Shown here one piece after another: positions 1 to 39,167 of a stretch of 39,167 bases of DNA; positions within the stretch are counted from its first letter, which is position 1; the number at the start of each line of letters is the position of its first letter. The stretch covers positions 1 through 39,167 of the forward strand of contig CALMDO010000003.1 in assembly GCA_937862805.1 (NCBI GenBank), written 5' to 3'. Source of the stretch: an uncultured Bacteroidota bacterium. Its GTDB lineage: Bacteria > Bacteroidota > Bacteroidia > Bacteroidales > FEN-979. The notes beneath the pieces were generated by a model. That model made no database searches. It saw only the letters and a list, made by a program, of their open reading frames with translations, and was not told the origin of the DNA. Position numbers and translations under genes: made by a program.

Positions 1-728
<728 letters not shown>

Positions 729-1319
729 TTATTTCTTGTTTTTGATAACCCGTCCTTCGGGTGTCAGTTGATATACCTCCTTGCTTTCAGGGCAGACGGC
801 CATTCCTTTTTCATCAAAATGGAGCCGGTGCCCGTATTCACTCATCCAGCCGACCTGCCGGCCGGGATTTCCAATGACCAGTGCATAGTCGGGAACATCT
901 TTGGTGATGACCGCTCCTGCACCGATAAAAGCGTAAGCCCCGATCTCATTTCCACATACTATGGTAGCATTGGCGCCGATGGAAGCACCTTTCTTAACGA
1001 GGGTTTTCATGTACTGATCGCGCCGCAGGATATGGCTCCGGGGATTGATCACATTGGTAAACACCATCGAAGGTCCCAGGAAGACATCGTCTTCACAAAT
1101 GACCCCGGTATAAATAGAGACATTGTTCTGCACTTTCACGTTCCTTCCCAATACCACATCAGGGGATACGACCACGTTCTGGCCAAGGTTGCATTGCTCC
1201 CCGATAACGCATCCTTTCATGATATGGCTGAAATGCCAGATTTTTGTACCCCTGCCGATATGGCAACCTTCATCAATAATGGCGCTCTCGTGTGCAAAAA
1301 AATCGTGATTCATACTCAT
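729..1319 (-). CDS. wbpD: UDP-2-acetamido-3-amino-2,3-dideoxy-glucuronate N-acetyltransferase (WbpD/WlbB family)
   Basis: Left-handed beta-helix acetyltransferase, 196 aa, a normal length for the family. It would acetylate the 3-amino group made by WbpE, giving UDP-2,3-diacetamido-2,3-dideoxy-glucuronic acid. Hexapeptide repeats run from about residue 10 to 150 (for example [53 protein letters not shown]) and end in the coenzyme-A-side segment [20 protein letters not shown]. The ATG at 1319 overlaps the wbpE stop by 4 nt (ATGA), which indicates translational coupling. A second ATG two codons in (1313) is a possible alternative start. The product feeds O-antigen or other surface-glycan assembly; whether an epimerase (WbpI) follows cannot be seen here. 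Confidence 0.92.
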
Positions 1320-2446
1320 TGGTTGATAAAATCCAAAATATTATGTGTGATGTACAGCAATTGCTCCTCCTCCAGTTCCGTGTGGATCGGCAGGGAAATC
1401 ACATGGTGGCACAGGTATTCCGTAACCGGGAAATCCCCGGGTTTGTACCGTGGATCGAGATACGCCTTCTGTAAATGGAGCGGAACCGGATAATAGATCA
1501 TGGCAGGGATTTCACACGATGCAAGATAGTCAATTAATGCCTTCCTGTCAACCCCCTCAAGAACCAGGGTGTATTGATGAAACACGTGGTTTGACTTTGG
1601 ATATCTACCAGGGATTTTCAGGTTTGGATGATTGGCGAAGGCCTCATCGTAAAAGGCGGCAGCTTCCCTCCTTCTGGCTGCATAGTGGTCAAGATGAGGC
1701 AGTTTTGCATTGAGGATGGCAGCCTGGATGCTGTCGAGCCGGGAATTTACACCCACGTAATCGTGGTAGTACCTCACGGTCATTCCATGGTTGACCACCA
1801 CCCGCATCTGTTTTGCCAACTCATCATCATTGGTAAAAATGGCTCCTCCATCCCCGTAACATCCCAGGTTTTTAGAGGGGAAAAAGGAAGTACATCCGAT
1901 ATGTCCGATGGTTCCTGCTTTTTTGGTAGTGCCATCATCAAAGATATAGTCGCAACCAATGGCCTGGCAGTTATCTTCGATCACATACAGGTTGTGCTCC
2001 CGTGCAATCTCCATGATCTCTTCCATAGGCGCTGCCTGGCCGAAAAGATGAACCGGGACAATCGCTTTTGTCTTAGGGGTAATGGCATTTCTTATTGCTT
2101 GAGGATCAATATTATAAGTGCCAGGATCCACATCCACTAAAACCGGAGTCAGCCTGAGCAGGGCGATTACTTCGGCGGTGGCAATAAATGTGAAGGAGGA
2201 GGTAATGACTTCATCGCCGGGTTGAAGGCCCAGCGCCATCATTGAAACCTGAAGGGCATCGGTTCCGTTGGCGCAGGGGATGACATGTTTCACTCCAAGG
2301 TAACGTTCCAGGTTTTCCTGGAATTGCTTCACTGCAGGACCGTTGATAAAGGCACAGGAATCGATCACTTCGCGGATTCCTTTATCAATTTCATTCCTGA
2401 TGTTCAAATACTGACTGTGGAGATCCACCATTTGTAATTTCTTCAT
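1316..2446 (-). CDS. wbpE: UDP-3-keto sugar aminotransferase (WbpE/WlbC, DegT/DnrJ/EryC1 family)
   Basis: PLP-dependent sugar aminotransferase, 376 aa, full length. It is expected to transfer an amino group from glutamate to C3 of the 3-keto UDP-sugar. Visible motifs: the N-terminal MVDLHSQY, the cofactor-phosphate segment CANGTDAL (about 58-65), the aspartate-bearing [10 protein letters not shown] (about 155-164), and the PLP-lysine segment [15 protein letters not shown] with Lys192. The C-terminal [11 protein letters not shown] is typical of this branch. It is the first gene of the wbpE-wbpD-wbpB run and overlaps wbpD by 4 nt. A Bacteroidota -7 element lies upstream at 2487-2494. Confidence 0.92.
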
Positions 2447-2486
2447 AGCGTCTTAGAATTAACTTTTTCTGTAACTTAAACCTATG

Positions 2487-2494
2487 CAAATTTA
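2487..2494 (-). promoter_or_regulatory. Bacteroidota -7 element for the wbpEDB cluster
   Basis: Read on the minus strand this is TAAATTTG, an exact match to TAnnTTTG, the -7 consensus for the primary sigma factor of Bacteroidota. A TTGAC lies about 21 nt upstream on the same strand, near the expected -33 position. It is about 40 nt upstream of the wbpE ATG. Confidence 0.55.
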
Positions 2495-2525
2495 TAATTA
2501 TTGCTTATGCCGGGTCAATATTTTT

Positions 2526-2533
2526 TATCTTTA
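2526..2533 (+). promoter_or_regulatory. Possible -7 element for elbB
   Basis: TATCTTTA matches TAnnTTTG at all but the last base. An ATTG lies about 22 nt upstream. It would give a leader of roughly 35 nt before the elbB ATG at 2576 and would rule out the earlier in-frame start at 2501. Confidence 0.35.
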
Positions 2534-2575
2534 ACCCGCAATTCATCAACGATTACACGTAATACCCGAGATATC

Positions 2576-3229
2576 ATGAAAAAAGTTGCTGTAATTTTAG
2601 CAGGATGCGGAGTTTATGACGGAGCCGAAATACAGGAAGCTGTCCTCACCCTTCTGGCCATTAACAGGCAGGGGGCAGCTTATCAGTGTTTTGCGCCCGA
2701 CATTCCGCAACACCATATAATCAACCACATTACCGGAAAAGAGGAACCCGGAACGCGCAACGTGTTGGTCGAATCGGCAAGGATCGCCAGGGGAGCAATC
2801 AAACCCCTGAGCGCGTTCCATCAGGACGATTTCGACGCTCTGGTTTTCCCGGGTGGATTTGGTTGTGCAAAAAATCTTTCAACATGGGCCTTTGAGGGAG
2901 ACCACTGCCTTGTAAATCCTGAGGTAGAGAAAGTCGTGATGGCAATGTACCAGGCCAGGAAACCTATCGGCGCCATGTGTATAGCTCCTGTGATTTTAGC
3001 CAATTTGTTTACCGGTTCGGTCTTCACTACCGGTAACGATCCCGCTTCCGGTAGGTTTATCAGGTACAAGGGGAATGAATACGTTCCGGCAGGGCATGGG
3101 GAGATCGTCATCGATCACGAAAAGAAACTTTTCACCACCCCTTGTTACATGCTCGATGCATCCATTGCACAAATTGCTGACGGGACAGAAAAGCTGATCA
3201 AAGCCATATTCAACAGCCTGTCGGAGTAA
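2576..3229 (+). CDS. elbB: ElbB-type glyoxalase (DJ-1/PfpI superfamily)
   Basis: 217 aa from the ATG at 2576, the same length as E. coli ElbB, which is why this start is preferred over an in-frame start 25 codons upstream at 2501. The class I amidotransferase-like fold shows the ElbB N-terminus MKKVAVILAGCGVYDGAEIQ, the FPGGFGCAKNLS block (about 91-102) and the nucleophile elbow GAMCIAP with Cys135. ElbB proteins have glyoxalase activity in vitro and were linked to isoprenoid synthesis by genetics; the physiological substrate is not settled. It stands alone between two minus-strand clusters, divergent from wbpE and convergent with buk. Confidence 0.9.
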   Translation: MKKVAVILAGCGVYDGAEIQEAVLTLLAINRQGAAYQCFAPDIPQHHIINHITGKEEPGTRNVLVESARIARGAIKPLSAFHQDDFDALVFPGGFGCAKNLSTWAFEGDHCLVNPEVEKVVMAMYQARKPIGAMCIAPVILANLFTGSVFTTGNDPASGRFIRYKGNEYVPAGHGEIVIDHEKKLFTTPCYMLDASIAQIADGTEKLIKAIFNSLSE

Positions 3230-3272
3230 TGTACTCTGATGTTTTGAGTTGGCAAAGAGAAAGAGGAAGGGA

Positions 3273-4349
3273 TCAGGCGTAGACCTGAGGTTGTAATTCC
3301 CCTTTGAGAACCATCAGTCCGTTGATGGCGAGGGCACGCATTTCATCCTCACCCGGGTAAACGTGGATGGGGGCAATTTTCTCGATGCGTTCGCGGATCC
3401 AGTTGACAAAAAGTGTATCGTGAGCAATCCCCCCGGTAATGAGGATGTCATCCACTTCGCATTTCAGCACGGTGTACATCTCTCCAATGCATTTGGCCAC
3501 CTGGTAGGCCATGGCCTGGTAAACGAGCCGTGCTTTCGAGTCACCTGCTTCAACCATGCGTTCCACTTCGATGGCGTTGTTGGTACCGAAATAAGCAACC
3601 AGTCCGCCTTTGCCAACGATCATCTTCAGCACCTCCTGTTGGGTGTACTGGCCGCTGAAGCAAAGCCGTACCAGTGGCGCCATCGGCAGGGTACCGCTCC
3701 GTTCGGGGCTGAACGGCCCTTCCCCGTCGAGTGCCTGGTTCACATCGATGACCCGTCCTTTACAATGGGCTCCGACTGATATGCCTCCCCCCAGATGGAC
3801 CACGATCAGGTTCAGGTCTTCGTACGGTTTATGAATCGATTTTGCAAATTCGCGGGCGACAGCTTTCTGATTGAGTGCATGGAAGATAGATATTCGTTCG
3901 AACAAGGGATGGCCAGCTACCCTGGCCAGGTCATCCAGTTCATCAACCACGACAGGGTCGGCGATATAGGCTTTGGCTACCGGTAGTGTTTTCACCAGAT
4001 CGGCAGCTATCAAACCACCCAGGTTACTGGCATGTTCACTCAGCGAACGGAATTGGAGATCATAGATCATGGTTTCATTGACCTCGTACACCCCCGACGG
4101 GATGGGTTTTAGCAATCCTCCCCGTCCGACTACTGCACGGATATCATCGAGGTGTATGTCAGCCTCTTTCAATTGCTGTAAAATGATTTCTTTCCTGAAT
4201 TGGAACTGATCCGTAATTTTTACAAAACCAGCTAGTTCTTCAGGACTGTGCTTGATGTTTTTCAGAAAAACCGGTTCGGTGTTTTCATAGACCGCGATTT
4301 TAGTGGAAGTGGAGCCCGGATTAACGGCCAGGATGCGGATTTTGTCCAT
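3273..4349 (-). CDS. buk: Butyrate kinase (or branched-chain fatty acid kinase)
   Basis: Acetokinase-family enzyme, 358 aa, a usual length for Buk. It converts an acyl phosphate plus ADP to the free acid plus ATP. Motifs: the N-terminal nucleotide/phosphate loop NPGSTSTKIAVY (10-21), GRGG (75-78), the DPVVVDE segment (131-137), HLGGGISVGAH (185-195) and the second phosphate loop ITGGIAHD (about 304-311). The start lies 11 nt after the stop of the permease gene, in one operon with ptb, so the pair should catalyse butyryl-CoA to butyryl phosphate to butyrate with ATP gain. Sequence alone does not separate butyrate from isobutyrate or isovalerate specificity. Confidence 0.93.
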   Translation of the reverse strand: MDKIRILAVNPGSTSTKIAVYENTEPVFLKNIKHSPEELAGFVKITDQFQFRKEIILQQLKEADIHLDDIRAVVGRGGLLKPIPSGVYEVNETMIYDLQFRSLSEHASNLGGLIAADLVKTLPVAKAYIADPVVVDELDDLARVAGHPLFERISIFHALNQKAVAREFAKSIHKPYEDLNLIVVHLGGGISVGAHCKGRVIDVNQALDGEGPFSPERSGTLPMAPLVRLCFSGQYTQQEVLKMIVGKGGLVAYFGTNNAIEVERMVEAGDSKARLVYQAMAYQVAKCIGEMYTVLKCEVDDILITGGIAHDTLFVNWIRERIEKIAPIHVYPGEDEMRALAINGLMVLKGELQPQVYA

Positions 4350-4360
4350 GGGTCATTTTT

Positions 4361-5896
4361 TTACTGCTTTGAATGATTGATCCTTTGTTTGCTGTGGTGG
4401 ATTCCATAGGAAAAATAGATGATGAAACCGATTGCCATCCAGACGATCAGACGCGCCCAGGTGTCAAACGGAAGGGCCAGCATCTGGATAAAACAGATCA
4501 GGGCTCCCAGGGCGGGGATAACCGGTACAAAAGGTGTCCGGAAAGGACGTTCTATTTCAGGACGGGTTTTCCTTAGCACGATGATGCTGATACAAACGAT
4601 GGCAAATGCCAGCAAGGTACCAATGGAGACCAGTTCACCCAGGATGCTGATGGGCAGCACACCGGCAAGGATGATCGCAACGGAACCGGTCAGAAGGGTG
4701 CTGATATACGGTGTTTTGTACTTGGGGTGAACTTTGGAGAAGACAGGAGGCAACAGCCCGTCATTCGACATGGAGTAGAAAATCCGTGGTTGCCCCATGA
4801 GCATCACCAGGATCACAGAGCTGAGGCCGGCGATGGCGGCGATTTTTACGATGGGGCGTAGCCAAAACATCCCTTTTCCCATAGCGTTGACACCGACCGC
4901 GACCGGATCAGCCACATTGAGGGTGGTATAACTGACAATTCCGGTGAGGACGATGGCCACCAGGATGTAAAGAACCGTTGAAACGGTGAGTGAACCCAGG
5001 ATGCCGACAGGCATGTCACGTTGTGGATTCCGGGCTTCCTGGGCAGCTGTAGAGACTGCATCGAACCCGATATAAGCAAAAAAGATCACCCCTGCACCAC
5101 GTAAAATTCCGCTCCAGCCAAAATGGCCCCATTGTCCGGTATTCTCAGGGATGAAAGGATGCCAGTTGTCAGAAGTGACAAAAGCAAAACCGATGGCGAT
5201 AAAAAGAATGATCACTGAAACTTTGGTGATCACCATGAAGTTGTTGAAATTGGCTGACTCCCTGATCCCGATGACCAGCAGGAGCGACAGCACCGCAATG
5301 ATTATCATGGCCGGTAAATTCACAATGGCAGTCACCTGCGGCAGGGTATTGACATCAATGCCGCGGGAAGCCAGTCCGGTGGTCAGATTGGTTGTCAGTT
5401 CCTGCCATCCGATTTTCGGAACTTCCACCAGTACCGATCCGGTAGCTGCCGTCAGTGCAGTCGGGATTTGGATGCCGAAATCCTGCAGGAAGCTTACGAC
5501 ATATCCCGACCATCCGACCGAGACCGTAGCAGCAGCAAAAAGGTATTCGAGGATCAGGTCCCATCCGATGATCCATGCCAGAAATTCTCCCAGGGTAGCA
5601 TAAGAATAGGTATAAGCGCTTCCCGCGATAGGGATCATGGAAGCAAATTCCGCGTAACACAAACCGGCAAAGGCACAGGCGATCCCTGAAATAATAAAAG
5701 AGATCACAATGCCTGGTCCGGCATATTGGGCGGCAGCCTGACCTGTAAGGACAAAAATTCCGGCGCCGATGATAGCTCCGATCCCTAAGGTAGTCAGGTT
5801 GAGCCCTGTCAGTGTTTTTTTAAGCCCGGCTTTGTTCTCTCTGGCCTCCTGTAATAAATCGACCAAAGATTTGGTGATAAAAAGATTTCTGGCCAT
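4361..5896 (-). CDS. APC-family amino acid permease (YfnA/CAT-like)
   Basis: Polytopic inner-membrane transporter, 511 aa. Residues about 30-60 carry the first-helix signature of the amino acid-polyamine-organocation superfamily (GIGAIIGAGIFVLTG), followed by the helix 2-3 pattern CAFAGLCYAEFASMIPIAGSAYTYSY. The later GAGVIFFAYIGFDAVSTAAQE is typical of the cationic amino acid transporter branch. About a dozen or more hydrophobic segments are visible. It lies between ptb (23 nt gap) and buk (11 nt gap), which suggests that it imports an amino acid whose breakdown yields the acyl-CoA handled by Ptb-Buk. The substrate cannot be read from the sequence. Confidence 0.9.
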   Translation of the reverse strand: MARNLFITKSLVDLLQEARENKAGLKKTLTGLNLTTLGIGAIIGAGIFVLTGQAAAQYAGPGIVISFIISGIACAFAGLCYAEFASMIPIAGSAYTYSYATLGEFLAWIIGWDLILEYLFAAATVSVGWSGYVVSFLQDFGIQIPTALTAATGSVLVEVPKIGWQELTTNLTTGLASRGIDVNTLPQVTAIVNLPAMIIIAVLSLLLVIGIRESANFNNFMVITKVSVIILFIAIGFAFVTSDNWHPFIPENTGQWGHFGWSGILRGAGVIFFAYIGFDAVSTAAQEARNPQRDMPVGILGSLTVSTVLYILVAIVLTGIVSYTTLNVADPVAVGVNAMGKGMFWLRPIVKIAAIAGLSSVILVMLMGQPRIFYSMSNDGLLPPVFSKVHPKYKTPYISTLLTGSVAIILAGVLPISILGELVSIGTLLAFAIVCISIIVLRKTRPEIERPFRTPFVPVIPALGALICFIQMLALPFDTWARLIVWMAIGFIIYFSYGIHHSKQRINHSKQ

Positions 5897-5919
5897 AATC
5901 AGAGATTAGCGGAGAGGTA

Positions 5920-6846
5920 TCAAATGGCAGCAGCCATGATGATACTGGCTTGTTTGGATTCTTCGGTATCAGAACGGGATGTGAGCACGATCGGGGCTGC
6001 AGCGCCCAGGACAACTGCTGCCAACTTGGCGTTGGCTGAAAAGCCGAAGGCTTTGTACAGGATGTTTCCGGCTTCTATATCAGGAACGACCAGCAGGTCG
6101 GCATCTCCGGCCACTTCACTCACGATCCCTTTGTGTTTGGCGCTGGCGGCGCTCACCGCGTTGTCATAAGCAAGCGGCCCGTCGATGATACAGTTCCTGA
6201 TCTGGCCACGCTGACTCATTTTTGATAGCAGTGCAGCTTCAAGCGTAGCAGGCATGGCCTCATTGACCATTTCAACGGCAGCCAATGCGGCCACTTTAGG
6301 CCGGGCATAGCCCAGTTTGTTCATGAAGTCAACCGCGTTGGCCGTGAGAGCGACTTTGGTTTTGAAATCCGGAGCAGGAATCATTGCAGCATCGGTTAAA
6401 CCGAGCAACTTATGATAAGTGGGGACTTCAAACAGGGCAAAATGTGAAAGGACATCCCCTTTGCGAAGACCTACCTCCTTATCGAGCACTCCGCGCAGGA
6501 AAATCTGGGTGGGTACATTCCCTTTCATCAGGATATCGGCTTGCTTGTCACGGACCATTTTCACGGCGATCTTCACCGATTGGGCATCCACTGCTTCATT
6601 GATGATCTTCATCCCGCTGACATCAAGGGAGAGTTTTTTAGCCAGTTCGTGAATTTTTTTCTCATTTCCGACTAAAATGGCTTCTACCAATCCCATTTTA
6701 TCCACCGCGCAGATGGCTTCGAGGCAATGTTCATCATGAGCTACCGCTACAGCCAACTTCTTCTTTCCCGACCGGGTGGCCAGGGCATTCAAATCTGTAA
6801 GTTTTGTCAAACAATTTGTTACAGTCTTTTCATTCGTCATCGTCAT
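5920..6846 (-). CDS. ptb: Phosphate butyryltransferase
   Basis: Phosphate acetyl/butyryltransferase family, 308 aa from the ATG at 6846. It converts butyryl-CoA plus phosphate to butyryl phosphate plus CoA. Diagnostic blocks are ADILMKGNVPTQIFLRGVLD, the HFALFEVPTYHKLLGLTDAA segment, and the C-terminal VAGDADLLVVPDIEAGNILY followed by APIVLTSRSDT. An ATG six codons upstream (6864) is in frame, but a strong GGAGGAA Shine-Dalgarno lies inside those codons, 8 nt before 6846, so 6846 is preferred. It is the first gene of the ptb-permease-buk operon and is divergent from tryptophanase. Confidence 0.93.
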   Translation of the reverse strand: MTMTNEKTVTNCLTKLTDLNALATRSGKKKLAVAVAHDEHCLEAICAVDKMGLVEAILVGNEKKIHELAKKLSLDVSGMKIINEAVDAQSVKIAVKMVRDKQADILMKGNVPTQIFLRGVLDKEVGLRKGDVLSHFALFEVPTYHKLLGLTDAAMIPAPDFKTKVALTANAVDFMNKLGYARPKVAALAAVEMVNEAMPATLEAALLSKMSQRGQIRNCIIDGPLAYDNAVSAASAKHKGIVSEVAGDADLLVVPDIEAGNILYKAFGFSANAKLAAVVLGAAAPIVLTSRSDTEESKQASIIMAAAI

Positions 6847-6854
6847 TGTAATCT

Positions 6855-6861
6855 TTCCTCC
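6855..6861 (-). promoter_or_regulatory. Strong Shine-Dalgarno that fixes the ptb start
   Basis: On the minus strand this reads GGAGGAA, 8 nt before the ATG at 6846 and inside the alternative longer reading from 6864. Such a strong Shine-Dalgarno is uncommon in Bacteroidota, where initiation usually relies on A-rich leaders. Confidence 0.6.
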
Positions 6862-6973
6862 CATTTATGAGTTTGTTGTTATATGATTAACAATAAAAGA
6901 ACAAAGAGCAAACCTACACGAATTTTCCCAAACTGCAAAGTGGTTCGTAAAATAATTGATCCGAAAAAAATTC

Positions 6974-6981
6974 TACCTTTG
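6974..6981 (+). promoter_or_regulatory. -7 element of the tryptophanase promoter
   Basis: TACCTTTG is an exact TAnnTTTG match, 24 nt before the tnaA ATG. A TTG at 6956-6958 is nearby but spaced more closely than the usual -33 distance. The box overlaps the palindrome at 6978-6994. Confidence 0.65.
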
Positions 6982-6994
6982 CAGTGACTGCAAA
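6978..6994 (+). promoter_or_regulatory. 17-bp perfect palindrome on the tnaA promoter, candidate operator
   Basis: TTTGCAGTGACTGCAAA has two perfect 8-nt arms around a single central G. It begins inside the -7 box and covers the expected transcription start. One more copy of the half-site, ACTGCAAA, lies at 6932-6939, about 50 nt upstream. A protein bound here would block the polymerase directly. The regulator is unknown and not encoded next to it. Confidence 0.5.
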
Positions 6995-7005
6995 ATCTCT
7001 CAGAT

Positions 7006-8379
7006 ATGGAACTCCCCTTCTCAGAATCTTACAAAATCAAGATGGTTGAAACCATCAAAAAAAGTGTCCGGGCAGAACGTGAGCAATGGATACGTGAAGC
7101 CGGTTATAACCTTTTCAGGTTGAAGAGCGACCAGGTTTTTATCGATTTGCTTACTGATTCAGGTACTGGCGCCATGAGTGATAAACAATGGTCAGAGATA
7201 ATGGTTGGAGATGAGAGTTACGCGGGCGCTTCCTCTTTTTACAAAATGAAAGATGCAATCAGTGATATCCTTGGTTTTGAATATTTTCTGCCCACCCATC
7301 AGGGCCGTGCCGCTGAAAACGTCCTCTTTTCTACGCTGATCCATGAAGGTGATCTGATACCGGGCAACTCCCATTTCGATACCACCAAAGGCCACATCGA
7401 GTTCAGAAAAGCGTTTGCCGTGGATTGTACCATTGATGAAGCGTTTGATACAACTGTGCAACATCCTTTCAAGGGAAATGTTGACATTGACAAATTGGAA
7501 AAAGTGCTCAAAGAGCATTCCGGTAAAATCCCCTTCATCATCATCACCGTTACCTGTAACTCATCAGGAGGTCAGCCTGTTTCGATTGAAAACCTGAAGA
7601 AGGTCCGCCAGGTAGCCGACCGCTACGGGAAACTCGTTGTTTTCGACAGCGCGCGGTTTGCTGAAAATGCCTATTTCATCAAACTACGGGAACCGGGTTA
7701 CCGGGATCATTCCATCCGTGAGATTGTCAGGGAGATGTTCTCGTTAGCGGATGCCATGACGATGAGTTCAAAAAAAGATGCCATTGTCAACATGGGTGGA
7801 TTCATCGCGATGCGCGATCACCAACTATACACCAAAGCGAGTGTCTTCAACATCATGTTCGAAGGATACGTGACCTATGGCGGAATGTCGGGCCGCGATA
7901 TGAATGCATTGGCCCGAGGGTTGTATGAAGGCACTGAGTTCGATTACCTGGAAAGCCGTATCCGCCAGGTTGAATACCTCGGACAACGATTACAGGAATA
8001 CGGAATTCCGGTACAACAGCCCATTGGCGGTCACGCAGTTTTTGTCGATGCCAAACGATTTCTCCCCAATCTTCCCAAAGAACAATTTCAGGCGCAAACC
8101 CTGGCGATAGAACTCTACCTTGAAGCCGGTGTCAGGGGTGTTGAAATCGGCGCCCTTATGGCCGACCGCGATCCCGTGACGCGTCAGAATCGTTATCCTG
8201 AACTGGAACTGATGCGCCTTGCCATTCCCCGGCGGGTTTATACCAACAACCACATGGAGGTAGTCGCTACCGCCCTGAAAAATATCTGGGATCGCCGTCA
8301 CTCTATCAACCGGGGTTTTGTCATCACAGAAGAAGCACCCATCATGCGCCATTTTACCATAACGCTCGCCCAGGCCTGA
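7006..8379 (+). CDS. tnaA: Tryptophanase (tryptophan indole-lyase)
   Basis: PLP-dependent beta-eliminating lyase, 457 aa, splitting L-tryptophan to indole, pyruvate and ammonia. The PLP lysine is Lys257 in MSSKKDA, and DLLTDSGTGAMSD and THQGRAAEN are family blocks. Tyrosine phenol-lyase is a close relative, so I compared the discriminating positions: the segment HFDTTKGH has Asp125 where tryptophanase has Asp137 and the phenol-lyase has Thr, and VEIG has Ile381 where the phenol-lyase needs Arg381 to bind the phenol hydroxyl. Both favour tryptophanase, as does SARFAENAYFIK. The C-terminal RHFT histidine is conserved. It leads a possible operon with the next two genes (gaps of 7 and 13 nt). Confidence 0.9.
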   Translation: MELPFSESYKIKMVETIKKSVRAEREQWIREAGYNLFRLKSDQVFIDLLTDSGTGAMSDKQWSEIMVGDESYAGASSFYKMKDAISDILGFEYFLPTHQGRAAENVLFSTLIHEGDLIPGNSHFDTTKGHIEFRKAFAVDCTIDEAFDTTVQHPFKGNVDIDKLEKVLKEHSGKIPFIIITVTCNSSGGQPVSIENLKKVRQVADRYGKLVVFDSARFAENAYFIKLREPGYRDHSIREIVREMFSLADAMTMSSKKDAIVNMGGFIAMRDHQLYTKASVFNIMFEGYVTYGGMSGRDMNALARGLYEGTEFDYLESRIRQVEYLGQRLQEYGIPVQQPIGGHAVFVDAKRFLPNLPKEQFQAQTLAIELYLEAGVRGVEIGALMADRDPVTRQNRYPELELMRLAIPRRVYTNNHMEVVATALKNIWDRRHSINRGFVITEEAPIMRHFTITLAQA

Positions 8380-8386
8380 ACACCCG

Positions 8387-8857
8387 ATGGATCCCTCCAA
8401 AAAACAGGCGCGATACCAGCGCATTGATAGCCAGATTGAAGCACTGATGCCCGGATCACCTGATCCGGCAGCCCGAATGGCCACCATTGCAGCAGTTTTG
8501 CACCATAAGATCGACTATTTTTTCTGGACCGGTTTTTACCTTCTTCGAAACGGGAAACTGACGGTACAAGTCTACCAGGGACCGTTGGCGTGCATGGTTC
8601 TCCGGGAACACACCGGTGTCTGCTGGGCAGGGATTGACCAGGGGAAATCCATTGTGGTTCCTGATGTTCACCTGTTTCCCGGCCATATCGCCTGCGACGC
8701 CCGCTCCCGTTCCGAAATTGTCGTTCCCATCCGAAAACCTTCGGGAGAGATCACCGGCGTCCTGGATGTCGACAGCCGGGTATCCAACACATTTGATGAA
8801 ACCGATGTCTTTTGGCTTGAAAAGATTACCTCACTAATCTATTCACCCCTCCTCTGA
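8387..8857 (+). CDS. msrC: Free methionine-(R)-sulfoxide reductase (GAF domain, fRMsr)
   Basis: Single GAF-domain protein, 156 aa. The family reduces free L-methionine-(R)-sulfoxide. The three redox cysteines are all present: Cys69 in GPLACMV, Cys79 in HTGVCWAG and Cys103 in PGHIACDA, followed by SRSEIVVPI, which is diagnostic for fRMsr rather than a signalling GAF domain. WTGFYLL (about 47-53) is also typical. The start is 7 nt after the tnaA stop, so it is probably in the same transcript, which links amino-acid catabolism with oxidative repair of methionine. Confidence 0.9.
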   Translation: MDPSKKQARYQRIDSQIEALMPGSPDPAARMATIAAVLHHKIDYFFWTGFYLLRNGKLTVQVYQGPLACMVLREHTGVCWAGIDQGKSIVVPDVHLFPGHIACDARSRSEIVVPIRKPSGEITGVLDVDSRVSNTFDETDVFWLEKITSLIYSPLL

Positions 8858-8870
8858 AAGGCTATAATAT

Positions 8871-9434
8871 ATGGTTTTTTTTGAAATCCTTCTGATCGCA
8901 ATCGGACTTTCGATGGACTGTTTCGCTGTTTCTTTAGGGTTTGGAGCCTGCCGCAAGTTTTCCCTGAAAGATATTCTTCTCCTCTCTTTTCTTTTTGGCT
9001 TTTTTCAGGGATTCATGACTCTGATCGGGTGGTTTGCAGGAAACAGTATCCAAAGCCTGATCCAGGCAATGGATCACTGGATCGCTTTTGGGTTGCTGGC
9101 ATTTATCGGGATAAAAATGATCTGGCAGTCATTTCATGAAGAAGAAGAAAATAAGCCGGAGTCAGATATCCGTAAAATTTCAGTCATGCTCACCGCTTCC
9201 GTCGCAACCAGCATCGATGCACTGATCACCGGAGTGGGCTTTGGTTTTATCCGGGTTAACATCCTTACCACCAGCCTGGTGATCGGACTGACCACCTTTC
9301 TTTTTTCAGTAGCGGGTGCCAAACTGGGCGAAAAAACCACCTTCATCCCGGTCCGGTGGGCTGAAATAACGGGAGGAGTGGTACTCATTGCCATCGGGGT
9401 CAAAATAGTGCTCGAACACCTGGCTGTCATCTGA
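8871..9434 (+). CDS. mntP: Manganese efflux pump MntP
   Basis: Inner-membrane protein, 187 aa, with six hydrophobic helices in two homologous halves. Each half carries the family's acidic signature: GLSMDCFAVSL with Asp16 and SVATSIDALITGVGF with Asp117, matching the known Asp16/Asp118 layout in E. coli MntP. It exports Mn(II). The gap to the fRMsr gene is 13 nt, so they may share a transcript; manganese control and methionine-sulfoxide repair both relate to oxidative stress. No Mn riboswitch-like leader fits in the gap. Confidence 0.93.
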   Translation: MVFFEILLIAIGLSMDCFAVSLGFGACRKFSLKDILLLSFLFGFFQGFMTLIGWFAGNSIQSLIQAMDHWIAFGLLAFIGIKMIWQSFHEEEENKPESDIRKISVMLTASVATSIDALITGVGFGFIRVNILTTSLVIGLTTFLFSVAGAKLGEKTTFIPVRWAEITGGVVLIAIGVKIVLEHLAVI

Positions 9435-9482
9435 GCGGAAAGGAACTGCAGCGAGGGGCCGCCGGTTTACCTGTTAATTGGT

Positions 9483-9490
9483 TACCTTTG
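9483..9490 (+). promoter_or_regulatory. -7 element for the queD-like gene
   Basis: TACCTTTG matches TAnnTTTG exactly and ends 18 nt before the ATG at 9509. It overlaps the TTG at 9488 that would give a longer reading, so the longer form cannot be made from this promoter. Confidence 0.6.
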
Positions 9491-9508
9491 CACCCGAAAT
9501 CATCAGAT

Positions 9509-9955
9509 ATGACCCTCATCCGCATCACCAAACAATTCCGCTTTGAAGCAGCCCATGCACTTTACGGATACGACGGTCCCTGCCGGACCATTCATGGCCA
9601 CTCTTACAAGCTTTCGGTAACAGTAATCGGCTCCCCCCAATCCGATCCTTCCTCAGCAAAAATTGGAATGGTAATGGATTTCGGAGAACTGAAAAAAAGG
9701 ATCAAAACCCTTATCATCGATCGGTTTGACCATGCTTTACTTCTTCATGAAGCAGAACGCCCGGGCCTGGCTGCAGAAACGAATGGACCTTTCTGTAAAG
9801 TGGTTTTCCTTCCTTATCAGCCTACCAGTGAAAATTTCCTGATTGATTTCGCAGACCGGATCCGGGAAATTCTACCGGAGGAGGTTTCGCTCCACAGCAT
9901 GCGCTTGCGGGAAACCGACAGCTCTTACGCTGAATGGTTTGCCGCTGATAATTGA
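9509..9955 (+). CDS. queD: 6-carboxy-tetrahydropterin synthase QueD / PTPS-family protein
   Basis: 148 aa. QueD converts 7,8-dihydroneopterin triphosphate to 6-carboxy-tetrahydropterin in queuosine and 7-deazaguanine synthesis. The zinc ligands are visible: His16 (FEAAHAL) and His29/His31 (HGHSY), and Cys25 stands four residues before the HGH (CRTIHGH), the bacterial QueD arrangement. RFDHALLL, the PTSENFL block and the C-terminal RLRETDSSYAEW complete the signature. The ATG at 9509 is chosen over an in-frame TTG at 9488, which lies in the -7 box. No other queuosine gene is in the window. A folate-related PTPS paralogue is the main alternative. It is convergent with the anti-sigma gene, with a 3 nt gap. 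Confidence 0.85.
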   Translation: MTLIRITKQFRFEAAHALYGYDGPCRTIHGHSYKLSVTVIGSPQSDPSSAKIGMVMDFGELKKRIKTLIIDRFDHALLLHEAERPGLAAETNGPFCKVVFLPYQPTSENFLIDFADRIREILPEEVSLHSMRLRETDSSYAEWFAADN

Positions 9956-9958
9956 TTA

Positions 9959-10558
9959 TTACTTGTTTCGGGTGGTATCGCCTTTTTCCAGAAGGAAGAC
10001 ATCCCCGTAAAAATCTTCGTTTTCCAGATTGATCAGGTGGGAGGTATCAGATGGACCTTGCTGGTTGAACCATGTGGTTTTGTAAGCGATGGATTGATCG
10101 CTGTTTTCAGCAGGTGAGATACGAAGAAGGTAGCGTCCGTCGTCAACGTCGGAAAAGTGATAATAGCCTTTGGAGTCAACAGCCACTGTTTGGTAAGGAG
10201 TAACAGAATCGTAGGGTGCCACTTTGTCGTTGACTTTGAACAGGATGGCGGTTCCGGAACAGAGGCGGGTCTCCCCTGCATACGCATGTCCGTGAACCCT
10301 GTGCAGGTCGTGGTTTAAAAAATAAAGAAGCGTTAAAACAAGAATTATCACCGTAGCGGCAACTGCCGAAAAAGTATTGATCAGGCGGGGTGTAAGCTTT
10401 GACCAGATACCTGTATTTCTCCCGATTTCGGGCCGGCCCGATTCAGGGTGCAATTCCCTCCGGATGGCATCCCATACGGCGGGAGGTGGTTCAGCGGTAT
10501 ATCCGGCCAAAGATTCCCTGAATTTTTCCTCTATGTAATCCGGTTCTTCCATGGTCAT
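9959..10558 (-). CDS. Predicted membrane anti-sigma factor
   Basis: 199 aa, single-pass membrane protein. The cytoplasmic N-terminus (about 1-60) holds a short acidic-helix segment (EKFRESLAGYTAEPPPAVWDAI) of the type seen at the start of Bacteroidota anti-sigma factors. One hydrophobic helix follows at about 64-84 (SAVAATVIILVLTLLYFL). The remaining 110 residues lie outside and resemble a small beta-sandwich of the carboxypeptidase-regulatory/prealbumin kind (YYHFSDVDDGRYLLRI). The start overlaps the sigma-factor stop by 4 nt. The role is inferred from this coupling and topology; no specific family name was recognised. Confidence 0.7.
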   Translation of the reverse strand: MTMEEPDYIEEKFRESLAGYTAEPPPAVWDAIRRELHPESGRPEIGRNTGIWSKLTPRLINTFSAVAATVIILVLTLLYFLNHDLHRVHGHAYAGETRLCSGTAILFKVNDKVAPYDSVTPYQTVAVDSKGYYHFSDVDDGRYLLRISPAENSDQSIAYKTTWFNQQGPSDTSHLINLENEDFYGDVFLLEKGDTTRNK

Positions 10559-11100
10559 TGTTTATCGTTGATCCCGATTGCGGCCAGCTTTTTCCTGATC
10601 AGTGCTTTGGCGCGGTAAAGATGTGTTTTAGATGTGTTTTCAGTGATTCCCAGCATTTCCGCAATTTGACGGTGACTGTATCCCTCTATGACAAAAAGGT
10701 TAAAAACCGTTCTGAATCCGACCGGAAGATCCCTGATCACACCCAGCAATTCTGCAGTTGTTAAAATAGACAAGGCATCTTCTGAAATAGTTGCAGCTGA
10801 ATTGGCTTCCGTAAGATCCACTTCCCTGTTGGTTTTGATCTTTCTCACACAATAGTTAATGGAGGTGGTGACCATGATCCGGCGGATCCATCCTTCCAAC
10901 GATCCATCTCCCCTGTAATGATGCAGTTTTGAAAACACCCTGATAAAACCTTCCTGGAGGAGATCCTGGGCATCGTACGAATTATTGGCATAACGGAGAC
11001 AGATTCCGAACATGACGGGAGCAAACCGCCGGTAGAGAATTTCCTGTGAAGCCGATTCCCGTTGAAGACATCGGGAAACCAGCTCCCGGTCGGTATCCAT
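10555..11100 (-). CDS. ECF-type RNA polymerase sigma factor
   Basis: 181 aa from the ATG at 11100; a TTG three codons upstream (11109) is less likely. Region 2 has the polymerase-binding helix AQDLLQEGFIRVFSKL and the -10 recognition stretch SLEGWIRRIMVTTSINYCVR. Region 4 has LPVGFRTVFNLFVIEGYSHRQIAEMLGITENTSKTHLYRAK, given here as overlapping motifs: the GFRTVFNLF segment and the helix-turn-helix HRQIAEMLGITENTSKTHL. It is co-transcribed with the overlapping anti-sigma gene. It is divergent from the RND efflux operon, which makes that operon a possible target, though nothing in the sequence proves it. Confidence 0.93.
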   Translation of the reverse strand: MDTDRELVSRCLQRESASQEILYRRFAPVMFGICLRYANNSYDAQDLLQEGFIRVFSKLHHYRGDGSLEGWIRRIMVTTSINYCVRKIKTNREVDLTEANSAATISEDALSILTTAELLGVIRDLPVGFRTVFNLFVIEGYSHRQIAEMLGITENTSKTHLYRAKALIRKKLAAIGINDKQ

Positions 11101-11128
11101 TGTCAGCAAGGTCTTCTGATTGAAGGGG

Positions 11129-11136
11129 TAAATTTA
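11129..11136 (-). promoter_or_regulatory. Possible -7 element for the sigma/anti-sigma operon
   Basis: TAAATTTA on the minus strand matches TAnnTTTG except for the last base. Just upstream on that strand lies a run of A residues (the T-tract at 11140-11149 on the plus strand). The leader would be about 25 nt. Confidence 0.35.
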
Positions 11137-11211
11137 AACTTTTTTTTTTAAATCTTTCTCTGTTTTGTGCTGAACTCTATACAGGAATCAAACCATCGTA
11201 TCACCGGTATA

Positions 11212-11236
11212 GAATATCATTATATTTGTGATTCTG
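11212..11236 (+). promoter_or_regulatory. Inverted repeat over the -7 box of the RND efflux operon
   Basis: The arms AGAATATCA and TGTGATTCT (7 of 9 positions pair) flank a 7-nt spacer. The exact -7 element TATATTTG sits at 11221-11228, inside the repeat and reaching into its right arm. The layout fits a repressor site; the TetR gene downstream of the pump (17148-17792) is the obvious but untested candidate. Confidence 0.4.
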
Positions 11237-11262
11237 TAACAATCGGAAAAACAGATAACCCC

Positions 11263-12381
11263 ATGAAAAGAACCATTCCCATATCCATGCTTCTTCTCCT
11301 TCTTGTATCCTGTACCGGATCCCTGCCGGATAAAAAGGAAGAGCTTGCTCAGCTTAAGAAAGAACATGACAGGATCACTGCGAAAATCATCCGGTTGGAG
11401 AAAGAACTTTATCCGGCCGGATCAGTGGTCGCTGTCCCGGTTAAAGTAGAAGCGATAAAAAAAGGTCTGTTTGAACATTACATCGAAGTGCAGGGAAGAA
11501 TTGACGGGAATGAAAACATCGGAGTAAGTCCAAGAAATCAGGGAGGTGTTGTCACAAAAATTTTAGTCAGGGAAGGAGATTTTGTAAAGAAAGGGCAGGT
11601 CCTTGCCGAATTGGACGCGGAAGTGCTCAAACAACAGTTGAAAGACCTTCAGAGCAAACTGGCCTTTGCCACGGATCTCTATAACCGCCAAAAAGCATTG
11701 TGGGATCAGAAAATCGGTTCCGAAGTTCAATACCTTTCGGCTAAAAACAACATGGAATCGGCACAGAACGGGATCAATACCCTGGAAGACCAGATCAATA
11801 TGTCGGTCATCACGGCTCCTATCGACGGAACGGTGGAAGATATCCCGATCAAGGTCGGACAGATGTCCTCCTCCGCCTCTCCCACCCCTGCTTTCAGAAT
11901 CATTAATTTTTCAAGGGCCAAAGCGATGGCCGATGTGGGAGAGGCCTATTCTTCCAAAATCAAAACAGGTGACGATGTAAAAGTTTTCCTCCCTGATATC
12001 GATCAGGAACTCGATCAGAAGGTGACCTTCGCCAGCAAATACATCAATCCTACCAACCGGACTTTTTTGGTAGAGGTTGATCTCCCCTTGAAAACCATCA
12101 CCTTCAGGGCCAACATGATAGCAGTGCTCCGTATCAAGGATTACGCCAATCCTTCAGCTATCTCAGTCCCCCGGAATTACATCCAGGATTCGCGCGATGA
12201 AGGACAATTTGTTTTCATCGCTACAATAGAGAAGGGTAAAAAGGTGGCCCGTAAACGGACGGTGATCCCTTTTATTACCTTTAACGGACTCACCGAGGTA
12301 ATTAGCGGGCTTGAAGAAGGCGACCAGATCATCACCGCGGGTTATAAAGAGTTGTACGACGGACAGCCCATCGATTACTAA
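11263..12381 (+). CDS. RND efflux periplasmic adaptor (membrane fusion lipoprotein)
   Basis: 372 aa from the ATG at 11263. A lipoprotein signal peptide ends in LLLVSC with Cys17 as the lipidated residue, so it should be anchored by lipid. A charged coiled coil follows (about 22-55), then the biotinyl-lipoyl-like half motif VVTKILVREGDFVKKGQVL, an alpha-hairpin (about 125-175) and the second half SVITAPIDGTVEDIPIKVGQ. The rest is beta-barrel and membrane-proximal domain ending in EEGDQIITAGYKELYDGQPI. It bridges the RND pump encoded 12 nt downstream to a TolC channel. An in-frame reading from 11167 is rejected because its start lies upstream of the -7 box at 11221. Confidence 0.93.
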   Translation: MKRTIPISMLLLLLVSCTGSLPDKKEELAQLKKEHDRITAKIIRLEKELYPAGSVVAVPVKVEAIKKGLFEHYIEVQGRIDGNENIGVSPRNQGGVVTKILVREGDFVKKGQVLAELDAEVLKQQLKDLQSKLAFATDLYNRQKALWDQKIGSEVQYLSAKNNMESAQNGINTLEDQINMSVITAPIDGTVEDIPIKVGQMSSSASPTPAFRIINFSRAKAMADVGEAYSSKIKTGDDVKVFLPDIDQELDQKVTFASKYINPTNRTFLVEVDLPLKTITFRANMIAVLRIKDYANPSAISVPRNYIQDSRDEGQFVFIATIEKGKKVARKRTVIPFITFNGLTEVISGLEEGDQIITAGYKELYDGQPIDY

Positions 12382-12393
12382 CTCCCGATCCAG

Positions 12394-15300
12394 ATGAAAA
12401 AGAGAGAATACAAACCAAAGGAATTTTTTGCCACCAGTTGGGCCATCGATAACAAAACCAGTATCTACGTTCTGGTTGTCATCATCACCTCCCTGGGACT
12501 TTTGTCATACTTCAATATCCCCAAAGAGCAGTTTCCGGAAATCGTCGTTCCCAACATCATCGTCAACACTCTTTACCCCGGGACTTCTCCGGAGGACATG
12601 GAAAACCTTGTCACCCGTCCCATTGAAAAAGAGTGCAAATCGATCGCTGATGTAAAAAAGATCACCAGCAACTCCATCCAGGATTTTTCGACCATCGTGG
12701 TCGAATTCAACCCGGGGCTGGACGTTTCCGACGCTAAACAAAGGGTTCGCGATGCGGTTGACAAAGCCAAAACCAACCTTCCGAACAACCTCCCCAAGGA
12801 TCCTGACATCATGGAAGTGGATCTTTCTGAGATACCTATCATGAACATCAACCTGGCCGGTGATTATGACCTTCAGCGGCTGAAAAAATACGCGGAAGAT
12901 GCCCAGGATAAGATTGAAACCCTGAAAGAGATCACCCGTGTTGATATTGTCGGAGCGCTGGAGCGCGAAATACAAATCGACGTCGATATGTACAAAATGC
13001 AAGCTGCCAGCGTATCTTTCCGTGATATCGAATCGGCTGTTTCGGCTGAAAATGTGACCATCTCCGCAGGTACTATCACATCTTTCGGCACCAAATACAC
13101 CGTGCGGTTAGCAGGGCAGTTTAAAACACCGGAACAAATCCGGAAAATCATGATCAAATCAGCCAGCGGCGCCGTGGTTTATATTCAGGACATTGCCGAT
13201 GTCAGGGATTCTTTTAAGGAACAGGAAAGTTTCGCCCGGTTAGATGGAAAGAATGTGATCACCCTGAATGTCATCAAAAAGAGCGGGGAAAATCTCCTCC
13301 ATGCTTCCGACGCCATTGTCGATATCATGAACGGGCTCAAGCAAAGTTCCTACCCTCCCGATCTCACCGTCACCCTGACCGGAGATCAGTCACGGTTCAC
13401 CAAAAGTACCCTCGAAGAGTTGAACAACACCATCGTTATCGGATTCATCATGGTGGTATTGGTATTGATGTTTTTCATGGGCTTCAGCAACGCCTTTTTC
13501 GTTGGCCTTTCCGTACCCCTGTCCATTTTCATTGCCTACCTGATCATGCCGGGGCTGGGTTTCACGATGAACATGATCGTGATGTTCGGTTTCATATTTG
13601 CATTGGGGATCATCGTCGATGACGCCATCGTGGTGATTGAAAACACCCATCGCATCCATCGGGAAGAAACTGACATTGTCAAAGCAGCCAAACATGCAGC
13701 CGGTGAGGTGTTTCTCCCTATCCTGTCGGGAACCCTCACCACACTGGCTCCCTTTTTCCCTTTGGCTTTCTGGCCGGGAATTGTTGGGAAATTCATGTAC
13801 TTTCTTCCGGTTACACTGATCCTGACCCTCTTTGCTTCGTTATTCGTTGCCTATATCATCAACCCGGTCTTCGCCGTCGGGTTCATGAAACACGAATATG
13901 ATCATCCGGCCCATAAAATCAATCGCAAAAAGCTGTTGATCATCTCTTTAGCCATGATTGTGCCGGCCACTATTGCTTATCTTTCAGGGGGATTCGCCCT
14001 CGGCAATGTCCTGCTGTTCGCCCTGATCCTTTATGGTTTGTATGAGTTGCTGCTGATCAGGGCCATCAAGGGATTCCAAACAAAAGTCTGGCCATGGATC
14101 ATCCGGTTTTATGAAAAATCGTTGCGCTATGCCCTCAAAGGAAAAAATCCCTGGTATCTCTTTTATTCCATGATTGTCCTGTTTTTCCTGGCCATCCTTG
14201 TGACGGTGATCACCCGTCCGAAAGTGTTGTTCTTTCCCGACAACCAGCCTTCCTATCTCTATGTCTATATTAAAATGCCGGAAGGTACCGATCAAAAGGT
14301 GACCGATTCAGTGACCCGTATTGTGGAAAGCAGAATTCACCAGGTACTTGGAAGCAGCAATCCGAATGTTGAATCGGTCGTTGCCAACGTCGGATCAGGG
14401 GCCGGAGAAAATATGTTTGACCGGTCGGCCTCCTCCAACAGGGGGAAAGTGACTGTCAACTTCATCGAAAGCAAATACCGCCATGGAGTTTCCACACAGG
14501 TGTATATGAACAACATCCGTGAAAACCTGAAAGACATTCCGGGTGTGACCATCAGCGTGGCCAAGAACAAAATGGGACCGCCCACCGGCAAACCTGTCAA
14601 CATTGAGATTACCGGGGAAGACCTCGACCAGTTAATCACTACCTCCATTGCTTTTAAAGCTTACCTTGACTCAATTCGTATTCCGGGAATTGAACAATTG
14701 AAATCTGACTTCGATAACAACAAACCTGAAATCATTGTCGACATCGATCGCGTCAGGGCCAACCGCGAGGGCCTGTCGCTGGGCCAGATCGGACTCGAGC
14801 TCCGGACCGGAATTTACGGAAAAGAGATCAGCAAATACAAGGAGGATGAAGATGAATACCCCATCCAACTTCGGTATTCTGAACAGGAACGGACGAACAT
14901 CAACCAGATCATCAATGCCAAGGTGACTTACCGTGACATGAACAGCGGGCAACTCCGGCAGATCCCGATCTCCTCGGTGGCTTCCGTGCAATACAAAGAT
15001 ACCTATGGAGGCATCAAACGCAAGGATTTGAAGCGGGTGATCACGCTCTCTTCAGAAGTACTGGCCGGCCATACCGCCAACGAAATTGTTTTAAAGATCC
15101 GCCAGGCCATCGGTACTTTCAATCTTCCGAAAGGAATCGAAATAGCCCTTACCGGTGAACGAGAAGATCAGGCAGAAACGATGGTCTTTCTGCTTAAAGC
15201 CATGCTGATCGCTATCGGAATGATCTTTTTCATTCTCATCACCCAGTTCGGTTCGCTGAGCAAATCATTTATTATTCTTAGCGAAGTGATATTCAGCGTT

Positions 15301-15774
15301 ATAGGTGTTTTGTTCGGGATCGCCCTCTTCCGCATGTCCATCAGCGTGATCATGACGGGCCTTGGTATCGTGGCGTTGGGAGGGATCGTGGTGAGGAACG
15401 GGATCCTGATCGTTGAATTCACCGATGAGCTAAAATCCAGGGGCATGAAAACGCTTGAGGCGATTGTAACAGCAGGAAAAACAAGGCTGACTCCGGTTGT
15501 ACTCACTGCTTCTGCTACCATGCTGGGACTGGTTCCTTTGGCTGTAGGGTTAAACGTAAATTTCATCACCCTGTTCACCGAACTCAACCCGCACCTATAT
15601 GTTGGTGGAGACAGTGTCTCTTTCTGGGGGCCTCTCTCATGGACGATCATCTTTGGATTGAGTTTTGCTACTTTCCTGACCCTCCTTTTCGTACCTGCCA
15701 TGCTGCTGATCGATTTACGCATGAAAATTCGCTGGAAACGCCGGAAATCGAACCAAAAAAAACTGCTGCGTTAA
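12394..15774 (+). CDS. RND efflux transporter permease (AcrB/HAE family)
   Basis: 1,126 aa inner-membrane proton-driven exporter. The first helix begins near residue 24, and the first porter domain has the expected YPGTSPEDMENLVTRPIE. TM4 has the proton-relay pair Asp409/Asp410 in GIIVDDAIVVIEN. The lysine of AcrB TM10 (Lys940) is replaced by Arg1001 (VVRNGILIVEF). Between TM6 and TM7, where AcrB has only an amphipathic helix, residues about 513-533 and 536-555 form two extra hydrophobic segments, giving perhaps 14 helices. Length exceeds AcrB (1,049) by about that insert plus loops. It runs to within 5 nt of the convergent tolC-like gene. The substrate is unknown. Confidence 0.94.
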   Translation: MKKREYKPKEFFATSWAIDNKTSIYVLVVIITSLGLLSYFNIPKEQFPEIVVPNIIVNTLYPGTSPEDMENLVTRPIEKECKSIADVKKITSNSIQDFSTIVVEFNPGLDVSDAKQRVRDAVDKAKTNLPNNLPKDPDIMEVDLSEIPIMNINLAGDYDLQRLKKYAEDAQDKIETLKEITRVDIVGALEREIQIDVDMYKMQAASVSFRDIESAVSAENVTISAGTITSFGTKYTVRLAGQFKTPEQIRKIMIKSASGAVVYIQDIADVRDSFKEQESFARLDGKNVITLNVIKKSGENLLHASDAIVDIMNGLKQSSYPPDLTVTLTGDQSRFTKSTLEELNNTIVIGFIMVVLVLMFFMGFSNAFFVGLSVPLSIFIAYLIMPGLGFTMNMIVMFGFIFALGIIVDDAIVVIENTHRIHREETDIVKAAKHAAGEVFLPILSGTLTTLAPFFPLAFWPGIVGKFMYFLPVTLILTLFASLFVAYIINPVFAVGFMKHEYDHPAHKINRKKLLIISLAMIVPATIAYLSGGFALGNVLLFALILYGLYELLLIRAIKGFQTKVWPWIIRFYEKSLRYALKGKNPWYLFYSMIVLFFLAILVTVITRPKVLFFPDNQPSYLYVYIKMPEGTDQKVTDSVTRIVESRIHQVLGSSNPNVESVVANVGSGAGENMFDRSASSNRGKVTVNFIESKYRHGVSTQVYMNNIRENLKDIPGVTISVAKNKMGPPTGKPVNIEITGEDLDQLITTSIAFKAYLDSIRIPGIEQLKSDFDNNKPEIIVDIDRVRANREGLSLGQIGLELRTGIYGKEISKYKEDEDEYPIQLRYSEQERTNINQIINAKVTYRDMNSGQLRQIPISSVASVQYKDTYGGIKRKDLKRVITLSSEVLAGHTANEIVLKIRQAIGTFNLPKGIEIALTGEREDQAETMVFLLKAMLIAIGMIFFILITQFGSLSKSFIILSEVIFSVIGVLFGIALFRMSISVIMTGLGIVALGGIVVRNGILIVEFTDELKSRGMKTLEAIVTAGKTRLTPVVLTASATMLGLVPLAVGLNVNFITLFTELNPHLYVGGDSVSFWGPLSWTIIFGLSFATFLTLLFVPAMLLIDLRMKIRWKRRKSNQKKLLR

Positions 15775-15779
15775 ACACT

Positions 15780-17144
15780 TCAGAATTTCTCCAGCAGTTT
15801 GCTCAGCCTGATCTTCTGGCTTAGCAGCGCATAGATCGACTGCATGTAATCGTTGTTGGCTGAGAGAAATTGCTGATACCGCTGGTTCAGGTCGGTGCTC
15901 CCTGACATCCCCTGCTGGTATTTGGTCATGGTCTTTTCATAAATCTTCAATGCCGTCTGGAATCCCTTCACCTTGTTCAGGTAGATGGTGTATGCATTGT
16001 TAAATTCAGTGCGGGCTGTTGCAACCTGAAGTTCCAGTCCGACTCTCATTTTTTCATCGGTCACTTTGGTTTTTTCGACATTCAGGCGGGCCTGATCGAC
16101 CGAGTATTTTCTGCTGCCGCTGCTCCAGATCGGTATCTGCAGGGAGATCCCGAAGTTCACGGCGGGGTACCATACCTGGCTGGTGTTGAAAAAATTCCAC
16201 GCATTTCGCTGGGCATTAGTTGAAGCGGATAAAAATCCGCTTAGTGTGGGATGGTAGGCTGTCTTCGACAATTTGTACTGCATCAGGGTGAGGTAATCTG
16301 ATTTTTTCAACAAGGTATAGTCGATGTTGTGATGGTAGTCAAAGGGTTGGTTGAGCAGCACATCGCGGTTGACCTGGGCCAGGAAATAGTCAAGAGGATC
16401 AGCCAATACCAGCTCCTCATTGTCTTTCAATCCGATCAGGAATTTAAGGTTGGCGTAGATAAGATCCCGTTGATTTTTCGTGTAGGTAATGGTTGCTTCC
16501 AGGTTGGAGCGGTTCAGATCAGCCTGATCCACTTCAATGTCCTCCAGTAATCCTGCCTTATAACTTTCACCGGCCTCCCGCACAAGGCGGCTGACAACAA
16601 CATAAGTAGAATCTAAAATTTTAATTCCCTCATTGACTACCAGTAAACGAATATAAACATCGGCAACCTGATCCCGCACATCCACTTTATCGCGGAGATT
16701 TTTCTGCTTTGATGTTTCGAGGTAGGCTTTGGCCGTTTGCAATCCAACCAGGTACTGGCCACTGTACAGCAGCTGGGTCAGTGTTCCTTTGATCGTCATG
16801 TTATAGGTAGCGCCAAACTGGACCGGTTGATAGGTGCCGGGTTTACCGAAAAATTCACCGGGCAAGAGGGTGGTGGGTTGTACCACGTAATCGAGATAAT
16901 CGGCATTGGCATTGATTTGTGGCAACCCGATAGCAGTATTTTGCTTCACCATTTTGCGCGCAATTTCCACGTCGGTAGAAGAATTCTTCAGGTCATAGTT
17001 GTTTTCAAAGGCATAATCCTGCGCTTGCTGAAGGGTAAAGACACGCGGTGCAGTCCGGTTAAAACCCGGGGTATCCTGAGCTATAGTTGAGCCAATGAGC
17101 AACAACAGGAAAAGGAGGGAGAAGAGATTCCGGCGAAAAGCCAT
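15780..17144 (-). CDS. TolC-family outer membrane efflux protein
   Basis: 454 aa with a signal peptide (MAFRRNLFSLLFLLLLIGS, cleavage near TIAQ-D). It has two outer-membrane efflux protein repeats: the first half begins FTLQQAQDYAFENNYDLKNS and the second contains IWSSGSRKYSVDQARLNVEK. The C-terminus is rich in alpha-helix and carries YQQGMSGSTDLNQRYQQFL. It should form the trimeric exit duct for the RND pump encoded on the opposite strand. It lies 3 nt after the TetR gene, so the two are translated from one mRNA. Regulator and channel travel together, while adaptor and pump are transcribed separately toward them. Confidence 0.93.
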   Translation of the reverse strand: MAFRRNLFSLLFLLLLIGSTIAQDTPGFNRTAPRVFTLQQAQDYAFENNYDLKNSSTDVEIARKMVKQNTAIGLPQINANADYLDYVVQPTTLLPGEFFGKPGTYQPVQFGATYNMTIKGTLTQLLYSGQYLVGLQTAKAYLETSKQKNLRDKVDVRDQVADVYIRLLVVNEGIKILDSTYVVVSRLVREAGESYKAGLLEDIEVDQADLNRSNLEATITYTKNQRDLIYANLKFLIGLKDNEELVLADPLDYFLAQVNRDVLLNQPFDYHHNIDYTLLKKSDYLTLMQYKLSKTAYHPTLSGFLSASTNAQRNAWNFFNTSQVWYPAVNFGISLQIPIWSSGSRKYSVDQARLNVEKTKVTDEKMRVGLELQVATARTEFNNAYTIYLNKVKGFQTALKIYEKTMTKYQQGMSGSTDLNQRYQQFLSANNDYMQSIYALLSQKIRLSKLLEKF

Positions 17145-17147
17145 GGA

Positions 17148-17792
17148 TCAGATGAATTGATTGAAATTAAATTTCTTTCTTTGTTTTTCGTAATAAGTGA
17201 TGCCTTCAGGTTTGGCTATTCCCCTGATAAAATTATCGAACATTACCTCAAATAAGGTTTGAAAGGAAAACTTGTCGGCAGGAAAAAAATCAGGATTGTG
17301 TAAGTCAATCAATCTCCTGATATAGAGTCGCGCAACCAGTTCAACGCTCAGGTCATCCCGGTACATTCCCTGACTGATCCCTTTTTGGAGATTGATCTGG
17401 ATTTTCTGATAGATGAATTCTATTCGCTCGTCAACATGCCTGTGATATATTTCAGGATAATATTTTTTGAGGTCATACGTCAAGGAAGGGCTGACATCAC
17501 GGAACCGTTCCCCTACATCCCTGCTTACGATCAACAGGATATCGATGGCGTTGACCCCTTCAAAATTATGTTGGTCGAAGATGATTTCAAAATTCTGGCG
17601 TTCCAGCTCAAGCAGTTTTTCAACCAACTGGTTCTTATTGGTGAAATGGCAGTTCAGTTGTTTCCTGGGAAGGTTAAGGGTTTTGGATATTGCTTCCATG
17701 GAAACGCTCCTGACTCCGTTTTTAAAAAATAATTCCCTTACTTGTTCCAGGATAAGGACCAATGCAGCGTCCATGGGATGATGGTTGACCAT
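17148..17792 (-). CDS. TetR/AcrR-family transcriptional regulator
   Basis: About 214 aa from the ATG at 17792 (an ATG at 17774 would give 208). The N-terminal HTH is VRELFFKNGVRSVSMEAISK followed by LNLPRKQLNCHFTNKNQLVEKLL, the TetR pattern with CHF in place of the common YYHF. The remaining helices form a ligand/dimer domain with no clear family match. An in-frame start at 17861 is rejected because it lies upstream of the -7 box at 17850-17857. It is transcribed ahead of the TolC gene (3 nt gap), so it likely controls the efflux system and perhaps itself. Confidence 0.88.
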   Translation of the reverse strand: MVNHHPMDAALVLILEQVRELFFKNGVRSVSMEAISKTLNLPRKQLNCHFTNKNQLVEKLLELERQNFEIIFDQHNFEGVNAIDILLIVSRDVGERFRDVSPSLTYDLKKYYPEIYHRHVDERIEFIYQKIQINLQKGISQGMYRDDLSVELVARLYIRRLIDLHNPDFFPADKFSFQTLFEVMFDNFIRGIAKPEGITYYEKQRKKFNFNQFI

Positions 17793-17849
17793 AAAACCAA
17801 ACTTAGCAGACCGGAGATCAGGGAATTTTGCACCCTTACACCACGGGTA

Positions 17850-17857
17850 CAAATATA
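17850..17857 (-). promoter_or_regulatory. -7 element of the tetR-tolC operon
   Basis: TATATTTG on the minus strand, an exact TAnnTTTG match, with a TTG at 17876-17878 placed 18 nt upstream, near ideal -33 spacing. The -33 element lies inside the last codons of the upstream beta-propeller gene. A second exact match, TAAGTTTG at 17798-17805, would start transcription at or inside the 17792 ATG and favour the shorter 17774 start. Confidence 0.6.
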
Positions 17858-17863
17858 GCAAAA

Positions 17864-19423
17864 TCAGTCAATGATCAATTTTTTCTGCAACGTCCGTTCT
17901 CCGGATTGTAAAGTGACAATGTAAATACCCGGAGGAACCTGATACTTAGAAATATCGAAGTACTCAATGTACTTCCCTGAAGGAACCATTTTATCCTGAA
18001 AAAGGGTGGCAACCTCTTTTCCCATGATGTTGAAAACCTTTAAAGTCAAAACAGATGGCTGATGAACCTTGTATGAAAAGCAGGTATGGTCTGCCCCCGG
18101 GTTGGGAAAGTTCTGTTCAAGTGAAAGCGAAGATGACGGTACGGGGTCCGGATCCAAACCAACGTAAACACTGTCAACTTTGGCTGTTACAATGCTTAAA
18201 GCAGTTCCCTGAAGTCGGGTCCACACGGGCCGGACTACATTGTTAAAAGCTGATACACAAGTATAATCACCGAAAAAAACGTTTGCATCGGGTGTAAATG
18301 GGGCATTGCTGACCTTGAAATTTTCGAAAGTCTCGCCACCATCACGCGATACGGCCATAAAAACATCTGTACGGTTGTCATTGTAGTTCCTTCGATCATA
18401 AAAAACAAAATAAATAAAACCAGTGACCTGGTCTACAGTCATCCAGGTAAAAAATTGTTGTTTCCCCGGGGGATCGTCATTGACTCTTTTGGGTTGGCAC
18501 CAGGTAGCCCCGTCGTCTGTCGATTTGATAAACCAGACGTCGGTATCATTGATTCCGTTTCGCTGATCCGACCAGTTGATGTAAATAGACCCTCTGTAGG
18601 GACCGTTGCTCAGATCACAGCAGGTTACAGGCATTCCGTTGGCCCTGTATATTCCGGGAACACCAAAGTCCCATCCTCCGGGCATGTCAGCCACTACTAA
18701 GTCGGTATCATTCCATGTCAAACCATCGTCGGTCGACTGGTCAAAGACAATTCCCAGGGGGCCGGACCAGGAAACGTAAATTTGCCCTTCGGGACCTACT
18801 GCCGGAACAGCCCCCTCCACGGTGTTGTCCATGTCCTGGCAATCGCCGGCAACCTTATTGATGCGCAGGGGCGAACTCCAGTTAAGCCCTCCATTCACCG
18901 ACTTGCTGAAAAGGATCACAGTACTGTCCTGTGTACTGGAACTCCCGTAACTGTCGAATTGAGTCCAGAGGACATAAATATGGTTGTTATAAGGATTCAC
19001 AATCCCCCATTCTTTGTCCTGATCCTTAACACCGTTCAGCCCCATGTAAGATCCATTCGACCAGCTCTGACCGCCGTTAAGCGACTTCTGGCAAACGATA
19101 CGGTCAAGCCAGTCCCCGGAAGCAGGATTTGACAGATGAAAAAAATAAAAATTACCCAGCGTATCGGTAATGATTACCGGATCACCCCACACCCCGTAAG
19201 TCGAAGAAAGTTGCCCTTCAGTCCAGGTGGTTCCGGCATCCCCGCTGTAATAATACGTGTTGATATTGGCGCCTACTACCATCTGTTGAGGATTTTTGGG
19301 ATTGATCATGATGGAAGGTTCATTCGGGCTGTTAGAAATCCCGATCACGATGTTGGGATACTGGGCCCTCACGGAAAAAAGCAGCACCGACATCAGCGTA
19401 GCCGTCATTAAAAAAGATTTCAT
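17864..19423 (-). CDS. Secreted Asp-box (BNR/sialidase-like) beta-propeller protein with T9SS-like sorting tail
   Basis: 519 aa from the ATG at 19423, with a signal peptide (MKSFLMTATLMSVLLFSVRA, then QYPN). Six Asp-box motifs S-x-D/N-x-G-x-x-W/F are visible: SGDAGTTW, SLNGGQSW, SVNGGLNW, STDDGLTW, STDDGATW and SRDGGETF, the repeat of sialidase-type propellers. The last 80 or so residues form a T9SS type A-like sorting domain (NFPNPGADHTCFSY, VFNIMGKEVATLF, PPGIYIVTLQSGERTLQKKL). The protein should be exported and attached to or released from the cell surface. Asp-boxes occur in non-enzymatic propellers too, and no sialidase arginine triad was confirmed, so enzymatic activity is not claimed. 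A longer reading to 19705 runs into the divergent gene and lacks a leading signal peptide. Confidence 0.85.
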   Translation of the reverse strand: MKSFLMTATLMSVLLFSVRAQYPNIVIGISNSPNEPSIMINPKNPQQMVVGANINTYYYSGDAGTTWTEGQLSSTYGVWGDPVIITDTLGNFYFFHLSNPASGDWLDRIVCQKSLNGGQSWSNGSYMGLNGVKDQDKEWGIVNPYNNHIYVLWTQFDSYGSSSTQDSTVILFSKSVNGGLNWSSPLRINKVAGDCQDMDNTVEGAVPAVGPEGQIYVSWSGPLGIVFDQSTDDGLTWNDTDLVVADMPGGWDFGVPGIYRANGMPVTCCDLSNGPYRGSIYINWSDQRNGINDTDVWFIKSTDDGATWCQPKRVNDDPPGKQQFFTWMTVDQVTGFIYFVFYDRRNYNDNRTDVFMAVSRDGGETFENFKVSNAPFTPDANVFFGDYTCVSAFNNVVRPVWTRLQGTALSIVTAKVDSVYVGLDPDPVPSSSLSLEQNFPNPGADHTCFSYKVHQPSVLTLKVFNIMGKEVATLFQDKMVPSGKYIEYFDISKYQVPPGIYIVTLQSGERTLQKKLIID

Positions 19424-19475
19424 CGGAAAAAGATTAATGCTGTCTGAATTAAAATGAAGTGGACAGAAATTTTCG

Positions 19476-19483
19476 TAAAGGTA
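19476..19483 (-). promoter_or_regulatory. Possible -7 element of the beta-propeller gene
   Basis: TACCTTTA on the minus strand differs from TAnnTTTG only in the last base. It gives a leader of about 45 nt before the ATG at 19423. Confidence 0.4.
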
Positions 19484-19496
19484 CCTAATTATAAGT

Positions 19497-19508
19497 GGCG
19501 AATTCGCC
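19497..19508. promoter_or_regulatory. 12-bp perfect palindrome between two divergent promoters
   Basis: GGCGAATTCGCC is self-complementary. It lies about 14 nt from the minus-strand -7 box (19476-19483) and 18 nt before the plus-strand -7 box (19527-19534), so it falls near the -33 region of both. It may be an operator or may be chance. Confidence 0.3.
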
Positions 19509-19526
19509 CTGAACCATATTTTTCTG

Positions 19527-19534
19527 TATGTTTG
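19527..19534 (+). promoter_or_regulatory. -7 element of the M14 peptidase gene
   Basis: TATGTTTG is an exact TAnnTTTG match. The ATG at 19528 lies inside it, so the real start must be the ATG at 19555, which also opens a proper signal peptide. Confidence 0.6.
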
Positions 19535-19554
19535 GACGCATTTTTGAGAAACCC

Positions 19555-21351
19555 ATGCGACCAATTTTTTCCCTTTTCCTGCTCTTTGTTTTTTCATATT
19601 CCTTTGGACAATCCGGGGATTTGATAACTTTTTACGAGAAATCCGGTAAAAAAGAGACACCGCGGTACAACGAAACCCTAGAGTTTTGCCGGAAGATGGA
19701 TGCATCTTCCCCTTTAATATCCTTACAGGTAATGGGAAAATCAGCCCGTGGCCGGGATATTCCCTTTTTACTGGTAGATGGCCAGGGGATGACAGATCCT
19801 GTCTCTATCCATCGTGCAGGAAAGGTCTTGGTTCTGATACAGGCGTGCATCCATCCGGGGGAATCAGAAGGTAAAGATGCCGGTCTGATGCTGATACGAG
19901 ACCTGGTCTTTGGGCAAAAACCATCTCCATTGCTGAACAACCTCTCCATCCTTTTTATTCCGATTTTTAACGTGGATGGCCATGAACGGTTCGGACCTTA
20001 TAACCGCATCAACCAAAACGGTCCTGCAGAGATGGGTTGGCGTGTTACCGCAGGAAATCTAAACCTCAACCGCGATTATCTCAAAGCCGACACACCGGAA
20101 ATGAAGGCCTGGCTTGCATTTTTCAATCGGTGGATGCCCGATTTCTTCATCGACACCCATACCACCGATGGTGCCGATTACCAGTACCAGCTTACCTGGT
20201 CTATGAATATTTACGGGGATATGGATCCGGAACTAACACGCTGGAGCCGCGATAACTTCGTGGAGCCGATGACCTCCCAAATGGAAACCATGGGATTTCC
20301 GGTGTTTCCGTATATCGAATTCCGTGACTGGCACAACCCTGAAAGCGGCCTTGAATCAGAAAGTTCCCCTCCGATGCTTTCGCAGGGATACACCTCCTAT
20401 CGCAACCGTCCCGGGCTGCTGATTGAGACCCACATGCTTAAACCTTATGACCAACGCGTAAACGCCACTTACCATTGTCTTCTGATCTCTCTCGGAATCC
20501 TGGAAAAAGAACATGAACACCTCATCGACCTGATCACAAAAGCCGACAGCCTGGTTATCAGCCCGAACTTCCGAAAAAGTAATTTCCCGCTCCGGTTCAG
20601 TCTTCGGCAGAACGACAGTATCATGGTGGATTTTAAGGGAATTGCTTACGATGAAGTCAAAAGTACCCTCACCGGAGAAACCTGGTTCAGGTATGATAAA
20701 GAAAAGACGACCTTTTCCCTTCCCTATTTCTCTCACTCAGAACCTTCAAAGTTCATAAAATTGCCGGAAGCCTACATCCTTCCTCCCGAATGGAAAACCG
20801 TCATTGACCGCATGGCCTGCCATGGCATCTTGATGGATACCCTCTCTATTGATACCACGATTTGGGTAAGTACCTCCATTTTCCGCGATCCCCGATGGCA
20901 ACCAACACCCTATGAAGGGCATCATCGGATGACCCGTATTCTATACCAGGACACGGTCATCCAGCGCAGTTATCCGGCCGGATCCGTCATCATCCCCTTA
21001 GGGCAAAATTGCGCCCGGATCATCGCTCATCTGCTGGAACCCGACGGAAATGGCTCTCTCCTCTCCTGGGGGTTCTTTGATCCGGTCTTCGAACAAAAAG
21101 AGTATGCCGAGCGCTATGTGATCGAGCCATTGGCCGCGAAAATGCTGGCAGAGGATCCCATTCTGAGAGAAAATTTCGAAAAGAAGAAAAAAGATGACCC
21201 TGCGTTTGCCGGTGATGTCAATGCGATACTGAACTGGTTTTACAGCAAAACTCCCTGGTGGGACCAGGCCAAAGACCACTATCCTGTCGGAAGAATTTAT
21301 GACAGCAGCTTGATCGAAAAACTGATGAAAACAAGGGCAGCTAAGCAATAA
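19555..21351 (+). CDS. M14-family zinc carboxypeptidase, exported
   Basis: 598 aa from the ATG at 19555. A signal peptide (MRPIFSLFLLFVFSYSFGQ) points to export; no lipobox is seen. The zinc site is HPGESEG (His100, Glu103) with the third ligand His202 in FIDTHTTDGADYQ. Glu291 in RPGLLIETHML is the likely catalytic glutamate. The substrate-binding arginine and asparagine region NLNLNRDYLKADTPEM fits the family. About 270 further residues after the catalytic domain have no recognised fold. It probably removes C-terminal residues from peptides in the periplasm or outside the cell. The gene overlaps the convergent selenium operon by 11 nt and carries no T9SS tail. Confidence 0.88.
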   Translation: MRPIFSLFLLFVFSYSFGQSGDLITFYEKSGKKETPRYNETLEFCRKMDASSPLISLQVMGKSARGRDIPFLLVDGQGMTDPVSIHRAGKVLVLIQACIHPGESEGKDAGLMLIRDLVFGQKPSPLLNNLSILFIPIFNVDGHERFGPYNRINQNGPAEMGWRVTAGNLNLNRDYLKADTPEMKAWLAFFNRWMPDFFIDTHTTDGADYQYQLTWSMNIYGDMDPELTRWSRDNFVEPMTSQMETMGFPVFPYIEFRDWHNPESGLESESSPPMLSQGYTSYRNRPGLLIETHMLKPYDQRVNATYHCLLISLGILEKEHEHLIDLITKADSLVISPNFRKSNFPLRFSLRQNDSIMVDFKGIAYDEVKSTLTGETWFRYDKEKTTFSLPYFSHSEPSKFIKLPEAYILPPEWKTVIDRMACHGILMDTLSIDTTIWVSTSIFRDPRWQPTPYEGHHRMTRILYQDTVIQRSYPAGSVIIPLGQNCARIIAHLLEPDGNGSLLSWGFFDPVFEQKEYAERYVIEPLAAKMLAEDPILRENFEKKKKDDPAFAGDVNAILNWFYSKTPWWDQAKDHYPVGRIYDSSLIEKLMKTRAAKQ

Positions 21352-23677
21352 CCCTGATCCTTCCACCCTCACCGGTAATCCGGCCGATCACCGATGCTTC
21401 CGTCAGCCCGCTCAGCTGTAAAGCCTCCACCAACGATCTTCCCTCCTTTTCAGGCAGCGCGATCAACAACCCCCCGGAAGTTTGCGCATCGGTCAGGATG
21501 CACTTCATTCCTTCAGAAATCTCCGGACTCCAGTCGATCGATCGTTCGGCATGGTGGCGGTTATTCAGGCTCCCACCCGGGACGGTGCCGGCTGCAATGA
21601 AATCCCAGACCCCTTTCATAACGGGGACCTGGCCTGAGAAAAGTTCAGCCCCATACTCCCTTCCACGGATCATCTCCAACAGATGACCCGCCAATCCGAA
21701 ACCAGTAACATCCGTACAGGCACTGACCGGGAAACCGGCCATGATTTCTGCAGCCCTGCGGTTAAGTTCCATCATGACGTCAGCCACTTCGCGGATATCT
21801 TCAACCCTTGCCACACCACGTTGAATGGCCGTGGTCAGGATTCCCGATCCCAGAGGTTTGGTCAAAACAAGCAGGTCATCTTTTTTTACCGTATTGTTTC
21901 TTAACACTTTATCAGGATGAACACGCCCCGTAACAACCAATCCGAATTTGGGCTCAGCGTCGTCAACACTGTGCCCGCCAAGGATGCTGATTCCTGCTTC
22001 AGCCACTTTATCGTTGGCCCCTTTCAGGATGGCATGGAGTGTCTCTACCGGGAGCAAACGTTCCGGGAAAGCCATAATACTCAGTGCGAACAAGGGCTTT
22101 CCTCCCATGGCATAGACATCGCTCAGTGCGTTCGCGGCAGCAATGGCGCCGTATAGGTAAGGATCGTCTACAACGGGAGGAATGAAATCGACGGTTTGAA
22201 CGATGGCCGTTTCATGATCAATGCGATAGACAGCAGCATCATCAGAGGAGGTATGATCAACCATCACGGCGGGATCGAATGCCGGGGGAATGTGATGCAG
22301 TATCTTTTCAAGCAATTGCGGCCGGATCTTACAGGCGCAACCTGGTGAATGGGTGTATTCCGTCAGCCGTATCACCGGAATTTCAACCTTCGGGGTTGTC
22401 GTTTCTGTCTTTTCCGGGTTTAAAACCTCGGCTCTTGCAGGAACGGGCGCTGTTTCGAACGCAGGTTGGGATTCCACGGAGGAATGGAACAAGTCCTCCC
22501 GGAAAGCAACGGGCCTGCGGTTTGCGACCATGGTGCGGTAAGCCTCCACGATGACAGGGAGGGCCCGGTCAATTTCTTCACAGGTAGTCATCCGCCCCAG
22601 GGAAAAGCGCACACTGCCCATGGCATATTTCATCGGAACATGCATGGAAGCAAGAACCCCCGACACTTCAGCTGCTTCCGCATGGCAAGCCGCCCCGGCA
22701 GAGGCAGCCACTCCTTTCATCCGGTTGAGCAGAACGTTGGCTTCCACTCCCGGAAACCCAAGGTTAAGGGTGTTGGGCAGACGATGCGACGGGTGCCCGT
22801 TAAGCCGGACTTCAGGAATCTCGAGCCTGATGCCCTCATGAAGCCGGTCGCGAAGAGCGGCGAGGCCTGGTCCGAAAAGCCCCTTACCTTCCATGTCGAT
22901 CCCGGCTTCGTACTTCATTATGATGTCAGCGGCTTCACCCAATCCTGCAATGCCTGTGACATTTTCTGTCCCGGGCCTGCGACCGGCTTCGTGATCGGCT
23001 CCAAAAATCAACTTCCCGATGGAAACACCCCGCCGGATGTACAAGGCACCAATTCCTTTTGGAGCGTATAACTTATGACCCGCTACCGATAAAAGGTCTG
23101 CTCTCAACTCCTCTACCCTTACCGGAATTTTTCCGATCGACTGGGCTGCATCTGAATGGAAGAGGATCCCATGTTCTTTTGCTATTGTTCCTATCTCACT
23201 GATCGGCTGAATAGTACCCGTTTCATTGTTGGCATGCATTACCGTAATCAGTATCGTTGCAGGGGTGATGGCGTTTAGCACATCCTCAGGGTTCACCATC
23301 CCGGCAGCGTCCACCGGAAGCCAGGTTACTGTAAAACCTATGGTTTCGAGGTAACGGCAAACTTCCGTCACGGCAGGGTGTTCGATCGAACTGGTGATGA
23401 TGTTGTTGCCTTTTGAACGGTTGGCCAAAGCAGCTCCCCGGATGGCGTAATTGTTCGATTCTGTACCTCCTGCGGTGAAAATGATTTCATCCGGCCGGGC
23501 GTTCAGCAAAGAAGCCAACTGTTTTCTGCCTTTTTCCACTGCCAGTTTCGCTGTAATTCCATAGGAGTGGGCACTGGAAGGATTTCCGAAATGATCCGCA
23601 AGGTATGGCTGCATCGCCGCTAAAACCAAGGGATCCAAGGGGGTAGTGGCATTGTAATCAAGATAAACCGGCTTCAT
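21341..23677 (-). CDS. selD: Fusion of cysteine desulfurase (NifS/IscS-like) and selenophosphate synthase (SelD)
   Basis: 778 aa from the ATG at 23677. Residues about 1-385 are a class V aminotransferase-fold desulfurase: YLDYNATTPLD, HANNETGTIQPI, PLP Lys202 in SVAGHK, and catalytic Cys331 in ASAGAACHA. A Pro/Glu/Thr-rich linker spans about 386-435. Residues 436-778 are SelD: LTEYTHSPGCACKIRP with Cys447, Cys449 and Lys450 (Cys, not selenocysteine, in the active loop), the ATP-site block SSDDAAVY, VQTVDFIPPVVDDPY, NALSDVYAMGG, LGGHSVDDAEPKFGL and the C-terminal LTDAQTSGGLL. The first half can release selenium from selenocysteine; the second makes selenophosphate with ATP. It overlaps the end of mnmH by 20 nt. 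An in-frame start nine codons earlier (23704) is less likely. Confidence 0.93.
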   Translation of the reverse strand: MKPVYLDYNATTPLDPLVLAAMQPYLADHFGNPSSAHSYGITAKLAVEKGRKQLASLLNARPDEIIFTAGGTESNNYAIRGAALANRSKGNNIITSSIEHPAVTEVCRYLETIGFTVTWLPVDAAGMVNPEDVLNAITPATILITVMHANNETGTIQPISEIGTIAKEHGILFHSDAAQSIGKIPVRVEELRADLLSVAGHKLYAPKGIGALYIRRGVSIGKLIFGADHEAGRRPGTENVTGIAGLGEAADIIMKYEAGIDMEGKGLFGPGLAALRDRLHEGIRLEIPEVRLNGHPSHRLPNTLNLGFPGVEANVLLNRMKGVAASAGAACHAEAAEVSGVLASMHVPMKYAMGSVRFSLGRMTTCEEIDRALPVIVEAYRTMVANRRPVAFREDLFHSSVESQPAFETAPVPARAEVLNPEKTETTTPKVEIPVIRLTEYTHSPGCACKIRPQLLEKILHHIPPAFDPAVMVDHTSSDDAAVYRIDHETAIVQTVDFIPPVVDDPYLYGAIAAANALSDVYAMGGKPLFALSIMAFPERLLPVETLHAILKGANDKVAEAGISILGGHSVDDAEPKFGLVVTGRVHPDKVLRNNTVKKDDLLVLTKPLGSGILTTAIQRGVARVEDIREVADVMMELNRRAAEIMAGFPVSACTDVTGFGLAGHLLEMIRGREYGAELFSGQVPVMKGVWDFIAAGTVPGGSLNNRHHAERSIDWSPEISEGMKCILTDAQTSGGLLIALPEKEGRSLVEALQLSGLTEASVIGRITGEGGRIRVIA

Positions 23678-24707
23678 CCTTTTCTCTTTTTTTTGTAAAT
23701 TCAAGAATTAACGCTCCTTGTTCCTTAAGGTTCCCACCGGAAAGCCTCAGGGAATGAATTTTTTGCTCCGGCCGGCGGTCGAGAGAGAATTGATAGGCTT
23801 TATCATAGTAAGCCAGGACGATCGCAGCCACACGGTCGAAACGATTGTTTTCCAAAGCAACAAGCGCTTCGTTAAGCCGGGAGCCACCCAGCCGCAAATT
23901 CAAACGGTGGAGAGCCTCCGAAAGCAGTCCTTTATCAAAACCAGCGTATTCATCCACTAAACGGCGGATTCTTTCGTCATGATCCACAATTAATCTGATC
24001 AGGGGACTGGTTGCGATTTTTTGGTATAGCGGATCTGGTAACGTCACCTTCCCTATCATTCTGCTTTCATCCTCAAGCCATATTCTTCTCAAAGGATCCA
24101 GGTGTTGCCACCGGTGAAAAAGATCATTCTCGAACTGTTCATTGGTGGGTTGAGATTGCTGGCCCAGGTGACCAAACACAGATCCTTTATGGGCTGCTAA
24201 TGCTTCCAGGTCGATCACCTGCTCTCCCAACAGGGCCAGTTCTTTCAGGAAAACCGTTTTACCGCTGCCGGTAGGGCCGCCCAAGACAACCACAGCAGCC
24301 GGAGCGCTGAGGGTGGCCCTGACCATCCTGCGCCAGGCTTTGTAGCCTCCTTCCAACACGTGAACCTGATAACCAGCCTGAGAAAAGAGTCCGGCCATCG
24401 AAGCGCTCCGCATGCCCCCCCGCCAGCAATGAATCAGGATCTCCCGGCTTGAAACCACCTTCTTTAACTGAGTAACATATTCCTTTGTCCTGGGTATTGC
24501 CAACTCAAGCCCCTTGATGATGGCTTTATCCTTACCCTGACGGGTATAAAGTGTTCCCACAGCAGCCCTTTCGGCATCATCAAAAAGCGGAATGTTAAAG
24601 GCACCCGTGATGTGCCCCTGCCTGTACTCTCCAGGCGACCGGACATCAATAACCGGAAGTTTCCTCCCCATTTTCGCGAATTTAGTCGGTTCAATTGGCC
24701 CGGTCAT
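23658..24707 (-). CDS. mnmH: tRNA 2-selenouridine synthase (MnmH/SelU/YbbB)
   Basis: 349 aa, close to the E. coli length of 364. It replaces sulfur by selenium in 2-thiouridine at the wobble base of certain tRNAs, using selenophosphate. The N-terminal rhodanese domain (about 12-130) has PVIDVRSPGEYRQGHI and the catalytic Cys94 in IHCWRGGMRS. The second domain has a P-loop GGPTGSGKT (143-151), used in geranylation and selenation of tRNA, and the MnmH block GSVFGHLGQQSQPTNEQFEN. It is the first gene of a two-gene operon with the desulfurase-SelD fusion, which would supply its co-substrate. Confidence 0.95.
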   Translation of the reverse strand: MTGPIEPTKFAKMGRKLPVIDVRSPGEYRQGHITGAFNIPLFDDAERAAVGTLYTRQGKDKAIIKGLELAIPRTKEYVTQLKKVVSSREILIHCWRGGMRSASMAGLFSQAGYQVHVLEGGYKAWRRMVRATLSAPAAVVVLGGPTGSGKTVFLKELALLGEQVIDLEALAAHKGSVFGHLGQQSQPTNEQFENDLFHRWQHLDPLRRIWLEDESRMIGKVTLPDPLYQKIATSPLIRLIVDHDERIRRLVDEYAGFDKGLLSEALHRLNLRLGGSRLNEALVALENNRFDRVAAIVLAYYDKAYQFSLDRRPEQKIHSLRLSGGNLKEQGALILEFTKKREKDEAGLS

Positions 24708-24728
24708 CGGTAAAAATTAGAATTTCGT

Positions 24729-24736
24729 CAAAATTA
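24729..24736 (-). promoter_or_regulatory. -7 element of the mnmH-selD operon, with matching -33
   Basis: TAATTTTG on the minus strand is an exact TAnnTTTG match; the -33 element TTTG lies at 24757-24760, 20 nt upstream, which is the spacing of strong Bacteroidota promoters. The leader is about 15 nt. Confidence 0.65.
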
Positions 24737-24771
24737 ACGCAGTTTGCCATCCCCGGCAAATGATTTGTCTT

Positions 24772-24779
24772 TATATTTA
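24772..24779 (+). promoter_or_regulatory. Possible -7 element of the membrane/TPR gene
   Basis: TATATTTA differs from TAnnTTTG only in the last base. It gives a leader of about 25 nt before the ATG at 24810. Confidence 0.35.
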
Positions 24780-24809
24780 CATTTTATAGATATAATAAAC
24801 GATCCATTC

Positions 24810-26792
24810 ATGAATGACCGGAAGTGGTTGCTCCCCCTGGCGCTGACCGCGGGTTTTATTTTCATTCTTTCACTGCGGCAGCTTTCGGATCCCGATCTTG
24901 GTTTTCATCTGAAATATGGGAAATGGATCGTTGAAAACCTTCGCTTCCCTTCAACCGACCAGTCAACCTATACTGTTTCCGATCATCCTTATGTTGATCT
25001 TCACTGGCTTTTCCAGGTAATGCTTTACGGGGTCTATTCCCTGACAGGATACCCGGGTTTAAGCCTCTTTTTCTGTTCACTTACGCTTCTCCTTTCGTTG
25101 TTGCTATTGTTGCGAAGCCGCTTGGACAAGGGTACGCTTCCCGTGGTGTCGCTGTTGCTCCTGATCTCTTTTCTGATCATCGATTTCCGGATCGCTCCGC
25201 GGCCGGAACTTTTCAGCTTCCTTTTCCTGGCGGCATTGATCTTTCTCCTCGATATCCGGATCGATACAGGAAAAAACCTGTTGTACCTCCTTCCTCCCCT
25301 CTTCCTGTTATGGTCGAACATGCATGCTTTGTTTGTCCTTGGGTTGATTGTTCTGGCCGTGTACCTCCTCTGCGGATTGCTGCCCGGTTGGAGAATCGAC
25401 CGGCCGCTTCTCTTCTGGGGAGCGGTTTCCCTGTTGGTTTGCATGATCAATCCTTATGGATTAAAGGCATTTGAATTCCCTATAGCGTTGCTGACCCGTT
25501 TTGATCCAGGCAATATTTACAATCAACACATCCAGGAATTCATGCCGTTTTTTGCCCAACCAAAATTTTTTCTCCGCGACTATCTGTTTCTGGGTTATCT
25601 CCTGCTCTCCTTCCTGTTACTATTTGTTGAGAGGAAGAAAACCAGGCTTCATGAAGTGATCCTGATGGTTGTTTTTGCTTTCCTGGCCATTAATTCCATC
25701 CGGAACATTCCTTTGTTCATTGTGGTTGCCTTTCCGGTGTTGAGTCGTTCCCTTTCCTGCCTGGTGGAGCGGAGAACTTTTCTTTGGAAAGGGATACTTC
25801 CGGTTCTCTTTTTTACCATGCTCCTTCTCCCCATAGCGATTTCCCTTCGCCTCCTCACCAATTCATGGTATCTCAGGAACAACTCGTTCAACAAGACCGG
25901 TTTGGGTATTAACCGGTCGCATCAACCCGCTGATGCAGCCTCCTTTTTGATGAAAAACCATCTCGACGGCAGGATACTGAATAGTCTTGGTTTTGGGGGG
26001 TGGTTATCGTGGGAGCTTCCGCAACCCGTCTTCATCGATGGCCGGCTGGAGGTCATCCAGGAAGAACTGTATCAGGAAATTACCTCCAGTTGGAATGGTC
26101 ATTTACAGGAATTGCTGCACCGGTACAAACCCTCGCTGATAGTCTACAACTATGCGAAATACTATCCCTGGACCTTTCAGCTCAAAGATATGCCGGAATG
26201 GCGGTTGGTGTACCTCGACGGGATTGCCGCTATTTTTGCACACGAGGAATATGCACCGGAAATCAAAGCGATCGAACTTGCCTCCCTACCTTCGCAAGAA
26301 CATCTTGTTGAACCTCATCCATTTCTTTCATGGGCGGAAGGATTTTATAAACCCGTCGATTACAGGCAGATCGATGAAATGCACAAGGGATTGTTTCACC
26401 TCCAAATGCGAGCTGAAACGAAAGAAAAGGAGATAGTCAGTCAGGCGGCGGTTTTCTTTAACCAGGCAAACGACCACTACCGGAGAGGAGACTTCACAAG
26501 CGCTTTGGCGCTTTATGATTCAGCGATCAGGATCTATCCCGGATATGCAAAGGCTTACAATAACAGGGGCATCCTGAAAGCATTCGAATTCAAAGATTAC
26601 GCCTCGGCAAAAAAAGATTTTGATAAAACCCTGGAAATCGATCCCGAAAATGCGGATGCCTTCCTGAATCGCGGGACGGTCAATTTTTATCTGAAAGATG
26701 CGGATGCAGCCTGTAACGACTGGCAACAAGCTTTGAACCTTGGGAACCCTCAGGCTGCAAGGTTGTTGGAAACCCATTGTCGTCGTAAATAA
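24810..26792 (+). CDS. Polytopic membrane protein with C-terminal TPR repeats (possible GT-C glycosyltransferase)
   Basis: 660 aa from the ATG at 24810; an in-frame TTG at 24744 is not favoured. The N-terminal 400 residues hold about ten hydrophobic helices. The first periplasmic loop begins SDPDLGFHLKYGKWIVE, and an aspartate-rich loop after the first helix is a hallmark of GT-C lipid-sugar transferases. After the membrane part comes NSLGFGGWLSWELPQPVFID, a segment recalling bacterial proteins annotated as membrane glycosyltransferases. The last 110 residues form about three TPRs (HYRRGDFTSALALYDSAIRI, AYNNRGILKAF, DAFLNRGTVNFYL). The glycosyltransferase role is inference; the TPRs suggest binding to a partner protein. 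Isolated between the selenium operon and purF. Confidence 0.72.
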   Translation: MNDRKWLLPLALTAGFIFILSLRQLSDPDLGFHLKYGKWIVENLRFPSTDQSTYTVSDHPYVDLHWLFQVMLYGVYSLTGYPGLSLFFCSLTLLLSLLLLLRSRLDKGTLPVVSLLLLISFLIIDFRIAPRPELFSFLFLAALIFLLDIRIDTGKNLLYLLPPLFLLWSNMHALFVLGLIVLAVYLLCGLLPGWRIDRPLLFWGAVSLLVCMINPYGLKAFEFPIALLTRFDPGNIYNQHIQEFMPFFAQPKFFLRDYLFLGYLLLSFLLLFVERKKTRLHEVILMVVFAFLAINSIRNIPLFIVVAFPVLSRSLSCLVERRTFLWKGILPVLFFTMLLLPIAISLRLLTNSWYLRNNSFNKTGLGINRSHQPADAASFLMKNHLDGRILNSLGFGGWLSWELPQPVFIDGRLEVIQEELYQEITSSWNGHLQELLHRYKPSLIVYNYAKYYPWTFQLKDMPEWRLVYLDGIAAIFAHEEYAPEIKAIELASLPSQEHLVEPHPFLSWAEGFYKPVDYRQIDEMHKGLFHLQMRAETKEKEIVSQAAVFFNQANDHYRRGDFTSALALYDSAIRIYPGYAKAYNNRGILKAFEFKDYASAKKDFDKTLEIDPENADAFLNRGTVNFYLKDADAACNDWQQALNLGNPQAARLLETHCRRK

Positions 26793-26796
26793 TTCT

Positions 26797-26804
26797 TACC
26801 TTTG
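26797..26804 (+). promoter_or_regulatory. -7 element of the purF-like gene
   Basis: TACCTTTG, an exact TAnnTTTG match, starts 4 nt after the stop codon of the upstream gene and gives a leader of about 16 nt. The ORF can be read from 26740, but that start lies upstream of this box. Confidence 0.6.
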
Positions 26805-26826
26805 CGGTCCAATCTTTCCTGACATC

Positions 26827-28728
26827 ATGAGCGATTCGATCCATCATGAATGCGGTATCGCCCTGGTACGGCTCCTCAAACCCCTGGAGTATTATGTAGC
26901 CACTTATGGTACAGCATTTTACGGGTTGAACAAACTGCACCTTCTCCTTCAGAAACAACATAACAGGGGACAGGACGGAGCCGGGATCGCCACCATCAAA
27001 TTCGATCTCCCTCCGGGTAACAAATTCATCACCAGGATTCGTTCCAACGCCACCAATCCCATCCAGGATATTTTCCAGAAAGCGGAAAAAAGTGTCAGGG
27101 AGATGAAACAACAGACCCCTCAACGGTTGACGGATACGGCGTGGCTTAAGCAACATATCGAAATGATGGGCGAGGTTTACCTGGGTCATCTGCGATACGG
27201 AACTTATGGCAAAAACAACCTGTTGAACATTCATCCCTTTGTCAGGGAAAATAACTGGATGACCAAGAACCTCGTGCTGGCCGGTAATTTCAACATGACG
27301 AACGTTGATGAATTGTTTGAAAAGTTGATCGACCTGGGGCAATATCCCGTGGAAACAAGCGACACCATTACCATTCTGGAAAAAATCGGCCATTTCCTGG
27401 ATGAAGAGAATGAGGAACTTTACCGGAAATTCAAAGAGATGGGCTACCCCAAGCGGGAGATTACTTTCCGGATTGCCCGTGCCATGAATGTACAAAAAAT
27501 TCTGAGAAGGGCTGCCAAAACCTGGGACGGGGGTTATGTCATCGCCGGGTTATTCGGCCACGGAGATGCTTTTGTCATGCGCGATCCCGTAGGCATCCGT
27601 CCGGCCTATTATTACCAGGATGAAGAGATAGTAATAGCCGCCTCTGAGCGGCCTGCCATTCAGACAGCCTTGAATGTCGGTTTTGATGCAGTCCGGGAAC
27701 TCCGGCCCGGCCATGCACTGGTCATCAAAAAGGAAGGGAAGATCCGGGAACTGGAATTCAGGAAACCCGAAACCCGCAAATCATGTTCTTTTGAAAGGAT
27801 CTATTTTTCCCGCGGAACTGACAAAGAGATCTACCGGGAAAGAAAAGAACTGGGCCGGTTGCTGACACCGGGTATCCTCAACGCGATTGATCACGACATT
27901 GAGCATACGGTCTTCTCGTACATTCCCAACACGGCGGTAGATGCTTATTACGGAATGATCGAAGAAGTTGATCGTTTCTGCGACACCATCAAGATTGAAA
28001 AGATCCTGGAGGCAGGAAAAAATCCGGAGAGAATGCATTTGAAAGAGATCATGGAACTTAAGCCACGTGTCGAAAAAGTCGCCGTTAAAGACGCCAAGCT
28101 GAGGACTTTCATCACGCAGGACTCTCAACGGGATGACCTGGTAACCCATATTTATGATATTACCCATGGCAGTATTCGTTCCGGTGTCGACAACCTGGTC
28201 GTCCTCGATGATTCGATCGTGAGGGGAACGACCCTGAAGCAAAGCATCATCCGGATGCTTGACCGGTTAGGCCCTGTTAAGATCGTCATCGCCTCCTCCG
28301 CTCCCCAAATCAGATACCCCGACTGTTACGGGATCGACATGACCAAACTCACCGAGTTCATCGCCTTCAGGGCTGCCATCAGCCTGCTTAAAGAGACCCG
28401 GCAGGAACACCTGATCAACGAAGTGTACAAGAAATCAAAAGCACAGGAGGACATTCCCAAAGAGAAGGTGGTCAATTATGTCAAAGAGATATACCGTCCT
28501 TTTTCAGCACTGCAGATCGCCGATAAAATAGCAGCGCTGGTCACGCCTCCTTCGTGTAAAGCTAAAGTAAGCCTGGTCTTTCAAACCATTGAAGATCTTC
28601 ATGAAGCCATTCCGGACCATCGCGGCGATTGGTATTTTACGGGAGATTACCCTACACCTGGTGGAAATAAAGTGGTTAACAAAGCCTTCATTAACTATAT
28701 CGAAGGCCACAACGAAAGGCCCTATTAA
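26827..28728 (+). CDS. purF: Amidophosphoribosyltransferase-type enzyme (long Bacteroidota PurF form)
   Basis: 633 aa, against about 470-510 for classical PurF. The N-terminal glutaminase domain has the nucleophile Cys9 in HHECGIAL, then QHNRGQDGAGI and GHLRYGTYGKNN. The phosphoribosyltransferase domain has the PRPP loop LVVLDDSIVRGTTLKQS and the upstream LRTFITQDSQRDDLV. PurF would make 5-phosphoribosylamine from PRPP and glutamine, the first step of purine synthesis. The extra length is spread over the glutaminase domain (about 60-110 and 190-240), the inter-domain part and the C-terminus. Eight residues must be removed to expose Cys9 if it acts as an N-terminal nucleophile. Bacteroidota often have a second, shorter PurF, so this could be a paralogue with another role. 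Confidence 0.82.
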   Translation: MSDSIHHECGIALVRLLKPLEYYVATYGTAFYGLNKLHLLLQKQHNRGQDGAGIATIKFDLPPGNKFITRIRSNATNPIQDIFQKAEKSVREMKQQTPQRLTDTAWLKQHIEMMGEVYLGHLRYGTYGKNNLLNIHPFVRENNWMTKNLVLAGNFNMTNVDELFEKLIDLGQYPVETSDTITILEKIGHFLDEENEELYRKFKEMGYPKREITFRIARAMNVQKILRRAAKTWDGGYVIAGLFGHGDAFVMRDPVGIRPAYYYQDEEIVIAASERPAIQTALNVGFDAVRELRPGHALVIKKEGKIRELEFRKPETRKSCSFERIYFSRGTDKEIYRERKELGRLLTPGILNAIDHDIEHTVFSYIPNTAVDAYYGMIEEVDRFCDTIKIEKILEAGKNPERMHLKEIMELKPRVEKVAVKDAKLRTFITQDSQRDDLVTHIYDITHGSIRSGVDNLVVLDDSIVRGTTLKQSIIRMLDRLGPVKIVIASSAPQIRYPDCYGIDMTKLTEFIAFRAAISLLKETRQEHLINEVYKKSKAQEDIPKEKVVNYVKEIYRPFSALQIADKIAALVTPPSCKAKVSLVFQTIEDLHEAIPDHRGDWYFTGDYPTPGGNKVVNKAFINYIEGHNERPY

Positions 28729-28743
28729 AGCACGTGCCGCAGG

Positions 28744-29142
28744 TCAGATCACAACCTTTTCAGAAATTTTCCGGGCGATCTCCTGAAACGCTTCAGGGGA
28801 GATCACTTTCTTCTGCTTTGTAAAATCCATGTCATACAGTCCGTCAATCGGGATCAGATGGATATGAGCATGGGGAACTTCCAGCCCTATTACGGTGATT
28901 CCGATTTTCTGACAAGGGACCACGCTTTGAATGGCTTTGCCAACTTTTTTTGCAAAGTTCCAAAGCCCGGCATGCAAAGGATCCTCCAGGTCAAAAAGAT
29001 AGTCTACCTCTATTTTCGGGATCACAAGCGTATGCCCTTCACGGAGTGGGTGGATATCTAAAAAAGCCAGAAAATCCTCTGTCTCGGCGACTTTATAACA
29101 AGGAATCTCTCCCTTTACGATTTTTGTGAAAATGGTTGCCAT
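28744..29142 (-). CDS. HIT-family nucleotide hydrolase (HINT-like)
   Basis: 132 aa from the ATG at 29142, the usual HINT start (MATIFTKIVKGEIPCYKV). The histidine triad is HAHIHLIP with His91, His93 and His95; the middle His of H-x-H-x-H-x-x is the nucleophile in this family. Typical substrates are purine nucleoside phosphoramidates and aminoacyl adenylates; the one here is not known. The start is 10 nt after the greA stop, so it is the second gene of that operon. An upstream in-frame start (29178) overlaps greA and is less likely. Confidence 0.92.
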   Translation of the reverse strand: MATIFTKIVKGEIPCYKVAETEDFLAFLDIHPLREGHTLVIPKIEVDYLFDLEDPLHAGLWNFAKKVGKAIQSVVPCQKIGITVIGLEVPHAHIHLIPIDGLYDMDFTKQKKVISPEAFQEIARKISEKVVI

Positions 29143-29152
29143 ATCAATAATT

Positions 29153-29626
29153 TTAACGGGATATTTCAACAATTTCAAAGGCTATCTTTCCGGCAGGGAT
29201 ATTGATTTCAACGGTATCCCCTAATGCTTTTCCAAGGAGCCCTTTCGCTATCGGAGAACTGACTGAGAGTTTACCTGCTTTTATATTGGCTTCATTCTCC
29301 GGTACCAGGGTATAGGTAAAGAATGAGCCATTCTGCAGGTTTTTTACCTTCACGGTTGAAAATATCAGGATCTTGGAGTTGTCGAGCTTCTTTTCATCAA
29401 TTAACCGGGCGTTACTGACAACTTCCTGCATTTTCGAAATTTTCAGCTCCAGCAATCCCTGAGCTTCTTTGGCTGCGGCATATTCAGCATTTTCCGAAAG
29501 ATCTCCTTTATCCCGGGCTTCGGCAATTTGTCTTGAAATAGCCGGCCTTTCAACCGTGGTCAATCTGTTAAGCTCCTCCTTGAGTTTCTCTAAACCCTCA
29601 GTAGTATAATATTTCAGCTCCGACAT
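29153..29626 (-). CDS. greA: Transcription elongation factor GreA
   Basis: 157 aa, standard length. It enters the RNA polymerase secondary channel and stimulates cleavage of backtracked RNA. The N-terminal coiled coil spans about 1-75, and its tip carries the acidic residues in ARDKGDLSENAEYAAAKE, the GreA signature. The C-terminal FKBP-like domain ends SPIAKGLLGKALGDTVEI and the usual FEIVEI. It leads a two-gene operon with the HIT protein. Confidence 0.96.
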   Translation of the reverse strand: MSELKYYTTEGLEKLKEELNRLTTVERPAISRQIAEARDKGDLSENAEYAAAKEAQGLLELKISKMQEVVSNARLIDEKKLDNSKILIFSTVKVKNLQNGSFFTYTLVPENEANIKAGKLSVSSPIAKGLLGKALGDTVEINIPAGKIAFEIVEISR

Positions 29627-29659
29627 GATCTAAATATTTGTTGGTAATATAAGCCAAAA

Positions 29660-29676
29660 GACCCTGTGACAGGGTC
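29660..29676 (-). terminator. Hairpin, probable second terminator of the outer-membrane cluster
   Basis: GACCCTGTGACAGGGTC is an inverted repeat with 7-8 paired bases and a 1-3 nt loop. On the minus strand it is followed by TTTT. It lies just downstream of the stronger terminator at 29685-29709 and upstream of greA. Confidence 0.55.
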
Positions 29677-29684
29677 CTTTGTAT

Positions 29685-29709
29685 AAAAAACGAAGTTTTG
29701 GTAAACTTC
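29685..29709 (-). terminator. Intrinsic terminator after the PorV-like gene
   Basis: On the minus strand GAAGTTT pairs with AAACTTC around a four-base loop, followed at once by GTTTTTT. It lies 13 nt past the stop of the PorV-like gene and closes the three-gene outer-membrane cluster before greA. Confidence 0.75.
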
Positions 29710-29721
29710 TTTCCCCGGCTA

Positions 29722-30798
29722 TTAAAAGTTAAGTTTCAGCCCTATGCTATGGGTTCCGGAGAAGGGATTGGTAGCACGGTAAGAATAGTCGATTCCGATA
29801 CCGGTTTCCTTTTCCTTGTTGAAGGGTACGGAAACGGTAAATCCGGCATTCAACCCGTTATAGACTGTTCCCCGGTCTTCGACGTTGGTATTAAACATTC
29901 CGTCCTGGTAAGTATAACCTGCCCTGATCTGGAGGTAATACTTCAGGGCATATTCCAAGCCCAGGGTAAACTGGTCTTTGGTGAAAGAGTTGGAGGTGAA
30001 GTTACCGGCAAGGGTGATCCGGTGCATCTCACCAATCAGAAAATCGTAAGATGCGCCGATTCTCAAAGTAGCCGGGAGTTCATACCGGGCCGAACGTTGT
30101 TCTACGGTGAATTGGTCATTGTCATTCCCGTGACCGGGTATGATCCCTCTGAACGAAAGTCCGTCACCAGTGAACCGCATGGTCGGGCCAACATTTTTCA
30201 GTGCAATCCCGAACTTGATCTGTTCCTTGTCGCCTGTAACATATTGAATACCAGCATCAAGTGCAATGGCTGTGGCGGTAGCATCAGAGATTGATTCGGT
30301 GATCAATTTAACGTTCAAACCTCCATAAATGCTGTTCGAGAAGGCTTTCGCGTAAGCCAGATTGATGTTGAGATAATTGGGTTTAAAAGTACCCTGGACC
30401 GGTTCCGGTGAACTGGTGGTGGTAATATCAATTTCTCCAAAACTCATGGACATCACGGCAGCGGTTAAAACACCACCGTTGGTTCCCAGTTTCTGGCTGA
30501 GACCGAAAGACATGATGTTAACTCCTGATCCCTTCAGCCAGTTGGTATAGGAAAAGATGAGTTCTGTTCCTTTTGTGAATCCTGTACCAGCCACGTTGGT
30601 GTAGATGGCTTCAAGCCCCTGTGTGCAGGAGGTACCGACCGATCCCCACCCTGAGCTTCGTGCCCAGGGGTTGATCAGCAGTTCGGATGCGCCCGCCTGC
30701 CCGCTGCGGTCTTTGTTGCCTGCTTTGACCTGATCCAGTGGCAAGAGTATCAATCCCATCAAAAATATTGCGATGAAGCAGCTATATATATTTTTCAT
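29722..30798 (-). CDS. PorV/PorQ-family outer membrane beta-barrel protein
   Basis: 358 aa from the ATG at 30798, with a signal peptide (MKNIYSCFIAIFLMGLILL, cleavage near QVKA-GNKD). After cleavage comes GASELLINPWARSSGWGSVGTS, matching the PorV/PorQ start, which has a short acidic-aromatic repeat reading about ALxPxARAxGMGxAxxA. The rest is amphipathic strands ending in an aromatic residue (IGLKLNF), as in FadL-like 14-strand barrels. PorV in P. gingivalis shuttles T9SS cargo to the attachment complex. Here it sits 47 nt after a gene for a giant exported protein, so it may be that protein's dedicated partner. The full PorV role is inference; it could be PorQ-like or a paralogue. Confidence 0.8.
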   Translation of the reverse strand: MKNIYSCFIAIFLMGLILLPLDQVKAGNKDRSGQAGASELLINPWARSSGWGSVGTSCTQGLEAIYTNVAGTGFTKGTELIFSYTNWLKGSGVNIMSFGLSQKLGTNGGVLTAAVMSMSFGEIDITTTSSPEPVQGTFKPNYLNINLAYAKAFSNSIYGGLNVKLITESISDATATAIALDAGIQYVTGDKEQIKFGIALKNVGPTMRFTGDGLSFRGIIPGHGNDNDQFTVEQRSARYELPATLRIGASYDFLIGEMHRITLAGNFTSNSFTKDQFTLGLEYALKYYLQIRAGYTYQDGMFNTNVEDRGTVYNGLNAGFTVSVPFNKEKETGIGIDYSYRATNPFSGTHSIGLKLNF

Positions 30799-30845
30799 AA
30801 TCCTGGAATTTTTTGTTTTTATCATTTTATAAATCGTATAAGCCA

Positions 30846-33800
30846 TTATAATGCGTTCAGGTCAACCGGTCGCAATATTCCAAACCATTTGAGTGTCCGT
30901 TCGCCTAATCCTTCAGCTTTAACGTGGATCAGATAAACACCGCCGGCAATGGGAATTCCGGCAAAGTTCTTCAGATCCCAGTCAATGGAAGTCTTGGCAT
31001 CGGTATTCAAACCGGCCGTAGAGGCCCGTGGTTCAGCTATACCCGATTTATCAACTGCAAACTGACGGATCATGGTGCCGCTCATATCAAAGATGGTCAC
31101 CGTACATTTGGTAGGCAGGTTTACGATCTTGATACGATTATCGAGCTGGTTCCTCTCATAATCATCATAAGCATAGTAGGGATTTGGTACTACGTTGATC
31201 AGGTCGAGGTCGGTAGTGGCTTTATCCTGGCTGTACTTGGTAGTGGCGATGGAAGAAGTATTAAAGACGTACACCGGATAATTTTTGTTGAGTGTATCGG
31301 GGATGCCTGTCGAATCATAAGGCAGTGGTTCTGAATAGTATCGTTTGTAAGGTTTCGATACACGGATCTTCGTCGTCACCGTGTTGCTTAACCATTCTTT
31401 CCCGGCAATTGCAAGCGGGATGGTGGTATACAGTGCGGTGGCGTAAGTGTTATCTTTATAAATCGTGGCAGGGGTCTTGAGCATTATTTTCCGGATGTAG
31501 GCGCCCGCGTCGTAAGCCGGGTAATCCAGTTTAATGTTGGCAACCACGAACGATTTATGGTTCATGATGTACACGTAATGTTGGCCGCCGAATACCGGTA
31601 CACCACCTGCATCATAGACCCTGTCGGAGGGATTCCAGATCATATCGCGTCCGTTATCAGCTACGAGCCAGGAGTTCTCGCCAAACATGATGTTGAGTCG
31701 CTCGCCGGTCTCCAGGTTGATGGCGTAACCAGGAAACCAACCCATTCCTGTCGCATTGATATAACTGGAATTGTACATCGGATTATCGCTGACTACGCCG
31801 GTGTCGCCGTCCACGTTGACAGACGGAGCTTTTCTGAAATCAAAGATTTTCGCTCCTCCTTGTGCTAATGCAGTTTTGGGACAAAGTTCAACGACCGGGC
31901 AACGGGACCATTTGGTTTTGTCGGGAGTGATGACGATATCCACGCTGCAAAGATTGTCCATGGTAGCGATCAGTTTGGATCGTTTTCCATAGGCTGGCCC
32001 CACGAAGAGTTCATCCCCGTTGATAGCCGCGAGACAGTATGGAGCCCACGTCCCGTTTTGGATCTTCTGGAAATTCTTGTTGGGGTCCCAGGGTTGTCCT
32101 ACCTCACCGCTTCCCATGTTCCAGTCATAGAAACGGGTATCCGATCCTTTGTAAGTTCCCGACCGGATCCAGTTGTAATAAGACTCAGGAATATCGCTGT
32201 CAGGAATACCACCCAGCCAGACGCGGGTACTGTCTTCATAGATGGCACTTGGTGCCCACAGCAAGCCGTTGTCACTGGTCACCGATCCGCGGAGAGAGTC
32301 ACCGGCATTGGGAACCTGGTAAAGCGTGAGGGCTATTCCCAAATCCAGAAATACCTGTTCGTAGGCATAGATGGTAGTAGTATCTGAGCGATAGCTCATT
32401 CCTGTCTTGTTGTTATACAAGGTCCATTTTCCAAACTGGATCTTCTTTTTATTGGTGAAGGGGTTACCAGCGTTGACAGATACCATGGAATCGAATTTCA
32501 CGGTATATTCCCCGTCAACCACGTTCAGCGGATCGATCACTTTCACCTGCAACGGTCCTTTGTTGACCAGGTAGGTCGGATTATAGCAGATTGGATAATC
32601 AGGACCTCCGTAAACATTGGTCGAATCGGCAGGTGGTTTAGACATGATCTCTGCAATCGTCGCTTCTGTGAATTCCGTGATCATGCCGCCATTACCCTGT
32701 CCCTGGATACGGGTTATGACCGGTCCTTCGCCATAGGCAGCGTTCATGATCTCGCCCAGCGGGATATGCGGGATGGCTGTGTAGGTTTTAATGTTGCTCC
32801 GGCCACGGAGGTAAGGGGTCTTTTGCCCGTCTAATGCCGTGGGATCCAGCCCGTTATACTTTTTGTACTGGTTGTAGGCATAAGCTACTGCAACATAATA
32901 GTATTGTTTGTGGTTGATGAGCCGGTCATCCCCTGTTGCAAACATGTCTTTGGTGAAAACGAAGGAGTGGCGGATTCCCTTATCGGCGCCGTCAACCATT
33001 ACTTCGCCTTTGTTACCACCCAGGTTCTGGTCGTACGACCAGTTAACCAGTTTTGTCACACCGTTTTGAACGTCGCACTGGGCCACAAGCCGTGCTTTGC
33101 TTTGATCATCAATATCGGCTGCTGAGACGGTGGCATCTTTTAATTGGTAGATTTGATATCCTTCAAAATGGTAGAGCGAGTCATTTCTTTCGTTGTGCCC
33201 CAAGGTATCCGGGTTGGGAATATTGGGATCGTATTCTACATATTTTTCGTTGTAGTTATTTCCAGCGTCGTTGGTTCTGCGGTTGGAGATATAAATGATC
33301 AACTCTTTATCCATCTCTTCGATGGTAAGGTCGGGAGCGTTGGGGCCGCTGAGGACAGCGAAACAGTTGTCGAACAAACTCTGGCATTTGTCATCGACGA
33401 TCTTCAGCAGGGCGACCGATTCTTCCGGTGTTCCGGAGATTGAGCGTGCCCATGGAATACCGACGGTAATGTAGTTACAGGCTCCCGGAAGCAGGGTAAA
33501 GGGACCTGCTGATTGCATGAAACGACGGTCCTGCGGGTTATTGCCGGCCAGAACCTCAGTCCATTTCTTGAGGCCGTTGGGTGGTTGGCCATTGGTTCCC
33601 CAGTCGCAAAGGTCGGTTTCATCCGGGAACATGAAATCGCATTCCGGGCCGTAACCGCCTGCTGAATAGTGAGCATTTCCGCCGTAGATCATCTTGGAGT
33701 TATCTTTCCAGATACCACGGAGGAAGAGATAGTATTCTGAAGCATATTGGGGGTCTTGCATGTAGCTGGGAACCCCGGCATTACTGTTGTTGTGATAAAC

Positions 33801-35165
33801 AAAGCGGCGCATCCCGAAACGCTCGTTGTCCTTGATCCCGTCACCGAAGTTCACGCCGTTGATGGCGTCGGATTTCACGAGGAAGGGAGCGGAATACATT
33901 TCATCGGGGCCGTAGTTCATTTCGATGACGGTTCCGTTCATCCCTACGATATCGCAACTTCCTTTAAAGGAGGGACCTCTGAGGGTATTTCCTTTAAAAG
34001 AGGGGTTATCATAACCATCGGGATCCATGTAAGGACCCTGGAAGAAGTCGACACCGACTGCAGGCGGATGGGCGCCGTACGCGTAGGACTGACCGGTACC
34101 ATCAACCGGTGTCCCATTGTAGCAGTAACCAAGCCCGCGGTTCACGTCGCAACCGACATAGTCGTCGTTGGCGTAGCCCAGGTCGGGGTCAACCCACTGG
34201 CTGAAGTAGGTTCCGGTTAGTGTGTAAGTGGAGCGGTTGATGATCTCGTAAGAGTAAAAAGTCATGTTGTTGATCTCATCATTGGTGGCAAAGGCAAAGT
34301 ACTGGGCCCGGATCTCCATCCCGATCGGGTCGCCGGTCGTTTCCGAGTGATAATTACCTTTATCGTTATAAACACTCCAGATGGTCTGGTCTCCTTTGAG
34401 TACCTGATCGACGAGGATACCCATCGTATCGGAGGGTGATCCGTCTTTTACCTTTGCCCTGGCAATCAATTCGCCTGGTTTCAGGTTTTTGGGACAGAGG
34501 TTATTGGCCAGATCGTAATAGGGGTAGTCACCCTGACGGGGATCGTACACGCCGTCGCCGTTGATATCATAGAAAGGGGCCATGTAGAAGGCCTGGCCTT
34601 TGGAAATATCACCATGGGCGGGCCAATCGAGGATAGACTTGGGAATGGTATAGTCGGGATAGGAAGCTTTATCATCCCACCAGGCCAGAAATTCCTGTAC
34701 TTCTGCACGGGTCATCGTGAACAATTTATCCCATTTGGCACAGGTTTCAACATCCACAGCAGCGGTTCCGTCAACAGTCAGGGGGCCGGGCCAGAAGTCG
34801 TTCTTGGTGTGGGCCGTGGCGGTGGTAGGGCCCTGACCGAACCGATAAGCTGCCAGTTTCAGGTTGTTGTTGATATCGATACCACCGATCCAGAGGGAGG
34901 TAGAGAACAAGGAGGTTTTTTTGGAACCTTTGGGAATCTCGTATTCGGCGTTTTCGAGGAACCATCCATTGCCGTAAGAATACATGAGGGTCCTTACGTT
35001 ATTGATATCAAGGTATTTATAGCTTGATCCTGCAGCACAACCGGCCGCTGTTTCTTTGATAACATCGGTACTTTTGCCACCGTTTTTGTGAACCTCTTCC
35101 GCAAAAACGGCATTGGTAGTCCACATACAGAATGCTATCACTAAAAAGCGAAGTATATTTTTCAT
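30846..35165 (-). CDS. Giant exported surface protein with FlgD-like C-terminal domain
   Basis: 1,439 aa from the ATG at 35165, with a signal peptide (MKNILRFLVIAFCMWTTNA, then VFAEEV). No enzymatic domain recognised. A calcium-type loop DINGDGVYD lies at about residues 200-208, in a FYDINGDGVYDPRQGDYPYY context. Many aromatic, Gly, Asn and Asp residues suggest extended beta structure. The C-terminus carries VVPNPYYAYDDYERNQLDNR, then a FlgD-Ig-like segment (VTIFDMSGTMIRQF, TSIDWDLKNFAGIPIAGGVY) and ends TLKWFGILRPVDLNAL. This resembles T9SS cargo ends, but it lacks the usual Lys-rich last strand, so T9SS export is likely rather than certain. It lies between a TonB-dependent receptor (58 nt) and a PorV-like barrel (47 nt) in one cluster. 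Confidence 0.75.
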   Translation of the reverse strand: MKNILRFLVIAFCMWTTNAVFAEEVHKNGGKSTDVIKETAAGCAAGSSYKYLDINNVRTLMYSYGNGWFLENAEYEIPKGSKKTSLFSTSLWIGGIDINNNLKLAAYRFGQGPTTATAHTKNDFWPGPLTVDGTAAVDVETCAKWDKLFTMTRAEVQEFLAWWDDKASYPDYTIPKSILDWPAHGDISKGQAFYMAPFYDINGDGVYDPRQGDYPYYDLANNLCPKNLKPGELIARAKVKDGSPSDTMGILVDQVLKGDQTIWSVYNDKGNYHSETTGDPIGMEIRAQYFAFATNDEINNMTFYSYEIINRSTYTLTGTYFSQWVDPDLGYANDDYVGCDVNRGLGYCYNGTPVDGTGQSYAYGAHPPAVGVDFFQGPYMDPDGYDNPSFKGNTLRGPSFKGSCDIVGMNGTVIEMNYGPDEMYSAPFLVKSDAINGVNFGDGIKDNERFGMRRFVYHNNSNAGVPSYMQDPQYASEYYLFLRGIWKDNSKMIYGGNAHYSAGGYGPECDFMFPDETDLCDWGTNGQPPNGLKKWTEVLAGNNPQDRRFMQSAGPFTLLPGACNYITVGIPWARSISGTPEESVALLKIVDDKCQSLFDNCFAVLSGPNAPDLTIEEMDKELIIYISNRRTNDAGNNYNEKYVEYDPNIPNPDTLGHNERNDSLYHFEGYQIYQLKDATVSAADIDDQSKARLVAQCDVQNGVTKLVNWSYDQNLGGNKGEVMVDGADKGIRHSFVFTKDMFATGDDRLINHKQYYYVAVAYAYNQYKKYNGLDPTALDGQKTPYLRGRSNIKTYTAIPHIPLGEIMNAAYGEGPVITRIQGQGNGGMITEFTEATIAEIMSKPPADSTNVYGGPDYPICYNPTYLVNKGPLQVKVIDPLNVVDGEYTVKFDSMVSVNAGNPFTNKKKIQFGKWTLYNNKTGMSYRSDTTTIYAYEQVFLDLGIALTLYQVPNAGDSLRGSVTSDNGLLWAPSAIYEDSTRVWLGGIPDSDIPESYYNWIRSGTYKGSDTRFYDWNMGSGEVGQPWDPNKNFQKIQNGTWAPYCLAAINGDELFVGPAYGKRSKLIATMDNLCSVDIVITPDKTKWSRCPVVELCPKTALAQGGAKIFDFRKAPSVNVDGDTGVVSDNPMYNSSYINATGMGWFPGYAINLETGERLNIMFGENSWLVADNGRDMIWNPSDRVYDAGGVPVFGGQHYVYIMNHKSFVVANIKLDYPAYDAGAYIRKIMLKTPATIYKDNTYATALYTTIPLAIAGKEWLSNTVTTKIRVSKPYKRYYSEPLPYDSTGIPDTLNKNYPVYVFNTSSIATTKYSQDKATTDLDLINVVPNPYYAYDDYERNQLDNRIKIVNLPTKCTVTIFDMSGTMIRQFAVDKSGIAEPRASTAGLNTDAKTSIDWDLKNFAGIPIAGGVYLIHVKAEGLGERTLKWFGILRPVDLNAL

Positions 35166-35223
35166 TTTCGAGGTATTTTTTACTAAACTGAAATTTCTTC
35201 TCATAACCATGGCTGTCTCATCC

Positions 35224-38200
35224 TTAGAAGTTAAACATTACGCCGAACCGGATGGTACGGGGTGAGCTGTAGTTATAGGGAGTGTTCATCTGAATGGAGT
35301 ACAGATCGCGGTATGATTGCGGATCGACCTGTTGGTTGATGGCGTTTTGCCATTCGGGGGCCGACAGGTAACCATCGTCGTCAGCAGTTCCGGTAGCCGG
35401 ATACACGGCAACGACTGTTTTGGAATTCAGCAGGTTGGTGAATTCAAAATAAACATTGATGGTTCCCATTTTCTTTTTGTTGAGAGCGAAGTTAAAATCT
35501 TTGTCAACCCGTGCACCGATGAGGAACTGCCAGGGGAGCCTTGCACCATTGATGGTTCCCTGGATGGGGCCCATGGCGCCGAAAGGCAATATTTTGCTGG
35601 TTTTGGTGTAGGGTGTTCCCGATCCACCGGTGATGGTGAAGTTGGCGCCAAAATTCGAGAGGAATTGAACGGGGGGTTTTCCGCTCTTCTTTCTTTTAAT
35701 AACTGGTCCGTTATAATCTTTTCCGCTTCCCCACCGGTAGTCGAGACTGATGTTGAACTGGTGGCGTTGGTCAAAGTTCAACGGGTTGAGGGTACGGAGG
35801 TTCGGTTGGTCTGACCGGATGATGGTCTGGGCAGCGTTGGGATCCGATCCGGTGCCTTCGGCAAATTGGAGGGTATAGTTGAAACGCACTCTTGCATTGC
35901 CTGTTCTGCGGAGATCGTAGGTGAGGGTTAATCCCTTGACGGTACCAAAGTCGATGTTGGTATAAGAGTAATAAGTTTTGGGATAGGCACCTGTGAGGCG
36001 GTATTGCTGGATCTGGTCGCGCATTTCGCGGTAGAAGACGGCCAGTTTGAGGGACGAGGCGTTGTTGATCTTCTGCTGGAAGCCCAATTCATAATCGATC
36101 GTACGCTCTGGTTTCAGGTTGGGATTGTTGATGGTCCCTGAACTTCCCGTTACACCAATATAATAATAGGAGATGGGGTCGATCTGTACTTCAGCGGAGG
36201 AGGGACGTTGGGTAAGAATGTCGTAGTGTGCATAGAATAAAGCATCATCGGAGATGGGGAAGGAGAAGGAGATACGGGGCATGAAATTGGTCTGCGGATC
36301 GTAATCTTTAAAAACCCCGGCGGTGATTGATTTGTTGGAGGGATCCACGAGGTAGGGCTGTACGCCGTTACCGCGGTCTAAGACCCTGACCGGGTCGGTG
36401 ATCGGGCTCCCGTCGGAGTTGTACCAGTTGCTGTTATTACGGTAACCGGTGATGGCGGTAGGATTGGAAGCATCGTCAACATAAACGACATAATCGCTGC
36501 CAATGCCTGAGGGATGGGTGATGTACTGTCCATTCATTTGATTGACTTCTCCTGCGGTTTTTGCCGGGTAGAAGAGGTAGGGGTCTTTCAGGACAGCCTG
36601 GTTGGCGTCGAAACGGTCGACACGGATACCAATATTAAAGATCAGGTCTTTGAAAGCGAATTTATCCTGGATATAACCGGCCATATAAATCGGTTGATAA
36701 GAGCCGATGGGGCGGGTATAGTTACCGTTGGCATCTTTGGCTGTGAAAAATTCATCAAAACCGGGTTGTTTGCTCATTTTATTGCCCATGTAGTCGTAGC
36801 CGGCATAGGCAACGATCGGGGAGCCGTCTTTGAGCAACTCATCGGCACTGAACATATCGATCGAAAAGAGTTGGTCGCCTGCTTTCACCGTATGCAGTTC
36901 CATGTTCTTGTCGTAATAACTGATGGTATTATCGGCGAAACTGTAGGAATCGATGTCAATCCAGTCAGTTCCGTCAACCGGTAATCCAAGTTTTTTACGA
37001 AGGTTGATATCGAAGGTCCGCTGGAGGGTGGATACATATTTGCGGTTGTAGTTAATGGTATCCATGAAAACGCCGTCGCGGTAAACTTCGATGGGATTGT
37101 TCAGGTCGAGGTCGCGTAACTGGGCGTTGGTCAAACCCCTCATGGTTTCCCACAACTGGATTCCTGCATTGGAGTATGAAGAGGAGGTGCGTTGTTGGTA
37201 TTGCAAACCAAGTTGGATTTCATGGTTGCCGAAGTCGGCTGCGAAGGAGGCATTAACAGCGAGCTGGTCTGTGTTGGAAATGGCATATCCGTTGGCACGG
37301 TTCCCCACGTTGGCCCACATGCTGTAAGGTGCGGTGGGTTCCATCCCGTTGACCAAACCCCGGCCGGAGATAATCTCATCGATGTTTTGGTAGTGAGAAG
37401 TCGGATCTTCAAAGAAACCGTAATACTGTTGGGTCCAGTTGGATGATTCGGGGTTGATGTCGGAACCTCTGAAGACCACAATGGTATCACGGGTACCGTT
37501 TTGGAGGTGGGCCCACTTTCTGGCAACTGAGTCGTAAGCCAACTCAGGGGTGTAAGCGCGTACAGTCTGGGTGGTGAAACTTCCCACATAGCCGTATTTG
37601 AAGTAGTTGTCTTTGTGTTCGGCATCTTCTGATTTGGCAAAGGAGCGGGTAAAGTCGGCGCCGATGGAATAATAGATGTTCTTAACGAACGATTTGCTAT
37701 CGGAGGCGGTGGGGAAACGCTGGGTGAATCTTCCGTTCACACGCCAGGTATAACCGGTAGTGTGGGTGTTGTACTGCCAGTCTAACAATGAGTTACTAAA
37801 ATTAAAGCTGCGGTTGTCGTACCGGGTGAAAGTACCGCCAACGGAAACGTTGATGGTGGGCGATACCCTGAAGTCCAGTTTACCGGATACGTTGATATTG
37901 GTTCCCGAAGTATTCCGGGTATATTTGGTTTTTTCCATCTGGTCATAGGTGAGGAATTCAGCGTTGTAGAACACAGCCTGATTCTGCCCGTAAAGACGGA
38001 GAGGGTTGACTTTCAGGTAATCCTGAACGTCATCGGTCACTTTGTAAAGTGGGAAAGCGGCCGGAGCCCCATCTTTCTGATAAATAAAATCACCTGCGAT
38101 GAAGAAGCCCATGATCGGGGTTTTGGTGCCACGAACCGTATCTTTTTTAGAAACGACCGGACCGGTAAAGTTCAACCCCACCCTGTTATATCCAAAAGCA

Positions 38201-38937
38201 TCGAGATATTGAGAAGATTGCAGGTCGATTCCCCCTGAAAAATCTTTGGAAGGGCCTTTGGTCGTAACATTGATGATACCACCTGTGGCATCCCCGTAAG
38301 CGGCAGGGGTACCACCCAGGATGACCTCCACCTGCTCAATTGCTGACTGCGGGAGGTTGTTGCTACCTGTGACACGCATTCCGTCGATGTAGTAAACTGT
38401 TCCGGACGACCGTTGGCCACGCATACTGGTGATGTTCCCGTTAGCGTCAGTTGTAACACCACCGACCGTCGTAGCTACGGCTGCAGCCGATTTATTGGCC
38501 ATCTTGGAAATTTCTTCCGAGGTCACCGTACCTCCTGAAGTGGTCTGGTCCTTGGAAATAAGGGGTACCTTATATTGTACGATCTCAATTTCATTGAGGG
38601 TGGTGGTAGCTACTTCAAGTTCCAGATTCTGGAACGTAATCTTGTCAGGCGCAATAATGATCCCCTTGATCATGAATGGTTTGTACCCGACAAAACTGGC
38701 CTTTAAATCAACTTTTCCCGGAGGTACCGGCTTGATCTGAAAGTTCCCGTCAAAATCCGAAGTAGAGCCTCCGACCTGGACACCCCCCACTTCTACAACC
38801 ACATTCGCAAACGAGATCGGCTCCTTGCTCTGTTTATCAACGATTTTTCCCTTAATCGTACCGGAGCCGGTTTGTGAAAATACTAACAAACTTGTTGCCA
38901 GTACTAATCCAATAGACAATAGTAAATTTCTTAACAT
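35224..38937 (-). CDS. TonB-dependent receptor with carboxypeptidase-regulatory-like domain
   Basis: 1,237 aa. Signal peptide MLRNLLLSIGLVLATSLLVF, then SQTGSG. Residues about 25-110 form the CarboxypepD-regulatory-like beta-sandwich (GTIKGKIVDKQSKEPISFAN). The plug follows at about 120-230, with YYIDGMRVTGSNNLPQSAIE and EVILGGTPAAYGDATGGIIN. The rest is a 22-strand barrel pattern ending in an aromatic residue (RTIRFGVMFNF). It imports a ligand across the outer membrane, powered by TonB-ExbBD. Its length and domain order resemble SusC relatives, but no SusD gene follows; a giant exported protein is next instead. The ligand is unknown. No exact -7 box was found in the AT-rich 130 nt upstream. 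Confidence 0.92.
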   Translation of the reverse strand: MLRNLLLSIGLVLATSLLVFSQTGSGTIKGKIVDKQSKEPISFANVVVEVGGVQVGGSTSDFDGNFQIKPVPPGKVDLKASFVGYKPFMIKGIIIAPDKITFQNLELEVATTTLNEIEIVQYKVPLISKDQTTSGGTVTSEEISKMANKSAAAVATTVGGVTTDANGNITSMRGQRSSGTVYYIDGMRVTGSNNLPQSAIEQVEVILGGTPAAYGDATGGIINVTTKGPSKDFSGGIDLQSSQYLDAFGYNRVGLNFTGPVVSKKDTVRGTKTPIMGFFIAGDFIYQKDGAPAAFPLYKVTDDVQDYLKVNPLRLYGQNQAVFYNAEFLTYDQMEKTKYTRNTSGTNINVSGKLDFRVSPTINVSVGGTFTRYDNRSFNFSNSLLDWQYNTHTTGYTWRVNGRFTQRFPTASDSKSFVKNIYYSIGADFTRSFAKSEDAEHKDNYFKYGYVGSFTTQTVRAYTPELAYDSVARKWAHLQNGTRDTIVVFRGSDINPESSNWTQQYYGFFEDPTSHYQNIDEIISGRGLVNGMEPTAPYSMWANVGNRANGYAISNTDQLAVNASFAADFGNHEIQLGLQYQQRTSSSYSNAGIQLWETMRGLTNAQLRDLDLNNPIEVYRDGVFMDTINYNRKYVSTLQRTFDINLRKKLGLPVDGTDWIDIDSYSFADNTISYYDKNMELHTVKAGDQLFSIDMFSADELLKDGSPIVAYAGYDYMGNKMSKQPGFDEFFTAKDANGNYTRPIGSYQPIYMAGYIQDKFAFKDLIFNIGIRVDRFDANQAVLKDPYLFYPAKTAGEVNQMNGQYITHPSGIGSDYVVYVDDASNPTAITGYRNNSNWYNSDGSPITDPVRVLDRGNGVQPYLVDPSNKSITAGVFKDYDPQTNFMPRISFSFPISDDALFYAHYDILTQRPSSAEVQIDPISYYYIGVTGSSGTINNPNLKPERTIDYELGFQQKINNASSLKLAVFYREMRDQIQQYRLTGAYPKTYYSYTNIDFGTVKGLTLTYDLRRTGNARVRFNYTLQFAEGTGSDPNAAQTIIRSDQPNLRTLNPLNFDQRHQFNISLDYRWGSGKDYNGPVIKRKKSGKPPVQFLSNFGANFTITGGSGTPYTKTSKILPFGAMGPIQGTINGARLPWQFLIGARVDKDFNFALNKKKMGTINVYFEFTNLLNSKTVVAVYPATGTADDDGYLSAPEWQNAINQQVDPQSYRDLYSIQMNTPYNYSSPRTIRFGVMFNF

Positions 38938-39065
38938 ACCATATAATTTTATGTTAGATTATAAATGCGCTGTAAAAGTTGGTAAAAATAATAATTATTT
39001 AAAATGATATTCAAAATAATTTTCCCCGTGCCGGAAATATATAACCATTCTAAATTAAATCTGAA

Positions 39066-39167
39066 ATGATTCTTTATCGCTGGTTTCGCGCATTACTTAT
39101 ACCATTTGAACTGCTTCTCAAAACTACCGGCGGCAGGACCTCCCTCCTTGTTAATTTTTTCACAATA
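39066..39167 (+). CDS. Possible start of a truncated unknown protein
   Basis: An ATG at 39066 opens 34 codons without a stop to the window edge; the product begins MILYRWFRALLIPFELLLKT, with an aromatic, basic and hydrophobic pattern like a membrane-protein start. It is divergent from the TonB-dependent receptor gene. Too little is present for a function, and no exact -7 box was seen, so it may be chance. Confidence 0.4.
   Translation, partial: MILYRWFRALLIPFELLLKTTGGRTSLLVNFFTI

Follow-up and report, generated by a model that had tools for sequence, protein, structure and literature searches.

How toxic selenide moves between enzymes in cells is an open question, and a gene that joins a cysteine desulfurase to a selenophosphate synthase (SelD) raises it directly: does one polypeptide draw selenium from an amino acid and deliver it as selenophosphate, and to which user? 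Such a gene lies, next to mnmH, in the stretch of 39,167 nucleotides from an uncultured Bacteroidota bacterium analyzed here (the window). Judging from the sequence, we consider it reasonably probable that the fusion is a lyase/selenophosphate synthase acting as a two-enzyme selenium donor for MnmH. The relevant features are the following.

21341..23677, minus strand: NifS-SelD fusion gene, 778 amino acids from the ATG at 23677 (open reading frame, family matches, start set by homologues).
22529..23677, minus strand: group-I cysteine desulfurase/selenocysteine-lyase-like domain, residues 1–383, with PLP Lys202 and the loop SAGAACH (residues 326–332) containing Cys331.
22370..22528, minus strand: linker, residues 384–436, the longest among 44 compared fusions and not conserved in sequence.
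21344..22369, minus strand: SelD (selenophosphate synthase) domain, residues 437–778, with GCACK containing Cys447, Cys449 and Lys450 (TIGR00476 and conservation).
23658..24707, minus strand: mnmH (tRNA 2-selenouridine synthase), 349 amino acids, upstream in the same orientation with a 20-nt overlap with the fusion (TIGR03167).

The frame 21341..23704 (minus strand) was listed with a TTG start at 23704, but homologues fit the ATG at 23677 instead. Its N-terminal half matches Aminotran_5 and, over residues 4–383, TIGR03402 (NifS) with 462.6 bits, below the curated cut-off of 530.75, so that it falls outside NifS in the TIGR03402 sense. It has the marks of a group-I desulfurase or selenocysteine lyase, namely the PLP lysine in GHK (K202) and a long loop bearing C331. 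The C-terminal half scored 382.4 bits against TIGR00476 (cut-off 125; residues 437–744) and has the catalytic Cys and Lys of SelD. In an alignment of 44 fusions, 38 from the window's order (window included) and six from elsewhere, K202, C331, H332, C447, K450, D479 and D480 were invariant, and position 449 was Cys in 43. The initial annotation had described a complete desulfurase and a complete SelD in one polypeptide, with mnmH just upstream and overlapping by 20 nt; coordinates, strand and residues all bear this out. The linker that it called rich in Pro, Thr and Glu is real in the window but atypical, being 54 residues long as against 10–39 in the other 43 fusions and 16 in the nearest relative. 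In the fusions generally, the linker is short and variable and ends just ahead of the accepting Cys of SelD. An AlphaFold2 model made from an alignment of seven sequences (the window's and six loci) was poor (mean pLDDT 67.2, pTM 0.45, low predicted confidence at residues 388–468) and uninformative on domain geometry.

The catalytic loop of the N-terminal half contains GAACH, as does human selenocysteine lyase (SCLY), where IscS has GSACT, and in both the human enzyme and the fusion this motif is followed by S.VL....vP. His follows the catalytic Cys in all 44 fusions and all 10 close kin, versus one of 53 other desulfurases, and the residue before GHK was Ala in all 54 fusions and close kin, versus none of the 53. 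A loop profile built from seven fusions placed IscS (43.2–45.3) and SCLY (43.6) in a tie; with the window's loop peptide alone, SCLY scored below IscS and NFS1. Animal SCLY (PDB 3gzc, 3a9x) is described as sharing the group-I NifS fold and a long mobile catalytic loop (PMC3266270, PMC3266904). Unlike SCLY, the fusion is joined to SelD, and its whole domain is nearer to IscS and NFS1: whole-protein scores were 321.7 bits for NFS1, 309.9 for IscS and 222.8 for human SCLY, leads of 99 and 87 over the last. Selenium specificity in human SCLY (hSCL) is set by Asp146 (PMC3266270). All 44 fusions have Pro (Pro101) at this position, Ala (Ala199), neither Val nor the general-desulfurase Ser, at that of Val256, and His (His332) at that of H389, and thus match one of the three human marks. 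Asp at the 146 position was seen in nine of the 53 other desulfurases, four of them in genomes without a SelD over the cut-off, so this mark does not track selenium in the order. The GAACH loop makes a selenocysteine-lyase role more likely, with the other SCLY marks missing.

The closeness of the whole domain to NifS, IscS and NFS1, and the departure from the human Asp at position 101, would suit an ordinary cysteine desulfurase giving sulfur, either for Fe-S clusters or for the MnmA 2-thiouridine used by MnmH, with SelD riding along. We regard this as unlikely: the fusions lack the general-desulfurase residues at the three positions compared with hSCL, and the window's genome (G000) also contains a more remote desulfurase-like match, with 35% identity across residues 4–215. 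Moreover, a class-I desulfurase match at E ≤ 1e-30 was missing in 112 of 198 genomes sampled from the order, with at most nine candidates per genome scored for the NifS domain and absences accordingly not certain; a class-I desulfurase would therefore be no general requirement for sulfur in this order. Sulfurtransferases of other kinds have been proposed as selenium carriers, and the NifS half could likewise be a carrier instead of a lyase, with Cys331 taking reduced selenium from selenite/thiol products and passing it to SelD. Since Sec machinery was not found in the genome, internal selenocysteine should be scarce, which favors a carrier. The PLP lysine K202 would be needless for a mere carrier and yet is kept in 44 of 44 fusions, and we think this role quite improbable.

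The search for Sec machinery covered the window's genome (91.8% complete). SelA was not found at E ≤ 1e-20, SelB gave no match over its cut-off, and the best tRNA-Sec score, 44.6, lay below the gathering score of 47 (150 of 270 candidate places scored); within those searches, the genome does not show the Sec trait that these three define. The earlier remark that the window has no selA, selB or selC therefore holds for the genome as far as the search reaches, none being over the cut-off. SelA, SelB and tRNA-Sec were likewise not found above the cut-off in G100, the only other sampled genome of the same family; G073 and G172 exceed it for all three. YqeB (TIGR03309), the marker of the selenium-cofactor trait, was unmatched in the window's genome at E ≤ 1e-5. 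Because no Sec machinery was found, free selenocysteine would need uptake or side reactions as its source.

SelD and MnmH, which together define the selenouridine (SeU) trait, both occur in the window's genome. MnmH scored 341.1 bits against TIGR03167 (cut-off 219.75), and its translation shows the rhodanese motif HCWRGG and the P-loop GGPTGSGKT. When the linkage to mnmH was surveyed in the window's order, it was borne out in part: mnmH was present in 35 of the 38 fusion genomes (at most 10 MnmH candidates scored per genome, absences not being certain) but lay directly upstream of the fusion in only 17, and not in the other 18. Neither mnmH nor selA was seen in G049, G099 and G134. The mnmH and fusion ends overlap or lie at most 21 nt apart in the seven loci measured. 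In G022, mnmH is downstream of the fusion with one small frame between, and in G172 the fusion neighbours mnmH while the separate SelD is grouped with tRNA-Sec, selA and selB. The frequency of selA (nine of 38 fusion genomes versus 18 of 54 other SelD genomes; Fisher p 0.36) gave no ground to claim that it is scarcer alongside the fusion. The route from selenocysteine to selenouridine put forward in the initial annotation thus survives as a likely selenophosphate supply for 2-selenouridine, given mnmH in 35 and selA in nine of these 38 genomes, but not as a general one. In six fusion genomes outside the order, whose completeness is not given, no mnmH was found, and a second SelD match turned up in every one (four with an in-frame TGA, two partial); the fusion is therefore not specifically a selenouridine device, and we rejected a dedicated selenouridine enzyme as a general rule.

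Could its selenophosphate serve some purpose, known or unknown, other than selenouridine? Besides the six genomes elsewhere, of which four have SelA and two have YqeB over the cut-off, five selA-bearing fusion genomes with no SelD found apart from the fusion point this way, as does G134, where SelA, MnmH and YqeB gave no match and SelB none over the cut-off. For the window's genome, where mnmH overlaps the fusion and SelA and YqeB were not found, we give another use a low probability. That two genes were fused by an assembly or gene-calling artefact has next to no chance of being right: apart from the fragmentation of the source assembly (329 contigs) we found no support for it, and independent copies in another 37 genomes of the order and in the six elsewhere hold both domains in a single open frame with no stop between them.

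The fusion occurs in 38 of the 92 SelD-positive genomes among the 198 sampled from the order, and five of the six fusion genomes outside it are assigned to other phyla. G136 was not taken as a case of a split gene and is not among the 38, because a stretch of N lies where its NifS frame joins its SelD frame. In a NifS tree, from which nine of 107 rows were dropped for scoring below 195 bits, the desulfurase halves group with their unfused kin in one clade that has the GAACH loop. The trees would allow a single origin of the fusion, with unfused NifS copies nested inside the clade; of the nine unfused genes of this clade, three (in G067 and at two Draconibacterium loci) still follow mnmH immediately. 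The SelD tree kept 42 of the 44 fusions (L103 and L104 were too short) and dropped 27 repeat loci (among L056–L067, L160–L175, L178–L183 and L199). Left unconstrained, it nests G119 in the fusion clade, but a secondary loss of NifS was set aside, as a tree holding the fusions together was not rejected (p-AU 0.716) and had an even higher likelihood. Spread on plasmids was also dropped as a candidate: of 625 matching plasmid records, a single one reaches 80% coverage of the query or more, and it carries two separate genes.

NifS-SelD (or NifS-SPS) fusions were reported in 2008 and 2015 from one or two bacterial cases, which bears out the initial annotation's mention of such fusions in genome surveys; the carriers named are Geobacter sp. 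FRC-32, a second bacterial instance, Acanthamoeba and Naegleria (PMC2398784, PMC4561486). By architecture as those reports give it, the window's protein is of the same kind, with the desulfurase preceding SelD in a shared open frame and the single chain predicted to make selenophosphate. The Geobacter FRC-32 fusion is reported to carry Sec (CxxU) where the window's has Cys (GCACK); a further difference is that, in the window's genome, Sec machinery was not found and mnmH overlaps the fusion gene. The fusion type itself is thus not new; what we add is the GAACH clade, an allowed single origin with nested unfused NifS, and the linker features. Though printed earlier as a rarity, the fusion is common in the window's order. 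The Ndh-SelD fusion described in PMC2398784 (TIGR04369 being a relative) likewise extends SelD N-terminally in one chain, but with an NADH-dehydrogenase-like half. We rejected this identity, because the window's frame and each of the 37 long SelD frames retrieved from the order have a NifS half; none of the 38 fusions is of the Ndh type. Elsewhere, an EF2568/SclA-related desulfurase and SelD adjoin as separate genes (L105–L107, L158, L159, L152), with YedF in several, and likely do the same job. All five tested (L105, L106, L107, L158, L152) matched TIGR01977 best, only L152 exceeding its cut-off, and none reached the SclA cut-off. Where aligned (L147, L151, L152, L155), these enzymes have a short catalytic loop, whereas that of the fusion aligns gap-free to IscS; their SelD belongs to a different clade (GCSAK).

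If the fusion is the two-enzyme donor that we favor, its PLP-dependent N-terminal domain would remove selenium from a selenium-containing amino acid, selenocysteine being the most likely, and hold it on Cys331 in Cys-S-Se form. The mobile Cys331 loop would then hand the selenium to the SelD domain, in which the accepting residue, Cys447, is about 10 residues past the end of the linker. SelD would make selenophosphate using ATP, and MnmH would receive it and convert 2-thiouridine to 2-selenouridine in tRNA. At the sequence level, both domains are intact, mnmH is linked, Sec machinery was not found and the loop is lyase-like; from these we infer a preference for selenium, a direct hand-over and MnmH as the sole user, and selenocysteine would be the natural donor. 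A bolder and more tentative proposal, which we hold to be possible but doubtful, is that there is a bacterial lineage of group-I lyases preferring selenium, founded by the desulfurase half, which acquired an SCLY-like loop on an IscS-like body, and that the fusion channels selenium, making selenophosphate from selenocysteine and ATP with selenide never released. If such a lineage exists, genomes such as G134 would point to one more use of selenophosphate. As the fusion is common in one order and related genomes have unfused desulfurase kin, direct selenium transfer can be tested by comparing fused with split proteins, and the lyase-like loop offers a second case for selenium/sulfur discrimination, in addition to the Asp146 rule known from human SCLY.

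Among annotated neighbours of the fusion, mnmH is the only selenium gene that recurs. In seven loci, a UvrD-family helicase gene is found next to mnmH or close to the fusion, RecB/AddA-like in L087, L100, L101, L170 and L173 and PcrA-like in L071 and L094, the types being told apart by length (L087, L170 and L071 are annotated). A penicillin-binding-protein-like gene likewise lies by mnmH or the fusion in three loci (annotated in L087); we take both kinds of neighbour to reflect shared gene order, not selenium function.

The NifS-SelD fusion, a group-I cysteine desulfurase half followed by a SelD half in one polypeptide, is encoded in the window together with MnmH, the tRNA 2-selenouridine synthase, as follows.

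21341..23677, minus strand: NifS-SelD fusion gene, a frame of 778 residues
Residues 4-383 of the fusion: NifS domain (TIGR03402, 462.6 bits, under that model's cut-off)
Residues 4-371 of the fusion: Aminotran_5 domain, a family match
Residues 437-744 of the fusion: SelD domain (TIGR00476, 382.4 bits against a cut-off of 125)
23658..24707, minus strand: mnmH, upstream of the fusion gene on the same strand and overlapping it by 20 nt

Every catalytic residue named in the initial annotation was found in the fusion frame. Among 44 aligned fusions K202, C331, C447 and K450 were invariant, and position 449 was Cys in 43. The linker between the two halves, which ends about 10 residues ahead of Cys447, is 54 residues long in the window and 10-39 residues long in the other 43 fusions. 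Because its length varies and its sequence is not conserved among the 44, its likely role is that of a tether, not of a structured channel. A convergent gene (19528-21351, plus strand; no NCBIfam match) runs with its 3′ end 11 nt into the end of the fusion gene.

Fusions of the NifS-SelD kind are already known, and the window's is a new member. In the accessible text, a 2008 paper reports one in Geobacter FRC-32 only (PMC2398784), and a 2015 paper reports two bacterial instances and two protists, stating that the Sec machinery was present in all prokaryote genomes with extended SPS genes (PMC4561486). The consulted parts of these papers and of the open literature mention neither a link to mnmH nor a genome that has the fusion but lacks Sec machinery, nor a loop signature. 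Fusion frequency, genomic context and the active-site loop are thus what our analysis adds to the record so covered.

We surveyed 198 genomes of the order Bacteroidales and found SelD over the cut-off in 92, of which 38, the window's included, carry it in one frame with a NifS domain. Three of these fusions are truncated by contig ends (G075, G049 and G005) and the G099 frame begins at one; a 39th candidate, G136, was left out of the count for a run of N at its NifS/SelD junction. A phylum-wide sample contained SelD in 51 of 296 genomes and two frames longer than 650 residues, the window's and an MnmH-SelD fusion in G250. Scanning contigs with six peptide patterns returned 33 related loci, six of them full NifS-SelD fusions from outside the order (Caldithrix, Anaerolineales, Cloacimonadota, Krumholzibacteriota, Deltaproteobacteria and one further bacterium). 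All these fusion counts are lower bounds.

The genome containing the window (2.82 Mb, 329 contigs, completeness 91.8%) has one SelD over the cut-off, the fusion itself, and one MnmH copy. The initial annotation had seen no selA, selB or selC in the window, and the genome-wide search agreed with this: it returned no SelA, no SelB over the cut-off and no tRNA-Sec over the cut-off (best score 44.6 against 47, with 150 of 270 candidates scored). The sole other sampled genome of the family (98% complete) shares the mnmH-fusion pair and likewise has no SelA, and no SelB or tRNA-Sec over the cut-off. In the positive controls, G073 and G172, SelA, SelB and tRNA-Sec were each over the cut-off. The tRNA-Sec model is blurred around its cut-off, as G099 (48.0) and G134 (46.8) both have no SelA match and no SelB over the cut-off.

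Across the order, mnmH was found at E<=1e-20 in 35 of the 38 fusion genomes (as fragments in G005, G128 and G191), directly upstream of the fusion in 17 and, in G022, downstream of it with one small frame in between. SelA genes were found in nine, all of which also have mnmH. Neither gene was found in G049, G099 or G134; an upstream mnmH could be missed in G099, whose fusion gene begins at a contig end, unlike that of G134. Genomes with a single type of SelD, assigned from motifs, compare as follows: mnmH in 26 and selA in 5 of 29 with the fusion only; 20 and 14 of 28 with a GCSAK-like SelD (a class taking in GCSSK, GCAAK, GCTAK and also G090, which yielded no motif); and 23 and 4 of 24 with a GCGCK-like SelD (taking in GUGCK of G053 and G161 and the fragments of G154 and G017). 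The frequency of selA did not differ significantly between fusion and other SelD genomes (9/38 versus 18/54, p 0.36). Among the six fusion genomes elsewhere, whose completeness is not given, mnmH was found in none, selA in four and YqeB over the cut-off in two; all six have a second SelD match, which is partial in two and has an in-frame TGA in four. Since the pattern differs between the order and these genomes, the fusion seems to supply selenophosphate to users that differ between lineages.

In G134 (97% complete) the fusion gene (locus L070) lies away from the contig ends, and the genome gave neither a match to MnmH, SelA or YqeB nor an SelB above the cut-off; this fusion is a candidate orphan selenophosphate synthase. 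Four fusion genomes without SelA (G145, G022, G082 and G186; loci L156-L159) have a GCSAK-type SelD as their second; a YedF-cluster gene adjoins it in three (two of them tested with TIGR03527), and in two an EF2568-type desulfurase does so (one tested). The SelD genes of L061 and L227 (G053 and G161) and of L201-L205 have an in-frame TGA where the catalytic Cys is encoded in others (motifs GUGCK, GUASK, GUAAK and GUACK), which makes them Sec-type. G084 (77% complete) has MnmH over the cut-off and SelD not over it.

In human selenocysteine lyase (SCLY, hSCL), three active-site positions differ from general desulfurases, Asp146 being decisive, and D146K gains activity on Cys (PMC3266270, part consulted). 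We compared these positions in 107 desulfurases encoded at the fetched loci, of which 44 are fusions, 10 are close kin (G136 plus nine unfused copies) and 53 are others. His follows the catalytic Cys (the hSCL H389 position) in all fusions and kin and in 1 of the 53 others; Ala precedes GHK (the hSCL V256 position) in each of the 54 fusions and kin and in none of the others; and Pro stands at the D146 position in 44/44 fusions, 9/10 kin and 10/53 others. Thus, the fusions lack the desulfurase residue at all three positions and match human SCLY at one, which suggests, short of proof, that the desulfurase half prefers selenium. What counts against a simple reading of the 146 mark is that nine of the others, class-I desulfurases of the order (L122-L125, L127, L129, L131-L133), have Asp there, with Asn preceding GHK; four of these nine come from genomes in which no SelD exceeded the cut-off. 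A loop profile of seven fusions put human SCLY (43.6 bits) on a par with IscS (43.2-45.3), whole-protein comparison put IscS ahead by 87 bits, and the window's loop peptide alone ranked SCLY below NFS1 and IscS in two comparisons (40.1, 42.7 and 46.6 at best; 28.0, 29.6 and 32.1). A 2026 review, in the part consulted, calls a specific Sec lyase in bacteria and archaea ambiguous and puts forward Enterococcus faecalis SclA, from a selD-containing operon, as a candidate (PMC13188914).

Group-I lyases bear their product on a mobile loop, and for hSCL there is a published proposal that selenophosphate synthase receives it (PMC3266270); in trypanosomes, the binding of SEPHS2 to SCLY depends on the N-terminal region of SEPHS2 (PMC7595633), both as far as the consulted sections go. 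In the window, as known from sequence, the lyase is joined to this same end of SelD, so that direct transfer within the fusion would be the natural reading, selenium passing from the lyase half to the SelD half.

In a SelD tree of 92 domains, which covers 42 of the set of 44 fusions, one group (97/96) unites the fusions with G136 and one unfused SelD (G119). A single origin is allowed, as the tree constraining the fusions together was not rejected (p-AU 0.716). In the NifS tree (98 rows; bootstraps not settled), all 44 fusions cluster with nine unfused copies and G136 in one clade (100/100), and a clade of fusions that excludes the unfused copies was rejected (p-AU 1.3e-6). The simplest reading would be one fusion event, after which the SelD half was lost or replaced several times, though fusion may also have happened more than once. 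In both trees fusions of other phyla are interspersed among those of the order, a pattern suggestive of inter-phylum transfer. Of the unfused NifS genes, nine in all, three (in G067 and two Draconibacterium loci) directly follow mnmH, with a SelD of another type located elsewhere; next to the remaining six, the stretches examined showed no mnmH.

The G250 frame (L194:3761-5821, minus strand; 687 residues), from the window's class, is by its domains an MnmH-SelD fusion, with MnmH at residues 14-347 and SelD (GCGCK) at 348-673; the terms SelU-SelD and YbbB-SelD were unused in the open literature searched. A 410-residue MnmH frame in G017 (L229:1640-2869, minus strand) ends in a SelD start, with more SelD pieces in other frames, and is possibly a broken fusion of this kind. 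Seven loci share a gene for a UvrD-family helicase, placed next to mnmH or close to the fusion, RecB/AddA-like and about 1070 aa in L087, L100, L101, L170 and L173, PcrA-like and about 770 aa in L071 and L094. Elsewhere in the window, 11167-17861 forms one neighbourhood of an RND efflux adaptor, a permease (1126 aa), a TolC-like protein and a likely efflux repressor.
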